NCBI RefSeq assembly: GCF_000327485.1
Contig: NC_019943.1
Location: 124,001 to 188,000 of the forward strand
Direction of reading: 5' to 3'
Length of the DNA: 64,000 bases
Source of the DNA: Methanoregula formicica SMSP
GTDB lineage: Archaea; Halobacteriota; Methanomicrobia; Methanomicrobiales; Methanospirillaceae
Below, piece after piece: positions 1 through 64,000 of the stretch. The notes beneath the pieces were generated by a model that worked only from the letters and a program-made list of their open reading frames with translations, was not told the origin of the DNA and made no database searches. The position numbers and the translations under genes are program-made. Position 1 is the stretch's first letter; every line of letters starts with the position of its first letter.

Positions 1-735
1 TTCCTCCTTCCGGTTCGCAAACTTGCAGAATTGCTCAATGAATCCTTCTATCTCGGCATGATCCGGTGGTGTATGGAAGATCGTCCCGTCCCCTGGATCT
101 ACAACCACTACATCATTTTCCGTCCTGAACTTCCCGACATATGCTTCATCAATCGTGCCCTTTGTCACAATCCGGTGGATTTCCAGGATCAGTTCTTTCG
201 TGAGCGGGGTATCCCTCTTCACCCGGATGAACCGCATGACTTCGTAATTATTGAGGATCATCTGCTCTGCATGGTTCTTTGGCTTGCGTCCCTTCCGGAG
301 CATCTCCTTTGCAGCTTTCCGGGTCGTCGCCGCACCCTCCAGAATACTGGAAGCTATCGCCTCTTCCATAAGGGAGTTGATGATATACGACTGTTCCATC
401 CGGATAGTCTTGTTATGGATCTGAATCGTACCTGATAGATAGCGGTCGATTGTATGCAATCCTTTGACAATTTCCGGAATGAATGAGTAGCTCAAAGAAA
501 GTTTGGCAATCCTCGTCCGCTCATACCGCATAACCCGGAGGAATTTCATCAGCGCCCAGATTGCTTTCCTCCGTTCGGGATCCTCCACACGGAACTTCAG
601 CTCATCCCAGAAGAGGTAACGCTGGTTGTATTCTGAAACAGCCTTCTGGAAAGCTTCGTCTTCTGAAAATTTTACATTCCCCGCATTCCAGGCGTCATCC
701 CATTTAACCGGGGGTTTTTCAGGCAGTTTCTGCAT
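1..735 (-). CDS. Fic family protein (N-terminal part, runs off the left edge)
   Basis: This reading frame begins at the ATG at 735 and stays open to base 1, giving 245 residues with no stop. It carries the N-terminal region of Fic (filamentation induced by cAMP) proteins. Residues 123-134 include SSILEG, which fits the inhibitory-helix motif [S/T]xxxE[G/N]; in that family the glutamate blocks ATP binding until released. The catalytic HPFxxGNGR loop should lie just beyond the window edge, so AMP transfer activity cannot be judged here. Fic enzymes usually transfer AMP to a hydroxyl side chain of a target protein. The ribosome binding site is weak (GTGAGACGG upstream). The gene stands alone behind a repeat-rich promoter region, which suggests autoregulation. 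Confidence 0.85.
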   Translation of the reverse strand, partial: MQKLPEKPPVKWDDAWNAGNVKFSEDEAFQKAVSEYNQRYLFWDELKFRVEDPERRKAIWALMKFLRVMRYERTRIAKLSLSYSFIPEIVKGLHTIDRYLSGTIQIHNKTIRMEQSYIINSLMEEAIASSILEGAATTRKAAKEMLRKGRKPKNHAEQMILNNYEVMRFIRVKRDTPLTKELILEIHRIVTKGTIDEAYVGKFRTENDVVVVDPGDGTIFHTPPDHAEIEGFIEQFCKFANRKEE

Positions 736-750
736 ATGTTCCGTCTCACT

Positions 751-866
751 AACTACTAAATTAGCACAAATTAGTATTTATTAGTATTTGGTGTTTCTAT
801 TGCATTCCGCAAAAAACTTCGCCGAAGGATCTACTAAATTAGTAGATATTAGTAGATATTAGTAGT
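751..866. repeat. Two clusters of 10-bp-spaced TTAGTA repeats upstream of the Fic gene
   Basis: TTAG(T/C)A hexamers start at 761, 771 and 781, and again at 839, 849 and 859, so each cluster has an exact 10-bp period. Both clusters begin with CTACTAAATTAG (753 and 831), which in the second cluster extends to the near-palindrome CTACTAAATTAGTAG. The first cluster covers the AT-rich stretch 16-55 bases upstream of the Fic start, where its TATA box should lie. One-turn spacing puts all sites on the same DNA face, as expected for cooperative binding by a repressor. The binding protein is unknown. Confidence 0.7.
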
Positions 867-908
867 TGAGAGGGATTTGAAAAATAGCTGAAAAATTTTC
901 AGATTTAT

Positions 909-2225
909 TCAACTTTTGTTCTTCACGTTCTTTTTCGACCCCTTCTTTTTCCCTTGCGTCCCGAACAGCTCGTTCACCATCTTGACCGCACACAGATCCC
1001 CGCACATCGAGCAGGTCTCCGTTGCACCATCGCGCTCGTGGATCTTCCGGGCATGCTCCCCGTACAGCGCATGCCGGAACTGCCCGTTCCAGTCCAGCTC
1101 GTGCCGGGCCTCGGCCATCTTCACTTCCCGGTCCATCCGCCAGCCCTCGGGCCTCCTGACGGTGTCGCCGATGTGCGCTGCGATCTTTGCGACCCGGGTG
1201 CCTTCGATGATGTCCGCAACGTCAGGCAGGGCCAGGTGTTCGCTCGGAGAGACCATGCAGAGGAAGTCGGCACCGTTCAGGCAGGCCGCAGCCCCGCCAA
1301 TGGCCCCGACCACGTGGTCGTAGCCGGGCGCGATATCGGTAACGAGCGGGCCGAGGAGGTAGAGGGGGGCATGATCGGTGATCTCCTTGATCATCTTCAC
1401 GTTGTAGCCCACCTGGTCGAGGGGCATGTGGCCCGGGCCCTCGATCATCCGCTGGACGCCGGCTTCCTGTGCCCTCCTTGCAAGAAGGCCGAGGGTGTTG
1501 TACTCTACCGACTTTGCCAGCTTGCCAGCGTCCTGCAGGCAGCCGGGGCGCATCCCGTCGCCAAGGCTGATGGTGACGTCGTACTCGGCAAGGATCTCGA
1601 GGAGGTAGTCATACTCGGCAAAGAGCGGGTTCTCCTCCTCCCGCTGCATCATCATGGCGCAGTGGAACGATCCGCCGCGGGAGACGACGCCCATCAGCCG
1701 GGGATCGGCTTTCAGGGCGTCAAGGGCCTGGAGGTTCACGCCGCAGTGGAGCGTGAGGAAGTCGACTCCCTGGTTGCAGTGCTCGCGGATGACCTTAAAA
1801 AGCAGGTCGGCCGTGACATCGCCGGCATTTCCTGCCCGGCGTACTGCCTCGTACACGGGGACCGTGCCGACCGTTGTATCGAGTTTCAGGATCTTCTTCC
1901 GGATCGCGACCAGATCGCCGCCGGTCGAGAGGTCCATTAAGGCATCGGCGCCGTTGTCAAGCGCAGCCGTTGCCTTCTTCATCTCGAGCGCCGGGTCGCA
2001 GCGGGAGCCCGAGGTACCGATGTTCACGTTGATCTTGACCGTGCAGCCTTCGCCGATGGCACAGGCCTTGTGCTTCCGGGCCGGGTTGTGGGGGACAACG
2101 ATCCTGCCCGAGGCAATCTCCCGTGCGAGCGCTGCCGGTTCAATCTTTTCCGCTTTCGCCACAGCCCCCAGTTCCCGGGGGACCCCCTTCTGGCACCTGC
2201 GGATGAGCAAATCCATAAGAAACAT
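909..2225 (-). CDS. thiC: Phosphomethylpyrimidine synthase ThiC
   Basis: ThiC is a radical SAM enzyme that rearranges aminoimidazole ribotide into the hydroxymethylpyrimidine phosphate part of thiamine. Visible family signatures are NIGTSG, DALMDLSTGGD, EGPGHMPLDQ and the C-terminal cluster motif CSMCGDLC. That motif is CX2CX3C, one residue shorter than the CX2CX4C of bacterial ThiC. The protein is 438 residues from the ATG at 2225, which follows GGAAC. Starts at 2252 and 2216 are also possible; 2252 would overlap the start of the divergent metallo-beta-lactamase gene. The lysine-rich tail (KKKGSKK) is unusual but short. No TPP riboswitch is recognisable. Confidence 0.93.
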   Translation of the reverse strand: MFLMDLLIRRCQKGVPRELGAVAKAEKIEPAALAREIASGRIVVPHNPARKHKACAIGEGCTVKINVNIGTSGSRCDPALEMKKATAALDNGADALMDLSTGGDLVAIRKKILKLDTTVGTVPVYEAVRRAGNAGDVTADLLFKVIREHCNQGVDFLTLHCGVNLQALDALKADPRLMGVVSRGGSFHCAMMMQREEENPLFAEYDYLLEILAEYDVTISLGDGMRPGCLQDAGKLAKSVEYNTLGLLARRAQEAGVQRMIEGPGHMPLDQVGYNVKMIKEITDHAPLYLLGPLVTDIAPGYDHVVGAIGGAAACLNGADFLCMVSPSEHLALPDVADIIEGTRVAKIAAHIGDTVRRPEGWRMDREVKMAEARHELDWNGQFRHALYGEHARKIHERDGATETCSMCGDLCAVKMVNELFGTQGKKKGSKKNVKNKS

Positions 2226-2250
2226 CTGTTCCGGGTCCTTATTATTGTGC

Positions 2251-2853
2251 ATGCAGGTCAGGTGGATACCCGGCGGATCGATCTTTGCGAACTCGTACAT
2301 TATCGGCAACATTCTCGTTGATACCGGCGTGATGCCGATGGCGGTTGCGCCGTATAAGGAAGCGATCGACACCATCGTCCTGACCCACTGCCACTACGAC
2401 CACATCGCCCACGTAAAGGAGATCGCGCACATGTGCAAGTCAAAGGTCGCCATCCATAAAGCCGACGCAAGAGGGCTTGTCGAGGACCTCCATAGCCTTG
2501 CCATGAACTTCGGCGCCCGATCGCCCGGTATCGCTCCCGACATCGTCCTGAACGACGGGGACACGATCGGCAATTTCCAGGTCATCCATACTCCCGGCCA
2601 CACTCCCGGCTGCATCTGCCTGTATTCAGAAAAGGACCGGGTGCTCGTCAGCGGCGACACGGTCTTCGCCGATGGTTACTTTGGGCGGTACGACTTCCCG
2701 GGCGGGAGCAGGACCGAGCTTGCCCGGTCACTTGACCGGCTCGGGGCATTGGATGTTGAAGGGCTGTACGCGGGCCATGGCGAGCCCACTGAGCAGGATG
2801 GGGGCCGGTGCATTGCTGCGGCAGTCGGGCTGATGAAGACCGGGTATGGATAA
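2251..2853 (+). CDS. Metallo-beta-lactamase fold hydrolase (glyoxalase II-like)
   Basis: The 200-residue protein has the zinc-binding motif THCHYDH near residue 50, a HTPGHTPG motif, SGDTVF, and a C-terminal AGHGEPT histidine. These are the metal ligands of the glyoxalase II-type metallo-beta-lactamase fold. The substrate cannot be told from sequence; thioester hydrolysis is the commonest role of the family. The ATG at 2251 is the first start that keeps the complete first strand of the fold. It lies only 25 bases from the likely thiC start on the other strand. The stop overlaps the next gene by 8 bases, so the two are translationally coupled. Confidence 0.85.
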   Translation: MQVRWIPGGSIFANSYIIGNILVDTGVMPMAVAPYKEAIDTIVLTHCHYDHIAHVKEIAHMCKSKVAIHKADARGLVEDLHSLAMNFGARSPGIAPDIVLNDGDTIGNFQVIHTPGHTPGCICLYSEKDRVLVSGDTVFADGYFGRYDFPGGSRTELARSLDRLGALDVEGLYAGHGEPTEQDGGRCIAAAVGLMKTGYG

Positions 2854-3304
2854 GGGCATCTACGTTCTGGTGTTTAAAAATCCCGCGTGCACGGTGCAGG
2901 TCGGGGCCCTCGGGACGGTTGCGTTCCGGAGGGGCTGGCATATCTATGCCGGTTCAGCGCTCGGCAGCGGGGGGCTTGCCCGGCTTTCCCGTCATGTCAG
3001 CCTCTCCCAAGCAAAGGATAAACGGCCGAAATGGCATGTCGACGTTCTCTCCTGCTCGGACCTCTTCGAGCTCCGGTATACTGTCCATGCACTGACCGGG
3101 GACCGGCTCGAGTGCCGGCTTGCAGAGGAACTCGGAGGAGCGTCAGTTCCCTCCTTCGGTTGCAGCGACTGCCGCTGCCCCTCCCACCTCTTCTCCCGCA
3201 AAAAAAACCCGCATGATGAGATCATTTCTGCCTTCAACCGGCTCGGCCTCGTTGCAGTCACCACAACTATCATGAGCCGGGACGGCAGTAAGGGTATCAT
3301 ATGA
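2846..3304 (+). CDS. DUF123 family, GIY-YIG-like (Uri superfamily) protein
   Basis: This 152-residue protein matches the archaeal DUF123 family, which belongs to the Uri/GIY-YIG nuclease superfamily. The GIY signature is at residues 4-6 and the YAG signature is in WHIYAGSA about 30 residues later, followed by the LARLSRH basic helix and KWHVDVL. A cysteine cluster, CSDCRC, is near residue 125. Nuclease activity is inferred from the fold only. It overlaps the metallo-beta-lactamase gene upstream, and its TGA overlaps the ATG of the flavoprotein downstream, so all three form one transcription unit. Confidence 0.82.
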   Translation: MDKGIYVLVFKNPACTVQVGALGTVAFRRGWHIYAGSALGSGGLARLSRHVSLSQAKDKRPKWHVDVLSCSDLFELRYTVHALTGDRLECRLAEELGGASVPSFGCSDCRCPSHLFSRKKNPHDEIISAFNRLGLVAVTTTIMSRDGSKGII

Positions 3305-3864
3305 GGGAAATGAAGGTCCTGGGCATATCGGGGAGTATGCGCAAGAAGGGGAACACAGCAGAACTGGTCGGGGCAATCCTCGGCCGCTGCGAAGAGGGCG
3401 GGGTGAAAACCGAGTTTGTGTCTCTTGCCGGCAGGAAGATCCTGCCCTGTCTCGGCTGCGAGAAGTGCAAGGAGAGGAAATGGTGTATCATCGAGAACGA
3501 CGACTGGGACGATGTGATGCAGAAAGTGATGAAGTGCGATGTCCTTGTCATCGGGTCGCCGACCTATTATTACGATGTCTGCGGCCAGCTCAAGAACTTC
3601 ATCGACCGAACCTATTCCCTGTACCATGACCGCAAGCTCTCGGGCAAGAAAGGGGTGGCAGTCGCCGTCCATGCGAACAAGGGAGCGGTGCGGACCATCC
3701 AGACGCTTGAAGCCTTCCTCTCCACGCACGAGTTCTCGTCGCTCGGGTGCGTCAAGGGCACAGGTTACCATGAGGGCGATGTCTTAAAAGACGAAAAGGC
3801 TATGAAACGGGCGCAGAAGATCGGGGACAAGATCGTGCGGCTCTTAAAGCCCAGCCACGACTGA
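3301..3864 (+). CDS. Iron-sulfur flavoprotein (Isf-like NADPH-dependent FMN reductase family)
   Basis: This 187-residue protein has the flavodoxin-like FMN-binding start ISGSMRKKGNT and the GSPTYYYDV loop. Between them sits the compact cysteine motif CLGCEKCKERKWC (CX2CX2CX5C), the 4Fe-4S site of methanogen iron-sulfur flavoproteins. In Methanosarcina, Isf passes electrons from ferredoxin and helps reduce O2 or H2O2; that role is inferred here. The start at 3301 overlaps the preceding stop (ATGA), and an alternative ATG lies at 3310. It is the last gene of the three-gene operon beginning at 2251. Confidence 0.88.
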   Translation: MREMKVLGISGSMRKKGNTAELVGAILGRCEEGGVKTEFVSLAGRKILPCLGCEKCKERKWCIIENDDWDDVMQKVMKCDVLVIGSPTYYYDVCGQLKNFIDRTYSLYHDRKLSGKKGVAVAVHANKGAVRTIQTLEAFLSTHEFSSLGCVKGTGYHEGDVLKDEKAMKRAQKIGDKIVRLLKPSHD

Positions 3865-3898
3865 GACCCTGTCCCGTTCCTTTTAACGAGTTCCTGTT

Positions 3899-4990
3899 TT
3901 ACGAGACCAGCTTGTACAGCGTTGTTCTCCGGCGGAGCGGTCGGCCGATGTCCTCTGCTATCCGCTGCATCTCCTTCGGGTCAAGGTAATCGGTGTTGGT
4001 TGCCCCGGCGCCCTTTGAGATGCTTTCCTCGAAGACCGTTCCGCCGAGATCGTTGGCGCCGGCGATCAGGCCGATCTGGGCCATCTTGATCCCTTCCTTC
4101 ACCCAGGAGACCTGGATGTTTCTGAAATTATCGAGAAAGAGCCGCGAGACCGCGACCATCAGGTGGTCTTCCCGTCCGGTCGCCCCGGCCCGGGCCTTCC
4201 CCTGCCGGTAGATCGGGGTGTTCATGTGGATGAACGAGAGCGGGACGAACTCGGTAAACCCGTTCGTTTCGTCCTGGATGTCACGGAGGATTGCGAGGTG
4301 GGCCACCCGGTCTTTCTCGCTCTCGCAGTGGCCGTACATGATGGTTGCTGTCGAGGGAATCCCGAGTCCGTGGGCCTCGGTGACGATCCGGACCCACTCT
4401 TTCGTGGGTATCTTCTCTTTGCAGATCACCTGACGGACATCGTCCACCAGGATCTCCGCCGCCGTCCCGCACATCGAGTTTAAGCCCGCCTCCTTCATCG
4501 CCCCGAGCACCTCCACCGTGCTCATCTTGCTCTTCCGTGCGGCATAAGCGACCTCCATCGGGTTGCTCGCGTGGAGGTGGATACCCGGTGCTGCCTCGTG
4601 GATCCAGCGGTACACGTCCGTGTAGGACCGGGCGGAAAAGTCCGGGTGAAGGCCGCTCACCGTGCAGATCTCTGTGCACTCCCGCTCCGTTGCCAGGGCA
4701 GCCCTTCTCTGGATCTCTGCCTTGTCGTGGAAGTAGATCCCTTCCTCGCCGGGCTTCTTCGAGTACCCGCAGAACCCGCAGGCATTGACGCAGAGGTTCG
4801 TGACATTGATGTTCTGGTTCCGGACATAGGTGACGGCATTGCCAGCCCGTTGCTCGCGCACTTCATCGGCAGCAGAAGCGATCTCCCAGACATCGCGGCC
4901 CTTTGTCCCGAACAGCAGGAGCGCCTCTTCTGCATTCATCCGGTGGCCCCCCCGGACATCGTCCAGCAATCTCTTTACATCCCTCTCCAC
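3899..4990 (-). CDS. cofH: CofH-type radical SAM enzyme of F420 synthesis (copy 1)
   Basis: CofH joins 5-amino-6-ribitylaminouracil to the hydroxybenzyl part of tyrosine; with CofG it makes the F0 chromophore of coenzyme F420. The radical SAM motif CVNACGFC (CX3CX2C) lies near residue 67, followed by conserved HASNPMEV, GTAAEILVDDVR, TATIMYGH and GANDLGG. The length of 363 residues is normal for CofH. The start is GTG at 4990, preceded by GGGGGAGA. A second copy lies at 5435-6520 on the same strand, with a DUF1805 gene between them on the other strand. No cofG is in the window. Confidence 0.9.
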   Translation of the reverse strand: MERDVKRLLDDVRGGHRMNAEEALLLFGTKGRDVWEIASAADEVREQRAGNAVTYVRNQNINVTNLCVNACGFCGYSKKPGEEGIYFHDKAEIQRRAALATERECTEICTVSGLHPDFSARSYTDVYRWIHEAAPGIHLHASNPMEVAYAARKSKMSTVEVLGAMKEAGLNSMCGTAAEILVDDVRQVICKEKIPTKEWVRIVTEAHGLGIPSTATIMYGHCESEKDRVAHLAILRDIQDETNGFTEFVPLSFIHMNTPIYRQGKARAGATGREDHLMVAVSRLFLDNFRNIQVSWVKEGIKMAQIGLIAGANDLGGTVFEESISKGAGATNTDYLDPKEMQRIAEDIGRPLRRRTTLYKLVS

Positions 4991-5100
4991 AATGTCTCCC
5001 CCGGTACTGCTACGGAGAGTGGCATCCCGGAAGAATAAAGATATCGAAATCCTGTCCCGCAGGATTCATCTTCTGGAACAGCGACCATTCCAGTGGGACT

Positions 5101-5400
5101 ATGCAGAAGACTGAAGTCAGACTCTCCCGGAAAGTGGCAGAGGGGATCGTCATCCCTCTTGGCCCGGCAAACCTGGTCGCGGTAAAGACGGACGTGGGCA
5201 TGGTCGGGTGCGGCGCCTTCGATGTTGTTGCTCTCGATTCGTTCAGCTACCCGGCGGCAAAGATAAAACCGTCATCGGGTCCCTCCATCGCAACCATCGA
5301 CGACCTCTTAAAGGGGATCGTCAAGGAGACGAACCGCTCGGCAATGAACCGCGGCGTCACGAACGGGATGACCGGGAAACAGGCGCTGGAACTGCTCTGA
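5101..5400 (+). CDS. DUF1805 domain protein
   Basis: This 99-residue protein has the DUF1805 signatures GPANLVAV, GMVGCGAFDV, TIDDLLKG and GMTGKQALELL. It is a small single-domain protein with no assigned biochemical role and no membrane segment. The ATG at 5101 is chosen because the conserved domain starts a few residues after it. It lies between two cofH copies and is divergent from the first, with a 110-base shared promoter region at 4991-5100. A link to F420 metabolism is suggested only by position. Confidence 0.75.
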   Translation: MQKTEVRLSRKVAEGIVIPLGPANLVAVKTDVGMVGCGAFDVVALDSFSYPAAKIKPSSGPSIATIDDLLKGIVKETNRSAMNRGVTNGMTGKQALELL

Positions 5401-5434
5401 TCGCTAGGAATTGAATACCCGGTCTTCTCTTTTC

Positions 5435-6520
5435 TTATAGCAGCTCGTACAGCGTTGTCCGCTGCTGTAGCTTCCGCCCGAGATCGCTTGCGATCCGCTC
5501 CATGTCTTTTGGGTCAAGATAATCCGAACCCGCCCCTCCGGCATCGCCCGTCACGTCGTCCGTGAACATGGTGCCGGCAAGGTCGTTGGCGCCCGAGATG
5601 AGGGCGAGCTGGGTCATCTTCAGGCCGACCTTTCCCCAGGCAACCTGCACGTTGGTGAAATTGTCGAGGAAGAGGCGCGAGACTGCGATCATCAGGAGAT
5701 CCTCGCGGCCCGTAGGCCCGGCCCGGGCAAGGCCCTGCTGCCAGAGCGGGGTATTGGTGTGGACAAAGGGGAGGGTGACAAGCTCGGTGAACCCGTGCGT
5801 ATCATCTTGGACCTCGCGGAGGAGCCGGAGGTGCTCAGCTTGGTCCCGCGGGGACTCGTACGAGCCGTACATGATGGTCGCGGTGGACCGCATGCCGGCC
5901 CGGTGCGCCTCCTTGATGATGCGGACCCAGTCTGCCGTGGGGACTTTCCGGGGGCAGATGACCTCACGGACAGAGTCAACGAGGATCTCCGCCGCGGTTC
6001 CCTGGATGGTTCCAAGGCCCCCCTCTTTCAGCCTCTCAATGACTTCGGGGGTTGGGATCTTCCCCCTCTTAGCCGCATAGGCTACCTCGTCGGGACTGAA
6101 CGCATGGATGTGGACGCCGGGGAAGGCTTCATGCACCCAGTCCATCATCTCGCAGTAGGTGTCGAGCGTGAATCCCGGGTGGACGCCCGAGAGGAAACAG
6201 ATCTCTGTTACCCCGCGTTCCTTTGCAAGCCGTGCCTGCTCCTGGATTGCGGCTTTGTCGTGGCAGTACGCCCCCTCATCCGTTGCCTTCCGGCCGAACC
6301 CGCAGAACCTGCAGAGGTTCTTGCAAATGTTCGTCACGTGGAGGTTCTGGTTGCGGACATAGGTGACGACCTCCCCCGCCCGGCGCTCCCGCATCTCGTC
6401 GGCAGCCGCTGTGATGCGCCACACATCGCGGCCGGTTGTTTTCAGGAGCTGTTCTGCCTCCTGCTCCGTGAGCCGGTGGCCTTCCATGACATCGGATAAG
6501 AGGGCCTGGATTTCTGTCAT
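5435..6520 (-). CDS. CofH-type radical SAM enzyme (copy 2)
   Basis: The 361-residue protein aligns along its whole length with the CofH copy at 3899-4990. The radical SAM cluster motif is CKNLCRFC (CX3CX2C), and GTAAEILVDSVR, TATIMYGS and GANDLAGT are kept. It differs near the cluster (GFGRKATDEGAYC versus GYSKKPGEEGIYF) and in the substrate-side loops, so the two may act on different substrates or partners. Starting at the ATG at 6520 after AGGTGG, it lies 9 bases downstream of the signal peptidase gene and is probably cotranscribed with it. Confidence 0.88.
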   Translation of the reverse strand: MTEIQALLSDVMEGHRLTEQEAEQLLKTTGRDVWRITAAADEMRERRAGEVVTYVRNQNLHVTNICKNLCRFCGFGRKATDEGAYCHDKAAIQEQARLAKERGVTEICFLSGVHPGFTLDTYCEMMDWVHEAFPGVHIHAFSPDEVAYAAKRGKIPTPEVIERLKEGGLGTIQGTAAEILVDSVREVICPRKVPTADWVRIIKEAHRAGMRSTATIMYGSYESPRDQAEHLRLLREVQDDTHGFTELVTLPFVHTNTPLWQQGLARAGPTGREDLLMIAVSRLFLDNFTNVQVAWGKVGLKMTQLALISGANDLAGTMFTDDVTGDAGGAGSDYLDPKDMERIASDLGRKLQQRTTLYELL

Positions 6521-6529
6521 GGCGCCACC

Positions 6530-7246
6530 TCACTTCCTCTTTCCCTGCCGCTTCTTCTGTCCGCTGCCCTTCTCTTTTTTCTCCTCGCGGGAGCGGAGCC
6601 AGAGCTCGTGGAGGGCCATGATGATGACAACAACGATCACCACTTCCCAGATATGGAGCGGGAGGTAGCCGACAAGGGGAACCGTGAAGAGTGCCTTGCC
6701 GACGATCCACTCATCCTTTACCGGTTCGGGAGTACCAATCGCCTCATACCGGGAGAACTGGTCCGGGTAGGGGTTGTGGTCTCCCCAGGTGATATACCCG
6801 TCATGGTCAGCTGTGTAATTCGTAACGAGCTGATTGCCCCGGATCTCCGTTATCGGGGTGCCCGCTTTCACGTACGCCACAGCCCGGTGGATGATGGGGT
6901 GGACAACGGTATTGCCGTTGGGCCGGAAGATGAGCACGTCGCCGTAGCTGTTGAACTTTGGCACCCCCGCTGCCTTCCCCTCCTCCCAGCTCATCAGCTC
7001 CCCGTACCGGTCCTTCTGGACAACAACGACAAGATCCCCGATGTTCATGTTCGGGACCATGCTCCCCGACTCGATGGTCACGACCGCAGGCCAGGTGCCG
7101 CAGATGAGGAAGAGGGCAAGCGCAATGCCGCCGACAACGCAGGCCACCCAGAGGAGATCACGGGCAAGCGAGACCGCCCAGTGCTCGCTGGTGCGGAATT
7201 GTGCGATGAGCGTGCGGAAGTCACGGGGGGAGTCTTTGTCAGCCAT
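6530..7246 (-). CDS. Signal peptidase I (archaeal SPC21-like)
   Basis: This membrane serine protease removes signal peptides from exported proteins on the outer face of the membrane. An N-terminal transmembrane segment (about residues 27-50) precedes ESGSMVPNMNIGD, which holds the catalytic serine. The other expected catalytic residues are the histidine in IIHRAV and the aspartates in GDHNPYPD, the Ser-His-Asp type of archaeal and ER enzymes. A second membrane helix near residue 205 is followed by a very basic tail. The length of 238 residues is normal. It is the first gene of a two-gene unit with cofH copy 2. Confidence 0.9.
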   Translation of the reverse strand: MADKDSPRDFRTLIAQFRTSEHWAVSLARDLLWVACVVGGIALALFLICGTWPAVVTIESGSMVPNMNIGDLVVVVQKDRYGELMSWEEGKAAGVPKFNSYGDVLIFRPNGNTVVHPIIHRAVAYVKAGTPITEIRGNQLVTNYTADHDGYITWGDHNPYPDQFSRYEAIGTPEPVKDEWIVGKALFTVPLVGYLPLHIWEVVIVVVIIMALHELWLRSREEKKEKGSGQKKRQGKRK

Positions 7247-7334
7247 CGGGATACCTGGTCGGGAGTTTTGTATAGTGTTGAACCGTGTACAGATTAACTA
7301 TACGGCATTGCACCGGAGGTGGTGCGCCCTCCGT

Positions 7335-7955
7335 TCAATACGGAAGGATCGCCCCGGAGAGATAATACAATCCGAAGAGGATCAGGAAGACCCCGCAGGC
7401 CGCCATGACGATGTGGTAGGTCCGGTCAGAGAGGAGGGCTCGCCCTTTTGCAACAGTGGTAGAGACGAACGTGTACCAGATCGTATCGGCTCCCCAGTGG
7501 CCTATCATGAAGGCAACTGCAAAAACAATCCCCCCCGCGAGCGACTGGAGGAGGAGAGCGCTTCCCACCGAGAGCCACCAGATCCAGAAATAGGGGTTGG
7601 CGGCGCTCGTCACGAGCCCGGCCATGTAGGGACCGGACCCGTCTTTTTTCAGGCCGGTGGAGAGCGTGGCGTTCCGGCTCCCCAAGAGGGTCATGGCACC
7701 AAAGACGATTAGAGCGAAACCCCCGACTACGGCGATGACCGTAGTGTAGGGGCTCGCAATGCTGGCAAGGCCGAGAATGATCAGGAAGAAGATGGCGGTC
7801 TCGATGACGATATGGCCCAGGGAGACTTTCAGCCCCGCAGTCCAGTTCCCGGCAAGGGATGCGTTGATGGTTGCCACCAGTGTGGGACCGGGGACGAGCG
7901 CACCGGTGAACCCGATGACAAGGCCCAGTACCAGCGTTGCGATGATCTCGTACAT
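7335..7955 (-). CDS. LysE family translocator
   Basis: The 206-residue protein has about six transmembrane segments and the LysE/RhtB signatures GPGPT-like ALVPGPTLVATI near the N terminus and a LGHIVIE segment in the second helix. LysE proteins export amino acids or similar small solutes; the substrate here is unknown. The start is ATG at 7955. It is separated from the signal peptidase operon by 88 bases and is divergent from the polymerase gene at 8075, so it probably has its own promoter at 7956-8074. Confidence 0.85.
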   Translation of the reverse strand: MYEIIATLVLGLVIGFTGALVPGPTLVATINASLAGNWTAGLKVSLGHIVIETAIFFLIILGLASIASPYTTVIAVVGGFALIVFGAMTLLGSRNATLSTGLKKDGSGPYMAGLVTSAANPYFWIWWLSVGSALLLQSLAGGIVFAVAFMIGHWGADTIWYTFVSTTVAKGRALLSDRTYHIVMAACGVFLILFGLYYLSGAILPY

Positions 7956-8074
7956 TGTATCCGCCTGCCCATCTGATGGTACCTGTTGTTTTTGGAGGAT
8001 AATGAACCCGTTCCCCCGGGTTCCAGCAATGACAGGATAACAGGCTATATTTTCCCGGGAGCCAAAGATCTGGT

Positions 8075-9472
8075 ATGCTGACTGCGCAGGAGATCGCGCT
8101 CCGGTTCCTCGACACCAAGCTCCAGGTCCACCCCGAGGTGGTCCGCTATATCCTGGAGAACGATGAGCCGGACCTGATCGAGCGCATCATCGCCGGGGTG
8201 CCGGAGGATACGGTTGTCGTCTCCGCAAAGCACATCCCGGGCATCCGCCCGACCCGGGACGGCACCCGCTTCCTCCTCGATCCTACGGTTGAGGTAGTGA
8301 GCGGCAACCCGGGCACCTCGGGCCCCGTGAACGGGACCGGCGATTACCTGCACTATTTCCGCGACCGCTTCAGCCGGCTTGGCGGGATGATTCGGGGCCG
8401 CGTCGGGGCGATGCCGATCGAGGGGCTCACCAAAAATACCCGGTACCGGCAGGAAGAATGCACGGTCATCGGGATGGTCGTGGACGTGAGCACGACAAAA
8501 AACGGCCACCGTATCGCCGAGATCGAGGACTCTTCGGCAAGCATCTCCGTCCTCTTCCGGAAGGACCGCCCGGTCTTTGCCGATGCAGAGAAGATTGTCC
8601 ATGACGAGGTGATCGGGGTCAAGGGAAAACTCTCGAACGACGGCCGCCTCTTCTTTGCAGAGTTCCTCTACCGCCCGGACATCCGCATTGACAATACGCC
8701 GTTCAAGAGCGACAAGCCGGGAAAGGCTGTTCTCATCTCCGATGTCCACGTGGGCAGCAACACGTTCCTCGAAGAGGCCTGGAACCGGTTCGCGGACTGG
8801 CTCTCGGATTCCGATTACCAGTACCTCCTCATTGCGGGAGACCTCGTAGATGGGATCGGCATCTACCCCGGGCAGGACCAAGAGCTGACGATCAAGAACA
8901 TTTACGAGCAGTACGATGCCTTCGGGGCGATGCTCTCCGATCTCCCCTCGCGGATGAAGATCATCATCTCGCCGGGAAACCACGATGTGGTGCGGGGCGC
9001 CGAGCCCCAGCCGGTCATCCCCGAGGCGTTCACGAAGAAGTTCCCGCAAAACTGCATGCAGGTCGAGAACCCTGCCGTCGTCAATCTTCAGGGAGTCCGG
9101 GTGATGATGTATCACGGCCGGTCCATCGACGACATGATCGGCCTCATCCCCGGCGCATCCTACGAGCATTCCGGGCTGATGATGGAAGAGATGCTCATCC
9201 GCCGTCACCTCGCTCCCGCATACGGGCGCCGGACACCGATTGCCGCCGGCAGGACCGACCGGATGATCATCGACCCAATCCCCGAGATCCTCCACACGGG
9301 CCATGTGCACATCAAGGGCATCACCACCTACCGTGGCGTACTCGGAGTCAATGCCGGCACCTGGCAGTCCCAGACCGCATTCCAGAAGCAGATGAACGTG
9401 AACCCGACACCGGCGCTCGCGGTCGTTGTGGACTTACAGACGCTGATGCCGGAGACGTTCAGCTTTGCATGA
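8075..9472 (+). CDS. polB: DNA polymerase D small subunit DP1
   Basis: This is the 465-residue proofreading and accessory subunit of the replicative polymerase D found in Euryarchaeota. After an N-terminal helical region (about 1-60) and an OB-fold (about 125-210) comes the calcineurin-like phosphoesterase domain. Its metal-binding motifs are intact: LISDVHVGSN, AGDLVDGIG, SPGNHDVV, MYHGRS and TGHVHIKG, so 3'-5' exonuclease activity should be kept. The large subunit DP2 is not in this window. The gene stands alone, and its 3' end converges with the hydrogenase operon with only 19 bases between them. Confidence 0.95.
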   Translation: MLTAQEIALRFLDTKLQVHPEVVRYILENDEPDLIERIIAGVPEDTVVVSAKHIPGIRPTRDGTRFLLDPTVEVVSGNPGTSGPVNGTGDYLHYFRDRFSRLGGMIRGRVGAMPIEGLTKNTRYRQEECTVIGMVVDVSTTKNGHRIAEIEDSSASISVLFRKDRPVFADAEKIVHDEVIGVKGKLSNDGRLFFAEFLYRPDIRIDNTPFKSDKPGKAVLISDVHVGSNTFLEEAWNRFADWLSDSDYQYLLIAGDLVDGIGIYPGQDQELTIKNIYEQYDAFGAMLSDLPSRMKIIISPGNHDVVRGAEPQPVIPEAFTKKFPQNCMQVENPAVVNLQGVRVMMYHGRSIDDMIGLIPGASYEHSGLMMEEMLIRRHLAPAYGRRTPIAAGRTDRMIIDPIPEILHTGHVHIKGITTYRGVLGVNAGTWQSQTAFQKQMNVNPTPALAVVVDLQTLMPETFSFA

Positions 9473-9491
9473 TGCGAAATTCCTTATACAG

Positions 9492-9986
9492 CTAACGGTC
9501 CCGGAGGGCTTCTGATAACTGTCGTAGGTTCTCCTTCAGATATGCCCGGTCTTTCCCGGTCAGAGAATCCCCTGCCCCGCTACTGCCGGGCTGGATCCCC
9601 AGCAGGGTAACGGGTATCCCGATATCCCGTTCGATATACTCCATGACCACCGGCAGCGGTAGGGCATGTGTCGAAAAGAGACCCGCCCTGACCCGTCCCG
9701 GTTCGATCCGGGCAATCGTCCCGGGCCGCTCTCCCATCTCTGCCGCATCCAGAAGGAGGATATGGTCCGGCCGGTACCTCCGGAGCGGGCCGGTGATGTT
9801 CTCCGGCACAGTACCGGCAAGGAAAACCTGTACGCCGGGGATGCTCTGGCGGTCGATCTCCCGTGCTGCGGTCATTCCCAGCCGGTCCGAATGACTGAGT
9901 TCATCGCCGATTCCGACTACGGCAATCAGGCGTGTGCCCCCCAGTCTTCGCCGCAGGTCGGGAAATGCCGGATCCCTGGTGGTCAT
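9492..9986 (-). CDS. [NiFe] hydrogenase maturation protease (HycI type)
   Basis: The 164-residue protein resembles HycI/HyaD proteases, which clip the C-terminal extension of a hydrogenase large subunit once nickel is inserted. It has the VVGIGDELSHSDRLG start, where aspartate/glutamate residues bind nickel, LLDAAEMGERPG with a second acidic ligand, and STHALPL with the conserved histidine. Its ATG at 9986 shares one base with the TAA of the ferredoxin-like subunit (TAATG). It is the last gene of the 12-gene operon. The large subunit in that operon has a cleavable tail and the Ech one does not, so this protease should serve the former. Confidence 0.88.
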   Translation of the reverse strand: MTTRDPAFPDLRRRLGGTRLIAVVGIGDELSHSDRLGMTAAREIDRQSIPGVQVFLAGTVPENITGPLRRYRPDHILLLDAAEMGERPGTIARIEPGRVRAGLFSTHALPLPVVMEYIERDIGIPVTLLGIQPGSSGAGDSLTGKDRAYLKENLRQLSEALRDR

Positions 9987-10345
9987 TACGTTATCACGGC
10001 TTCCTTGTCCGTACCGCAACCCGAGAGCGTGTCCTTAAGGTGGATCGCCCCGGTGGGGCAGTGCCGCTCGCAGAGCCCGCAGCGGATGCACTTATAGAGT
10101 TTCACCTGCGGCCGCTTCTTCCGTGCAAGGCTCTTTCCCTTGAACTCGACCTCACGCGGGCCGTCGATCATCGTGATTACCTGCGGCGGGCAGACCAGCG
10201 AGCACTTCGAGCAGCCGATGCACTTGTCATCGTCGATCGCCACTTCCCCGCGGAACGTGCAGGGGATCGGGGCCTTCTCGTACGGGTAGAGGATGGTGAA
10301 GGGTTTTGTAACCAGGTTGTGCAGCATCTCCCGGATGACACTCAT
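9986..10345 (-). CDS. Hydrogenase ferredoxin-like subunit (MbhN/NuoI-like)
   Basis: The 119-residue protein carries two 4Fe-4S motifs, CIGCSKCSLVCP and CIRCGLCERHCP, as in the MbhN/EchF/NuoI subunits. It should pass electrons from ferredoxin to the NuoB-like subunit. The ATG at 10345 overlaps the stop of the NuoH-like gene (ATGA). The same strand stays open far upstream, but that part is a shadow of the neighbour. The protein ends in TDKEAVIT, 1 base overlapped by the protease gene. Confidence 0.92.
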   Translation of the reverse strand: MSVIREMLHNLVTKPFTILYPYEKAPIPCTFRGEVAIDDDKCIGCSKCSLVCPPQVITMIDGPREVEFKGKSLARKKRPQVKLYKCIRCGLCERHCPTGAIHLKDTLSGCGTDKEAVIT

Positions 10346-11316
10346 GGCTGCACCCACCATGCATTCATGACAAGGACGAGGGCGACCTGGAAAACGGCCG
10401 CCCCGGCAATGTATTTCCAGCCGATATCGTTGAGCTGGTCGAGACGGATACGGCCGGTGGCGACCCGGAGGGTGGAGAGGATGAACAGGACCGCGAGGGT
10501 CTTTACGAGGAACAGGCCAAAGCCTGCAAGGGCGGCAAGCCACGCAGGTGTGATTACCCACGGGACCTCAGGGCCGCCGAGGAACAGGGCGGTAATGAGG
10601 GCGCTGCCGGTGACCAGCGAGACATCGAATGCCAGCTTCATGAGGGCCAGCCGGTGCCCGGTCATCTCGGTCCACGGGCCGGCAACGATCTCGGTCTCTG
10701 CCTCGGGGATATCGAACGGCGTCCGCTCCAGCTTTGCCTGCAGGGCGATGAGCGCAATAACAAAACCGATTGGCTGGAGAACTGCACACCAGGGATGTGC
10801 CTGCTGCCATGCCACGATTTCAGATACCGACCAGGTGCCTGCCATCAGCGCCGGCGCAAGCATGACCAGGAAGAACGGCACCTCGTAAATGAAAAGCTGG
10901 GTGACGCTGCGGATTGCGCCAACACAGGCAAAGACATTCCGGCTCAGCCAGCCCACAACGAAGAGTGTCAGGGTCGGCAACGTCATGAGATAGAGGACGA
11001 GGATGAGATCTCCCTGGAAGGCGAGCGGGCTTGCCCCGATAATTGGAATATAGAGGAATGCAGTCATGACTGCGGCAAGGGCGATGAGCGGGGCTGCGCT
11101 GAAAGCCCCGCGGTCAACACCCTTTACATCGATCACCTCCTTGCCCAGCGTCTTGATGAAGTCGGCAAGCGGCTGGAGGAGCGGCGGGCCGACCCGGTGC
11201 TGCATCCGGGCCGCGAGCTTGCGGTCGATATACTGAAAGAAGAGGGAATAGGCCAAAAGGAAGAGAAACCCGGGGAAGATGAGGATATACACTGTCAGAA
11301 GGAGGGGATCTATCAT
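10342..11316 (-). CDS. Hydrogenase membrane subunit (MbhM/EchB/NuoH-like)
   Basis: This 324-residue protein has about eight membrane helices and is the NuoH homolog that couples the catalytic arm to the ion-pumping arm. Conserved cues are the first cytoplasmic loop DRKLAARMQHRVGPP, the QPLADFIKTLGKE helix and the acidic ERTPFDIPEAETE loop, which in complex I lies at the quinone/E-channel. The start at 11316 overlaps the large-subunit stop by 4 bases (ATGA). It shows 'RVGPP' and 'QP' motifs shared with EchB at 21978-22859 but is clearly divergent from it. Confidence 0.93.
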   Translation of the reverse strand: MIDPLLLTVYILIFPGFLFLLAYSLFFQYIDRKLAARMQHRVGPPLLQPLADFIKTLGKEVIDVKGVDRGAFSAAPLIALAAVMTAFLYIPIIGASPLAFQGDLILVLYLMTLPTLTLFVVGWLSRNVFACVGAIRSVTQLFIYEVPFFLVMLAPALMAGTWSVSEIVAWQQAHPWCAVLQPIGFVIALIALQAKLERTPFDIPEAETEIVAGPWTEMTGHRLALMKLAFDVSLVTGSALITALFLGGPEVPWVITPAWLAALAGFGLFLVKTLAVLFILSTLRVATGRIRLDQLNDIGWKYIAGAAVFQVALVLVMNAWWVQP

Positions 11317-12497
11317 GGCTGCACTCCCATCCCGTATCGTGCCCTGCACTTCCTCACCAGCTCTTCCCACGAGATGCTGCCCTGCGCTTGGGTGCCGGTA
11401 TCGATCACGGTCATCCGCGAGGTGCACGAGAGGCAGGGGTCAATGGCCGCTACGATCACGGGGATGTCCGCGAGGTTCTGGTTGACGAGCGCCTTTGCCA
11501 CCGAGGTCCAGTTTGCCAGCGTCGGTGTCCGTATATCAAGACGCTCGGCCTTGTCCGTGCCGTTCGTCCGGATGAAGTGCGCCAGCTCGCCACGGGGGGC
11601 CTCGTACCGCGAGAGGATCTCTCCCTTTGGCGCCATCTTGGGCGTACTGGCAACGCGGACCGGCCCCTCCGGGAGGTTCTCGATGCAGTGACGCACGATC
11701 TTCAGGCTCTCGGAAAGCTCGCCAATCCGCACCTTCGTCCTGCCGTACACGTCGCCGCTCGAGTCCGTGACTACGTTCCAGGGAACCTCGTCATAGACAA
11801 GGTACGAATCGTCCCGGCGGACATCATAGTCCACCCCGCTTGCCCGTGCGGTAGGGCCGACCGTCCCATACTTCAGGATCTCCTCTTTCGAGAGTTTCCC
11901 GACACCCCGGAACCGGATCAGCATCGTCTCCTGGTGGCTGACCATGTCAACGTATTGCGCGATGCGGTCTTCCAGGAGGGGGAGCCGTTGTTGTGCCGCC
12001 GCCACCTGCTTCTCCGACAGGTCGAGCCGCACCCCGCCGATCTCGTTCATGTTGTAGTGGACGCGGTTGCCGGACATCTCTTCGAGCGTGTCCAGCACGG
12101 CCTCCCGGTCGCGCCAGGTCCACATCAGGAGGGTGTTGAACCCGATCTCGTGGGCGGCAACGCCAAGCCAGAGGAGGTGGGAATGCATCCGTTCGAGTTC
12201 AGCCATGATGGTGCGGATGTATTGTGCCCGTGCCGGGACCTCAAGGCCCATGATCTCCTCAATACCCTTGGCAAAGACCGTGGCATGGGAGTGGGAGCAG
12301 ATGCCGCAGACACGCTCCAGGAGCGGGAGGACCCGGATGAAGTTGCGTTCCTCGGCCGCTTTCTCGATGCCCCGGTGATTGTAGGAGAGGTCGAGATCGA
12401 GCCGGACAATCTTCTCCCCCTCTACATAGATCCGGAAGTTGACCGGTTCCTTGAGCGCCGGGTGCTGGGGCCCGATCGGGACCATCACTTCCACCAT
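11313..12497 (-). CDS. [NiFe] hydrogenase large (catalytic) subunit, MbhL/NuoD-like, with C-terminal extension
   Basis: The 394-residue protein holds the NiFe site. Both cysteine pairs are present: RVCGICSHSH near residue 72 and DPCLSCTSR near residue 355. It is therefore a hydrogenase and not a quinone-type NuoD. After DPCLSCTSR there are 33 more residues beginning MTVIDTG, matching the position and sequence of the HycE tail that HycI removes after arginine. The EchE copy at 20094-21173 ends exactly at DPCISCTER and has no tail. The ATG at 12497 lies just after the NuoC-like stop. Ferredoxin-linked H2 metabolism is expected at the cytoplasmic membrane face. Confidence 0.95.
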   Translation of the reverse strand: MVEVMVPIGPQHPALKEPVNFRIYVEGEKIVRLDLDLSYNHRGIEKAAEERNFIRVLPLLERVCGICSHSHATVFAKGIEEIMGLEVPARAQYIRTIMAELERMHSHLLWLGVAAHEIGFNTLLMWTWRDREAVLDTLEEMSGNRVHYNMNEIGGVRLDLSEKQVAAAQQRLPLLEDRIAQYVDMVSHQETMLIRFRGVGKLSKEEILKYGTVGPTARASGVDYDVRRDDSYLVYDEVPWNVVTDSSGDVYGRTKVRIGELSESLKIVRHCIENLPEGPVRVASTPKMAPKGEILSRYEAPRGELAHFIRTNGTDKAERLDIRTPTLANWTSVAKALVNQNLADIPVIVAAIDPCLSCTSRMTVIDTGTQAQGSISWEELVRKCRARYGMGVQP

Positions 12498-12498
12498 A

Positions 12499-12978
12499 TC
12501 AGGCCCCCTCCGGTGCAGCGCCGCCATAGGAGTTCGCCTTGTTCGGTTTCCAGTCCTTCCGGAGGGGGTATTCGCCGTCAGGCCAGTCCTCGTTCAGCAT
12601 GAGCCTAGTCAGGCCCGGGTGACCTGAAAAGACGATCCCGAACAGGTCATGGATCTGCCGCTCGTAGATTGCGGCCGGGGGGAGGATATCCGAGACGGAG
12701 AATACCTGCGGGGACTCACGGGGGACAGAAACGGCCAGTGAGATGATGGTACGGTGAGGGCCGGTGAGATGGTAGGTCAGCCCGAAACTCCCCGTATCGT
12801 CCGTGCAGCTGATGAGGATGAGATGATCGCAGTCCAGGAACTGCTGAGCTGCCTTGATGGCACTGAGGATCTTCTGCGGGTCGGTATTCACCCGGATGCG
12901 GTTTTTTCGCACCTGCTCAGCGGATCCATACTCCTTCAGTGCTCCCGATACCTGCTCCATTGTCAGTTGTGTCGTCAT
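12499..12978 (-). CDS. Hydrogenase subunit MbhK/EchD/NuoC-like
   Basis: The 159-residue protein belongs to the NuoC (30 kDa) family: it has the signature YERQIHDLFGIVFSGHPGLT and ends with the typical LNEDWPDGEYPLRKDW segment. It is a structural subunit that clamps the large subunit. It starts at the ATG at 12978, which overlaps the stop of the NuoB-like gene by 4 bases. A longer open frame upstream on the same strand lacks any NuoC features and lies inside the NuoB-like gene. Confidence 0.92.
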   Translation of the reverse strand: MTTQLTMEQVSGALKEYGSAEQVRKNRIRVNTDPQKILSAIKAAQQFLDCDHLILISCTDDTGSFGLTYHLTGPHRTIISLAVSVPRESPQVFSVSDILPPAAIYERQIHDLFGIVFSGHPGLTRLMLNEDWPDGEYPLRKDWKPNKANSYGGAAPEGA

Positions 12979-13517
12979 ACCTTCACATCCTTCGTGCCCG
13001 TGCCGGGTGTGATCTCCTTCCTGTCCGTGTCCCCTGCCTTCTTCCGCCATTCCTTTCCTCCCCGGGCAAGATCCTCCTTCATCAGGTTGAGGCAGGCGAC
13101 AACGGCGTTGATGATCTCGTCCGGGCGCGGGGGGCAGCCGGCCACGTACATGTCGACAGGGATGACCGTTCCGACATCCCCCACGACATGGTACAGCCCC
13201 TGGAACACGCCCCCGCCGGCCCCGCATGCCCCGCAGGCGATCACGTACTTGGGCTCGGGCATCTGTTCCCAAATCCTGCGAAGCCTCGAAGCCTGTTTCC
13301 GGGTAACCGCGCCGGTCACGATCAGGATGTCTGCATGACGGGGCGACCCTTTGGCCAGGATCCCGAACCGCTCCACATCGAACCGTGGCATAAGGCAGGC
13401 AATGATCTCGATGTCACACGCATTGCACGCACCGCTGTTGAAGACCGTGACCCAGGGGGATTTCACCCGTGCCCAGTTGGCAATGCGCTGGCTCAAGGAC
13501 TGCCGCTCACCTGTCAT
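12975..13517 (-). CDS. Hydrogenase small subunit MbhJ/EchC/NuoB-like
   Basis: This 180-residue protein has the N2-type 4Fe-4S ligands: GACNACDIE near residue 30, CGACGAGGG in the middle, and VAGCPPRPDEI toward the end. It passes electrons from the ferredoxin-like subunit to the NiFe site. Compared with EchC (148 residues) it has an extra charged, lysine-rich tail of about 30 residues. It starts at ATG 13517, 28 bases after the NuoA-like gene, which is the largest gap inside the operon. Confidence 0.93.
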   Translation of the reverse strand: MTGERQSLSQRIANWARVKSPWVTVFNSGACNACDIEIIACLMPRFDVERFGILAKGSPRHADILIVTGAVTRKQASRLRRIWEQMPEPKYVIACGACGAGGGVFQGLYHVVGDVGTVIPVDMYVAGCPPRPDEIINAVVACLNLMKEDLARGGKEWRKKAGDTDRKEITPGTGTKDVKV

Positions 13518-13545
13518 GACACCACTTCACCTCCTTGCCGGGGGG

Positions 13546-13875
13546 TCACTGCTCCCACCTCAGGATAGTGATGGCTACGGCAATGATGCCGAGATACCCC
13601 AGCGTGCCTGCCAGCGGAGCGTCGGCGGGAGCGACTGCGATGATGAGTGCGGCCACGTGGACTACCACAAAGAAGAGGGCCACGTAGAAGAACTGGTATC
13701 CCGGGAGGCAGGCACTCCCCTCCATCGCCTCTCCCCCGACATAGGGCATGGTCTTGTTCACCGAAGGTGTGAACTCCGGTGCAACCTTCCGGGACCAGGC
13801 ATAGACCAGGTAACAGACCACAAGCGCGTACACTGCGATGAGGGGCGCGGAAGTGAGGAGGAACGGCAGGTCCAT
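13546..13875 (-). CDS. NuoA-like membrane subunit of the hydrogenase
   Basis: The 109-residue protein has three predicted membrane helices. It shows the NuoA pattern: a loop with MPYVGGEAMEG where complex I has PYECG, and QFFYVALFFVVVHVAALII where NuoA has the FYLVAxLFxxFDVE helix. The conserved acidic residue of that helix is replaced by histidine (VVVHV). NuoA is a core subunit of complex I and its presence is a mark of a complex I-like architecture. It begins directly after the NuoN-like stop (TGA then ATG) with no gap. Confidence 0.75.
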   Translation of the reverse strand: MDLPFLLTSAPLIAVYALVVCYLVYAWSRKVAPEFTPSVNKTMPYVGGEAMEGSACLPGYQFFYVALFFVVVHVAALIIAVAPADAPLAGTLGYLGIIAVAITILRWEQ

Positions 13876-15348
13876 TCAGACCAGCCCCCAAGGGGTGAGC
13901 TGTCCGGCAGCGTGCGTGATCCAGTCGAACGACTCAGGGAAGAGGCCCAGATAGACCGTGACAATGGCAAGGACCACAACGGCAAAGAGCACGCTGCGGG
14001 AAAGGACGGCCTTCTTCCTCACCGGTCCCGCCACCGGGGCAACAGCAGGGGCGGAGAACATCAGAATCGAGAGGACGGGGATGTAATACCCAAGAGAGAC
14101 CACGCTGTTGACCGCAAGGATCAGGGCAAGGACAACCCCGCTCATCAGGGATGTTGCCATACCTGCCTGCTCGAGGAGGAGCTTCCCCAAAAAGCCGCAG
14201 GTGAACGGGACGCCGATCAGGCCGAGGACGAAGATGACAAAGGCGATCCCGAGAAGGGGGTGCCGGGCCCCAATACCCCTCATCCCCTCCACCTCAGTTG
14301 TGCCGGCTTCCCACGAAAAGGCATCCGCGGCCATGAACGCGCCGCCTTTCATGATGCTGTAGGCGATTGTGTAATACAGCCCTGCCGTGAACGCAAAGGG
14401 AAAGTCGTACACAAGGCCCATGCCGAAGCCGAGAAGGATGTATCCCATCTGCGCCACGCTCGAATACGCGAGGATATACCGGAGATCCTTCTGGTTAAGG
14501 GCAAGGAGGTTGCCGGCCGTCATGGTGACGAGGGCAAAGAACGTGACAATGAGCCCGAGAACGAAAATGGTCCCGTTGCCGGAAGGTAGCGCTGTCAGGG
14601 AGAGGAAGAGGGCGACGAGCACCCCGGTCTTTGTGGCCCCGACCATGATTGCCGTAACGCCGGGCGGCGCGAGCGCATAGGCATCCGGCAGCCACGAATG
14701 CAGCGGGACGATGGCGAGCTTGACGCCATACCCGAGAAGGATGAGGACTGCCGCAAGCAGGATTACGACCGGGCTTGTCCCCGACAGGGCTCCGGGAAGA
14801 CTGGAGAGGTCCGTTGTCTTTCCGGCAAGGAACAGGACCGAGACCCCGAAAAGGGCGGTCAGGGTCCCGGAAACCCCCTGGACGAGGTATTTCATTGCGG
14901 CAGGGACCGCGTTCTTGTCCTCCCGGTACCGGTAAGCAACGAGGGCGTAGATCGGGAGAGCAGAGAGCTCGACCATGACAAAGATAGTGAAGAGGTCGGT
15001 CGCAAAACCGACCGCTGTGGCACCGGCAAGGGCAAAGAGGCAGAGCGGGTAATAGAACCGCACCGGCCCGTCCGGGTCGAGGTTCCCCTGCGAAGCGAAC
15101 GCAGCAAGCCCCCCGAGACCGGTCACAAGGAGCCCGCAGGTCAGGCCGAGATACGGTGTACCCGGGGATGGCGGACTTTCGAGAATGGTGAGGAGAAGAT
15201 ACAGGAACGCTGCAGCGAGCCAGAGGGCCGTGAGCGTGCCGCTCCACCGCCGGTAGCCGGGAGGGATCCGGCTGATCACAACGTAGAGAACGATGCCTCC
15301 GAGAGCGATATAGAGCGGCACAAGCGTGCCGGGATCTAAAGCGATCAT
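13876..15348 (-). CDS. NuoN/MrpD-like antiporter-type subunit
   Basis: The 490-residue protein has about 14 membrane helices and belongs to the proton-conducting antiporter-like family. The helix 5 glutamate is in FVMVELSALPIYALV, and the helix 7 lysine is kept in GYGVKLAIVPLHSWLPDAY. It also contains LNQKDLRYILAYSSVAQMGYI, the amphipathic signature of NuoN/NuoM proteins. The start at ATG 15348 overlaps the stop of the fused antiporter gene (ATGA). Together with the two modules of that gene it gives three antiporter units, as in complex I. Confidence 0.9.
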   Translation of the reverse strand: MIALDPGTLVPLYIALGGIVLYVVISRIPPGYRRWSGTLTALWLAAAFLYLLLTILESPPSPGTPYLGLTCGLLVTGLGGLAAFASQGNLDPDGPVRFYYPLCLFALAGATAVGFATDLFTIFVMVELSALPIYALVAYRYREDKNAVPAAMKYLVQGVSGTLTALFGVSVLFLAGKTTDLSSLPGALSGTSPVVILLAAVLILLGYGVKLAIVPLHSWLPDAYALAPPGVTAIMVGATKTGVLVALFLSLTALPSGNGTIFVLGLIVTFFALVTMTAGNLLALNQKDLRYILAYSSVAQMGYILLGFGMGLVYDFPFAFTAGLYYTIAYSIMKGGAFMAADAFSWEAGTTEVEGMRGIGARHPLLGIAFVIFVLGLIGVPFTCGFLGKLLLEQAGMATSLMSGVVLALILAVNSVVSLGYYIPVLSILMFSAPAVAPVAGPVRKKAVLSRSVLFAVVVLAIVTVYLGLFPESFDWITHAAGQLTPWGLV

Positions 15349-18300
15349 ATACCAACCCACACGAGAATGATGCCGATGAGGGCTACAACGACTGCGAAGA
15401 AGACAGTCATGTCATGGTTCACATCCCGGTTCTCCCATGCCATGGCTGCCTTTCCTGCAGTAAAGAGGAGGAGTGCCGCTGCAGTCGCCACCTCATATAT
15501 CAGGACGAAGGCATCGCGGAGCCGGCCGGCAAACGCGACAAGCCCGCGGCCTGCGGCGTAATAGACAACATCCACGTCCTTCAGCCGGGTGTCGTGCGGC
15601 CGGAGCAGGGTTTTGCCGGCGGTAAAGAAGAAGAGTGCTGCAGCGCCCAGGACAACGACTGCGCTGATCACGTGGGCCGGGTCATAGGCGGCATAGGTTA
15701 CAGGATAGGGGAGGAGGGCATACAGGGTTGCCGGGTAGATGCCGATGATGACACAGAGGGCTGCGGCGCCGAGCATGGCAGCCTGCATCAGCAGCGGGGG
15801 ATCGGATACCTGCGAGTCCCCGTCCCGGAGGAACGCGAAATAGCCCAGCTTCAGGAATGACAGGAATGTGCCGAAAGAGGCGATCTCAAGGAGAATCCAG
15901 AGCCAGATGCTGGTATGCTCCGCCGCGGCGAGGACCATGCCCTTGGAGACAAAGCCATTGAAAAACGGTACACCGGCAATGGAGAATGCGGCAACCCAGT
16001 ACGCAAGGGCAGTCACGGGCATCTTCTTCTGCAGCCCCCCGACCCGGCTCAGCAGGTTCTCGCCGGTCTTCCAGATGACGACACCGATAGCCATGAAGAG
16101 GAGGGCCTTGTACAGGATGTGGTTGAAGACATGCGCCATCCCGCCGTCAAGGCCGAGCTGCCCGGTGGCACTTGCAGCTCCCAGCCAGCCAAGGATCCCG
16201 ACGCCGGCAACCATGTAACCGACCTGCGAGACGATGTGGTATGAGAGGAGCCGGCGCATGTCATTCTGGAAGACGGCAAACACCACGCCGTAGACGGCCA
16301 TCAGGGCACCCATGAAGGCAATGTATTCCGTGCCGGGCTGGGCACGGGCAAGAAGATAGACGGCAGCCTTGGTGGTGTACACGGAGAGGAAGACGCTGGC
16401 GGCTATATGCGCCCGCGGGTAGGCATCCGGCAGCCAGGTATGAAGCGGGATGATCGCGAGGTTCACGCCGATCCCGAGCACGATGAGCACCGAGGCCCAG
16501 AGCTGGTACGTGGCATCGGGGATGCCGGCAAGGGGCCCGACGATGGGAGAACCTGCGCCAATGAAGAGCAGGGCAATACCGGCTCCAAGCAGCGTGCCCC
16601 CGAGTCCGTGAAAGAGAAGGTAGCGGTACCCTGCACCAATGGCCCCGCCGGCCTCCTGCCAGATGAGAAACGTCGAGGTGACTGCCATGACCTCCCAGAA
16701 GAAGAAAAGCGTGATCCAGTCACCGGCAAAGACCACACCCATCGACGCTCCCGCGTAGAGGAGGGCATAGAGATGGAGGCGGGCCGGGGCGAATGCCGCA
16801 GCATACAAAATCGCAAGGAAGGTGATGATGGCAAAGATCACGCCGGTGAGGTACGAGAGGCTGTCCACCCGGAGCAGGGTGAGGGTATATCCCATGAAGG
16901 GAAGGTTCCACTGCATGACACCGCCGGCAACGGGACCGGAGAAATACCCCCCGGGCAACAGGAGGACTGCGGCAAGGCCAAGGGCCCCGGTGATGATGAG
17001 GATAGCCTGGCGTGCACGACCGGTTGCGAGAAGGGCGAGCGGGGCACCGATGAAGAAGATTAGGAACGGGGGGATGGCAGTCCCGAATGCGAGCGTGCCC
17101 GATACCACGGCTGCGGTGCTGCCGGTCACCCCTGCCGCCACCTGCTGGCAGAGGGCAAAGGGGCTCCAGGGACCAGCCGTCCAGAGCCCGAAGACAAGGG
17201 CGCCCGCAGCAGTTACGATGACCGGGCCGCGGAGAGTCCACCGAACACCATGGATATCAACCGCACAGGGCGGGAAGAAGGCACGCATCACGACCGGCAG
17301 GAAATACGCAAGGTTCAGGACGCTTGCTGCAACTAGGATTGTGAGGATCCACCATTCGCCGGTATACCCGGCCCCGATGCCGAGCGAGAGATACCATTTT
17401 GCGATGAAGCCGGCCATGGGGGGGAGGCCTGCCATCGAGAGTGTTGCAAGCGTGAACGCGGCGAACTCCCATGGCATTTTTCTCCCGAGGCCGTCAAGTT
17501 CGGAGATCTTCGTCTTCCCGGTCTCGACCGCGACAGCACCTGCGACAAAGAACATGGTCAGCTTCCCAAACGCATGGGCCGTGAACGCATAGGAAGCCCC
17601 GATCACGGCCGCGGCACCCCAGGCACCGGCTGCAGCGGTCAGTCCTGCCGGCAGGAGGACTGCCGCCCCAAGGACCATGTAGCTGAGCTGGCTGACCGTT
17701 GAATACGCGAGTCTGAGTTTGAAGTCGTCCTGCCTCAGGGCGAGCAGCGCACCGACAATGATGGTGATGACGGCGACGGCAATGACCAGGTTCCGGAGGC
17801 CCAGCTCGAGCATCAACCGGGGCCCGTACAGGTCCCACATCAGGCGCATCAGTCCGAAGACGCCGGTGTTCACGACGGCTACTGCATGGAGGAGCCCGCT
17901 GACAGGCGTTGGCGCGACCATCGCGCTGGGGAGCCAGCCGTGGACCGGAACGAGCGCCGCTTTGACGCCGAACCCTGCCATCAGGAGGAGGAAACCGATG
18001 CGGGCGAACTCCGGTGAGAGGAGGGCAATACCCGGATTCCCGCCGGCAATGAAATCGAGCGAGCTCCCCATCCCAAGGACGGTCATCATGCCGGCGAGGA
18101 CAGCAACCCCGCCTGCCTGGGTGTAGATCAGGTACTTCCGTCCCGCGGCAAGCGCCTCTTTTGTCTCGCTGTGCGCCACGAGAGGATATGCCGCGATCGC
18201 GAGGATCTCGTAAAAGACAAAGAGCGAGAAGAGGTTCGATGATAGGGCAACTCCCATCACTGCCCCGATCGTGATGGCAAAGCAGGCATAGTAGCGGGTC

Positions 18301-18632
18301 TGTGCATGCTCGTTCCTGCCCCGCATATAGCCGATGTTATAGACCGTTGTGACAACCCAGAGCCCCGAGCCGATGCAGGCAAAGAGCAATCCCAGCGCAT
18401 CCGCGGCAAGGTGGAGGGAGAGTCCCGGGAGGACGGCAAGCGCAGGTGTCGTGAGCGGTGCGGGCGCAAAAGCCGAGGGAAGGGCAAGGAGACAGAGCGC
18501 AAAGGTCAGGATGGCTGATATCAGGGAGACGCCCTCCCTCGCATCCGGCCGCCGGTCCAGCAGGATCACAAGACAGGTAGCGATGAACGGTATCCCTACG
18601 ATCAGCGGCAGGATCCAGGGGTTTTCGGCCAT
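15345..18632 (-). CDS. Fused double antiporter-type subunit (two MrpA/D-NuoL/M-like modules)
   Basis: This 1095-residue protein is about twice the usual length. Residues 1-520 form one antiporter module, with the glutamate in FVFYEILAIAAYPLVAH and the lysine in GFGVKAALVPVHGWLPSAM, and FKLRLAYSTVSQLSYM. From about 530 to 1010 is a second module with FFFWEVMAVTSTF and FQNDMRRLLSYHIVSQVGYM. In the second module the helix 7 position is asparagine (GIGVNLAIIPLHTWLPDAY). A C-terminal part of about 85 residues has further membrane segments. ATG 18632 shares one base with the preceding TGA; a GTG at 18635 is an alternative. Confidence 0.92.
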   Translation of the reverse strand: MAENPWILPLIVGIPFIATCLVILLDRRPDAREGVSLISAILTFALCLLALPSAFAPAPLTTPALAVLPGLSLHLAADALGLLFACIGSGLWVVTTVYNIGYMRGRNEHAQTRYYACFAITIGAVMGVALSSNLFSLFVFYEILAIAAYPLVAHSETKEALAAGRKYLIYTQAGGVAVLAGMMTVLGMGSSLDFIAGGNPGIALLSPEFARIGFLLLMAGFGVKAALVPVHGWLPSAMVAPTPVSGLLHAVAVVNTGVFGLMRLMWDLYGPRLMLELGLRNLVIAVAVITIIVGALLALRQDDFKLRLAYSTVSQLSYMVLGAAVLLPAGLTAAAGAWGAAAVIGASYAFTAHAFGKLTMFFVAGAVAVETGKTKISELDGLGRKMPWEFAAFTLATLSMAGLPPMAGFIAKWYLSLGIGAGYTGEWWILTILVAASVLNLAYFLPVVMRAFFPPCAVDIHGVRWTLRGPVIVTAAGALVFGLWTAGPWSPFALCQQVAAGVTGSTAAVVSGTLAFGTAIPPFLIFFIGAPLALLATGRARQAILIITGALGLAAVLLLPGGYFSGPVAGGVMQWNLPFMGYTLTLLRVDSLSYLTGVIFAIITFLAILYAAAFAPARLHLYALLYAGASMGVVFAGDWITLFFFWEVMAVTSTFLIWQEAGGAIGAGYRYLLFHGLGGTLLGAGIALLFIGAGSPIVGPLAGIPDATYQLWASVLIVLGIGVNLAIIPLHTWLPDAYPRAHIAASVFLSVYTTKAAVYLLARAQPGTEYIAFMGALMAVYGVVFAVFQNDMRRLLSYHIVSQVGYMVAGVGILGWLGAASATGQLGLDGGMAHVFNHILYKALLFMAIGVVIWKTGENLLSRVGGLQKKMPVTALAYWVAAFSIAGVPFFNGFVSKGMVLAAAEHTSIWLWILLEIASFGTFLSFLKLGYFAFLRDGDSQVSDPPLLMQAAMLGAAALCVIIGIYPATLYALLPYPVTYAAYDPAHVISAVVVLGAAALFFFTAGKTLLRPHDTRLKDVDVVYYAAGRGLVAFAGRLRDAFVLIYEVATAAALLLFTAGKAAMAWENRDVNHDMTVFFAVVVALIGIILVWVGI

Positions 18633-18940
18633 CACGGCTCACCCCGGTCCAGCCGAAGGAGGGCAGAGGAGTCAAAGGTCTTCCAGGTGCGACGCAGGAC
18701 AATGACGAGGGCAAGGGCAAGGCCGGCCACTACGGCTTCGATTGCGATGAGGGTGAACACAACTGCCTGCGAGACCGCAACGTTACCAGCTGCGTATCCC
18801 CCGAGGATGAAGAAGACGCTGATCCCTTTGCCGAGGAACTCGAGCCCCATCACCATCTTGATGAGGTGGCTGCGCGATACAAGGCAGACAAGCCCGCAGG
18901 CAAAGAGGCCGGTGCCGATAGCAATGGCCGTGAGGATCAT
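18632..18940 (-). CDS. NuoK/MrpC-like membrane subunit (MbhG-like)
   Basis: The 102-residue protein has three membrane helices and the NuoK/MrpC signature SRSHLIKMVMGLEFLGKGISVFF with the buried glutamate in GLEFL, and a second glutamate in IAIEAVVAGLALAL. In complex I this subunit is part of the proton path between the NuoH and antiporter subunits. The ATG at 18940 overlaps the stop of the preceding small gene (ATGA). A short basic cytoplasmic tail follows the third helix. Confidence 0.88.
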   Translation of the reverse strand: MILTAIAIGTGLFACGLVCLVSRSHLIKMVMGLEFLGKGISVFFILGGYAAGNVAVSQAVVFTLIAIEAVVAGLALALVIVLRRTWKTFDSSALLRLDRGEP

Positions 18941-19179
18941 GACACCCCCCCCCGTAACCGGCCCGGGCCGAGCAGCAGGATTATGGACATGATGGCCGAC
19001 AGGATCATGATCCCCTGGAGGACCACCTCGAACGTGCGTCCTGTCCAGAGAGCTTCACCGGCACTGGTCGTGATGGGAGATGCTACAGGCACTGCCGCAA
19101 CAGATAGTGCAAGAATGAGGATAACAAGGAGGAAAAAGAGGACGCCAAGTGCCAGGCCGAGAACCGACCGATGGTTCAT
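18937..19179 (-). CDS. Small membrane subunit (MbhE-like)
   Basis: This 80-residue protein has two hydrophobic helices at about residues 8-32 and 55-72. Position and size match MbhE (MrpB-like N-terminal part) of Mbh hydrogenases, which together with MbhD takes the place of NuoJ. The identification rests on membrane pattern and gene order more than on strong motifs. Both ends overlap neighbours by 4 bases (ATGA). Confidence 0.65.
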   Translation of the reverse strand: MNHRSVLGLALGVLFFLLVILILALSVAAVPVASPITTSAGEALWTGRTFEVVLQGIMILSAIMSIILLLGPGRLRGGVS

Positions 19180-19439
19180 GTCCCGGCCTCCCCGGCTTCA
19201 CCGCCGGCAAGGATGAGTGCGACAAGGAAGAGGACAGCAACAAGGCCGGCACCAACGGTCAGTTCGAGCGCGGCGGCAAAGGGCGAGGCCAGCAAAAAAA
19301 AGATCGCCGCAAGGCAGACACTGGAGACCGCGTAGGCAGCAACGGACCGGATCAGATCTTCGTGCATGACTGCGATTAATGCTGACACGATTGTCGCGCA
19401 TCCGAGCGCAGTCATCACCAGCAGATCAAGATCCGGCAC
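19176..19439 (-). CDS. Small membrane subunit (MbhD-like, DUF4040)
   Basis: The 87-residue protein has three membrane helices. It resembles MbhD/MrpA C-terminal fragments (DUF4040): LIRSVAAYAVSSVCLAAIFFLL and the acidic AALELTVGAGLVAVLFLVAL helix with its glutamate. It is the first gene of the 12-gene operon. The start is GTG at 19439, preceded by GGGAGGT with 10 bases of spacing. The promoter must lie in the 264-base gap upstream (19440-19703). Confidence 0.75.
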   Translation of the reverse strand: MPDLDLLVMTALGCATIVSALIAVMHEDLIRSVAAYAVSSVCLAAIFFLLASPFAAALELTVGAGLVAVLFLVALILAGGEAGEAGT

Positions 19440-19669
19440 TTCAATCTGTACCTCCCTGTATGGGCTACAGGATCCCAGTGCTTAACAATGGGACAATATC
19501 ACAGGGGAAGACATAAAGGTTCTGATTGGTTCATCTTCCGGATCCGGTGACGTGTAAAGCCCAGAAAATCGCCGTTATGATATTGTATGGTCCAGGTCGG
19601 ATTATCTGTAGTATCTGTTAACATTGAGGGATCCCAAAAATGAGAGAGAATTATTGCTTCGACTTCCGA
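19440..19669. other. Gap between echF and the complex I-like hydrogenase operon
   Basis: This stretch holds the ribosome binding site of the MbhD-like gene and, by position, the promoter of the 12-gene operon. No coding sequence is convincing. Its echF-proximal side is joined to the tandem hairpins at 19670-19713. A clear TATA box cannot be assigned with confidence; AT-rich segments near 19560-19660 are candidates. Confidence 0.5.
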
Positions 19670-19713
19670 GAGGTTCATCAGAACCTCGAGGAGGAGAAGA
19701 CCATCAGGTCTTC
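19670..19713 (-). terminator. Two tandem hairpins with identical loops at the end of echF
   Basis: Two perfect inverted repeats with 7-bp stems follow each other 8 bases apart: GAAGACC-ATCA-GGTCTTC at 19696-19713 and GAGGTTC-ATCA-GAACCTC at 19670-19687 (plus-strand reading). The first one includes the echF stop codon. Stem sequences differ but the 4-base loops are the same. No long T tract follows, so they may stabilise or define the 3' end of the ech mRNA and not act as a classical terminator. Confidence 0.55.
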
Positions 19714-20087
19714 GACTCTTCCTTCTTCTCGGGCTTGGGCGGCTTCACGTAAGTAATGGTGAAAACCTCCACACCCTTCGCCGAGGTCGGTGCGGTATAG
19801 ACCGGATCCATGGAGAGGCACTTGGACGGGCAGGTGTCGACACACGAGCTGCACATCACGCAGCGGAACCGGTCGATCTGCCAGCTCTTCGCCTCCTTGC
19901 TGAGGACGATTGCCTGGGCGGGACACTTCCGCTGGCAGATGCTGCAGGAGATACACCTGCTCCCGTCGAAAACAATGTGCCCACGGGTGAGCGGGGTCCT
20001 CTTTGCCGCCTGTGCAGGGTACAGGATGGTTGCCGGTCGGGAGAGCACGGTCCTGAGTGCCGTTTTTGTCATCTCAAAAAAACCCAT
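19704..20087 (-). CDS. echF: Ech hydrogenase subunit EchF (ferredoxin-like)
   Basis: The 127-residue protein has two 4Fe-4S motifs, CISCSICQRKCP and CVMCSSCVDTCP. It receives electrons from ferredoxin in the Ech complex. It begins at ATG 20087 after GAGGTGATC, 6 bases after echE. A lysine-rich tail (KPPKPEKKEESKT) ends the protein. Its stop codon lies within the first of two tandem hairpins. It is the last gene of echABCDEF. Confidence 0.94.
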   Translation of the reverse strand: MGFFEMTKTALRTVLSRPATILYPAQAAKRTPLTRGHIVFDGSRCISCSICQRKCPAQAIVLSKEAKSWQIDRFRCVMCSSCVDTCPSKCLSMDPVYTAPTSAKGVEVFTITYVKPPKPEKKEESKT

Positions 20088-20093
20088 CGCAGA

Positions 20094-21173
20094 TCACCTC
20101 TCCGTGCAGCTGATACAGGGATCAATGGACAGTACAATTACCGGGACATCGGCGAGATCGCATCCCTGCAGCATCTTCACGAGCGGCGGGATGTTGGTCA
20201 GGGTGGGCGTCCGGATCCGTGACCGGACCAGGAACTTGGTGCCATTGCCTTTCAGGTAGTGGACCAGCTCGCCCCGGGGCTGCTCGGCCCGCATGAAGAA
20301 CTCGCCGTTAGGCGCGCCGGTCACCTTGACATCGACCGGGCCGTCAGGAATCTTTGCGATCGCCTGCTGGATGATGTCAACGGAGGTGAAGAGCTCCTTG
20401 CACCGTACCAAGCAGCGGGAATAGCAGTCCCCGCAGCTGTCTGTGACCACCGGGAAGTCCAGTTCGCTGTAGGCGGCATAGCCGGTCTTCCTGAGGTCGA
20501 TTGCAACGCCGCTGCCCCGGGCCGTGGGCCCGACAGCGCCGAGATGGTAGGCGTCCTGCCGTGAGAGGACGCCGACATTCCGGGTCCGGTGGATGACCGT
20601 GTCATCCTTGAGGAAGACGGTCGTCAGCTCCTCCATCTCCTTTCTGATGCTGTCGAGGTCGCGGCTCATCTCGGCGAGTTTTGCATTGGAGATATCTTTC
20701 CGGACCCCGCCGACCTTGCAGGAGCCCTGAATCACGCGACCGCCCGTGGTCTGTTCCATCACATCGAGGATCCGCTCGCGGATCCGCCATGCGTTCATGA
20801 AGAGGTTCTCAAAGCCGAAGGAATCGGCATAGAGGCCGAGCCAGAGGAGGTGGGAGTGCAGACGCGAGTACTCGGACCAGATCGTCCTGAGGTAATCCGC
20901 CCGTTCGGGAACCTGGATGCCCATGATCTGCTCGATACCCTGGCAGTACGTTGCACCATGGATGAAACTGCAGATGCCGCAGGTGCGCTCGGCAATGAAG
21001 ACGTACTCGGTGAACTCCCGCTTCTCCACAAGCTTCTCAAACCCGCGGTGGATGTACCCGATGGAGGGGATGACGTCCACAACCTTCTCGTCCTCGAGGA
21101 CAAGGTCGAGATGGATCGGTTCGGGCAGGACCGGGTGCTGGGGCCCGAAGGGGACGATAATCTGTTTTGTCAT
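20094..21173 (-). CDS. echE: Ech hydrogenase large subunit EchE
   Basis: The 359-residue protein carries the NiFe ligands in RTCGICSFIHG near residue 64 and DPCISCTER at the extreme C terminus. As is usual for EchE, there is no extension after the second cysteine pair, so no maturation protease is needed. It catalyses ferredoxin-linked proton reduction or H2 oxidation driven by the ion gradient. ATG at 21173 overlaps the echD stop by 4 bases. Confidence 0.95.
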   Translation of the reverse strand: MTKQIIVPFGPQHPVLPEPIHLDLVLEDEKVVDVIPSIGYIHRGFEKLVEKREFTEYVFIAERTCGICSFIHGATYCQGIEQIMGIQVPERADYLRTIWSEYSRLHSHLLWLGLYADSFGFENLFMNAWRIRERILDVMEQTTGGRVIQGSCKVGGVRKDISNAKLAEMSRDLDSIRKEMEELTTVFLKDDTVIHRTRNVGVLSRQDAYHLGAVGPTARGSGVAIDLRKTGYAAYSELDFPVVTDSCGDCYSRCLVRCKELFTSVDIIQQAIAKIPDGPVDVKVTGAPNGEFFMRAEQPRGELVHYLKGNGTKFLVRSRIRTPTLTNIPPLVKMLQGCDLADVPVIVLSIDPCISCTER

Positions 21174-21538
21174 TTCTTCTCCTCCTTTGCAACCGAGACA
21201 CCGAACGGGTACCTGATGGCTGTTTTAATGAACGTGCCCTTGAAATCGATGTTGATCCCTTTCACCTGGATGCCGAAGAGGTCGTGCATCTCGTTCTCGT
21301 ACACAAACGCCCCCCAGTACATGCCGGTGATGCTCGGGACTTCAGTCTCCGCTGTTACCGTGATCCGCAGGTTCTGCAGGACATAGTCCTTGTCAAACGA
21401 GTAGTTGATCTCAAAGGAGTTGTCACCTACCTTCGTGCAGCCGATCTGGGCGAGACGGTAGCCCTCGTTCCTGAACTGTTCCACGCTCCCGATGAGCCTG
21501 CCAACGTCGATGGGGATTATTGTCTGTTCCTGTTTCAT
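21170..21538 (-). CDS. echD: Ech hydrogenase subunit EchD (NuoC-like)
   Basis: The 122-residue protein is a short NuoC-family subunit with NEMHDLFGIQVKGINIDF. It is shorter than the NuoC-like protein of the neighbouring operon and lacks the W-PDGEYPLRKDW end. Both of its ends overlap neighbours by ATGA, as in a tightly coupled operon. Confidence 0.9.
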   Translation of the reverse strand: MKQEQTIIPIDVGRLIGSVEQFRNEGYRLAQIGCTKVGDNSFEINYSFDKDYVLQNLRITVTAETEVPSITGMYWGAFVYENEMHDLFGIQVKGINIDFKGTFIKTAIRYPFGVSVAKEEKK

Positions 21539-21981
21539 ACCGAATCACCTGCCGGCCGGTTCATCGCCTTCCGTTTCTCTTCAAGGATACCGAGGGCCTT
21601 CACTACGCCATCGATAATCGACTCGGGCCGGGCAGCACAACCCGGGACCCAGACATCGACCGGAATGACCTTGTCAATCCCGCCCATGACATTATAGCAC
21701 TCGCGGAAGATCCCGCCCGTGGATGCGCAGATCCCGACCGCAATGACGACCTTGGGGTCCGGGATCTGGTCGTACGTGTTCTTCAGGATCTCGCGGTTCT
21801 GTTCGTTGACACTGCCGGTCACAAGGAAGATGTCGGCGTGCTTGGGGTTCCCGGTGTTGATGATGCCGAAACGTTCGACATCGTAAACAGGTGTGAGTGC
21901 CGCAAGCACCTCGATGTCGCAGCCATTGCAGGACGATGCGTCGTAATGGATAATCCAGGGGGATTTGGTGAGGTAACTCAT
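21535..21981 (-). CDS. echC: Ech hydrogenase small subunit EchC (NuoB-like)
   Basis: The 148-residue protein has the cluster ligands SSCNGCDIE near residue 18, a middle cysteine in VGICASTGG, and VPGCAARPESI. It carries electrons from EchF to EchE. The ATG at 21981 overlaps the echB stop by 4 bases. It is the Ech counterpart of the subunit at 12975-13517. Confidence 0.94.
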   Translation of the reverse strand: MSYLTKSPWIIHYDASSCNGCDIEVLAALTPVYDVERFGIINTGNPKHADIFLVTGSVNEQNREILKNTYDQIPDPKVVIAVGICASTGGIFRECYNVMGGIDKVIPVDVWVPGCAARPESIIDGVVKALGILEEKRKAMNRPAGDSV

Positions 21982-22859
21982 GGAACAACCACCATCCTGA
22001 GGTAGTACAGGACGCCCAGGTTGATGATACCGAGCGTACCGGCAACCAGCCAGGCACTCCGCAGAGTCATCTGCCACTTGACCCTCGAGGTCGTGTTGTC
22101 GATGAGAATCTCAAGGAAGTAGGCGATGATGATCGCGGCTATGGCAAGCAGGGGGTTGAAGCCGAAGAACAGGTACACGACCCCGAGCAGGAAGACGTAC
22201 TCGTACCAGTGGGCGATCTCGATCTTCGCCAGGTTCGGGCCGGCGAAGTCCGTCGTTACACCCTTCACGAGTTCCTGGTGCGCATGGTGGGAGGTGGAGA
22301 GATCGAACGGGGACTTCCGGAGCTTGATTGTCAGGACAATCAGGTACCCGATGAAAACACCCGGGAGGTAGAGGACAAGGGGTACTGCGGACTGTACAAT
22401 GTCGCTCACGTAGAAGCTCTTCGTGACCATGTACATGCCCGCCGCCGTGATGATGATCATCGGCTCATAGGCAATGATCTGGATCAGTTCGCGTTCTGCC
22501 CCAACATGGCTGTAGGGGGAGAAAGCGGCATAGGCCCCGAGAACGAGGAAGATGTGCGAGAGCGTGAACGCAAAGATCACGAGCAGCATGTCCCCGCCCG
22601 AGAAGAAAAGGGCTCCCGACACCGCCATGAATACGAGGTAGCTCAGGACGTAGAAGTTCTGGGTCGTCGTTACCACGAGATTCTCCTTTTCGAAGAGCTT
22701 CCCCACGTCGTAGAACGGCTGGAGGAGCGGCGGTCCTACCCGGCCCTGCATTCGTGCCGTGATTTTACGGTCGATACCAGCGATGAGCCCACCGGCAACC
22801 GGAGCCAGCAGGAGGTAGATGACCGCGTTGAGGACTGCGGTCCACGGATCGGGAATCAT
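21978..22859 (-). CDS. echB: Ech hydrogenase membrane subunit EchB (NuoH-like)
   Basis: This 293-residue protein has about eight membrane helices and the NuoH-type loop DRKITARMQGRVGPPLLQPF. The later acidic loop is RKSPFDLSTSHHAHQE, where the MbhM-like paralog has ERTPFDIPEAETE. The ATG at 22859 overlaps the echA stop by 4 bases. It should connect the hydrogenase module to EchA. Confidence 0.94.
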   Translation of the reverse strand: MIPDPWTAVLNAVIYLLLAPVAGGLIAGIDRKITARMQGRVGPPLLQPFYDVGKLFEKENLVVTTTQNFYVLSYLVFMAVSGALFFSGGDMLLVIFAFTLSHIFLVLGAYAAFSPYSHVGAERELIQIIAYEPMIIITAAGMYMVTKSFYVSDIVQSAVPLVLYLPGVFIGYLIVLTIKLRKSPFDLSTSHHAHQELVKGVTTDFAGPNLAKIEIAHWYEYVFLLGVVYLFFGFNPLLAIAAIIIAYFLEILIDNTTSRVKWQMTLRSAWLVAGTLGIINLGVLYYLRMVVVP

Positions 22860-24772
22860 AGCACCACCCCCACGATCATGACCAGCGCGATGAGGATGAT
22901 ACCCCAGCATGCAAGTACCCCTACCATGAAGAGTTTCTCTTCACCGAAGTAGGAGCGCAGGTAATAGTTGGAGAGCACCAAGTCGCGGGACATCCCAAGG
23001 GATCCGTGGAACTTCATACCCCCCTCTGTGGTCCTGCCGGCCATATAGGGTGGAGCGATTCGCGGCGTTTTGCTCTCGAACAACATCGAGAACGGCATGA
23101 TCATGAGGAGGCCGAGCATCAGCAGCATGATAATGATGTTGGCTTCTGCAAGCCGCGTTGTCTGACCGTAGATCTGCATGATGAAGGGCTCGATGAGCGT
23201 TGATGATATCAGCGGGAAGATCAGGGCCACGATGACGACAAGCGCCGTGAGAATCCAGAGGACAATCCACTTGTCCTGCCGGATCGAGTTCTCCACGTTC
23301 TCCTGGTGGCGCATGACCGAGATGATCTTGCCCATCCACTTGCTCCAGAAGAAGAGAGTGGCTGACCCCCCGAAGGCAAGGATGATGATGAAGATGAGAC
23401 CGAAGGGTGCCTGGATGAATGCTTCGATAGCCGCCCACTTGGAGATGATCATACCGAACGGGGCAAGGAACATGCCGGCCATGCCGATAAACATCATGAG
23501 AGCGAGCTTGGGCATACGCTCGATAAGGCCGCCCATGTCCTCGATGTCACGGCTCCCGATCCGGTGCTCCACGGTACCGACGCAGAGGAAGAGGAGCGAC
23601 TTTGCAATCGCGTGGAAGATGATCAGCAGGATCGCCACCCACATCAGGTTGTAGGTCCCGACTCCGGCACAGGCCACGATAAGGCCGAGGTTTGCGATGG
23701 TCGAGTAGGCAAGCACCTTCTTGGCATTACTCACGGATATCGCCATGCAGGAAGTCAGAAGGAACGTGAAACCGCCGACAAGGGCGATCATGAGCCCTTC
23801 GGTCGTGCCGGTCAGGACCGGGGCGAACCGGACGATAATATAGACACCGGCCTTCACCATGGTGCTGGAGTGCAGCAGCGCCGAGACCGGCGTGGGAGCA
23901 ACCATTGCTCCGACGAGCCATGACGAGAACGGCATCTGGGCTGCTTTTGTCAGGCCGGCGAAACAGATGAGCACTGCGGGAACGATGGCCACAGCATATC
24001 CGGATGTGAGCAGGGTGCTCAGTTCCAGCAGCCTGCCGGACGGATCGAGGGTCGCAAGGTAGATCAGGGCAACGACAAAGGCAACCCCCCCCAGCATGTT
24101 CATGGCAAGGGCGAGGAACGCGTTGTTCGTTGCCTCGGCTGTTTGCGAGTACCCGATAAGGAGGAACGAACAGAGCGTCGTGATCTCCCAGAAGAAGAGG
24201 ACCCAGAGCAGGTTGTTGGAGAAAACCAGCCCGAACATCGCGGAGAGGAAGACAAAGAGGATGAAGAAGAACATTCCCCGCCGGTCCGCGATCTCCTTGT
24301 GGTGCTCGTGGAAGGTCTCCATGTAGCCCAGGGCATAGACACAGATGAGGCTGCCAATGATCCCGATGATCATCGCCATGATGATGGAGAACTGGTCAAC
24401 GAAGAGGTTGTTGGGCAGCTCGACAAGGGTATGGCCGAAGGCCAGTTCAAACCAGAGGAGCAGGGCTGCCTGGATCACGACCAGGATCACCACGGAATAC
24501 TTCTTGTGTTTCAGGCCGAGCCAGAGCAGGTAGACCGCTATCACCAGCTCAATGGCGAGCATGGCAAGATCCAGCGCCTTGCCGGAAACACCAAACATCA
24601 TCATTCCCTTGTCGAATCCTGCAACAAGGAGCCAGAGCGAGATCGCACCAATTGCCAGTGCGGCCAGTTTCACAATCCAATTGCGTTCAAGGCTTTTTCC
24701 TGCAAAAAGCAAAAAAAATGCAGCAATCAGTGGAAAAAGAACCAGGAATATTAATAACTGAGAGATTTGCAC
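22856..24772 (-). CDS. echA: Ech hydrogenase antiporter-type subunit EchA (NuoL-like)
   Basis: The 638-residue protein has about 16 membrane helices and is the single ion-translocating antiporter module of Ech. The helix 5 glutamate is in LFFWEITTLCSFLLIGYS, and the helix 7 lysine in GLTKAAQMPFSSWL, followed by VAPTPVSALLHSSTMVKAGVYI. The start is GTG at 24772, preceded by a strong GGAGGGAGGGT. It is the first gene of the ech operon and its promoter lies in the divergent gap shared with the pyrophosphatase gene. Confidence 0.94.
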   Translation of the reverse strand: MQISQLLIFLVLFPLIAAFFLLFAGKSLERNWIVKLAALAIGAISLWLLVAGFDKGMMMFGVSGKALDLAMLAIELVIAVYLLWLGLKHKKYSVVILVVIQAALLLWFELAFGHTLVELPNNLFVDQFSIIMAMIIGIIGSLICVYALGYMETFHEHHKEIADRRGMFFFILFVFLSAMFGLVFSNNLLWVLFFWEITTLCSFLLIGYSQTAEATNNAFLALAMNMLGGVAFVVALIYLATLDPSGRLLELSTLLTSGYAVAIVPAVLICFAGLTKAAQMPFSSWLVGAMVAPTPVSALLHSSTMVKAGVYIIVRFAPVLTGTTEGLMIALVGGFTFLLTSCMAISVSNAKKVLAYSTIANLGLIVACAGVGTYNLMWVAILLIIFHAIAKSLLFLCVGTVEHRIGSRDIEDMGGLIERMPKLALMMFIGMAGMFLAPFGMIISKWAAIEAFIQAPFGLIFIIILAFGGSATLFFWSKWMGKIISVMRHQENVENSIRQDKWIVLWILTALVVIVALIFPLISSTLIEPFIMQIYGQTTRLAEANIIIMLLMLGLLMIMPFSMLFESKTPRIAPPYMAGRTTEGGMKFHGSLGMSRDLVLSNYYLRSYFGEEKLFMVGVLACWGIILIALVMIVGVVL

Positions 24773-25194
24773 CAGATACCCTCCCTCCGGGAATATGGGA
24801 ATTTTCCATTATTAATCATATTGAATTGTGCACGAACGGGCCGGGCAAAGAGTGTGGTGCGGGAATGCGAAAACGCCAGTTTTAGCGTTAAAATAAGAAA
24901 AATCTCCCAATTATTCCGCTATTCGGGAGTGGTGCAGGGCGGGAATATAAGATAAAAATTTAATGCTACAAAAATGCACTAATAATCTCTTAGGATGGGT
25001 TATGTACGTGTGCAGGGCATCCCCCCTGAAGCATAGAATGCCCTCCTATGGGTCATTTGAGCAGGTCTCTGCTGATGCCAATTTATCATACCTGATGTGT
25101 CTGTCCAAGTATCCAGTCAGTCCGCAGTCCTGCCGGTACAAACCGGATGCTGCTCCCCTGACGGAGAGGTCTGATGCAGCAGGGAGGTCATGGA
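24773..25194. promoter_or_regulatory. Divergent control region between ech operon and hppA
   Basis: This 422-base gap carries no credible gene. The left part (24773-24960) is AT-rich and should hold the ech promoter; AT-rich candidates on the minus strand are ATTAATAATGG (near 24815) and CTTATTTTAACG (near 24890). It contains the inverted repeats AACGC/GCGTT at 24872-24889 and CTCCC/GGGAG at about 24905-24929. On the plus strand TTTATCATA at 25082-25090 is a possible TATA box for hppA, which would give a leader of about 80 bases. Confidence 0.5.
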
Positions 25195-27255
25195 ATGATC
25201 GACTTTGCATTACTCATCGTGATTGCGATCTGTATCGTCGCGCTGGGCCTTGCAGCAATCCTGACGCGTAACCTCCTTTCGCAGGACCAGGGTACGCCCA
25301 AGATGCGCGAGGTCGCCGATGCGATCCGGGTGGGTGCGGAAGCATTCATCAAACGCCAGTACTCGACTATCGCCATCCTGGCCATTATTCTGGCCGTGGT
25401 GATCTTTGCTGTCTATACTCTTACCGGGCAGCAGGCGCTTGCCCTTTCCACGGCAGCTGCGTTCATCGTGGGATCGGCCTGCAGTGCCGTTGCCGGTATC
25501 GTCGCCATGTGGATTGCCGTCAGGACGAACATCCGCACGGCAGCCGCAGCACAGAAGAGCGATGGAAAAGCCCTCGACTTCTCGTTCCGCGGCGGGGCCA
25601 TCTCGGGCCTGATCATCACCTCGATGTCACTCCTCGGTGTCTCGCTCACCTACATTGCGCTCGGTGCTGACCCGACCCACACCCCGTTCGTCATCGTCGG
25701 GTTCGGCTTTGGTGCCTCGTTCGTGGCTCTCTTTGCCCAGCTCGGTGGCGGTATCTACACCAAGGCGGCAGATGTCGGTGCAGACCTTGTCGGCAAGGTC
25801 GAGGCGGGTATCCCTGAGGACGATGTCCGGAACCCCGCCGTGGTTGCCGATCTTGTCGGCGACAACGTAGGCGACTGTGCCGGACGTGGTGCTGACCTCT
25901 TCGAGTCCACCGCTGCCGAGAACATCGGTGCGATGATCCTCGGTGTCGCGCTCTTCCCGATCTTTGGCGTCAACGGTATCCTCTTCCCGATCATCATGTG
26001 TGCGCTGGGTCTCCTCGCGAGCATGATCGGTATCCTCTGCGTCCGCGGTAAAGACGGCGCAGACCCGATGGACGCCATGAACATGGGGTACTACATCACC
26101 GCAGTCATCTCGGCTGTCTTCCTCTACTTCGGTGTCCAGTGGCTCCTTGGTTCAACCCCGAACTGGATCTACTTCTTCTTTGCAGGTCTCGTGGGGATTG
26201 CCCTCTCCGTTGCATTCCTCCGGGTCACGCTCTACTACACCGACCACCACTACCGCCCGGTGCAGGAGATCTCCAATGCATCCGAGACCGGAGCGGCAAC
26301 AAACATCATCTCCGGGTTCTCTGTCGGCCTTGAGACCACCGCCATCCCGGCGGTTCTCATCGGTATCTCGCTCCTGCTCTCCTACTGGTGCGGGACCATG
26401 ACCGGCATCGAGGGCGGTGGCCTCTATGGTACCGCAGTCGCAACCATCGGTATGCTGATGGTCTGTGCCTATGTCCTCACCATGGACACCTTCGGCCCCA
26501 TCGCTGACAACGCAGGCGGCATTGTCGAGATGAGCCAGGCACCTGACGAAGTCAGGAACCGCATGGACAAGCTCGATGCAGCTGGCAACACCACGAAGGC
26601 ACTCACCAAGGGATATGCCATCGGCAGTGCATCCCTTGCGGTATTCCTGCTCTTCAACGCCTATATGGCCGACATCACCAAGCTGACCGGCAAGGCATTC
26701 GAGGTCGTCAACCTAGCAAGCGTCCCGGTCTTTGTCGGTGCGCTTCTCGGAGCCATGCTCGTCTTCCTCTTTGCGAGCCTCGCCATCCGCGCTGTCTCCA
26801 AGACAGCACAGTCCGTCATCGATGCCGTCCGCGTTCAGTTCAAGGACCCGGCCATCATGGCAGGTACCAAGAAGCCTGACTATGCAGCTGTCATCGACAT
26901 CACCACGGCAGGTGCCCTCAGGAGCATGGTCCTCCCCGGTATCCTTGTGGTCGGTTTCCCGATCATCATCGGCGTCACCATGAAGTACGAGGCCCTCGCA
27001 GGCTTCCTCATGGTCGGGACCATCACCGGCATCCTTCTTGCACTCATCCTCAACAACGCTGGTGGTGCATGGGACAATGCCAAGAAATATATCGAGACCG
27101 GTGCCCATGGCGGCAAGCGTAGCGAGGCCCATAAGGCAGCTGTCATCGGCGACACCATCGGCGACCCCTTCAAGGACACCGCGGGCCCGTCGCTCCACGT
27201 GCTTATCAAGCTCCTCGCGACGTTAACGCTCGTGCTTGCGCCGCTCTTCATCTAA
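25195..27255 (+). CDS. hppA: Membrane-bound proton-translocating pyrophosphatase
   Basis: This 686-residue enzyme hydrolyses pyrophosphate to pump ions and has about 16 membrane helices. Active-site motifs are present: DVGADLVGKVEAGIPEDD, DNVGDCAGRGADLFES, DNAGGIVEM and GDTIGDPFKDTAGPS. The segment GNTTKALTKG has lysine and threonine at the two positions that separate K+-independent proton pumps from K+-dependent ones (alanine and glycine). The ATG at 25195 follows GGGAGG with 7 bases of spacing; an upstream ATG at 25174 lacks this. A T-rich run follows the stop. Codon use is strongly biased, suggesting high expression. Confidence 0.96.
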   Translation: MIDFALLIVIAICIVALGLAAILTRNLLSQDQGTPKMREVADAIRVGAEAFIKRQYSTIAILAIILAVVIFAVYTLTGQQALALSTAAAFIVGSACSAVAGIVAMWIAVRTNIRTAAAAQKSDGKALDFSFRGGAISGLIITSMSLLGVSLTYIALGADPTHTPFVIVGFGFGASFVALFAQLGGGIYTKAADVGADLVGKVEAGIPEDDVRNPAVVADLVGDNVGDCAGRGADLFESTAAENIGAMILGVALFPIFGVNGILFPIIMCALGLLASMIGILCVRGKDGADPMDAMNMGYYITAVISAVFLYFGVQWLLGSTPNWIYFFFAGLVGIALSVAFLRVTLYYTDHHYRPVQEISNASETGAATNIISGFSVGLETTAIPAVLIGISLLLSYWCGTMTGIEGGGLYGTAVATIGMLMVCAYVLTMDTFGPIADNAGGIVEMSQAPDEVRNRMDKLDAAGNTTKALTKGYAIGSASLAVFLLFNAYMADITKLTGKAFEVVNLASVPVFVGALLGAMLVFLFASLAIRAVSKTAQSVIDAVRVQFKDPAIMAGTKKPDYAAVIDITTAGALRSMVLPGILVVGFPIIIGVTMKYEALAGFLMVGTITGILLALILNNAGGAWDNAKKYIETGAHGGKRSEAHKAAVIGDTIGDPFKDTAGPSLHVLIKLLATLTLVLAPLFI

Positions 27256-27261
27256 CCATAC

Positions 27262-27267
27262 TTTTTT
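27262..27267 (+). terminator. T-rich terminator after hppA
   Basis: A run of six T residues 6 bases after the hppA stop, continued by further T-rich sequence, matches the poly-T signals that stop archaeal RNA polymerase. A CCCC/GGGG inverted repeat lies just beyond, near 27283-27297. Confidence 0.5.
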
Positions 27268-27329
27268 CTTCGCCGTCTTTCTCCCCGTAACGTGGGGGAT
27301 TTGTGAAAAGAGAATTATCTCTTTACGTA

Positions 27330-27599
27330 TCAGACGCCAGCCCGTGCCGTGCCTGGGGTGGAATTTGTCGCCATCGTGACCAGCCGGTACTGGCAGTCCG
27401 CAGCGTCCTGTTCTCTCCCAAGATGGGTCATGCAGATCCCCAGTGCCCGATACGCTCCTGTAAACCGGGGTGCGATGATTATGGCCTGCCGCAGGTATTT
27501 CACCACAGCATCGTCCTTCCGCTGGTCCAAAAGATCCATCCCCCGGCGATAAAGGATCCGGGCTTCCAGCGGAATCGTGGTAATGCCGTACATGTTCAT
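27330..27599 (-). CDS. Small TPR-repeat protein
   Basis: The 89-residue protein contains about two tetratricopeptide helices pairs: ARILYRRGMDLLDQRKDDAVVKYL and APRFTGAYRALGICMTHLG with typical TPR spacing (small residue, aromatic, proline). TPR repeats bind partner proteins. No catalytic motif is present. The ATG at 27599 follows GAGGAGGGAG. It lies downstream of the HEAT-repeat gene on the same strand, 109 bases away, and may be cotranscribed with it. Confidence 0.65.
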   Translation of the reverse strand: MNMYGITTIPLEARILYRRGMDLLDQRKDDAVVKYLRQAIIIAPRFTGAYRALGICMTHLGREQDAADCQYRLVTMATNSTPGTARAGV

Positions 27600-27708
27600 C
27601 TCCCTCCTCGTGTTTTCTCCCTATTCGGTGACTGTTTCTTCTTTCTGCACCGAGCGGGTTCCGATCCAGGAACCCGCCGGTAGATATTCTCCTGGCGCTC
27701 CCTTCTTC

Positions 27709-28086
27709 TCATAGGCTGTTCTCACTGTCCTGCTCCAGTTTCAGTCTCGTCAGCGCCTCATCCGCGACAAGACGGATCATGCAGTGATCGCAACTGAGTG
27801 CCGGCGGAATAGCCGCTGATTGCGGTGAACGGATCCTGGCAAGCGACCGTGCTGCAGCCAGCCGCAGATCACTGTCCCATCCGGCAAGAAGTGGCTGGAG
27901 TGCCCTGACAGAACGGGGATCCCCGACAGTCCCGAGCATCTCAGCAGCCATCACCCGCACCCACTTGTCATTGTCATCGAGCCCGCTGATCAGGTATTCG
28001 ACCAGAGGCTGCCGGAATTTGCGAACAGCCGATACCGACCGGGAATCCATCGTCCTTGCCACTACCCGTTCCGTGATTCCATCCAT
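27709..28086 (-). CDS. HEAT-repeat protein
   Basis: The 125-residue protein consists of PBS lyase/HEAT-type repeats: DDNDKWVRVMAAEMLGTVGD and DSDLRLAAARSLARI are two clear units. It is close in style to the HEAT protein at 34819-35217, which has EDKWVRFFAVDALGKIG. Such proteins are binding scaffolds. A CDHC pair near residue 97 is odd for this fold. The start could also be GTG at 28098. The gap upstream is shared with the divergent PAS regulator. Confidence 0.7.
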   Translation of the reverse strand: MDGITERVVARTMDSRSVSAVRKFRQPLVEYLISGLDDNDKWVRVMAAEMLGTVGDPRSVRALQPLLAGWDSDLRLAAARSLARIRSPQSAAIPPALSCDHCMIRLVADEALTRLKLEQDSENSL

Positions 28087-28314
28087 ACTGCTTCGCACCG
28101 ACCCGATACGGGGTCAGCCATCCGTTCTTTCCGGCGGGATATTCAATATTTGCCCAACGTTTCTGCAAGACTGGTACGCTGTGGGGATTTGCCATGCACT
28201 CAGGGCAGCGATGGAACGGGGGATCCCGTCCCTGACGGGAATGGATAGCATCCATCATGCGCAAATTATTGAGAGGAGAGTATATCTACTACCGCATATG
28301 CACAATACAGATAT

Positions 28315-29643
28315 ATGGGAGTTCTGGATTCTGAAAAAGTCGACAGGATCAAGAGAATCCTCAAGTGGCACCCGCGGGGAATGACCATATCAGATCTAGC
28401 CTCTGAGATGAAGATGAACCGCAACCTCGTTGCCAAATATCTCGACATGCTCCTTGTTTCAGGACAGGTCGAGATGCAGGTCGTAGGCGCGGCAAAAGTC
28501 TACTTTGTCTCGCGGCGGGTTCCAATCTCTGCCCTTCTTGAATTTTCCAAGGATCCGGTCATCGTAACCGGCAGTGACCGGAAGATCCTCCAGGTCAACG
28601 AGCCCGTGATATCCCTGGCCGGTCTGCCCCGCGACACACTCCTTCATCACCTTCCCGAAGAGATTGACAATCCTTTTTTCCACCTTATCTGTTCCAGCGG
28701 GGAGTCGCGCGATCCCCATGCAACCGGTGAACATGTCAGCGATCTCAGTTGTATAATTCATGGCGATGAATTCCATTTCCGAATCAAGCAGGTGCCAACG
28801 GCGTTCGAAGACGGGAGCGATGGCTTCACGTTCATTGCAGAGGATATCACCGGCCGCAAGAAATACGAGGAGATGCTCCGCATCAGCGAGGCGCGGTACC
28901 GGGGAATTGTCCAGTCCATCGGGGAGGCCATCATCGGGAGTTCTCCGGAAGGATTGATCACCAGCTGGAATAAGGCAGCGGAGCGGCTGTACGGGTTTAC
29001 GGACGGCGAAGTCCTTTCCAAGCCTATCACGGATCTTTTGACCGGGCCGTCACGGGATGACCTCGCATCAATTCTCGGGCAGGTGGCACGCGGGGAGACT
29101 GTCCGGAGACGGGAGATGCGGATGACCACACGGGGAGGCCGGGTCGTCGATGTCCTGCTCTCGATATCTCCCGTTGTCGGGGAGAACGGGGCGATCCTGG
29201 GGACTTCATCTATCGTACAGGACATCACCGGCGAGAAGATGGAGCAGTACCTGCGCCAGCACGAGGACCAGTACCGCACTCTTGTGGAAGACCTGAATGT
29301 CGGGATCTACCGGAGTACCGGGGATCCCCGTGGCAGGTTCGTGTGGGGAAACACGGCCCTCCTCAATATCCTCGGGTACCTGTCCATCTCCGACCTCCGC
29401 GATGTTCCGGTTGCCGATATCTTCAACCAGCCGGACGGGAGGCGTGAGCTGCTCGATGACCTCAGGAAAAACCGGTTTGTGAAGAACCGGGTCCTTGACC
29501 TGAAAAAACCCGATGGGACAAAGTTCTCCGTTAATGTCACGGCACTCGCGGAGTTTGACGAGAACGGAACTGTCATTTTCATCAACGGGATTGTCCAGGA
29601 CATCTCCCACATTGTTATGCAGAATTCTGATCGCGAAAAGTAA
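28315..29643 (+). CDS. HTH-PAS sensory regulator
   Basis: The 442-residue protein begins with a winged helix-turn-helix (about residues 1-65; GMTISDLASEMKMNRNLVAKYL), followed by three PAS domains at about 75-180, 190-310 and 315-435. Each PAS ends in the typical EDITGRK/QDITGEK/QDISH motif. There is no histidine kinase, GGDEF or output enzyme after them. It thus looks like a one-component sensor that binds DNA through its N terminus. The start at 28315 lies about 30 bases after GTATATCTA, a likely TATA-type element. Its DNA target may include the HEAT gene across the gap. Confidence 0.8.
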   Translation: MGVLDSEKVDRIKRILKWHPRGMTISDLASEMKMNRNLVAKYLDMLLVSGQVEMQVVGAAKVYFVSRRVPISALLEFSKDPVIVTGSDRKILQVNEPVISLAGLPRDTLLHHLPEEIDNPFFHLICSSGESRDPHATGEHVSDLSCIIHGDEFHFRIKQVPTAFEDGSDGFTFIAEDITGRKKYEEMLRISEARYRGIVQSIGEAIIGSSPEGLITSWNKAAERLYGFTDGEVLSKPITDLLTGPSRDDLASILGQVARGETVRRREMRMTTRGGRVVDVLLSISPVVGENGAILGTSSIVQDITGEKMEQYLRQHEDQYRTLVEDLNVGIYRSTGDPRGRFVWGNTALLNILGYLSISDLRDVPVADIFNQPDGRRELLDDLRKNRFVKNRVLDLKKPDGTKFSVNVTALAEFDENGTVIFINGIVQDISHIVMQNSDREK

Positions 29644-29780
29644 CCTGCCATACCACCTGATCCGGATTTGCTGCCAAAGAATCCCTTGCACATAGTGTTT
29701 TTAGAGAAGATGCTGGAACCCTGCCCTGCTGCAGACTCCAACACCCTATTTTGTCATCTGCATCACATAGTATCGTAACC

Positions 29781-30635
29781 ATGGCATATGACCGGATTCC
29801 TATTGGCAGGTTCTCTCTCATCACCCTGCTCAGCCAGAAAGCGCTTCGCCTCTATGATGAGCGAGGGCTGCTTGTGCCGAAGGCAAAAGACCTCTGTTCC
29901 GGCTACCGGTATTATTCCGGAGCCCAGATTGCGCGAGGCGTGTCTATAAAGACGCTCTGTGGTCTGGGATTCCCGTTACACGAGATCGAAATACTCCTTG
30001 ACGCAAAGGAGCGGCGGGATACGGCCACCATCCGGCGGCTCTTCGAGAGGCGCCGCAAGGAAATCCGGTCCGAGGTCAAACGGTTACAACAGATTGAGGT
30101 TATCCTCGAAACCGAGGAGGCCTCGCTGGAGCTGATCTACATGTCACTCACTGAACCAGTTATCAAGGAAGTAGCCTCCCAGCGGATTGTGGGAAAGAGA
30201 GGTACCGGCCCGTATGGAAAAACGATCTCCCGGCTCATGCCGGCACTCTGCAGCCAGATCCTCTCGGAAGAGAACCAGAACGTGAAGGTTACGGGGCCGT
30301 TCATGACGCTCTATTATGACAGCGAGTACCGTGAAAAGGATGCCACCATGGAATGTGCAGCTCCGGTAACCTGACGGATTGTCCTCACCGATCCAGAAAT
30401 GGAAGTCACAACCCTCATGGGAGGGAAATGCCTTTCGCTTATCCACAAAGGATCGTACACGAAGCTGCACGAGGCGTGGAGCCGGATCGGCGCTTATGCC
30501 GAAGAGCGGGAGTTCGTTGCGTGTAGTTACCACCGGGAGGTGTATCTTTAGGACCCGGATACTGTTCCTGATGAGGAGCTCCTCACCGAACTCCAGATCC
30601 CAATCGATATGGAGACCCACCGGGCCGTGCACTGA
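29781..30635 (+). pseudogene. MerR-family regulator with GyrI-like effector domain, interrupted by two in-frame stops
   Basis: A MerR-type DNA-binding domain (ALRLYDERGLLVP, GYRYYSGAQI) starts at ATG 29781 and is followed by a coiled coil and a GyrI-like domain. A TGA at 30372-30374 ends the first 197 residues. The same frame then continues at once with RIVLTDPEMEV, SLIHKGSYTKLHEAWSR and HREVYL. A TAG follows at 30549-30551, and then DPDTVPDEELLTELQIPI up to TGA at 30635. There is no frameshift. The lost part is the standard C-terminal half of the GyrI fold, so nonsense decay is the simplest view. The first 197 residues could still be made. Confidence 0.75.
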
Positions 30636-30677
30636 TCGGCAGGAAACCTACCGTACTGTCGTGGGCGGTTACTGAGG

Positions 30678-32741
30678 TTAAAGAGGGGGAGCGGAATAAT
30701 GGCGGGAATGGCTGGCAGCAGAGATCCTGAATGATCCCTTGGGGACCAGGATCTCGAACCGGGCGCCCCTGCCATACTCGCCTACCTCACGGATAGTAAG
30801 GCCCGTGATCCCGAGTGCCTCCTGCACGAGGAACAGGCCAAGCCCGGTATGCTTTCCCACACCCTTCTGGAAGATCCGCTGCTTGTCGCCGTTGTGAATG
30901 CCATCGCCATCATCTTCAACAACGATGGTATACCCGTACGGGGTCTCTTGGCCCATGACTCGTATCATGGTCATTTTCCCCCCGTGCATCTCGGCATTCT
31001 CGAAGAGATTGGCAAAGACCGTCCTCAGCAGGGGATCGGCATAGACCTCACAGGAAAGCAGGGAGTCATCGATGTCAACAATGCAATACCCTTCATCCAT
31101 GCATACCGTCGTGACCGCGGCATGAAGGTTCTGCCACCGGGGCTTGTGCACCCCGATGTCCTGGTACTGCTGGGTGAACGAGATCTGGCTCCTGATGATC
31201 TCGCTTGACTGGATTGCTTTGGAAATGAGCCGGCGCTGCTCGGGATTTGCGATCTCCAGTTCAAGGAGCCCTAGTGCTCCAAGGAGCACGGTCAGCTGGT
31301 TGAGGATGTCGTGGCGCGTGATGTTCGAGAGTAGGTTCAGCTTCCGGTTCGATTCCTGCAATGCCTGCTTGATCCGCTTGCTTTCTGTGATGTCCCTGCC
31401 CACAGACTGGAATTCAATAATCCTGCCATTGGTATCGAAGATGGCGCGATCACTCCAGCGCTGCCATCGAATTTCACCGGAAGACATGATGATCCGGTTG
31501 TCAATGATGACAACGGGATTCTCTCTTGTGACCTTTTTCAGCTCTTCTTTAATCCGCTGGGCATCTTCCGCAGGGACGATCACGGGATGATGGCAACCAA
31601 TGCACATCTGCCGGTCAAGGCCAAAATACCGGCAGTAGGCCTCGTTCACAAAGGTCAGCTTCCCGTCAGGGGTAAACCGGCAGATGAACTCGGTCTGGTC
31701 CTCGACGACATTCCGGTACCGCTCCTCGCTCCGGATAAGGTCTTCTTGGCTTTTTGCCAGTTCCTCGTAGTTCTGCCGGAGCTCCTCTTCGGTCGCAGCC
31801 AGCTGCTCGTATGCTGAGTGCAGTTCAACCTGACTCTTTGCAAGCTCTTCATAGTTCTGCCGGAGTTCCTCCTCGGTTGCTGCAAGGTGCTCATAGGTGA
31901 TGTTCAGCTCATCATGGGCGCGCTTCAGTTTCTTCTCCGTCTCTTTTCTCTGCGTGATATCGCGGACAGATTCAATAGCACCGACAATCCTGCCTCCGGA
32001 ATCGTAGAGGGGAGATGCCGTGAGCCAGAAATAGCCACCTTTCTCATCCGGGCGGGGCGGAGAATATGTCTCGACAATCAGCCGGTCCCCGCTCCGCCGC
32101 AGATCCGGATATGCTTTCTCCGGCTCCTCCTCTGCCCGGACGATACAGTCTGCAAGAGCGTGACCATGGTTCCCGTACAGGGGGATGGGCGAGGGAATAT
32201 TCCCTTTTCCCAGGACCGCCGCGGGAGGGATGCCAGTCAGCTCCTCCATCATCCGGTTCCAGACAATGACATGGCCTTTCATATCGATGGCATAGGTCGC
32301 ATCCGGCAGGAAATTGATCAGGTCTGCAAGCTGCTTTCGTGAGTCCTTGAGTTCATTGTGAACCCGCCTGCGATCTATCGCAGCCAGAATCTTGTAATCC
32401 AGTTCGGCAAACTGGGATTTTGGTTCCCCTCCCTTCTGGAGGTAAAAATCTGCCCCGCTGTTGAGGGCTTCGATCACAACTTCCTCGCGGCCCCTCCCCG
32501 TGAAGAGGATGAACGGGATGTCCCGGTACTGCTTGCGGATGATCCGGAGAAACTGGATCCCGTCGGTATCCGCCATCTGGTAATCCGATACGATGGCATC
32601 GTAGGGTCGGGCTTCGAGCTTTGTTATCGCTTCATCGACCGATTCTGCCACATCGACGTGGAAATGACCGGACTTTTCGAGATAAATCCTGCCGATATCA
32701 AGAAGAGCGGGTTCATCATCGACATATAATACCGAATACAT
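30678..32741 (-). CDS. Response regulator-PAS histidine kinase
   Basis: The 687-residue protein starts with a REC domain (YVDDEP, phosphoacceptor in IVSDYQM, LQKGG), then a PAS domain, a coiled coil, a second PAS and a histidine kinase core. The H-box is ITRHDILNQLTVL; the ATP-binding motifs are NLFENAEMHGG, DDGDGI and GKHTGLGLFL. The coiled coil is a tandem 28-residue repeat (see 31740-31900). It has no membrane segment, so the signal is cytoplasmic or comes through REC. ATG 32741 is preferred because the DNA just upstream is AT-rich and promoter-like; a GTG at 32792 would add 17 residues. Confidence 0.87.
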   Translation of the reverse strand: MYSVLYVDDEPALLDIGRIYLEKSGHFHVDVAESVDEAITKLEARPYDAIVSDYQMADTDGIQFLRIIRKQYRDIPFILFTGRGREEVVIEALNSGADFYLQKGGEPKSQFAELDYKILAAIDRRRVHNELKDSRKQLADLINFLPDATYAIDMKGHVIVWNRMMEELTGIPPAAVLGKGNIPSPIPLYGNHGHALADCIVRAEEEPEKAYPDLRRSGDRLIVETYSPPRPDEKGGYFWLTASPLYDSGGRIVGAIESVRDITQRKETEKKLKRAHDELNITYEHLAATEEELRQNYEELAKSQVELHSAYEQLAATEEELRQNYEELAKSQEDLIRSEERYRNVVEDQTEFICRFTPDGKLTFVNEAYCRYFGLDRQMCIGCHHPVIVPAEDAQRIKEELKKVTRENPVVIIDNRIIMSSGEIRWQRWSDRAIFDTNGRIIEFQSVGRDITESKRIKQALQESNRKLNLLSNITRHDILNQLTVLLGALGLLELEIANPEQRRLISKAIQSSEIIRSQISFTQQYQDIGVHKPRWQNLHAAVTTVCMDEGYCIVDIDDSLLSCEVYADPLLRTVFANLFENAEMHGGKMTMIRVMGQETPYGYTIVVEDDGDGIHNGDKQRIFQKGVGKHTGLGLFLVQEALGITGLTIREVGEYGRGARFEILVPKGSFRISAASHSRHYSAPPL
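31740..31900 (-). repeat. 84-bp tandem repeat coding for a coiled coil
   Basis: Two copies of an 84-base unit encode LAATEEELRQNYEELAKSQ followed by a variable end. The copies differ mainly at third codon positions, so they are an old duplication under selection. The heptad-like pattern suggests a signalling helix between the PAS domains of the histidine kinase. Confidence 0.8.
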
Positions 32742-32898
32742 CTGGGTTGCGGATCCTTCAGGATTATTGGCTGGATAAAAATTTATGTCCACCGATTCCC
32801 ATCATATGGGCGGCGATAAATATTCATATTATAATAAGAAAAATTACCCCACGGAATAATGACGCTGATGCCCGGCAGCGTGATACCGGGCCTGGAGC

Positions 32899-34590
32899 AT
32901 GAGAATGTGGGCACCGGATCTCAGGACCATCTTTTTGCTGATATGCCTGATAAACGCGTTTCTCGCGCTCATGATCCTAGTCTACTGGAAGACCCAGAAG
33001 ACGTATGAGGGTCTTGCACTCTGGTCCCTCGGCATGCTCTTTCAGTCAGTTGCATATCTCCTCTTCATGTTGCAGGGGGCGGGCCCTGCACTCTTCACCA
33101 TAATCCTTGCCAATGCGTTCAGTATGCTTGCCATCTTCCTGCGCATCGATGCTATCAGGAGGTTTTTCTGGTCCCGGTCAATGCCGGCCCAGTACTACCT
33201 TCTCATCCTTCCGATTCTCCTCCTCTATGGGTATTTCACATTCATTCTCGATTCCATGGTATGGCGGGCTGTCATATTAGCTGTCTTTATCGCACCTGCT
33301 CTTATTATTGCAGCGGCTCCCGCCATCCTGTCACGCCAGAAGGAAAACCGCATTATCCGGTATCTCTTTGCTGCCACCCTGACAGTACCTGTTGTGTTTC
33401 TGACAGCCCGTATAATTGCCTGGTTGCTAATCCCCGCACAGTACACGCTTTTCAGCACCGATGCGTTCAATACCGGGTTCTTCATCGTCGCTATCATTGC
33501 CGATATTCTTGTGACAGGGTTTTTCCTGATGCTGAACATGATCCGTTCCCGGACCGAGCTGGAAGAGAGCGAGGTCAAGTACCGTTCGCTTTTCGAGAAC
33601 ATGCTGGAGAGCGCAGCGTACTGCAGGCTGATCCCTGACAACACGGGAAAGCCATTCGACTGGTTGTATCTCGATGCCAATGCTTCATTCAAGCAGACCT
33701 GCGGGAAAGAGGAGATCACCGGGAAATGGAACCGGGAGATCTTTCCTGAAATCCAAGTCGAACACCCGGAACTGCTGGAGGCTTTTTCACGAGTCACATC
33801 AACCGGAACACCGGAACGTTTCGAGATCCGGTTCCGGAAGCTTGCCAAGTGGTTCAGGTGTTCAGTGTTCAGCCCGAAGCCGGATCATTTTGTCACCATT
33901 TATGATGATATCACGCAGCGGAAACATGCCGAATCTGCCCTCCTCCACACGAACGCGAAACTGAACCTGCTCTCGGGCATCACGCGGCATGATATCCGCA
34001 ACCAGCTCCAGGCGTTATCAGGATACCTGGAACTGGCCCGGCTCAATTCTGAAAAACCGGTATATCTGACGGAATCCCTGGAAAAGGCGGACACGGTCGT
34101 GGAAACAATCAACCGCCAGCTGGAATTCACGAAGGATTATGAAGAGATGGGTGTCAACGCTCCCACGTGGCAGAATGTTGATGCAGTCATCTCCCAAGCT
34201 GTGGCTTTACTGCCACTCAGAGGAACCCGAGTTGAGATCGAACGGCCGGATCTTGATGTATATGCAGATCCGCTCCTGAGTAAGGTCTTCTACAACCTGA
34301 TCGATAATGCCCTCCAGTACGGGGGAGTACAACTGACCTGGATCCGGATCTCCTCACGTGAAACAGATAGCGGACTGATCCTCACGTGCGAGAATAATGG
34401 AGCCGGGATCCCGACAGAGGAGAAGAAGCGGCTCTTTGAGAGAGGGTACGGGAAACACACGGGCCTTGGCCTCTTCCTGTCTTCAGAAATCCTCTCTATC
34501 ACCGGGATCAGTATATCCGAGAACGGGAACCCGGAGTGTGGGGCCCGGTTCGACATGGTTGTACCAAAAGGGGAGTACCGGTTTCGATAA
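32899..34590 (+). CDS. Membrane histidine kinase with PAS domain
   Basis: This 563-residue protein has about seven N-terminal membrane helices (residues 10-215), a PAS domain (about 225-340, ending YDDITQRK) and a kinase core. The H-box ITRHDIRNQLQALSGYL closely resembles that of the kinase at 30678-32741, as do NLIDNALQYGG and GKHTGLGLFL. The two kinases therefore belong to the same subfamily. This one has no receiver domain. The start follows CCTGGAG; an ATG two codons later is possible. Its 5' end faces that of the other kinase across a 157-base gap, so their promoters may be coordinated. Confidence 0.85.
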   Translation: MRMWAPDLRTIFLLICLINAFLALMILVYWKTQKTYEGLALWSLGMLFQSVAYLLFMLQGAGPALFTIILANAFSMLAIFLRIDAIRRFFWSRSMPAQYYLLILPILLLYGYFTFILDSMVWRAVILAVFIAPALIIAAAPAILSRQKENRIIRYLFAATLTVPVVFLTARIIAWLLIPAQYTLFSTDAFNTGFFIVAIIADILVTGFFLMLNMIRSRTELEESEVKYRSLFENMLESAAYCRLIPDNTGKPFDWLYLDANASFKQTCGKEEITGKWNREIFPEIQVEHPELLEAFSRVTSTGTPERFEIRFRKLAKWFRCSVFSPKPDHFVTIYDDITQRKHAESALLHTNAKLNLLSGITRHDIRNQLQALSGYLELARLNSEKPVYLTESLEKADTVVETINRQLEFTKDYEEMGVNAPTWQNVDAVISQAVALLPLRGTRVEIERPDLDVYADPLLSKVFYNLIDNALQYGGVQLTWIRISSRETDSGLILTCENNGAGIPTEEKKRLFERGYGKHTGLGLFLSSEILSITGISISENGNPECGARFDMVVPKGEYRFR

Positions 34591-34818
34591 CTCTTGGCAT
34601 CATCATTTCTGCTCTGGTTGCTATCAAAGGTACCGGTATAGTTACCACAAGGGTCTGTTTCTTGCGAAAACCACCTTTCTGCCGACAAACTATCTCTTAT
34701 GACGGAGACGGCAAATGCCTGTTGCCATGCAGACCTGATCTGCAACATCCATTGGCAAATTTTGATAGGTACCTGACAGTGATGCTGCAACTGTCCCAAT
34801 TGGGAGGAGGAGTGTATT

Positions 34819-35217
34819 ATGGAACAGGCACTACTGGATTTAAAGGACCGGGTGCGCCCTGAGCGGTGGAAATCCGTCGTTACCCTGGGAACATCCGGAG
34901 AACCGGCACTTGAATACCTGCATCATGCCTTACGTGACGAGGACAAATGGGTGCGGTTCTTTGCCGTTGACGCTCTGGGGAAGATCGGGAGTAAAAGCTC
35001 TGTCGATTATCTCACCCGGACACTGATGGACGAGGACCAGGATATACGCTGGGTCACAGCATCAGCACTGGGAAAAATTGGAGGTCCACGAGCAGCGCAT
35101 GCCCTGCAGCAGGCCTACAACAGCGACAATGCGTTCGTCAAGATATTCATCGCGGAAGCGCTCGAAAAAATTACCGCGGAAGAGATCACGGCTCCGGGGA
35201 TAGCTGTATCACAGTGA
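34819..35217 (+). CDS. HEAT-repeat protein
   Basis: The 132-residue protein is made of about three to four PBS lyase/HEAT repeats: EDKWVRFFAVDALGKIGSK, EDQDIRWVTASALGKIG and NAFVKIFIAEALEKI. It is probably a protein-binding scaffold. The start follows GGGAGGAGG; just before it is the perfect palindrome TCCCAATTGGGA at 34794-34805. A run of eight T residues lies 10 bases after the stop. It resembles the HEAT protein at 27709-28086, on the other side of the kinase pair. Confidence 0.8.
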   Translation: MEQALLDLKDRVRPERWKSVVTLGTSGEPALEYLHHALRDEDKWVRFFAVDALGKIGSKSSVDYLTRTLMDEDQDIRWVTASALGKIGGPRAAHALQQAYNSDNAFVKIFIAEALEKITAEEITAPGIAVSQ

Positions 35218-35227
35218 ATGTCTTGTC

Positions 35228-35235
35228 TTTTTTTT
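35228..35235 (+). terminator. Poly-T terminator after the HEAT gene
   Basis: Eight consecutive T residues start 10 bases after the stop codon, a typical archaeal termination signal. The DNA alkylation repair-like gene downstream at 35339 then needs its own promoter. Confidence 0.55.
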
Positions 35236-35338
35236 GTCTCGTCTTTACAATGAATTTCCCTGACAGTCTTGAGGGAATGCATCACATTCACTCCCCGCAT
35301 ACCGTGTCCCTTATCCATGATTCCCGCAACACACTTGT

Positions 35339-36058
35339 ATGGACCCGGTCATCACCCGGATACGGGACGATCTTGAGAATATTGCCGACCCTGCAATAAA
35401 GGAGACATCAAAGCGGTTCTTCAAAGAGGAGATCCGCTGTTATGGTACGAAAACGGCTGCGGTGATCGCACTGGCAAAGAAATACTGGAAAGATGTAAAG
35501 AGCCGGCCAAAACCGGAGATCTTCTCCCTGTGCGAGGAACTCTACCGCTCAGGGTATATGGAAGAGTCCTTCATCGTCTCCGAATGGGCGCACGCCCTCT
35601 CAGGGCAGTACGAACGGAGCGACCTGATTGTTTTCCGGCACTGGATCGATACATACATCACCAACTGGGCGTCTTGTGACGGTTTCTGCAATCATACGCT
35701 GGGAGAGTTCGTTGAGCAATTCCCGGACTCTGTTACTGAACTGAAACGCTGGACACAGTCCGATAACCGGTGGATGCGCCGTGCAGCGGCAGTATCCCTC
35801 ATCATCCCGGCAAAGCATGGAAATTTTCTCCAAGAGTCCATGGAAATTGCCGATCTGCTGCTGACCGATTCAGATGACATGGTGCAGAAGGGGTATGGGT
35901 GGCTCCTGAAAGAGGCGAGCCGGAAGCATACCGGGGAAATCTTTGCCTATGTCATAAAGAACAAGCAACGGATGCCCCGGACTGCACTCCGGTATGCCAT
36001 CGAGCTCATGCCGCAGGAGATGCACTCGGAGGCCATGAAAAAGGACTGGAAGAGATAA
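35339..36058 (+). CDS. AlkD-like DNA alkylation repair family protein
   Basis: The 239-residue protein is a HEAT-like helical solenoid of the DNA alkylation repair (AlkD/AlkC) family. Signatures include RFFKEEIRCYGTKTAAVIALAKKYW near the N terminus, WIDTYITNWASCDGFCNHTLGEF in the middle, and NRWMRRAAAVSLI. AlkD-type enzymes remove N3- and N7-alkylated bases without base flipping; many homologs of this short form are uncharacterised. The start at ATG 35339 lacks a strong ribosome binding site. Confidence 0.85.
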   Translation: MDPVITRIRDDLENIADPAIKETSKRFFKEEIRCYGTKTAAVIALAKKYWKDVKSRPKPEIFSLCEELYRSGYMEESFIVSEWAHALSGQYERSDLIVFRHWIDTYITNWASCDGFCNHTLGEFVEQFPDSVTELKRWTQSDNRWMRRAAAVSLIIPAKHGNFLQESMEIADLLLTDSDDMVQKGYGWLLKEASRKHTGEIFAYVIKNKQRMPRTALRYAIELMPQEMHSEAMKKDWKR

Positions 36059-36070
36059 TCCATCTTGTAG

Positions 36071-36445
36071 TTATGGAATCTCCAGCGATCGCTGCCGCAC
36101 AAGACTGATCAGATCATCAAGACTCGTGCACCTGTTGATCTCTTCGCTGCTGGCAACAATCAGGAAATCTTTTCCCATCTGGACAAGGATAGCCGGGAAC
36201 GTGATGAGCCCTGCCCCGATCTCAGAGATGAATTCATTCCGGTTCAGGAACCGGGTGGGTATGTTCAGGTCCCTGACGAACCGTTTCCAGTCTTTCTTCA
36301 TGCCGATCGGGGTACTGGTTATTGCCGTCAGGTTGCAGAAATTCCGTTCGTGCGCTATGCCAGCCTTCGAGGAATACTCCTTCAATCCCGGCAGTATGCC
36401 ACTATCGGCATTGTAGATGAAAAGGAGGGTCTTCCCATATGACAT
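36071..36445 (-). CDS. Small conserved protein of unknown function
   Basis: The 124-residue protein begins SYGKTLLFIYNADSG and contains NFCNLTAITSTPIGMKKDWKRFV and FPAILVQMGKDFLIVAS. The beta-strand start followed by a NADSG loop and an NxCxLT motif recalls a widespread but unnamed family of thioredoxin-like proteins. It has one conserved cysteine and no membrane segment. I cannot assign a function. It lies 82 bases downstream of nrdJ on the same strand and converges with the AlkD-like gene (12-base gap). Confidence 0.65.
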   Translation of the reverse strand: MSYGKTLLFIYNADSGILPGLKEYSSKAGIAHERNFCNLTAITSTPIGMKKDWKRFVRDLNIPTRFLNRNEFISEIGAGLITFPAILVQMGKDFLIVASSEEINRCTSLDDLISLVRQRSLEIP

Positions 36446-36527
36446 GGAGAAAGGAGTGTTTCTTTCCCCATATATTTTGAGAAGATGACCGGAGTTCTGG
36501 TAATCGTGTATAACAGGACGGGTAATC

Positions 36528-38738
36528 TCAGCTGCACCCGGTCCAGCCGCAGTGCTTGCAGATCCCCTTATTGCAGCCCTCACCGAAGTCCAGTGGCTCG
36601 CCGCAGTCCGGGCAGGGATTCGTCTTTCCCACCTCACGGATATCCCAGTCCTTTAAGGTCGTGATGCTCTGGTTCTTTGCCGAGAGCTCGATGCAGCGCC
36701 CGACAACATCCGCACACGAATGGCCTTCCGATGACGGATTCTTGATGGCCACAACGCAGTTGACCTTGGCAAACTGCTTGACGAACTTGTTGTACGGAAC
36801 CCCGTTCTGGAGGCCGGTGCTGATAGCGCGGCCAAGGGCGCTACTGTTGGCCTCGCAGCCCCCGCTCCCGACCGTCCTGATAAAGACCTCCATCGGTTTT
36901 CCATCCATGAGGTTGACGGTGACGTAAAGACGGCAGCAGCCGGACTGGCAAAGGTAGGTCCGTCCTGATAGCTCTTTTGGCCTGTCAATGGAGAGCGCAG
37001 GGATCTTTTCTGGTACATTCCTCCCTGCAGGAAGGGCTGCAGGTGCGGCTGGTGCAGTAACGTTCTCTTTCAGGGAAAGAACTACATCCTCTCGGCTCCC
37101 GGTCCGGTAGATGGTGATACCCTTGAGTTTCAGTGTCCAGGCCATCAGGAGCGCCTCGGCACAGTCATCCCGCGTTGCTGATGCCGGCATGTTGATGGTC
37201 TTGCTGATGGAGGCATGTACGTGTTTCTGGAGTGCTGCCTGCATCAGGATATGGTCTTTCCAGCCGATATCCAGGGCTGTTTTGCACAGGCTCCGGAAAT
37301 CCGTCAGGAGCCAGAGAAGGTCCTGGACGGTCCCTTTCTCGTGCACATGCGTGATGACTTCCTCTGTTTTCTTTTCCAATTCCTCGTTACCAAAGCCCAT
37401 GGTGGAGAGGGTCTTTAAAAGGCGCTCCCGGAAGACCGGGTTGACTATGACAAACGTCTTGCCAACAGTATTTTTCCGCGTGTAGGCAAACGAGAAGATG
37501 GGTTCGATCCCGCTCGAACACCCGGCAAGCAGCGAGATGGTACCGGTCGGCGCGACGGTTGTCATCGCTGCGTTCCTGACCGGGAATTCCTTCCAGGTGC
37601 TCCCCTCCCATGAGGGGAAGGGTCCGCGTTTTGCAGCAAGCTCCCGTGATTCTTTAACAGCGGCACTGGTCACGAGCTGCATAACCCGCTCGCACCATGC
37701 CCGCCCCTCAGGAGAGTCATATGCCAGGCCGGCCATGAGCAGGGCGTCGTGAACTCCCATCAGGCCAAGGCCGATCTTCCGTGTCCGCTTCGTTGCTTCC
37801 GCAATCTGCGGGATGGGAAAGGTGTTCTTATCTATGACCAGATCAAGGAAGCGCGTACCCATGCGGGCGGTCTCCTCAAGTAATCGCTCATCAAGCACAC
37901 CACCCCGCATGCAGGCAGCGAGGTTAATGCTCCCGAGGACACAGCTCTCGTAGGGGAAAAGCGGCTGTTCCCCGCAGGGATTTGTGGTATCGATCTCTCC
38001 CAGCTGCGGTGTCGGATTCCTCCGGTTGATCTCATCAAAGAACAGGATCCCCGGTTCGCCATTCTTCCAGATCCCCTCGACAATGGCTGTCCAGATCCGG
38101 CCTACCGTTACCGTGTCTCCCGTTCTGGGATGGGTAAGCCAGACGGTATCGAACTGCTTTTTGGAGACAAGATCCATGAACCGGTCATTGACCATCACGG
38201 AGATGTTGAAATTGGCAAACTCACCCTCTTTTGTCTTTGCCGTAATGAAAGGAAGAATGTCCGGGTGCCAGACATTCAGGATCCCCATGTTTGCCCCGCG
38301 CCTGCGGCCGCCCTGCTTGATGACTTCCGTTGCTGCGTTGAAGACCCGCATGAACGAGACAGGGCCTGAGGCCACCCCCTCGGTTGACTGGACGGGGGAA
38401 CCTTCGGGGCGGAGACGGGAGAAGTTATACCCGGTCCCGCCGCCGGTCTTGTGGATGATGGCCCCCTGCTTCATGGCGTCAAAAATACCATCAATGGAGT
38501 CGGGGACCGGCAGCGTGAAGCAGGCAGAGAGCTGGCCGAGCTCGGTTCCTGCATTCATCAGCGTGGGGGAATTGGGAAGGAAACGGAGTGAAGTCATGGC
38601 CTCAAAGAACCGGGCTTCTTCCTCGTTATTTTCAGCAAGGGCCGCTGCTGTGCGGCGGCAGATATCAGAAAAATCCTTCTCGCCTTTCCGGAGGTACCGG
38701 GCGGAAAGGATACTGTCGACAACCGGTTGTGAACTCAT
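36528..38738 (-). CDS. nrdJ: Adenosylcobalamin-dependent ribonucleotide reductase (class II)
   Basis: This 736-residue enzyme makes deoxyribonucleotides using B12 and needs no oxygen-dependent partner. Substrate-loop motifs include NSPTLMNAG, GTGYNFSRLRPEG, NPCGEQPL with the catalytic loop, and PTGTISLLAGCSSGIEP. The C-terminal redox part carries CPDCGEPLDFGEGC and CKHCGWTGC, a zinc-ribbon-like tail that shuttles electrons. The ATG at 38738 is preceded by GGGAT. B12 synthesis gene cbiB is nearby (40408-41349), though in another operon. No cobalamin riboswitch is visible upstream. Confidence 0.95.
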   Translation of the reverse strand: MSSQPVVDSILSARYLRKGEKDFSDICRRTAAALAENNEEEARFFEAMTSLRFLPNSPTLMNAGTELGQLSACFTLPVPDSIDGIFDAMKQGAIIHKTGGGTGYNFSRLRPEGSPVQSTEGVASGPVSFMRVFNAATEVIKQGGRRRGANMGILNVWHPDILPFITAKTKEGEFANFNISVMVNDRFMDLVSKKQFDTVWLTHPRTGDTVTVGRIWTAIVEGIWKNGEPGILFFDEINRRNPTPQLGEIDTTNPCGEQPLFPYESCVLGSINLAACMRGGVLDERLLEETARMGTRFLDLVIDKNTFPIPQIAEATKRTRKIGLGLMGVHDALLMAGLAYDSPEGRAWCERVMQLVTSAAVKESRELAAKRGPFPSWEGSTWKEFPVRNAAMTTVAPTGTISLLAGCSSGIEPIFSFAYTRKNTVGKTFVIVNPVFRERLLKTLSTMGFGNEELEKKTEEVITHVHEKGTVQDLLWLLTDFRSLCKTALDIGWKDHILMQAALQKHVHASISKTINMPASATRDDCAEALLMAWTLKLKGITIYRTGSREDVVLSLKENVTAPAAPAALPAGRNVPEKIPALSIDRPKELSGRTYLCQSGCCRLYVTVNLMDGKPMEVFIRTVGSGGCEANSSALGRAISTGLQNGVPYNKFVKQFAKVNCVVAIKNPSSEGHSCADVVGRCIELSAKNQSITTLKDWDIREVGKTNPCPDCGEPLDFGEGCNKGICKHCGWTGCS

Positions 38739-38919
38739 GGGTATCCCTGACTTGATCTTATGGTGGGGTTAAAGCGTACGGGAGTCTGGATTGCAGACAG
38801 GCTGCAGCTGAAAGAGACTGGTGCTGTTGTGGATATTCTCTTGTGCATAGCACCGCGAAAGTAAAATCACTTTCCGATCAGGCACCAGTACCGGATCTGT
38901 TCATGTTGCCCTGCAACAA

Positions 38920-39525
38920 TCACGAGACCAGAATCGCAATCCCCTGCCGCTGCAGGAACCGTTCATGAAGGCGGGTATCCTCCCCGAGCTCGGGATGGAA
39001 GGAAAGCGCCAGGTGTCTCCCCTGTTCAACGGCAACAATACCCTGCGGGATCTCGGCAAGGATATGAACAGCGTTTCCTGCCGATTTGACCACGGGGGCG
39101 CGGATGAAAACGGCATGGAACGGTCCTCCCTTAAGCCCGTCTATCGCGAGGTCTGCTTCAAAAGATTCTCGCTGCCTGCCAAACGCGTTCCGATCAACAG
39201 CCATATCTATGAGCCCCAGAGGATGGATCCGGGGGTCTTCCACATGGCAGGCCATCAGCACCATCCCGGCACAGGTTGCAAAGATCCCCCCCGGAAACGC
39301 CCGCAGAGGCTCATACAGCCCGTTCTTGTCGATCAGGCGGGAGATGGTTGTCGATTCTCCGCCCGGCAGGGCAAGGGCGTTGCATTCCGCAAGATCGGCC
39401 GGGCTCCTCACTTCGAACACTTCAGAAGAGAGGCCGTGGCCCATCCGTTCGAGCGCTGAGAGGAATGCGTCGATATGCTCGCTCACGTTCCCCTGGAGCG
39501 CGAGAACGCCAATCTTAGCGTCCAC
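38920..39525 (-). CDS. pdxT: Pyridoxal 5'-phosphate synthase glutaminase subunit PdxT
   Basis: PdxT releases ammonia from glutamine for PdxS. The 201-residue protein has [14 protein letters not shown], the PGGESTTI oxyanion strand, the nucleophile loop [11 protein letters not shown] and the catalytic SFHPELG. The start is GTG at 39525, which overlaps the end of pdxS by 11 bases. No ATG in this frame lies at the start of the domain, and the overlap explains tight coupling in a 1:1 complex. It is the last gene of the purA operon. Confidence 0.93.
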
Positions 39526-40411
39526 GGGTCTGCAGCACCTCGGCGTCCGAGAGCTTGTGGACATCAAGGCCAGGCATGGCGTCGCCAAGGCCTTTGCTGA
39601 CCTTTGCGAGCACTTCTGCATCGTCGAAATGGTTGACCGCCTCGACAATGGCTTTGGCCATCAGCTTCGGGTTCGAGGATTTGAAGATGCCGGACCCAAC
39701 AAAGACACCGTCCGCACCCAGCTGCATCATGAGCGCCGCGTCTGAGGGGGTGGCGATACCGCCTGCGGAGAAGTTCACGACCGGGAGCCTGCCGCGCTCG
39801 GCGCATTCAAAGACCAGTTCCGCGGGAGCTTCAATCTCGCGGGCATAATCGGCCATCTCCTGCTTGTCCAGTCCGCGGAGCATCCGGATCTCTCCCATGA
39901 TTGTCCTCATATGGCGGACTGCTTCCACGACATTGCCGGTACCGGCCTCTCCCTTGGTCCGGATCATGGCCGCACCCTCATTGATCCTCCGGAGCGCCTC
40001 ACCGAGATCGCGGGCGCCGCAGACGAAGGGGACCGTGAACTGCTTCTTGTCGATATGGTATTGTTCGTCTGCGGGGGTCAGGACCTCGCTCTCATCGATC
40101 ATGTCGACCCCAAGGACTTCCAGGACCTGCGCTTCGACAAAGTGGCCGATGCGGACCTTGCCCATGACCGGAATGGAAACCGCATCGATGATCTCCATGA
40201 CCTTCTCGGGATCTGCCATGCGGGCAACGCCTCCCGCCTTCCTGATATCGGATGGCACCCGCTCAAGCGACATGACCGCAACTGCGCCTGCCTCTTCGGC
40301 TATCTTCGCCTGATCGGCATTGACGACATCCATGATCACGCCCCCTTTCTGCATGGATGCAAAGCCGCGCTTGAGGAGCTCGGTGCCAAACCTCAGCTCT
40401 TCTAATTTCAT
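39515..40411 (-). CDS. pdxS: Pyridoxal 5'-phosphate synthase subunit PdxS
   Basis: The 298-residue protein is the (beta/alpha)8 barrel synthase that builds PLP from ribose 5-phosphate, glyceraldehyde 3-phosphate and ammonia. Conserved segments are [52 protein letters not shown] and [20 protein letters not shown]. The ATG at 40411 overlaps the cbiB stop by 4 bases. Its length is standard. Confidence 0.96.
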
Positions 40412-41349
40412 ATGCCTATACTATTGATCACGACAGCCCATAAAAACAGAGTACAGCAGGCAAGAGCTGCATACATCACGGTCACCGCCCGGACCGCTGA
40501 CAGGATATCCGCGCCCGCTTCATCAAGTGTCCGGTCACCGTCTCCGATTGTATAGATACCGGGTTTTTCAAACCGGGTGCCTGTCCCCCCTGCCATGGCT
40601 CCCATGATAATACCACCATTGAAACCCGGGCGCAGGTGGCCGTCGCGCTGCATCACCTGCCATGCCTTAGGTAATGTACCTTTAACGGCAAACCAGACCA
40701 AAAGGAGGAGGACAGTTACCCGTGCCGGGATGAAATTCATGATATCATCCATACGTGCAGCAAACCACCCGAGTCGTTCACGCTCATCCTTGTACCCGAG
40801 CATGGCATCCATGGTATTGATAGCCCGGCAGGCTGCGGCTCCCGGGAGGCCGAGAATGGTAAACCAGAAGAGGGGGGCGATGATACTATCGTTGAGATTT
40901 TCGGTCATGGACTCATAGCCTGCCGAGAGGATATGATCGCGGTCAAGGGCAGCAGTGTCCCGGGACACCAGGAGGCTGACTTTCTTCCGGCCCTTTTCCA
41001 TGCCCTCCTTTAGTGCCGAGACTACGGCAAGACTGTGTTCCTCAAGAGATCTCCAGGCAAAGCAAAATTTCAGGAGCACGGGAGCAAAGAGGAGATACAG
41101 GTACCAGGGGGCATAGAGAGAAATGAGGATGAATGGAATGCAAAACAGGAATACTGTCATCACCCAGAACAGGACTCCTGCAACACGCTGGATACTGGCC
41201 GGGTAACAACCCGGCTTCCCCCAGAATGCTATAAATGATCCAAGAAGGGCGACCGGATGATACCGGGAATGCGGATCACCCATGATCCGGTCAAGAACAA
41301 GTGCCGCGCAGAGGGCCGGGGCCGCTAGCGTTATTGCTGACGGTACCAT
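40408..41349 (-). CDS. cbiB: Adenosylcobinamide-phosphate synthase CbiB/CobD
   Basis: This 313-residue membrane enzyme attaches the aminopropanol phosphate arm in cobamide synthesis. Signatures are [21 protein letters not shown] near the N terminus, [43 protein letters not shown] and [12 protein letters not shown]. About five membrane helices are present. Its 5' end overlaps the gene for an unknown membrane protein by 19 bases. Methanogens need cobamides for methyl transfer and for the class II reductase encoded nearby. Confidence 0.94.
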
Positions 41350-41897
41350 GTGTAGAGTGCCCCGACAATGAGCGTGATGAATGCCGCGATATTAAGGAAC
41401 TTTATCCCGGTATAGAACCAGGCGCAGTACAGGAAGAGCGCGACTCCCATCATGAGCATCAGGGGATGAGGCCGGCCGTGGGCAACCGGCTGGAGGGGAT
41501 ATTCCTCACGGATTGTCGGGCGCGATGCCTGCGAGGGCAGGATGCTAACCGGAATCTGTGCTTTCATCACACCGTAGCCCGAGATGATGTCAAGGTCGAA
41601 CGTGCCCGGGGGGCAGTCCATGAGGATGGGTATTGCAAGAGTCGATTCATCAACAACGTACAGGTTCTCATGAAAGAAACTGGTGAATGCCCCGGCATTG
41701 GATGCTGTGATCGTGATATGAATTGGCGCCCCGTGGTTCATAAACCGGATGCGGAGGAGACCCCCGGGCTCTGCAACAATCTTATCCCGAGGGACATCAA
41801 TGGAGTTGATACTGCTCCGGTTCAGATGAACCTCGTGCCCGGCATCACTCCCGTCAGTAGTAGATATCAGTGCTAAAAAAAAGAAGGGGATTGTCAT
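41331..41897 (-). CDS. Unknown membrane-anchored protein
   Basis: The 188-residue protein starts MTIPFFFLALIS, a possible short signal or anchor. A beta-rich region follows (VHLNRSSINSIDVP, RIRFMNHGAPIHITITAS, VDESTLAIPI, GTFDLDIISGYGVMKAQIPVSI) with the look of an Ig-like or cupredoxin-like sandwich. Two membrane helices end it (about residues 140-185). The conserved-looking NHGAPIHI element could be a family mark. I do not recognise a function. It lies 16 bases after the Trm112-like gene and overlaps cbiB, so it is embedded in the operon. Confidence 0.7.
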   Translation of the reverse strand: MTIPFFFLALISTTDGSDAGHEVHLNRSSINSIDVPRDKIVAEPGGLLRIRFMNHGAPIHITITASNAGAFTSFFHENLYVVDESTLAIPILMDCPPGTFDLDIISGYGVMKAQIPVSILPSQASRPTIREEYPLQPVAHGRPHPLMLMMGVALFLYCAWFYTGIKFLNIAAFITLIVGALYTWYRQQ

Positions 41898-41913
41898 GCC
41901 GGAACCTTCTCTA

Positions 41914-42093
41914 TCACGAACCCTGCTGAGGCAGGAGGTTGGGGATGCCCTCGTGGATTGGATAATCCACCCTGCAGGCAGCGCAGTGCAGGGTCCCTTC
42001 GAGAACTTCTTTTGCATCTTCTGCATCAATGTGAAGAGATAGATCCCCCTTGCAGACCGGGCAGCAGAGGATATCCATTAAAGAGCGTCTCAT
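41914..42093 (-). CDS. Trm112-like small zinc protein (59 residues)
   Basis: This short gene encodes a 59-residue protein, MRRSLMDILCCPVCKGDL at its start, then HCAACRVDYPIHEGIPNLLP. The CPxCK...CxxC...YPI..GIP.LLP pattern is that of Trm112/YcaR-type proteins. Archaeal Trm112 activates several RNA and protein methyltransferases by forming a heterodimer. The ATG at 42093 overlaps the purA stop by 4 bases. The start and stop, and the position in the operon, leave little doubt it is a real gene in spite of its size. Confidence 0.85.
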   Translation of the reverse strand: MRRSLMDILCCPVCKGDLSLHIDAEDAKEVLEGTLHCAACRVDYPIHEGIPNLLPQQGS

Positions 42094-43103
42094 TTCAGTT
42101 CATCCCGGATATCAATGATCTGGGTAATCTCCGGTCCGGTGGAGATCAGGGCAACGGGGCAACCAATGTCTTCCTCGGCCTGCTTGATGAAGTCTTTGGC
42201 CTTTTTGGTCAACTTCGTGTATTCAGTAATCCCGAAACAGTCCTTGTCTACCCGGTCGATCCCGGTAATGGCTGCCTGAGTACACCCGTTGATCATGGCC
42301 GAGTACCGGGCCATATCGCCATCCCAGCCACCGATACGGCGCTTGCGGTGGGTTACGGTGCCGAACTCCTGGATTCCCATGGCATCGGACTTCTCGGCCG
42401 GCATCTCGGTGGAGAACGGCCCTTCCCCGACACGAGTGGGATATGCCTTAAAGACAACGACAACATCATCGATCCTTGTCGGCCCGACACCGTTGTCTGC
42501 GGCAATCTGGGATGCTGAAGTATCCTTGCTGGTCACGAAGGGGTATGTCCCATAATACAGGGAGATTCCAAATCCCTGTGTGCCTTCGAGAAGCACGTTC
42601 TGCTTCTGTTTCAGGGCATCGTCGATTGCTTTTGGCACATCAAGCAGGTATTCGGCAAGTTCTGGAACATCCTTTGCCTGCGGGGAGGTGCGCATGACCC
42701 GGTCGGAGTTTGCCGGCCCGCAGCCGGATCCAGTGCTGCCAATCTTCTTCGCCAAATGAGCACTCCCCTTGTCCCGGGCAATATGGTCTTCTGTTATGAT
42801 GCCGCAACGCTTATCGACAAAGACGCGGCCCCTGACACCCAGTGTCTCGACTTCGTGTTTCAGGACCCGGGGGTCGACAAGGACCCCGCTGCCGATGCAC
42901 AGCTTCGCATCTTTATAGACAAAACCGGACGGAACCATACGGACTCCGTATTCCTTGGTTCCAACCTGGACAGTGTGCCCGGCATTCGGGCCCACACCAC
43001 CACGGGAGATGATTGTGGGTCTGTCCTTATGGGCAATATGGGCAACAACCTTGCCCTTCCCCTCATCCCCGAAAAATCCACCAACGATGATTGTACAACT
43101 CAT
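42090..43103 (-). CDS. purA: Adenylosuccinate synthetase
   Basis: PurA joins IMP and aspartate with GTP in AMP synthesis. The 337-residue protein has the GGFFGDEGKGKV P-loop-like start, GGVGPNAGHTV, VLLEGTQGFGISLYYG and TVTHRKRRIGGWD. It is about 90 residues shorter than bacterial PurA, as is typical in archaea. The start is ATG 43103; a TATA-like AGTTTATTGG lies just upstream near 43135. It is the first gene of the six-gene purA-pdxT operon. Confidence 0.95.
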   Translation of the reverse strand: MSCTIIVGGFFGDEGKGKVVAHIAHKDRPTIISRGGVGPNAGHTVQVGTKEYGVRMVPSGFVYKDAKLCIGSGVLVDPRVLKHEVETLGVRGRVFVDKRCGIITEDHIARDKGSAHLAKKIGSTGSGCGPANSDRVMRTSPQAKDVPELAEYLLDVPKAIDDALKQKQNVLLEGTQGFGISLYYGTYPFVTSKDTSASQIAADNGVGPTRIDDVVVVFKAYPTRVGEGPFSTEMPAEKSDAMGIQEFGTVTHRKRRIGGWDGDMARYSAMINGCTQAAITGIDRVDKDCFGITEYTKLTKKAKDFIKQAEEDIGCPVALISTGPEITQIIDIRDELK

Positions 43104-43174
43104 TCTGTTTCATGTAGTATTGTGCGAGTTTCCCAATAAACTATTCCCTGAGACAGAAGTCCGATTATTGAGTA

Positions 43175-43191
43175 TTTTTTTAAAAAAGGGG
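43175..43191 (-). terminator. T/A tract between the aminotransferase gene and purA
   Basis: The plus strand reads seven T, six A and four G. On the minus strand this is CCCC followed by six T, a likely transcription stop for the orc1-lrp-aminotransferase operon. The same 17 bases occur in the origin region at 46285-46301. Confidence 0.45.
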
Positions 43192-43212
43192 AGTGTTGTG
43201 CGAAGCTTTCCC

Positions 43213-44373
43213 TTATTTCAGACTCTGGAGGAACCGGTCCATACGCTCAATCGCCACACCAAGGTCCTTCCTCGAAACGGCATAGGCGCACCGCAGGTGT
43301 CCCTCGCCACCGGGGCCAAAAACACTACCGGGGACAACAGCAACCTTTTGTTCCATTAAGAGGCGCTCGGCAAATTCCGTGTCAGATAGTCCTGTTTTCT
43401 CAACAGACGGGAATGCATAGAACGCTCCTTCCGGCACGTGGCAGGGAAGGCCGATGCGGTTGAGTCCGGCCACGAACAGGTTGCGGCGGAGACGGTACTC
43501 GTTTACCATGCTGTTCTTGTCCTCCTCAGCCGACCGGAGTGCTTCGAGAGCCCCCACCTGCCCCATAACGGGTGCGCAGAGCATCACATACTGGTGGATC
43601 TTCAGTGCCGCATCGCAGAGTTCTTTTGGCGCGCAGAGATACCCGATCCGCCATCCGGTCATGGCATATGCCTTGGAAAATCCGTTTAAGGTGATCGTCC
43701 GTTCCCAGAGATCGCCAACCGTTGCCGCAACGCAGTGGCTCCCCTCATAGGTCAGCTCTGCATAGACCTCATCGCTGATGAGGAGGAGATCGTGGTCGGC
43801 GATAATGTCCGCGACAGCGATGAGGTCGCTCTTCGTCATAACCCCCCCGGTCGGGTTGTTCGGGAAGTTTATGACCAGCGCTTTCGTTTTCGGGGTTATC
43901 AGCTCAGCAAGGGTGTCCGGGTTGATCTTGAAGTGATCCTTCTCCATACAACGGAGCGGGACCGGTGTCCCTCCCGCAAGGGTGACGCAAGGTGCATACG
44001 AGACATAGCTGGGCTGCGAGATGATGATCTCATCACCCGGATCGGTAATCGCCCGGATAGCAATATCGAGCGCTTCTGATACCCCGGTCGTGATGACCAT
44101 CTCGTTATTGCTGTCATAGCTCACGCCATAGTGCCGGTCTAGATACTGCGAGAGGGTGTCCCGAAGGGCCTGGAGCCCGCGGTTCGAGGTATATGACGTC
44201 CCTCCTTGTTCAATTGAGTAGATACTCGATTCGCAGATGTTCCAAGGGGTGTTGAAATCCGGTTCTCCTACCCCGAGGGAGACCACATCATCCATGGTCA
44301 GAACAAGGTCGAAGAACTTCCTTATCCCCGATGGGGGGATCTCCTGCGTGCGCTGTGAGACAAAATTCCGCAT
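43213..44373 (-). CDS. Class I/II PLP-dependent aminotransferase
   Basis: The 386-residue protein is a fold-type I aminotransferase. It has VSLGVGEPDFNTP at the N terminus, YTSNRGLQALR, NFPNNPTGG, SDEVYAEL, and the PLP lysine in GFSKAYAMTGWRIGY. A C-terminal arginine is in GEGHLRCAYAVS. Aspartate or aromatic amino acids are the likely substrates. It lies 9 bases downstream of the Lrp/AsnC regulator, which may control it. ATG 44373 follows AGGTGCAAGG. Confidence 0.9.
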   Translation of the reverse strand: MRNFVSQRTQEIPPSGIRKFFDLVLTMDDVVSLGVGEPDFNTPWNICESSIYSIEQGGTSYTSNRGLQALRDTLSQYLDRHYGVSYDSNNEMVITTGVSEALDIAIRAITDPGDEIIISQPSYVSYAPCVTLAGGTPVPLRCMEKDHFKINPDTLAELITPKTKALVINFPNNPTGGVMTKSDLIAVADIIADHDLLLISDEVYAELTYEGSHCVAATVGDLWERTITLNGFSKAYAMTGWRIGYLCAPKELCDAALKIHQYVMLCAPVMGQVGALEALRSAEEDKNSMVNEYRLRRNLFVAGLNRIGLPCHVPEGAFYAFPSVEKTGLSDTEFAERLLMEQKVAVVPGSVFGPGGEGHLRCAYAVSRKDLGVAIERMDRFLQSLK

Positions 44374-44382
44374 CCTTGCACC

Positions 44383-44877
44383 TCACGGGCTGTAAGGAAG
44401 TCGTTCCGTTTCTGGCTGTTCAAAGAACGCATTGCCATTCTCCTTGTACGACTTCATGATGATGTGTGTTGCTGTCTCCCTTATCCGGTCCATGGGTGCG
44501 ACATGCTCGGAGACAAACCGTGAGACTTCCTGCATATCTTTACCGCTTACAATGAGCTGGAGGTCGTACGTACCCGTGATAAGGCGTAGGCTCCTGACCT
44601 GCCGGAACCGCGAGAGGCGTTCGGCTATACGATCGTACCCGAAATCACGCTCGGGGCTCACTTTCAGCTCGATGATGGCCGAGACCTCGCCGTTTCCGGC
44701 TTTTTCCCAGTTGACTACCGTTGAGTAGCGTTTGATGACCTGGGCGGCTTCAAGGGCCCCGATACGGCGTGCAACCTCGGCTGCGGCGAGGCTGGTCATG
44801 GTCGCTAATTCTTCTGTCGACAGCCGGCTGTTCTCCTCCAGGATGCGGAGGAGCTCGAGATCCTTTTCATCCGTCAT
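44383..44877 (-). CDS. Lrp/AsnC family transcriptional regulator
   Basis: The 164-residue protein has a short N-terminal HTH (about residues 3-60: LDLLRILEENSRLSTEELA-like pattern, LAAAEVARRIGALE) and a C-terminal RAM/AsnC ligand domain (VSAIIELKV, SLRLITGTYDLQLIVSG). Such proteins sense amino acids. It starts 3 bases after the orc1 stop with the ribosome site AGGTGA inside the end of orc1. It precedes the aminotransferase gene. Cotranscription with orc1 is likely. Confidence 0.9.
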   Translation of the reverse strand: MTDEKDLELLRILEENSRLSTEELATMTSLAAAEVARRIGALEAAQVIKRYSTVVNWEKAGNGEVSAIIELKVSPERDFGYDRIAERLSRFRQVRSLRLITGTYDLQLIVSGKDMQEVSRFVSEHVAPMDRIRETATHIIMKSYKENGNAFFEQPETERLPYSP

Positions 44878-44880
44878 AAT

Positions 44881-46176
44881 TCACCTGAACCAAGTCTTGA
44901 GCCACTTGGCTTCCATCTGGGAGACATCGAGATCTTTTAGTCCATTGAGGCGCGAGTCCTTTAGGACGACTTCGCGGATTTTGCCCGTGTTGGCATCGAA
45001 CCACATCTCCTTAGTCCTGCCGTACCGCCCGCGGCTCACGACCCGGGTGTTGATAACGCCGAGCATGTTCAGCTCAGAGATCAGGTCGGTAATCCTCCGG
45101 TGGGTGAGCACATCGAGCTCGATGGACGGGGCGATGTCCTGGTATATACGTGAGACTTCCCCGCTCGTAAAGATATTCTGTCCCAGCTGTTCCAGGATAA
45201 GCATCGAATAGAGAATCAGCTTGCTTTGCGTTGGGAGTGTGGCGATACATTCGATCATGCTGTCCGTCTCGATCTTGGCCTGCGCCTGCTTGACGTGCCC
45301 TTCCGTCACCTGCTTGGACTCCTCATCCCGGTCGGCGAGTTCCCCGGAGATCCGGAAAAGGTCGAGTGCCCGCCGTGCATCGCCATGCTCCTGGGCGGCG
45401 AGCGCTGCACAGAGCGGAATGACGCCTTCTGCTATTGCTCCGGTGACAAATGCCTGTTCGGCACGCTGGGCAAGGATATCGACCAGCTGAGGTGCGTTGT
45501 AGGGAGGGAATACAATCTCTTCTTCAGAGAGGGATGAAAGAACGCGGGGATCCAGGAAGTCCTTGAAGCTCAGGTCGTTGGAGATCCCGATGATAGATAC
45601 CTTGGAACTTTTAAGGTCGGCATTGATCCGTGTGAGATTGTAGAGCGTGTCATCGCCACTCTTCTTCACGAGTTTATCGATCTCGTCCAGGACGATGACA
45701 AGAACCCCACCACCAGCCTCAAGCTGGTTCTTCAGTTCTGCGTATACCTGATCGGTCGGCCACCCGGTCATCGGGATGTGGGTCCGGGTTTTGTCGCTTG
45801 ACATCTCATCGACCACATCGAGGCATTTGGCGATCTGGGCCAGGACCCGGTACTGAGTGTCGATCACTTCACAATTCAAGTGCACAATCCTACAAAGCGT
45901 CCCCATCTTGCTGCTTGCCTTCTCCAGTTCTGAGCCGACATACCGGACACAAGCGGTCTTACCAGTTCCGGTCTTTCCATAGATGAGAATATTGGAGGGG
46001 GTCTCATTTCGTAGAGATGGGGCAAGAATCGAGGCAACCTCATCAATCTGGGGTTTCCTGTGCGGGAGGATCTGGGGGCGATAGGAGTGCCGCAATACTT
46101 CCCGGTCCTTGAAAATGCGGTTATTGGTGAGATATTTTTTGAATAGTCCCGTTGAGGGGTCATCTGTTTCCGGCAT
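44881..46176 (-). CDS. cdc6: Origin-binding initiator Orc1/Cdc6
   Basis: This 431-residue AAA+ protein binds origin repeats and loads the MCM helicase. Motifs are Walker A GKTGTGKTACVRYVG, Walker B VLVIVLDEIDKL, sensor 1 IIGISNDLSF, and the ARRALDL sensor 2 arginines, followed by a C-terminal winged helix (about 340-430; HRRITDLISELNMLGVINT). ATG 46176 is chosen because the AAA+ protein starts a few residues later with FKKYLTNNRIF; the frame is open farther upstream, across the promoter. A perfect TTTATAAA box lies about 65 bases upstream, partly overlapped by an ORB element. Confidence 0.95.
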   Translation of the reverse strand: MPETDDPSTGLFKKYLTNNRIFKDREVLRHSYRPQILPHRKPQIDEVASILAPSLRNETPSNILIYGKTGTGKTACVRYVGSELEKASSKMGTLCRIVHLNCEVIDTQYRVLAQIAKCLDVVDEMSSDKTRTHIPMTGWPTDQVYAELKNQLEAGGGVLVIVLDEIDKLVKKSGDDTLYNLTRINADLKSSKVSIIGISNDLSFKDFLDPRVLSSLSEEEIVFPPYNAPQLVDILAQRAEQAFVTGAIAEGVIPLCAALAAQEHGDARRALDLFRISGELADRDEESKQVTEGHVKQAQAKIETDSMIECIATLPTQSKLILYSMLILEQLGQNIFTSGEVSRIYQDIAPSIELDVLTHRRITDLISELNMLGVINTRVVSRGRYGRTKEMWFDANTGKIREVVLKDSRLNGLKDLDVSQMEAKWLKTWFR

Positions 46177-46238
46177 AGTCACACTGAGGAGCTGAGGATT
46201 AGTGGGTTGAGAGTAAATAACGATCGGTTTGTCTGACC

Positions 46239-46248
46239 GTTTATAAAC
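46239..46248 (-). promoter_or_regulatory. TATA box of orc1/cdc6
   Basis: The palindrome GTTTATAAAC fits the archaeal TATA box and lies about 65 bases upstream of the orc1 ATG, giving a leader of about 40 bases. The BRE position just upstream of it lies inside the ORB element at 46247-46267. Confidence 0.65.
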
Positions 46249-46267
46249 CCCTCTATTTCCCATGGAG
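46247..46267 (-). promoter_or_regulatory. ORB element 1 (overlaps orc1 promoter)
   Basis: Minus strand CTCCATGGGAAATAGAGGGG followed by T. It keeps the TGGGAAATA-AGGGGT form of the origin recognition box and touches the orc1 TATA box. Confidence 0.7.
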
Positions 46268-46431
46268 ATCGCACGATTATCTGTTTTTTTTAAAAAAGGG
46301 GTAAAATATGCGCATATCATTTTGACTTCTTTTTTTCATTTTACATACGGTTGCCTTGCCACTATTGACTTCGACTTTCACTTCGATATTGCCCAGCAAC
46401 GCGGCACAAGGTTTAATATGCTAGTGGGGGA

Positions 46432-46453
46432 GACCCCTTTATTTCCTGTGGAA
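46432..46453 (-). promoter_or_regulatory. ORB element 2
   Basis: Minus strand TTCCACAGGAAATAAAGGGG followed by TC. It is the best match to the archaeal ORB in the window and lies on the left border of the AT-rich stretch, in inverted orientation to element 3. Confidence 0.78.
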
Positions 46454-46619
46454 TGAAAATAACATCAACAGATACTCTGTTGATATTTTCAAAATAATAG
46501 CTATTTTTATGTATATCTTTAATACTATATAAATTGTATGAAATGATATTGGCTTACTTTCAATTCGAATCAAAGTATCAGCCGGAATCATGGAAACAGA
46601 CCGGACCTGCCGGAGACAA

Positions 46620-46641
46620 TTCCAGAAGAAACAAAGGGGTC
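46620..46641 (+). promoter_or_regulatory. ORB element 3
   Basis: Plus strand TTCCAGAAGAAACAAAGGGG followed by TC. It sits on the right border of the AT-rich stretch and points opposite to element 2. Confidence 0.72.
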
Positions 46642-46900
46642 TCTGTTGCCGAAGAACCAGCACAACAGATGACAAATGAATTACCGTTTCTGGTAAACCC
46701 CTACGCAAAACCCCTCAAAAAACAGGAAAAAGCACGAGAATTACATATACCCCTGCAAATCTGGACGCTTATTTGTTGGATGGGAATCAAGAAAGGGGGC
46801 TATTAGCAACCCCCTCATGAAAGAATAACAGGAAGCATTGGTCAATCTTCCAACCTATTACAGAATTCTCTTAATCCGGGACAGATAACATCACAGTATT

Positions 46901-47389
46901 ATGAACCACGCCCATACCCGGCCTCTTGAAATTTCTGCTGCCATCATCACGGTCTCCACAACAAGAACCCGAGAGATCGATACCAGCGGAAGAGCTATCG
47001 AGCAGATCCTCAGGGAGAACAATATTCCGGTTACGTATTACACCATTGTTCCCGACCGGATTGGAAATATCCGGGATGCCTGGTACCTTGCCATGAAACA
47101 GGCGAACTGCATTATCTTTAATGGAGGAACCGGTCTGACCCATGATGATTGTACGATAGAGGCGATCTCGCCACTCCTGGAAAAGCGGATTGAAGGTTTT
47201 GGCGAGTTTTTCCGTATGAAGAGCATCCAGCAGATCGGCATGGCAGCGATGCTCTCCCGTGCGGTAGCCGGCACCTGTAAGGGAAAGGCGGTTTTCTGCA
47301 TTCCCGGATCAACTCCTGCGGTAACCCTTGCAACAACAGAACTAATCGTCCCTGAGATTGCCCATATCCTCTCGCACGGAAATCTGTAA
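46901..47389 (+). CDS. moaB: MoaB/MogA family molybdopterin biosynthesis protein
   Basis: The 162-residue protein has the MoaB/MogA fold: ISAAIITVSTTRTREIDTSG, the TIVPDRIGNI segment, the substrate-binding FNGGTGLTHDDCTIEA and the FCIPGSTPAV loop. It adenylylates molybdopterin for molybdenum or tungsten cofactor, which formylmethanofuran and formate dehydrogenases need in methanogens. The gene stands alone on the right side of the origin, and converges with cgi121. Confidence 0.92.
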   Translation: MNHAHTRPLEISAAIITVSTTRTREIDTSGRAIEQILRENNIPVTYYTIVPDRIGNIRDAWYLAMKQANCIIFNGGTGLTHDDCTIEAISPLLEKRIEGFGEFFRMKSIQQIGMAAMLSRAVAGTCKGKAVFCIPGSTPAVTLATTELIVPEIAHILSHGNL

Positions 47390-47456
47390 GTGGGATCGGT
47401 CCGGGGAAAATGATCTGATGAAGGAGAAAGACAGACCGTGAAGCGGCAAGATACCA

Positions 47457-47984
47457 CTATCGCTGGACTTCAAGGAGGGCAACCCGCTCCAGGACGAGGT
47501 CGACAATTTTTTCCGGGTTGTCAAGAGTGCCAAGCTCTTCGGAGGTTATCCCGAAAATTTTCATGAGACCGTCACGTTTTTCCCCATCTATTGTATCTTG
47601 TCCCGTCCCGTCGGTAAATGAAACGTCTGCACTCAGGGCATCCCAGATCCCCGAGGAGAGTGGATAACAGCAGACCCACAGGTGATTCTCTCCGTCGTGG
47701 ATACCGAAGGATGCAGCAACATTGCATTGCCGCGATCCTGCAGCATACAACAGAGCCTCCATCTCGAGGGTATTGGATATGGCCGCGCCCTTTCTGCACG
47801 AGCGGACCGCATAACGCAACGCTGCCTCTGCATGGCGCTTTCCGGCGAGTATATCGGCATTAAAACAAATGAGGTGCGTACTGAACTGCTTTGCGATTTC
47901 CCGGAGCCGGCTGAGAAAGGATGGCACGTCAGCAATCCAGCACGTGGCCGCCCGGATCTCACAAGTCCTGGTATCTCCGTTCAT
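47457..47984 (-). CDS. cgi121: KEOPS complex subunit Cgi121
   Basis: This 175-residue protein is the archaeal Cgi121, the KEOPS subunit that binds tRNA for the N6-threonylcarbamoyl-adenosine modification. Family cues are CEIRAATCWIADVPSFLSRL, LICFNADILAGKRHAEAALRYA, NTLEMEALLYAAGSRQ and AASFGIHDG. It starts at ATG 47984, 4 bases after the hel308 stop. The hel308-cgi121 pairing suggests cotranscription. Confidence 0.85.
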   Translation of the reverse strand: MNGDTRTCEIRAATCWIADVPSFLSRLREIAKQFSTHLICFNADILAGKRHAEAALRYAVRSCRKGAAISNTLEMEALLYAAGSRQCNVAASFGIHDGENHLWVCCYPLSSGIWDALSADVSFTDGTGQDTIDGEKRDGLMKIFGITSEELGTLDNPEKIVDLVLERVALLEVQR

Positions 47985-47988
47985 GCAG

Positions 47989-50151
47989 TCACCTGAACCG
48001 GGAGAGTGTTGACTGCCCCGCCATATTATCCTCACCTTCCGGCAGAGGTGTCGCCCGGACCCGCTTCTCCAGCTGGGCGAACACCTGCTCGGCAATACCC
48101 CGGCCGATCAGTTTTGTCACCGTCTCGATCCCTGCCCCAAGGACGGCCTCGGGGGAGGTAATACCATTGTTGAAGAGCCGGCGGGCACGGACACGCCCGA
48201 TGCCACGGAGCTTCACGAGAGGGAGGAGCTCGCGCCGTATCCCGTTCTTCATGCAGGTCTCGTACTCGCGGATCCTGGGGTGGAAGGTCAAAGCGAACAT
48301 CCGTGAGAGCTCCCCGCTGGCATGCAGCAGCCAGTTCACACTCTCCACCATACCGTACACGTCGCCCGGCCCGACCGAGTAGCGCTCGCATATCCGGGCA
48401 TCCGGCATCTCGTCGGCCCAGTCCGAAAGGAGCATCGCCGTCTTGAGGGCACGATAATACTCCTCCTGTTCCTCCTCCTCACCGGGCATTTCGAGCCAGA
48501 TTTCACCGTCATGTTCATCCATCATCCGGTCGAGGGCTGCACGGTCCGTGTTCCGGACATAGAGCCGGGGCATATCCGGCGTGCTGCAGATGAGGTGGAG
48601 AAGCCCGAGATCGGAATAATCGCTCTCCTTATGGAGGGTCGAAACGATCATGGCGGCGCTTCGGGGATCGATATACAGCCTTGATACCAGGGTCCCGAAT
48701 TCCGAGGATCCGAGATGTTCGCCGACCTCAAGGATCATGTCATTGTCAACAAGGAATTTCAGTGCGGTATCGACTGCCCTCTGCATCAGCCTGCCCTGGC
48801 GGTGCTCGTGGACGTAAAAACTCCTGTCCATGAAGGAGAGGAGCTCGTTTCGCGTGCCGGCAAACCCGGAGGCGATGAGGGAGAGCACATGGGTATAGAG
48901 CGCGTTCGGCTCGGCAATCTTTGAATGGACCTCTTCTGCCGGGGCGTCGATATAATACTCGAACAGCTCTTCGACCTGCCCTTCGTCCTTTGCAATGAGT
49001 ACTGCCTCGCCGTAGGGGTCCAACCGGGGCCGGCCGGCCCTTCCGGCCATCTGGTGGTACTCGCTCGCGGGGATTGGCTGCATGCCCTCACCGGCTGCAA
49101 ACCGGAGGTAATCGCGGATGATCACCCGGCGTGCAGGGAGATTCAGCCCCGCGGCAAGTGTCGGAGTTGACGAGATGCACTTGATCAGGCCCTTCCGGAA
49201 TCCCTCCTCGACGACAGCCCGTTCCGGGCGGGAGAGCCCGGCATGGTGGAATGCCGCCCCCCTTGCAACGCAGGCGGCAAGCGTCTTCCCCATCTCCGTC
49301 TCCGCGGTCCTCTCCAGTTCCTTTGCAGGCTCTTTCAGGCCTGGGTCCTCGCTCTTGATCGCTCCGGCAGCCCGTTTGGCAAAAGCTTCGGCATTACGGC
49401 GCGATGAAACGAAGACCAGGCACTGGCCTCCCTCAGCTATGGTATCTAGGCAGAGGTTGATGTCATCGAAATTTTTCGAAACAACCTTGACCCGGCGCTC
49501 CCCCTCTCGGAAGTGAATTCGATCATTGCAGAAGACACCTTGCCGGAGGTCGACCGGCCGCCAGGTGCTGGTGACCAGTTCCGCATCCAGCCACCCGGCA
49601 AGGACCTTGGGATTGCCGATGGTTGCCGAGAGCCCGATCACCTGCATGGCCGGGTTCCGGTACCGCATCTTGGCTATGACCATCTCCACAACCGGCCCGC
49701 GGTGGGAGGAGTCGATGAGGTGGACCTCGTCGATGACAAGGAGCGTGATTTCGGCAATCCACCGGGCATTGTTGCGCAGGAGGGAGTCCACCTTCTCGCT
49801 GGTGGCAACGATAATATCGTTGTTGCCGAGCATATCGTCCCGCCGGTCGAAATCACCGGTGGCTATACCCACCCGCACACCCTTGTTACTGAACTCCTCG
49901 TACTTCTCGCTTGCCAGCGCTTTTAAGGGGACAATATAGAGGCACTTGCCTTTACGGGCAATATGGCTGTGCATCGCCATCTCTGCGATCAGCGTCTTGC
50001 CGCTTGCAGTGGGAATGGCGACGAGCAGGTTCCGGCCCTCAAACATCCCCCGCTCAACGCATTCTGCCTGGGGCGGGTAAAGTACCTGCATGCCCTTTGC
50101 CAGGTACTGCTGTTTAAGATGTTCCGGAAGGGGGATCTCGCTGATCTGCAT
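47989..50151 (-). CDS. hel308: DNA repair helicase Hel308
   Basis: The 720-residue superfamily 2 helicase unwinds stalled forks. Motifs are Walker [15 protein letters not shown], the DEVH box [17 protein letters not shown], and motif [23 protein letters not shown]-terminal helix-hairpin-helix ([17 protein letters not shown]) is present. The protein ends in GQSTLSRFR, which resembles a PCNA-binding QxxLxxF box. The ATG at 50151 follows GGAGGTGTGA. An ORB-like element sits in its leader. The gene is on the origin-facing strand about 4 kb from the origin. Confidence 0.94.
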
Positions 50152-50168
50152 GTCACACCTCCAAAATA

Positions 50169-50189
50169 ACCCCTTTAATTCCACTGAAA
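50169..50189 (-). promoter_or_regulatory. ORB-like element in the hel308 leader
   Basis: Minus strand TTTCAGTGGAATTAAAGGGG followed by T, very close to the three origin ORBs. It lies about 18-38 bases upstream of the hel308 ATG and about 35 bases downstream of ATTTATTGG (50225-50233), a likely TATA box, so it should be near the transcription start. A partial element (CTCCACAGGAAAT at 50243-50255) lies on the opposite strand across an AT-rich stretch. Confidence 0.62.
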
Positions 50190-50299
50190 AAAGCCGATAT
50201 TTCAGTTCTTTTAGAGAAATCTAACCAATAAATCAAATTATTCTCCACAGGAAATGCACCGGAATACATAAATATGAAAATCTGCTTTTGAAAAACCCC

Positions 50300-50845
50300 T
50301 CAGTAATAGTAGCTGATCATGTCCTGCTTTGCCTCTTTCTTTTTCCGGTCAAGGAACGCAAAGACATTCTCGTGGGGGACCCCCTCGATGAGCATATCCA
50401 CGGCCGCCCGGGCGGTCTTGAGCTGCTCGGGGTACCCGATCAGGGCCACGGTCTTGCCGAAGACCGAGATCTCCACGTCGGTCATGTCCTCGATCTGTTC
50501 GCGGGCGCGGCCATCCTTCCCGATAATCCGTCCTCTCAGCCGGTCGAGCTGGCGGGGGTTGTCTGCCATGCCGGCAAGGTCGATTACTTCGAGGAGGAGG
50601 TCCTCATCCTCAATCATCTCGAATGCCCGTTCGGGCGAGAAGCCGCGGTTGATGGCATTGACGATCTCAACAGCCCTGAGGAGCGAGACGGTGTCCTCCT
50701 CGATCCCTTCGACCTTGACAAGCCCCTCCTTGCTGTCGATGGTGATGGTGGTGTGAGTCTTTGCCTCCAGCTCCTTTTTCGTGGCGCCGCCCTTTCCGAT
50801 CAGCACGCCAACCCTGTTTCCGGTGATTTTTATCTCCTGCATCAT
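50300..50845 (-). CDS. KH-domain RNA-binding protein (Pno1/Dim2-like)
   Basis: The 181-residue protein has two KH domains with the loops VLIGKGGATKKELE and IIGKDGRAREQIE. It is the archaeal counterpart of Pno1 (Dim2), which works with Rio kinase and Dim1 in late maturation of the small ribosomal subunit. It ends with the unusual ISYYY. The start ATG 50845 follows GGGAGAGATACGC; the next codon is also ATG. It lies 54 bases downstream of rio1. Confidence 0.88.
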   Translation of the reverse strand: MMQEIKITGNRVGVLIGKGGATKKELEAKTHTTITIDSKEGLVKVEGIEEDTVSLLRAVEIVNAINRGFSPERAFEMIEDEDLLLEVIDLAGMADNPRQLDRLRGRIIGKDGRAREQIEDMTDVEISVFGKTVALIGYPEQLKTARAAVDMLIEGVPHENVFAFLDRKKKEAKQDMISYYY

Positions 50846-50899
50846 AGCGTATCTCTCCCTTGTACGGTCTGGTGGTTCATAGGGCAATCCGGGCCGGCA

Positions 50900-51724
50900 T
50901 CACGGCTCGGCAACATTCAACCCGGTCACGGCATTGAAGATCTCGACCTCGTCCTGGGTCTCGCAGCGGTTCTTAAAAAACCGGTTGATGTTTTTGATGT
51001 CCCTCATCAGGAACGGGAGGGCACGGGGGTGATCCCGGGTGACCGACTGGCCCATGTCTATGAGATATGGTTGGTCTCCGTACAATATATTGAACTCGCT
51101 CAGGTCCGCATGGACCAGCTCAGCCTTGTTGTACAGGATATCAATATCCCTGATAATCCGGGCATAGGCATCCGCGGGGTCCGGCAGGTCCGCGTTCCGG
51201 ATCTGGGGCCAGGGTGTCTCACCATCGCCCATGAATGACATGATGAGGATGTTCCGGTCCCAGACGAATGGTTCCGGCACGGCAACTCCCGCCTCCCGTG
51301 CCCGGGCAAGATTGGAGAACTCCTTCCGTGTCCAGGCAAAGATCAGCTCCTTCTTGGCCTTCTTGACGTGGGAAAACCTCCTGTCCCCGACAATGTACGA
51401 ACTCATGGTCGTAAAATTCGCCGTGCGGATCCGGTAGATCTTGATGGCGATAGGAACCCCGTCACGTTCACCATAGAATACGTTTGCTTCCTTGCCGGTG
51501 CTGATCGATCCCCCGAGCACCGAGAGCCATTTCTTGTGGACGAGTTTGTACAAGGAAAGGAGAGTGATCTCATCGAAGACATCATCCCGGACTTTGAGAT
51601 CATTGGCATCCTTGATACGGACGCCCATCTCTTCGAGCTTCTGGTCGAACCGCTCCAGTCTTTTATCGATGTTGGTTTCCCGTTTCACGCGGTGCCACCG
51701 GTATTCGTTGATCCTGCAGTTCAC
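50900..51724 (-). CDS. RIO-type serine protein kinase (Rio1-like)
   Basis: This 274-residue atypical kinase acts in small-subunit maturation. Motifs are the P-loop-like SISTGKEANVFYG, the lysine in IAIKIYRI, the catalytic loop VHADLSEFNILY, and the metal loop LIDMGQSV. The start is GTG at 51724, which overlaps the tyrS stop (GTGA); a second GTG lies at 51688. The neighbour order tyrS-rio1-KH places it in a translation/ribosome-assembly operon. Confidence 0.92.
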   Translation of the reverse strand: MNCRINEYRWHRVKRETNIDKRLERFDQKLEEMGVRIKDANDLKVRDDVFDEITLLSLYKLVHKKWLSVLGGSISTGKEANVFYGERDGVPIAIKIYRIRTANFTTMSSYIVGDRRFSHVKKAKKELIFAWTRKEFSNLARAREAGVAVPEPFVWDRNILIMSFMGDGETPWPQIRNADLPDPADAYARIIRDIDILYNKAELVHADLSEFNILYGDQPYLIDMGQSVTRDHPRALPFLMRDIKNINRFFKNRCETQDEVEIFNAVTGLNVAEP

Positions 51725-52662
51725 TGGATGTAGTCACGGACGGGTGCAAGGATCTCGACAAGGGATTCCCCGCAGGCCTTCTTGAGGTCAAGCGGGTGGA
51801 TCTCTCCTTTCCCATAGGCTGCTTCAAGGTCGGCATAGCTGCCGAATGAGCGGTCCCCGCCGAACTTCTCCGGCCGCTTGATAGTGATCTCCGGGAGCCG
51901 GGGGAAGACGTGGTGCTGGAAGATCTGGAGGATCGGGTTCTCCGCGATCTCCGGAGGACAGAACGCTTTCTGGCATTTCTTCCGGATCTCGTCTTCGGTA
52001 TCAGCAACAGAGATGTAGTTCCCCTGCGACGAAGACATCTTTTTGCCGTCCAGCCCGTTCAGGATGGGCGTATGGATGCAGACAGGCGCCTTGTACCCGA
52101 AGTTGATGAGGTGCTCCCGGGCAAGCATGTGGATCTTCCGCTGGTCGATCCCACCGACAGCAGCATCGGCACCCAGCAGCGCAATGTCGGCAGCCTGCAT
52201 GATGGGGTAGATCATCTGGGAGACCGTCGGTGTATCCATCTGACGGCCGACCTCGTCCATGCTCCGCGTTGCCCGGTTCAGGGTGATCTCCTGCGCGAGC
52301 CGGAGCACCAGCAGCTGGTATTCCCGGTTGAGCTGGAACTCGGATCCAAGGACGTACTTCACGTTCTTAAGGCCCAGCCCCTCGAAACAGCGCCGGTTGT
52401 AATCGGCCAGTTCGCGGACTTTTTCCATCGTCCCCTTCCGGTTCAGGAACGCGTGGAGATCGGCGAGCAGCACGGTGACCTCGAAACCCGCCGCCTGGAG
52501 GTCGACCAGTTTGTTGATCGTGACAAGGTGGCCGAGATGGATCTCCCCGCTCGGCTCGTAACCGGCATAGACACGCTTGACTGGTTTTGTGAGAAGCGCC
52601 CGGAGATCGTCGTCGGTGACGACTTCGACAGTGTTCCGGGTAACACGCTCGTATGCGTCCAT
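51721..52662 (-). CDS. tyrS: Tyrosyl-tRNA synthetase
   Basis: This archaeal-type synthetase has 313 residues, without the bacterial C-terminal RNA-binding domain. The Rossmann fold has YAGYEPSGEIHLGHL as HIGH motif, and the KMSSS loop is in LDGKKMSSSQGNYI. Tyrosine binding is served by the DLHAFL and MIYPIMQAADI segments. The ATG at 52662 lies 25 bases downstream of the gap stop. An extended open frame upstream is a shadow of gap. Confidence 0.95.
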   Translation of the reverse strand: MDAYERVTRNTVEVVTDDDLRALLTKPVKRVYAGYEPSGEIHLGHLVTINKLVDLQAAGFEVTVLLADLHAFLNRKGTMEKVRELADYNRRCFEGLGLKNVKYVLGSEFQLNREYQLLVLRLAQEITLNRATRSMDEVGRQMDTPTVSQMIYPIMQAADIALLGADAAVGGIDQRKIHMLAREHLINFGYKAPVCIHTPILNGLDGKKMSSSQGNYISVADTEDEIRKKCQKAFCPPEIAENPILQIFQHHVFPRLPEITIKRPEKFGGDRSFGSYADLEAAYGKGEIHPLDLKKACGESLVEILAPVRDYIQ

Positions 52663-52687
52663 CAAAAAGAATGGGTTATGAAGGGAG

Positions 52688-53719
52688 TTAATGGTTATTC
52701 TGGATTGTTTTGAAATTGAGTGCCGCGTTCGTGGCTGCAACGGACTTTGCTGCATCTTTCTCGCCGCCTATCATTGCGCGGATTGCATCGACGTTCTCCA
52801 CAACAACATCGGCTTCCTGGTGGATGGCCTGGAAGAAGCAGAGCTCGTTCTTGTTTGCGTAAATGGAGTCTTCGAAGATGCAGTTCTCCCAGAGGTCCGA
52901 ACGCTGCCGGCCGAGGTCCATCGCGAACTCCTTGAGCTCGGCGGTGCTCTTGAGCCCGGCAGTCTTCTTGATGAGACCGAGCCGGGGGTGCTTGTTGATG
53001 AGCTCGATGACCCGCTCTTTGGTAACCGGTTTCTTCGTGGTCATCTGGATCGCGTGCATGTGCATCATGGTTGTCGGGACGATCATCGCCATGGTGGTGA
53101 TGGAGATGTGGGGGAGCACGGAAAGGACATCCGGCCCATGGTGGCTGGGGACGCTGACCGGGTCGAGGACAATCGCATCGATGGGCCCCTTCTTGATCTC
53201 GCCGGGGTCCGATCCACGGCGGACCATGATGGCATGGACATGGTTCACACCATATTCCTTGTCAATTTCATTGATGATCCGGCACAGGCCCGTGGTGTTG
53301 CACGAGACCACCCGGACGAACTGCCTGCCGATGGCGTCCTTGTAGTTGCAGGACGAGTTGAAGGAGAACCCTGCCAGTTCGTGCTCCTCCCCACCCTGCC
53401 AGAGGGCCTTCTTGCCCAGTTTCTCGTACAAGGCCTTGTTCGTTGCACCGATTTTTCCCGGCGTAGCATCCACGATAACATCGGCCGCTTTGCACATGTC
53501 CTCCACGCTGCCGGCAACTTTGAGCCCGGCCTTCTCGAATGCCTCCTTTTTGGAGATGTCTGCAATATAGAGCGGGAACCCGCGCTGCTTTGCCACGAAC
53601 GCCTCTGCATTCGGCCGGGTCTTGGAGACGCCAATCACCTTCATGTCCTTCTGGGCGGCCACCGCATCGGCCACGCGCTTGCCGATGGTCCCGTACCCGT
53701 TTATGGCAACCTTGATCAT
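52688..53719 (-). CDS. gap: Type II (archaeal) glyceraldehyde-3-phosphate dehydrogenase
   Basis: The 343-residue protein has the archaeal NAD(P)-binding start KVAINGYGTIGKRVADAV and the catalytic cysteine in VVSCNTTGLCRII. VRRGSDPGEIKKGPIDAI and PHISITTMAMIVPTTMMHMH are typical of the archaeal class. In autotrophic methanogens it works mainly in gluconeogenesis. The start is ATG 53719. A TATA-like TTTTTATGTC lies upstream near 53860. It heads the operon with tyrS, rio1 and the KH gene. Confidence 0.95.
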   Translation of the reverse strand: MIKVAINGYGTIGKRVADAVAAQKDMKVIGVSKTRPNAEAFVAKQRGFPLYIADISKKEAFEKAGLKVAGSVEDMCKAADVIVDATPGKIGATNKALYEKLGKKALWQGGEEHELAGFSFNSSCNYKDAIGRQFVRVVSCNTTGLCRIINEIDKEYGVNHVHAIMVRRGSDPGEIKKGPIDAIVLDPVSVPSHHGPDVLSVLPHISITTMAMIVPTTMMHMHAIQMTTKKPVTKERVIELINKHPRLGLIKKTAGLKSTAELKEFAMDLGRQRSDLWENCIFEDSIYANKNELCFFQAIHQEADVVVENVDAIRAMIGGEKDAAKSVAATNAALNFKTIQNNH

Positions 53720-53874
53720 ACAATCGTACATTGCGCCGGAAATGAAAAAGCTATGCGAAACGATTGCACGGCCTGACAGGGAACAACGGCTGGTGAGTGT
53801 CCCTGAATAATTTCCCGCTCAAACGGGATGGCTGCATGCCCATGGGTCACGTGGACATAAAAACAGGATGCCCC

Positions 53875-54366
53875 TCAGATGAACAGCGCCTGGTACTTCA
53901 CCACTTCCGTGCTGTCCTTTGCTGAGGCATAGAGTTCCAGCGGCTCCTTGTTGACTTCAAGAAACCGGATGCCCCAGTTCACTTTTGAGAGCAGCTCCTT
54001 TGCCCGGTCTTTCTCCCCCATGATGTAGAGTGCCGCTGCAACCGCCTCGACCGAAGAGAGCTTGCAGGGTTTGCCGAAATTGACAGGATTGGCTGCCATC
54101 AGGAAGGGGAGGGCCCGCCGTATCCTCCACGAACTGATTGCGCCGGTATCGAGAACCTCCCAGGAGCAGTCCAGCACTGTAAGAGATTTTACGAACCGGT
54201 CTGCGGGGGAGAGCGCCCGTTCTGCCGTGGGATCGAGTATGAGGGTATTCCTCGGGACCTGCTGGAGTTTCTGGAAGATTTTGAGAAACCCGGCCCGCTC
54301 CAGTTTCTTGACCGTGCATTTCCGGGGATCGCAGCTGTTGTCCCGGAAGGCATACAGGGGTATCAT
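53875..54366 (-). CDS. tsr3: rRNA aminocarboxypropyltransferase Tsr3
   Basis: The 163-residue protein is Tsr3 (DUF367), which transfers the aminocarboxypropyl group of SAM to a hypermodified uridine of small-subunit rRNA. Conserved parts are DPRKCTVKKLERAG, LILDPTAERALSPAD, LDCSWE and RRALPFLMAANPVNFGKPCKLSSVEA. The ATG at 54366 is divergent from the deoxyribosyltransferase fusion, with only 31 bases between them. It joins Rio1 and the KH protein as a third ribosome-assembly factor in this part of the window. Confidence 0.92.
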   Translation of the reverse strand: MIPLYAFRDNSCDPRKCTVKKLERAGFLKIFQKLQQVPRNTLILDPTAERALSPADRFVKSLTVLDCSWEVLDTGAISSWRIRRALPFLMAANPVNFGKPCKLSSVEAVAAALYIMGEKDRAKELLSKVNWGIRFLEVNKEPLELYASAKDSTEVVKYQALFI

Positions 54367-54397
54367 TGATCATCTGTGCGTGTCAACACTCTAAATA

Positions 54398-55255
54398 ATG
54401 TACGTGCTCTGCAGCCCCTGCATCCTCAACCCGGGCCTCCGTGCCGAAGGGATCACGAAACCCTCGGACATCGAAGCGTTCCGGCGCACGCAGGCCCGGT
54501 GCAAAGAATTCGGGATCCGGATGATCCCGCTGCCCTGCCCGGAGACGCTTTACCTCGGGCCAGCCCGCCAGCCCGGCACATTCCTGGAACGACTGGACAG
54601 CCCGGCATTTTTGCGGCTGCTTGATGATCTCGAAACAGAGGTGAAGGAGATCATCCGGGAAAATGGCCCGCCCCTGTGCATCATCGGCGTTAACTCTTCT
54701 CCCACCTGCGGGGTGACCACCACATATTACGGCAGCAGGGGCGATGAATCCCCGAAACGTGCGGGAAGAGGGGTGTTTCTCTCGCGGTTCCCGGAGATTC
54801 CGGCCATGGATGCAATCACGTTTTCCCGGTACCGGGTGTACCTGGCAGCCCCCCTCTTCTCGGCAGCGGAACGGACGTATAACGCCTACCTCGCCGGTCT
54901 GTTGCGGGAGAACTTCTTCTCCGTTCACCTCCCACAGGATGCCGGCGATGATTCGGCAGGCAGGGAGAAGGATGTGCAGGCCCGGCTCTTTACCACCAAC
55001 CTTTCAGCTCTTGATGCAGCCGACATTGTTGTTGCTGTCATCGATGGAGCTGACGCCGATTCCGGGACCGCATGGGAGATGGGATATGCCTTTGCGAAAG
55101 GAAAGAAGATCGTAGCCCTCAGGACGGACTTCCGGCATGTCGGGGCCTGCGAGCACGTCAACCTCATGCTGGAACAATCGTCCACCGTTGTCTCCATCCC
55201 GGAAGCCCTTCTCGAAACGCTCAGCGCACCTCTCCTGCTCAAAGACGATCGGTGA
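54398..55255 (+). CDS. Fusion of TudS-type desulfidase-like domain and nucleoside 2-deoxyribosyltransferase
   Basis: The 285-residue protein has two domains. Residues 1-115 resemble the TudS-related putative desulfidases (CD3072 type): CSPCILNPGLRAEG, MIPLPCPETLYLGPAR and IIGVNSSPTCGVT carry the cysteines at positions used in TudS to hold a 4Fe-4S cluster. Residues 145-275 are a nucleoside 2-deoxyribosyltransferase: RVYLAAPLFSAAERTYN, ALDAADIVVAVIDGADADSG, TAWEMGYAFAKGKKIVALR and VNLMLEQS. The arrangement suggests processing of thiolated bases or nucleotides followed by base exchange or glycosidic cleavage, but this is inference. It starts at ATG 54398 and stands alone. Confidence 0.85.
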   Translation: MYVLCSPCILNPGLRAEGITKPSDIEAFRRTQARCKEFGIRMIPLPCPETLYLGPARQPGTFLERLDSPAFLRLLDDLETEVKEIIRENGPPLCIIGVNSSPTCGVTTTYYGSRGDESPKRAGRGVFLSRFPEIPAMDAITFSRYRVYLAAPLFSAAERTYNAYLAGLLRENFFSVHLPQDAGDDSAGREKDVQARLFTTNLSALDAADIVVAVIDGADADSGTAWEMGYAFAKGKKIVALRTDFRHVGACEHVNLMLEQSSTVVSIPEALLETLSAPLLLKDDR

Positions 55256-55366
55256 TCTTACCCTGCAGCGATCCCTGAAGATCTGCCTGGATCCACATAA
55301 ATCTCCGAAGGAAATCGCAGTGCAATAATCTATATGGGACTATTTACGCAATAGTACTGAGTTATC

Positions 55367-56908
55367 ATGGCGAAGAAACGTGAGGAGAAGGGAGACCGGA
55401 AAAGACCCTCCGGAACGGATGCCTGCGATCTGGACAACGGATTTGTCTCCCCCATCAGCACGTTCCGGGATCTTACGCCGGAAAATATCATCGCCCTCCT
55501 CACCCACAGCAGGTATGTTCTGATCCTCCTCGCCCTCACGGCGATCGGGGCTGTACTCCGGTTCTTCAACCTCGACTTCAATTCCCTTTGGCTGGACGAA
55601 GCCTCGACCTATACCTTCGCCTCGATGTCCATCCCCGGGATCTGGGAGGCAACGACCGGCGGCGAGTTCAACCCGCCCCTCTTTTACTGGGTCGAACACC
55701 TGATGCTGATGCTCGGGAACAACGAAGTGATCCTCCGGTTCGTCCCGGCCCTGCTTGGCGTCCTGACCATCCCCCTCGTATACTGGGTTGGGAAGGAGTT
55801 CATGGACCGGAATGTCGGGATCATCGCTGCAGCGGCCTGCACGTTCTCCCCCTTCCTCATCCTGTACTCGCAGGAAGCCCGGGCATACTCCATGGGGCTC
55901 TTCTTCATCGCATTTGCCATGGTCTTCTTCCTGAAAGCTCTGAAGACCAACAAGACGGTCCATTGGGCTCTCTTCGGCCTCCTCTCAGCGCTTGCCTTCT
56001 GGGCCCACTTCTATACCCTTGTCATCACCGGGGCGCTGGTTCTCTATGCCATTGGCGTGAAGGTCATGGAGTGGAAGAAGGACAGTTCGGCGCTCAAACC
56101 CGTGCTTATCGGAGCAGGAGCCTTTGCCCTGATCAGCCTGCCCCTCCTTGCCGTTACGGTACAGCTCTTCGTAAAGAGGACATCGGGCGGACCGACGTTC
56201 GGCATCCAGGGTGCCGGCATCATCCTGGAGACGTTCCGCCAGCTGTCGGGATTCTCGGAGCTCGTGATGTTCCTCTTCCTCCTCTTGTTTATTGTGGGGA
56301 TCATCCATGCATTTCTCATCGACCGGAACAAGGGCATCTTTCTTCTCGCCCTCACTGTTCTTCCGTTTGTCATCAGCTGGTTCCTCTCTTACAAGATCCC
56401 GATGGTGCCGCGGTACCTCATCATTCTGGCGCCGGTCTATTTTGTCGGGATTGCACTCTCGTATAAGCCTGTCTATGCCCTGCTTTCCAGCCGGAAGATC
56501 GTCTACGCGGTCATGGCACTGCTTGTCGTCCTCAGTGTGACCACTCCATTCTTTGTTGACTACTACACGTCGTATTCCAAAGAGGACTGGAGAGGATTTG
56601 CCGGACAGATGCGTCAGGCAGCCCGGCCGGGGGATATCTTGGTTCTGGTTCCCGGGTACATCTCCCAGCCGTTCAGTTATTACTACTCCAATACCACCGA
56701 AGAGACGTTCAGGTACGGTGCCCAGAGCGCGGAAGAACTGGCATCCTTCGGGGAATTGAATACCACTCAGAGGGTATACTATATCGTTACCGGGGATATC
56801 AGCTCGGCCGATCCCTCGGGAGGTTCTGTTGCCTGGCTCCAGGAACATACAAAAGGCGTTGAAGCGACGCCGGGAATTTATTTGTTCACCCCAATCCGAT
56901 CAGGATAA
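55367..56908 (+). CDS. Membrane glycosyltransferase (ArnT/GT39-like)
   Basis: The 513-residue protein has a polar N-terminal tail of about 45 residues, then about 11 membrane helices. The first loop has LWLDEASTYTFA with the conserved catalytic aspartate/glutamate pair of GT-C enzymes, and NPPLFYWVEHLML and SQEARAYSMGLFF are typical of the PMT/ArnT fold. A C-terminal outside domain of about 130 residues follows. It transfers a sugar from a polyprenyl-phosphate donor, probably to a protein or lipid at the outer face. It is followed 21 bases later by a polyprenyl-phosphate sugar synthase. Confidence 0.85.
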   Translation: MAKKREEKGDRKRPSGTDACDLDNGFVSPISTFRDLTPENIIALLTHSRYVLILLALTAIGAVLRFFNLDFNSLWLDEASTYTFASMSIPGIWEATTGGEFNPPLFYWVEHLMLMLGNNEVILRFVPALLGVLTIPLVYWVGKEFMDRNVGIIAAAACTFSPFLILYSQEARAYSMGLFFIAFAMVFFLKALKTNKTVHWALFGLLSALAFWAHFYTLVITGALVLYAIGVKVMEWKKDSSALKPVLIGAGAFALISLPLLAVTVQLFVKRTSGGPTFGIQGAGIILETFRQLSGFSELVMFLFLLLFIVGIIHAFLIDRNKGIFLLALTVLPFVISWFLSYKIPMVPRYLIILAPVYFVGIALSYKPVYALLSSRKIVYAVMALLVVLSVTTPFFVDYYTSYSKEDWRGFAGQMRQAARPGDILVLVPGYISQPFSYYYSNTTEETFRYGAQSAEELASFGELNTTQRVYYIVTGDISSADPSGGSVAWLQEHTKGVEATPGIYLFTPIRSG

Positions 56909-56929
56909 CACGTATAACGCTGCACCATC

Positions 56930-58048
56930 ATGTATGATCTGACGGTAATCATCCCCACATTCCGGGAAGAAGCAAATATTCGTACCATCATCAGCGAAGT
57001 GGATACGGTCTTCCGGAACAGCTGCCTCAATGGGGAAATACTGGTTGTCGATGACAACTCTCCAGATAATACAATTGCCATTGTCACCGAACTCAAAAAG
57101 AGCCTGCTGAACCTGAATCTCCTCGTGAGGACAGCCGATCACGGGCTCTCGCAATCGGTTGCCGATGGATTCTCTCAAGCGAGTGCAGATGTCTTTGTTG
57201 TCATTGATGCCGATCTCTCCCATCCCCCGGCTCTTATCCCGAAGATGTATGCGGAAATCCGCGCAGGTGCCGATGTTGTGATCGGGAGCCGGTACATGGA
57301 AGGTGGCGGGATCCGGAAATGGCCGCTCAAGCGCCGGATCATCTCCCTTGGCGCGACCTTCCTTGGGCGCCTCCTCTTCCCGGAAGTTACCGATCCAGTC
57401 AGCGGATTCTTTGCTGTCCGGAAATCCGTCATCGCAGGGGCAAAACTGAAACCACGAGGATACAAGATTCTTCTGGAAGTGCTGGGGAAAGGCTCGTGGG
57501 AGAATGACAAAGAGATCCCGTTTGAATTCAGCGACCGGGAGATTGGATCAAGCAAGCTGAAAATTAAAACAATCATTGAGTACGCCCAGCAGGTAGCAGA
57601 TATCACAGTCTATTCCTTTGTCCATCACCAGAGTGCAGCCTGGCGGGAATGGAAGAAGGTCTTCAAGTTCGGGATTGTGGGGCTTTCCGGCATTGTCGTC
57701 AATCTTGGGATCATGTTCTTCCTTGTTGAGTACACGGCCCTTAACGATTATCCAGCGAATCTCCTTGCCAGTGCTATTGCCATCGAAATATCTATCCTGA
57801 ATAATTTCGTCTGGAATGATCTCTGGACATTCCGTTCCGAAGAGAACAGGAAGTATTCAAACCGGTGGTACCGTTTTGTTACCTTCAATATCGTATCGGC
57901 CGGGGGTGCAGTGATTAACTGGGGCATCTTCCTAGTACTGACTGCAGTATTCGGTATCTATTATCTGGCTGCCCAGTTAATTGGAACCCTTGTTGGGTTT
58001 ATCTGGAATTTTACTGTTAATCGTCGGGTTACCTGGATCCGGAAATAG
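56930..58048 (+). CDS. Polyprenyl-phosphate sugar synthase fused to a GtrA domain
   Basis: The 372-residue protein joins a GT2 glycosyltransferase domain (residues 1-225) to a GtrA-type domain of four membrane helices (about 240-370). GT2 marks are TVIIPTFREEANI, VVDDNSPDNT, VIDADLSHPP, IGSRYMEGGG and the DPVSGFFAVRK loop. It should make a dolichyl-phosphate sugar and GtrA may flip it. This fits its place just after the GT39-like transferase that would use such a donor. The pair and the next membrane protein form an operon. Confidence 0.9.
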   Translation: MYDLTVIIPTFREEANIRTIISEVDTVFRNSCLNGEILVVDDNSPDNTIAIVTELKKSLLNLNLLVRTADHGLSQSVADGFSQASADVFVVIDADLSHPPALIPKMYAEIRAGADVVIGSRYMEGGGIRKWPLKRRIISLGATFLGRLLFPEVTDPVSGFFAVRKSVIAGAKLKPRGYKILLEVLGKGSWENDKEIPFEFSDREIGSSKLKIKTIIEYAQQVADITVYSFVHHQSAAWREWKKVFKFGIVGLSGIVVNLGIMFFLVEYTALNDYPANLLASAIAIEISILNNFVWNDLWTFRSEENRKYSNRWYRFVTFNIVSAGGAVINWGIFLVLTAVFGIYYLAAQLIGTLVGFIWNFTVNRRVTWIRK

Positions 58049-58108
58049 AAACCGATACCTATAACAATTCAATTTACTCTATGCGAATATTTGATCTGGA
58101 GAACTACA

Positions 58109-59440
58109 ATGGTAAAGAAAAATAAGCCAGTTGGTGATGTATCGGGGAGTAAAGCGCAATCTGGAAAGCGGCCCCTTGAATTTTTTTCCATCAGGTTTGA
58201 TAATGTCGATACAACGGTTTTTCGTCAGCATATCTTTTATCTTATCCTCGCATCGCTGATGACGAAGCTCCTCGTTCTCGTTGGCACACCAGTGATATTT
58301 CACTCCTTTATCGATTATTTCGATATCGGCTTCTATCTGGAACACGGGGTTATGCTTACGCAGGGCCAGCTGCCTTACGTTCACTATTTCTTCGATTATC
58401 CCGTCCTGATTTTCATTCCTATTGTAATAGCCCTTGTACCCGCACTGCTTTTTCAGAATGCCCTGGCATTCTTTTATAGTTTCCAGGCTCTGATGGTTCT
58501 CTGCGATATTGTCATTACCGTCTGTGTATACCTTATTGCCCTTAAATTAGGGAGTGAGAAGACCGCATTGTATGCAGGCCTTGTGTATGCAACGGCATTT
58601 TCTGCTGCATATTTTATTCTGACAAAATATGATGCCTTTCCTACGTGTTTCCTCATGATCGCCCTGCTCTTCACCCTCTACGGGCAGAAAATCATGGGTT
58701 ATCTCGGAACTGCATTGGGTTTTTTTGCAAAGATTTTCCCCATCATCGCTCTCCCGTTCATGGTCCTGTACAATACCCATAGTTCCTCCCTCAAGCAGGA
58801 GATCCTCAATGTCTGTAGGATTTTCATTCCGCTCGCCGTGATATTCATCGTGCCATTTCTCTTTTTTGGGAAGGATATCCTCAGAACCTATCTCCCGGTA
58901 CGGACCGGCATGGAATACTACTCGAATACGGCCACGTTCACAATCTATTCCTGGCTACATGATGTCTTTGGCCTGGGCGTCTCCCTTGACATGGTCCTCA
59001 CGGTCATGTTTGCCATCATGGGCATCGGGCTTCTCGCGCTGGTCTATACGGCCTGGGCGTTTCCCAGGAAAGATCCCATGCTGCTCTTAAAACTGGTTCT
59101 GGTCGCAATTGTTCTGGTCATTTTCTGCGTGAAGGTCAGGAGCCCCCAGTATATCGTCTGGTTTACCCCAATCCTCTGCATTCTTGCCGTTGATGATTAC
59201 CGGAAGATCATCCTGGTATACTTGGTCCAGATAACAGCCTTCATCGAGTTTCCGCTGATGTTTGGCGCTTATTATACCAGCACGGTGTATACTAACCCAA
59301 CACTCTCCGGGGGATGGTATCTCACGCTGGCTGCGTTCACGCTTGAGTACCTGGTTTTGTTCGTCTGCCTCTGGTTCGTTATCAACCCGCTGGGGATTGT
59401 CAGGAAACTCAGGATGGGGAAGAGTAAAGCTGCATCATAA
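58109..59440 (+). CDS. Multi-helix membrane protein, GT-C/DUF2029-like
   Basis: The 443-residue protein has a basic N-terminal tail and about ten membrane helices. FIDYFDIGFYLEHGVMLTQGQLPYVHYFFDYP has the aspartate-rich first loop of GT-C (GT87/DUF2029-like) mannosyltransferases, and KYDAFPTCF and GFFAKIFPII fit the same group. The sugar donor would be polyprenyl-phosphate linked. ATG 58109 follows CTGGAG and is preferred to the upstream ATG at 58091. A T6 run (59445-59450) lies just after the stop. GC content is lower than in the rest of the window. Confidence 0.75.
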   Translation: MVKKNKPVGDVSGSKAQSGKRPLEFFSIRFDNVDTTVFRQHIFYLILASLMTKLLVLVGTPVIFHSFIDYFDIGFYLEHGVMLTQGQLPYVHYFFDYPVLIFIPIVIALVPALLFQNALAFFYSFQALMVLCDIVITVCVYLIALKLGSEKTALYAGLVYATAFSAAYFILTKYDAFPTCFLMIALLFTLYGQKIMGYLGTALGFFAKIFPIIALPFMVLYNTHSSSLKQEILNVCRIFIPLAVIFIVPFLFFGKDILRTYLPVRTGMEYYSNTATFTIYSWLHDVFGLGVSLDMVLTVMFAIMGIGLLALVYTAWAFPRKDPMLLLKLVLVAIVLVIFCVKVRSPQYIVWFTPILCILAVDDYRKIILVYLVQITAFIEFPLMFGAYYTSTVYTNPTLSGGWYLTLAAFTLEYLVLFVCLWFVINPLGIVRKLRMGKSKAAS

Positions 59441-59487
59441 TCTGTTTTTTACGGATTCCGGGATACGCCCCGGGAAAAAAACCCTTT

Positions 59488-60384
59488 TTATGAATGCCCA
59501 GCTCTCCGGTACACGGCGAGCATTTCTCCAGGGAGCCGCAGGGTTATCACACGATTCCGGGCAATCCTGTTGTCCAGAAACAGTCTGGCGACCGGCCTCA
59601 GGATCCTGTACCTGAACGCCGACTTGCTCAGGGACCCCAGACTTGTCGTGAACGGATATCTCTCACAGGCAACGGGAACGAATCCCACATCAGAGAACAC
59701 CCTGTCTAGGGAGGTACGGGAAAAGAACTGGATGTGCTGGCCCTGGATGTACCACCATTTTCTTCCCAGTAACCGGGCAAGCCAGGAATCAATGTCACCG
59801 GTCCAGATGAAAACGTACCCGCCAGGCCTGACAAGCCGGGAGATCCGCGCAATTTCCTGTGCCGGTGATTCGAAATGTTCGATGACCCCGAAGAGCGTTA
59901 CGATATCGTATTTCTTTTCCGGTGGAATCTCGCTCAGCGTGCAGGTGTGGATCGTGAACCCGCGTTTCTTTGCAATATCGGACGACCATTGCGAGAGTTC
60001 GAGCCCTTCGACAGCATAACGGCTTTTGGCAACCGCCAGAAAATCGCCGGTTGCACAACCGACGTCAAGAAGTATTCCGGAAGGGATGTATCTCTGCATG
60101 GTCTCTACGACCTTTTCTGCCGTAAGCAGGTGGGCTTCTTCGCGGCTCAGGTATTCCGCATCCACGACGGACTGATAATTCTTCCAGATATCATCAGCCG
60201 GAAGAATACAGAATGCATGGGAACAGGTGTTGCACCTCACAACCTCGTAGGTCCTCATATGTTCGGGAGAAAACGCATAATCGAACGGGGGAAGGTCGTT
60301 CCCCAAGGTATCATCGTAAAGGGTCCTGAGGTCCTTTGAACCACAAACGGGACATTGCCCCGCGGGTTGTTTCCGATCAGTCAT
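59488..60384 (-). CDS. SAM-dependent methyltransferase with N-terminal zinc motif
   Basis: The 298-residue protein starts with a CPVCGSKDL knuckle and CNTCSHAFC about 40 residues later, probably a zinc site. The methyltransferase fold has GILLDVGCATGDFLAVA as SAM site, then VEGLEL, DIVTLFGVIEHF, and RPGGYVFIWTGD. This layout is typical of methyltransferases in sugar and cell-surface gene clusters. It overlaps the preceding methyltransferase by 8 bases, so the two are cotranscribed. It converges with the GT-C operon. Confidence 0.85.
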   Translation of the reverse strand: MTDRKQPAGQCPVCGSKDLRTLYDDTLGNDLPPFDYAFSPEHMRTYEVVRCNTCSHAFCILPADDIWKNYQSVVDAEYLSREEAHLLTAEKVVETMQRYIPSGILLDVGCATGDFLAVAKSRYAVEGLELSQWSSDIAKKRGFTIHTCTLSEIPPEKKYDIVTLFGVIEHFESPAQEIARISRLVRPGGYVFIWTGDIDSWLARLLGRKWWYIQGQHIQFFSRTSLDRVFSDVGFVPVACERYPFTTSLGSLSKSAFRYRILRPVARLFLDNRIARNRVITLRLPGEMLAVYRRAGHS

Positions 60385-61060
60385 GCGATGCACCTGTTGA
60401 TCCCTCGTTTTTCCTGGCCACGATCACCATATTGGTATAGAAATCCTCTAGCCGGAAACTGATCTCTTCTAAGGAGAAGCCGGCGCGTGTCACTTTCTCG
60501 GTAACCCATTTTCGTGAGCGGACCCGGCTGGGCTCCGGGGGTTGGAAGTAGATATCTCTCTTAAAAACCGAGTTGAGGACAAAATGCACAAGCTTGAAGA
60601 AAATCACTGTCGACCCGAATTCTGGTGGCCAGAACAGGATCACAACGCCATCCTTCCTGAGAACCCGGTGGAACTCGCGCAGGATACGGTCGATCTCCTC
60701 CTCGCTGAAATGCTCCATTACGCCAAGGTTGTAAATCCCGTCAAGGGATCCATCTTTTATTCCGATGGAAAGGATATCCCCCATTATAAGTTTTGGATCG
60801 GTGTGTACTTTCCTGTACAGGTCAATGGCGTTCGGGGAGATGTCCATACCGATGATAGTATATGAACCCGTAATCTCCTCCTCGACTTGGCCGCCCCCGC
60901 AACCGGCATGCAGGAGCATCCCTTCCGGCCTCATATATTTGCGGATGAATCGTTCAAGGTGGGGTTTGATGATATTCTGCCGGTATACGACCGCGATTTG
61001 GTCATACGTACTGTGGAGAGCGGTCTGCTTTCTTGTCCAGTAATAATCCCATTCTATCAT
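60377..61060 (-). CDS. SAM-dependent methyltransferase
   Basis: The 227-residue protein has MLLHAGCGGGQVEEEI as SAM-binding loop, IGMDISPNAIDLYR, YNLGVMEHFSEEEIDRIL and RKDGVVILFWPPEFG. No extra domain is present. It heads a two-gene unit with the zinc-containing methyltransferase. Its place next to glycosyltransferases suggests methylation of a surface sugar or lipid carrier. The gap upstream (61061-61254) holds its promoter. Confidence 0.82.
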   Translation of the reverse strand: MIEWDYYWTRKQTALHSTYDQIAVVYRQNIIKPHLERFIRKYMRPEGMLLHAGCGGGQVEEEITGSYTIIGMDISPNAIDLYRKVHTDPKLIMGDILSIGIKDGSLDGIYNLGVMEHFSEEEIDRILREFHRVLRKDGVVILFWPPEFGSTVIFFKLVHFVLNSVFKRDIYFQPPEPSRVRSRKWVTEKVTRAGFSLEEISFRLEDFYTNMVIVARKNEGSTGASHD

Positions 61061-61254
61061 TCAACACCGGTGTTATTCGATTATAACCTTGAACTCGGGG
61101 GCAGTCTGGCACCTGTTTCGTGAAGAAAAAGCAGCAATACCGCTAAGGATCTTCCAATCATATTGTACGGTTTTTTTATGTAATCAATTTATCACAGGCA
61201 GCTACTAGGGACAGGACCATTCCTGTGCGGCACCCGGATCCCGCATCTGAAAAA

Positions 61255-61587
61255 TCAGAAATAGAAAATAATCACTCCGAAACTGATGATGATGATCCCC
61301 AGCAGTTTGTTTCTGGTTGTTGGCTCTTTGAGGAATACGAAAGACAGGAGCGGGATGCAGATGTACGTCAATGATGTCAGGGCAAAAAAGACCTTGAGAT
61401 CGAGGCCTTTCATGGCAAATATTGAGAGAAGTGCGGCTACAGCAAATAACAGGTATGCAGTGATTGAAAGAGGATGAAGGTACATCTTCTTCCTGGCGGC
61501 CGCTGCATCAACAGAGCCTTTTTTCAAAAGCAGATGAGCTATACTCGTGAGGATGATAACAACAAGGGTAAGGGCGAAATAAAACAT
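61255..61587 (-). CDS. Small EamA/SMR-like membrane protein (partner B)
   Basis: The 110-residue protein has four membrane helices and the DMT pattern: AHLLLKKGSVDAAAA near the N terminus, and SFVFLKEPTTRNKLLGIIIISFGVIIFY. It shares one base with the stop of the preceding similar gene (TGATG). Two adjacent four-helix proteins of different length suggest a heterodimer, as in the ArnE/ArnF flippase of lipid-linked aminosugar. Confidence 0.78.
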   Translation of the reverse strand: MFYFALTLVVIILTSIAHLLLKKGSVDAAAARKKMYLHPLSITAYLLFAVAALLSIFAMKGLDLKVFFALTSLTYICIPLLSFVFLKEPTTRNKLLGIIIISFGVIIFYF

Positions 61588-62000
61588 CAGTCAGATGCCT
61601 CCTTATCCTTCACGAGATAAACGATACCAATGGAGATGATAATCAGGCCGCCAACATTGAAAGGGGTAACCGCCTCTTGGAAAAGGAAAAATGCTGCAAT
61701 CAATACGATGAAGCTCACCAGGCTCCTGAATGGATAGGCAAAAGAGAGACTGAAGTGTCTCAGAGAGGCTTGCCAGAAGAGTACCTGGAGCCCCATCCCC
61801 CCCAGAATGATACAATAAACGATAAGAGTGGCATTAATACCGAAAAAGGTGCTTGAAGGTCCCAGCCCCGCGGCGAATTTCGTGCATACAGCCCCGAATG
61901 CCTGGATGAGAATGGAAATTATCAACAGAAAGAGGTAGAACTGAGATGGATTCGCTGCCCGGACTCTTTCAATAAAAGAGCCGATTCCTGGAAAATACAT
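61587..62000 (-). CDS. Small EamA/SMR-like membrane protein (partner A)
   Basis: The 137-residue protein has four membrane helices. It has QAFGAVCTKFAAGLGPSST, the LRHFSLSFAYPFRSLVSFIVL segment typical of EamA proteins, and FFLFQEAVTPFNVGGLIIISIG. The start at ATG 62000 is chosen since farther upstream the frame has no membrane features; ATG 62015 is also possible. It faces the SelB-like gene across about 150 bases. With its partner it may flip a polyprenyl-linked sugar made by the nearby glycosyltransferases. Confidence 0.75.
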   Translation of the reverse strand: MYFPGIGSFIERVRAANPSQFYLFLLIISILIQAFGAVCTKFAAGLGPSSTFFGINATLIVYCIILGGMGLQVLFWQASLRHFSLSFAYPFRSLVSFIVLIAAFFLFQEAVTPFNVGGLIIISIGIVYLVKDKEASD

Positions 62001-62148
62001 CACTAGGCATAGCATCTGGGGAAATATCACTGTTTGTTTTACCCACCGGATATCAGTATGCGGATCCCCCCGGGGGACAGCGTGAAAATCATTTGAAGGG
62101 CAGATCCGGGCTAAAATCCCTAATACTTGTACACGAATAGTTATTGTT

Positions 62149-63120
62149 ATGTCCAACCTCACCGTCGCAATCCTCGCCCCCCCGGATTATGCCAAGGATC
62201 TGGGTAAGAAGGGGACGGCAAGTGACATCACCTTCTATAATCTTAAAAAAGGCGATGCAACGGTCACGTTCATCGAACCGACCCGGTATCCTGAGAAACT
62301 GTCCTCTCTCTTCTATGCAGTCTCCCTGTCGGACCGCATCATCCTCGTGGTCGATGAGATCAATGCAGCGTTTGGAGAATGCGTGCTGATGCTCCAGTCC
62401 GCTGGTAAATCGACCGGGTGGCTGATCCTCAAGAACTATATCTCACCCGACCAGATCGCCCCGCTCATCAAGGGCACGGTGCTTGAGCACTACGAGCTCC
62501 TCGAAGAGGACATGGTCGGGATCCGGGAAAAGATGCTTGAGATTTCGGTGAAGCAGACCGCCCACCAGAAGAGCCACGAAGGCGCCGGAAAGGGCATCGT
62601 GCCGGTGGACGCCCATTTCAATGTCAAGGGTGTCGGCGTTGTTGTCCTCGGCTCTGTTGCGCAGGGCAGCATTAAAAAACACGACATGCTCCGCGTCCTC
62701 CCCACGGATAAGACCGCCCAGATCCGCTCGATCCAGAAGCACGATGACGATGCCGAGTCAGCAGTGACCGGTGACCGCGTAGGACTGGCCCTGAAGAACA
62801 TTGAGTCAGAGGACCTTGACCGCGGCTTTGTGCTCACCACAGATCCGGCCGTGCAGCATGCAAACACAGTGACCGGTAGGGCCCAGCTGGTGAAGTACTG
62901 GCCTGCCCCGCTCAAGGAGGGCATGGTACTGTATGCCGGACACTGGATGCAGTTCCTCCCGACACGGCTGGAGAAAACTGTTGTTGAAGGCGACTGGCGG
63001 ATGCCGACTTTGACCCTCACGATGGAAAAGGATCTGGTCTATCTCCCTGGTGCCCGGATTGTGCTCCATTATCTGGAAGGCGGCAAGCTCCGGGTTGTCG
63101 GCTCGATGATTATCCAATAA
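62149..63120 (+). CDS. SelB-like elongation factor paralog without GTPase motifs (aSelBL type)
   Basis: The 323-residue protein has the domain order of archaeal SelB/EF-Tu: an N-terminal G-domain-like part (1-140), then two beta barrels (about 150-235: VDAHFNVKGVGVVVLGSV; 235-320). But the nucleotide motifs are missing. The P-loop position reads APPDYAKDLGKKG with no GxxxxGK[ST], the DxxG position reads FIEPTRYPEK, and the NKxD position reads ILKNYIS. This matches the described archaeal SelB-like family with a broken G domain. Its role is unknown; a non-GTPase partner of translation is one idea. ATG 62149; a T7 run follows the stop. Confidence 0.85.
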   Translation: MSNLTVAILAPPDYAKDLGKKGTASDITFYNLKKGDATVTFIEPTRYPEKLSSLFYAVSLSDRIILVVDEINAAFGECVLMLQSAGKSTGWLILKNYISPDQIAPLIKGTVLEHYELLEEDMVGIREKMLEISVKQTAHQKSHEGAGKGIVPVDAHFNVKGVGVVVLGSVAQGSIKKHDMLRVLPTDKTAQIRSIQKHDDDAESAVTGDRVGLALKNIESEDLDRGFVLTTDPAVQHANTVTGRAQLVKYWPAPLKEGMVLYAGHWMQFLPTRLEKTVVEGDWRMPTLTLTMEKDLVYLPGARIVLHYLEGGKLRVVGSMIIQ

Positions 63121-63417
63121 TACCCCGTTTTTTTAACGATCTGGAAAACAATCACTATCAGGGTTTGATCGATCAGGATTGTTTTTCGATTCGATAGATC
63201 TGTGACCTGAAGGGTGAGGGGAATTCCCGTGATTGTTTTAAATCACGATCCCGATCGCGATGAATTTTTTCAGGTAATGTCTGGCTGAAAACCAGCCTCC
63301 CTTTTTCTCCAGGTACTGGGTCTGCTGTTTTCTTGTGCGGGCATGATACCGGTATCGCTTCCTGCCGGTCGCCAATTACCTTATCACTCAAAACGATCAT
63401 CAGTACAAGCGAGAACA
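63121..63417. other. Gap between SelB-like gene and lemA
   Basis: No credible gene is seen in these 297 bases. A run of seven T (63128-63134) right after the SelB-like stop should end its transcript. A hairpin GGCTG-AAAAC-CAGCC at 63283-63297 followed by TCCCTTTTTC lies in the middle. The lemA promoter should lie in the last 120 bases. Confidence 0.5.
63128..63134 (+). terminator. Poly-T terminator after the SelB-like gene
   Basis: Seven consecutive T residues begin 7 bases after the stop codon, typical of archaeal termination. Confidence 0.55.
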
Positions 63418-63987
63418 ATGCTGGAAGGAATCATTGGTTGGATTATCCCGGGCATCATTGTCCTGCTCATCATCGGACTCATCCTCTGGATTGTGAGCAT
63501 CTACAACCGGTTTGTCAGCCTGAAGAACTCATCCGAGGCAACACTTGGCCAGATCCGGGTTGCCATGAAGAAGCGGCTCGACATGATTGACCAGCTGCTC
63601 GGCGCTGTCAAGAGCTATGCGAAGTTCGAGAAGGAGACACTCGAACGCGTCACCGCCATGCGGGCGAGCGTTGCAACAGCCGGCCCCGGCGACCTGAACA
63701 AGGTCGAGGCGGAATCCCGTTCCATCTTCGGCCGCCTCCTTGCGGTTGCCGAGAACTATCCCGACCTCAAGACCTCGACCACCGTGACAAGCCTCATGGA
63801 CTCGGTCAAGGGCCTGGAGGAGGAGATCGCCCGGCAGCGCTACACCTTCAACAACATTTCGCAGGAGTTCAACACGATGATGGACACTATCCCCTCGAAT
63901 TTCGTAGCAAAGATGATGCACCTTGTCAAGCTCGAATATCTCCAGTTCGAGGAAGCCATAAAGACCCCGCCGAAGATCGAGTTCTGA
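63418..63987 (+). CDS. LemA family protein
   Basis: The 189-residue protein has one N-terminal membrane helix (about 5-28; [19 protein letters not shown]) followed by the LemA helical bundle: [54 protein letters not shown] and [14 protein letters not shown]. The C terminus should lie outside the membrane. The role of LemA is not settled; it is often next to a TPM-domain protein, which may follow beyond the window edge. ATG 63418 is the first start right before the membrane helix. Confidence 0.92.
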
Positions 63988-64000
63988 CCGGGTAATTCCT

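Follow-up and report, generated by a model that had tools for sequence, protein, structure and literature searches.

A TudS-related desulfidase-like domain fused to an NDT-like domain in Methanomicrobiales: a candidate clean-up enzyme for sulfur-modified nucleotides

Methanoregula formicica SMSP encodes one protein in which an N-terminal TudS-related [4Fe-4S] desulfidase-like domain is followed by a C-terminal domain of the nucleoside deoxyribosyltransferase (NDT) type. The gene lies at 54398..55255 on the plus strand of the window, which is the whole stretch of 64,000 nucleotides analysed here and comes from a genome assembled as one contig of 2,820,858 bases. As judged from conserved residues, two predicted active sites are nearly complete in the protein, one for desulfuration with a [4Fe-4S] cluster and one for attack on an N-glycosidic bond. 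The reading we favour, held tentatively and at a little under even confidence, is that of a two-function enzyme clearing away sulfur-modified pyrimidine nucleotides, which would first desulfurate a 4-thio-UMP-like substrate and then cleave it. Both domain families are already known and what is new is their pairing in one protein. A literature search for TudS/DUF523 desulfidases paired with deoxyribosyltransferases found no paper describing both, in keeping with the preliminary description of this DNA, which knew of no function for the pairing. The main TudS and RudS papers do not mention deoxyribosyltransferases and name DUF1722 as the usual partner (PMC10611767, PMC11417400).

The single open reading frame proposed earlier was borne out exactly: it begins with ATG, encodes 285 amino acids and includes the stop codon. 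The ATG is invariant among aligned orthologues. The protein is conserved across the Methanomicrobiales at approximately 50–84% identity, with the closest relatives in the named collection coming from Methanoregula (84%), and this order-wide conservation rules out a chance reading frame. Constraint on the N-domain and on the whole protein is similar, with mean column identities of 71% and 70%, respectively. The AlphaFold model of the fused protein (pTM 0.86) has a defined two-domain arrangement and a short, ordered junction, which, as modeled, fits a fixed placement of the domains. Searches against defence families returned 0 matches, the viral contigs searched contained no relatives, and the plasmids searched contained one bacterial NDT only.

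The N-terminal domain comprises residues 1–138 (54398..54811, plus strand). On the single sequence, the PF04463 model (DUF523, TudS; gathering score 34.7 bits) scores 18 bits for the whole protein and 20.8 bits for the N-domain alone, and the NCBIfam model NF045597 (TudS_rel_CD3072; equivalog cut-off 130 bits) scores 57.4 and 59.3 bits. Because these values lie under the curated TudS cut-offs, further proof was required. Across the family, both models match 17 of 17 diverse orthologues, with best values of 5.8e-8 and 4.2e-19, respectively, and almost no other models match. In addition, the N-domain profile aligns with stand-alone archaeal CD3072-type proteins at an hhalign probability of 99.4%. 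A profile search of PDB sequences with the N-domain gave nothing significant, so that comparison at the level of structure was needed. Here, the domain as modeled by AlphaFold (pLDDT 87.6) retrieved TudS crystal structures as its top five Foldseek matches in the PDB (probability 1.00, TM-score 0.54–0.61), and the entry ranked after these was far behind. The TudS-type character, read at the outset from a cysteine pattern, is therefore upheld. Weak frataxin matches of a stand-alone archaeal TudS-like protein look like chance and were discarded. A search of the window genome revealed no other significant DUF523 protein.

Residue conservation was counted over 61 distinct fused proteins. When fused proteins were aligned jointly with canonical archaeal DUF523 domains (16) and CD3072-type proteins (11), the residues of the fused proteins fell in the cluster, catalytic and phosphate columns of TudS. 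TudS_A ligates its cluster through C10, C43 and C104, and E45, S101 and S103 are its proposed catalytic residues; in docking, the phosphate of 4-thio-UMP, the preferred substrate, is contacted by R17 (PMC10611767). The corresponding residues, all on the plus strand, are the predicted cluster ligands Cys8 (54419..54421; Cys10 of TudS_A) and Cys47 (54536..54538; Cys43), the phosphate-column Arg15 (54440..54442; Arg17), the catalytic-column Glu49 (54542..54544; Glu45) and the S101-P-T-C104-G motif (54698..54712), in which Ser101 and Cys104 align with the TudS_A residues of the same number and Thr103 replaces Ser103. Conservation of the N-terminal cysteines had been set beforehand as the test on which the assignment could fail; C8, C47 and C104 are invariant in 61/61 proteins, as are R15, E49, S101, P102 and an additional cysteine of the fused family, C35. 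R57 is changed once among the 61. Position 110 is aromatic (Y, W or F, once H), and in TudS docking models an aromatic residue at this position stacks on the sugar. In one metagenome-assembled genome the TudS domain is decayed (L143, 1477-1881) and has SSARG as its third cysteine motif; this may reflect a pseudogene or a faulty assembly. Separately, 4 of the 16 canonical archaeal DUF523 sequences (L156–L185) align Thr-Ile at the expected Ser-Cys of the third motif in the alignment as computed.

Compared with TudS itself (PDB 6Z92-6Z96), the domain has the same fold, invariant equivalents of the three cluster cysteines, Glu45, Ser101, Pro102 and Arg17, and an aromatic residue at the Tyr110 position. 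It differs in its 19% identity, in the extra Cys35, in having an NDT-like partner, in the replacement of Tyr18 by Ala, and at the Ser103 position, which is T in 47, A in 11, and C, V and S in 1 each of the 61 proteins. The best curated match is the CD3072 family (NF045597), with which the motifs C(I/L)LNP..R..G, LPCPE, SP.CG and GVF are held in common; the stand-alone archaeal proteins of this type, which are putative desulfidases, differ in keeping SPSCG and lacking the aromatic residue at 110. The N-domain belongs to a CD3072-related branch with Thr or Ala in place of one catalytic Ser, and for this reason its thio-substrate is a putative one. The tRNA 4-thiouridine desulfidase RudS offers a further parallel, as a TudS domain is joined there to a partner that determines the substrate; however, this partner is DUF1722 and not an NDT, and the fused protein has no DUF1722 match. 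RudS needs Arg60 and the equivalent Glu, Ser and Cys, and mutation of its Ser113, the equivalent of TudS Ser103, essentially abolishes activity (PMC11417400). The replaced Ser103, the Ala at Tyr18 and the missed TudS cut-offs count against the clean-up reading.

The C-terminal, NDT-like N-ribosyltransferase/N-glycosidase domain spans residues 146–266 (54833..55195, plus strand) and is defined by Pfam, structure and motif matches. Residues 147–253 match PF05014 (Nuc_deoxyrib_tr) with 91.4 bits and an E-value of 5.5e-26, above the gathering score of 28.8 bits, and the C-terminal part contains DGADADSGTAWEMGYA. Both sequence and fold place the domain closest to solved NDT structures (7m5h, 7o62 and the CtNDT entries). 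Tyr148 (54839..54841), present in 62/62 fused proteins, corresponds to Tyr7 of CtNDT and to Phe7 of the ribose-accepting AvNRT; Asp221 (55058..55060) corresponds to CtNDT D82, near the 5'-OH; and Glu227 (55076..55078) is the predicted nucleophile, equivalent to E88. The NLM motif, which in NDTs comes from a second subunit, is N255-L-M257 (55160..55168). Together, Tyr148, D221, E227, N255 and M257 are invariant or nearly so among the 62 proteins, and Tyr148, D221 and E227 do not vary in the set of 61. The exception is the position of CtNDT D62, occupied here by Asn201 (54998..55000; all of these features are on the plus strand), which is N in 42, H in 16, C in 3 and L in 1 of the 62 proteins and never D. 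It is Asp in bacterial relatives and in 3 of 4 reference PDB sequences; the fourth, CtNDT, shows Asn, which merely reflects the use of a D62N mutant chain.

This position bears on how the domain may work. In CtNDT, D62 and the 2'-OH of the ribosyl intermediate are 2.6 A apart, a closeness offered as a reason for poor ribonucleoside use, and the D62N mutant keeps approximately 50% of catalytic efficiency while its hydrolysis is increased (PMC10913048). As D62 hinders ribose in CtNDT and D62N raises hydrolysis, a ribonucleoside/nucleotide N-glycosidase is a likelier identity for the C-domain than a strict deoxyribosyltransferase. Its motifs A.P.F, TD.R and NLM and its nucleophile Glu are shared with CtNDT and with AvNRT of Archaeoglobus veneficus, an archaeal homologue that works on ribonucleosides (PMC7308715); unlike the fused protein, neither of these has a desulfidase domain. 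AvNRT has Phe7 and its relatives here (L186–L188) have Phe at position 7 and retain the Asp, whereas the fused family combines Tyr148 with Asn, His or Cys, from which we infer that it came to ribose tolerance and a lean toward hydrolysis by a route other than that of the AvNRT-like proteins. Tyr148, the letter tied to 2'-deoxy preference, speaks partly against ribose tolerance. The active sites of stand-alone archaeal NDT proteins are of two kinds: Phe7 with Asp (AvNRT-like, L186–L188) and Tyr7 with Asn or Cys (Methanosarcina-like, L104, L106 and L197).

Nucleotide N-glycosidases that hydrolyse the N-glycosidic bond, DNPH1/Rcl and MilB, belong to the same superfamily as the C-domain, and DNPH1 is a sanitiser of the nucleotide pool. 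DNPH1 is, however, a weaker structural match (E ~2e-4 or worse). Reading of the sequence, without coordinates, places the N-terminal AAPLFS loop of the C-domain closer to NDTs than to DNPH1 and did not recognise the 5'-phosphate-binding loop of DNPH1 and MilB. By its features the fused protein would work like TudS and like an NDT-superfamily glycosidase, yet it is filed as neither: not as TudS because Ser103 is replaced and the Pfam score lies under the cut-off, and not as a strict NDT because the Asp of CtNDT D62 is missing. The replaced Ser103 and Asp would suit a reading in which one of the domains is catalytically dead and serves binding or regulation. This is very unlikely, since all other catalytic residues are invariant in 61 proteins and CtNDT D62N still retains about half of its efficiency.

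A true transferase, in which the C-domain would carry (deoxy)ribose from a desulfurated or thiolated nucleoside over to a different base and so salvage by base exchange, agrees with the full NDT Pfam match, the nucleophile Glu, the NLM motif and Tyr148, as NDTs are transferases. It is nevertheless improbable: the Asp is always replaced, D62N raises hydrolysis in CtNDT, and the usual partner in base salvage is missing here and in most of the order. No canonical uracil phosphoribosyltransferase was found in the window genome, and a full-length one occurs in only 8 of the Methanomicrobiales sampled, so that free uracil is not generally recovered in this way and uracil salvage was rejected as the purpose. 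The preliminary description had foreseen salvage or house-cleaning by an enzyme that desulfurates and then cleaves or exchanges the base. Both of its domain assignments are supported, house-cleaning of thio-nucleotides remains the best reading and the mechanism is plausible in outline; salvage and a strict deoxyribosyltransferase have become less likely.

The survey for the fusion was centred on one archaeal phylum, with a pattern scan elsewhere. Matches were found in 214 of the 232 Methanomicrobiales genomes searched and in 133 of the 135 good ones, and the fusion occurs in nearly all of the genomes searched. A few of the 214, all in family f2 (G001, G004, G006 and G010), carry the NDT domain only. 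In a tree of the NDT domain, these NDT-only proteins form one clade (support 100/96) among the fused proteins, where their placement is weakly supported. Tree and distribution would fit a single fusion ahead of the diversification of the order, followed by a single loss of the TudS domain. At the f2 loci (L102, L103, L199 and L200) the TudS domain has been lost and the NDT domain kept, and some of these still lie near the Tsr3 gene. Outside the order, the two domains are separate, unlinked genes far apart in the archaeal genomes examined, with the two genes located at 1305570 and 211252 in G468, at 4411035 and 2444120 in G536 and at 1689824 and 1301443 in G260; many genomes carry just one of the two. 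Linkage of the separate genes was thus discarded as support for the pairing.

That the domains stand apart and only partly co-occur in other archaea counts against the clean-up reading and would suit two independent activities joined for convenience. Here, the TudS-related domain would desulfurate while the NDT-like domain takes another substrate, for example purine ribonucleosides, and only expression and stability would be shared. The NDT domain persists alone in part of f2, and AvNRT moves ribose between purines (PMC7308715). Nevertheless, nearly all of the order has kept the fusion, its junction is short and ordered in the model, and both domains belong to nucleotide metabolism; we regard independent activities as a serious but rather unlikely alternative.

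The fused gene is divergent from that of the Tsr3/DUF367 16S rRNA aminocarboxypropyltransferase (53875..54366, minus strand), a separate gene that lies head-to-head with it at 31 bp. This arrangement, with ~31 bp between start codons, recurs in nearly all fused loci examined and in several families, and the gap next to the Tsr3 gene (within 53875-54397) contains the conserved bases ATCATTGATCAT and TATCAATGTACGTG, which may be a shared promoter or operator. The divergent pair with its conserved gap suggests a shared promoter and housekeeping expression. Genes downstream of the fused gene vary among families. On the minus strand, 50300-54366 contains Tsr3, GAPDH, TyrRS, a RIO1-like kinase and a KH-domain protein (all but Tsr3 named by sequence reading), and the GAPDH-TyrRS-RIO1 order is maintained in Methanoregula loci.

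Tsr3 consumes S-adenosylmethionine and releases methylthioadenosine. The conserved neighbourhood could therefore mean that the NDT-like domain processes this by-product and that the TudS-related domain plays another role connected with sulfur. The chance of this is slight, even smaller than that of a dead domain: D221 and N255, which hold the 5'-OH in NDTs, are invariant and methylthioadenosine has no 5'-OH, TudS chemistry requires a thiocarbonyl, and a promoter may be all that the divergent pair shares.

For the clean-up reading, a source of substrate is at hand. ThiI, of the 4-thiouridine synthetase family that makes 4-thiouridine in tRNA, is encoded in the window genome, and this counts in its favour. 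So do the TudS-like fold and catalytic residues, the NDT fold and active-site residues, the order-wide conservation, the even constraint on N-domain and whole protein, the defined arrangement in the model and the lack of another significant DUF523 protein. ThiI is found alike in fused and TudS-lost lineages, and its presence was rejected as a discriminator. Against the clean-up reading, ThiI and the NDT domain persist in one sub-lineage that lacks TudS, so that the NDT reaction does not require desulfuration.

Mechanistically, C8, C47 and C104 of the N-domain would ligate a [4Fe-4S] cluster whose open iron would take the thio group of a 4-thiouridine-type nucleotide gripped at its phosphate by R15. 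Water activated by E49/S101 would then yield a UMP-like product and sulfide. In the C-domain, working as a dimer or tetramer, E227 would attack C1' to release the base, and the ribosyl-enzyme would be hydrolysed to give base and sugar(-phosphate), with Asn, His or Cys at the NDT Asp position favouring hydrolysis and accepting ribose. The more specific version, a one-chain, two-step sanitiser in which 4-thio-UMP or a related tRNA-derived thio-nucleotide is converted to UMP, handed to the N-glycosidase domain and destroyed, is possible but more doubtful than the clean-up role in general. The thio-substrate, the order of the steps, hydrolysis over transfer and the coupling of the two sites are all inferred. 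Tight fusion would keep the thio-nucleotides of tRNA turnover away from the nucleotide pool.

Very little is known of how cells dispose of the sulfur-modified nucleotides that tRNA turnover leaves; the descriptions of TudS and RudS are recent and come from bacteria. The nearly universal fusion in Methanomicrobiales suggests a second chemical step, carried by a compact and testable enzyme. If true, the two-step sanitiser would be a pathway without description in the literature found, and one fixed throughout nearly an entire methanogen order. In addition, Methanosarcina-like relatives have uncharacterised stand-alone proteins of the CD3072 type and of the archaeal NDT type, and the domain pair serves as a "Rosetta stone" that points to their role.
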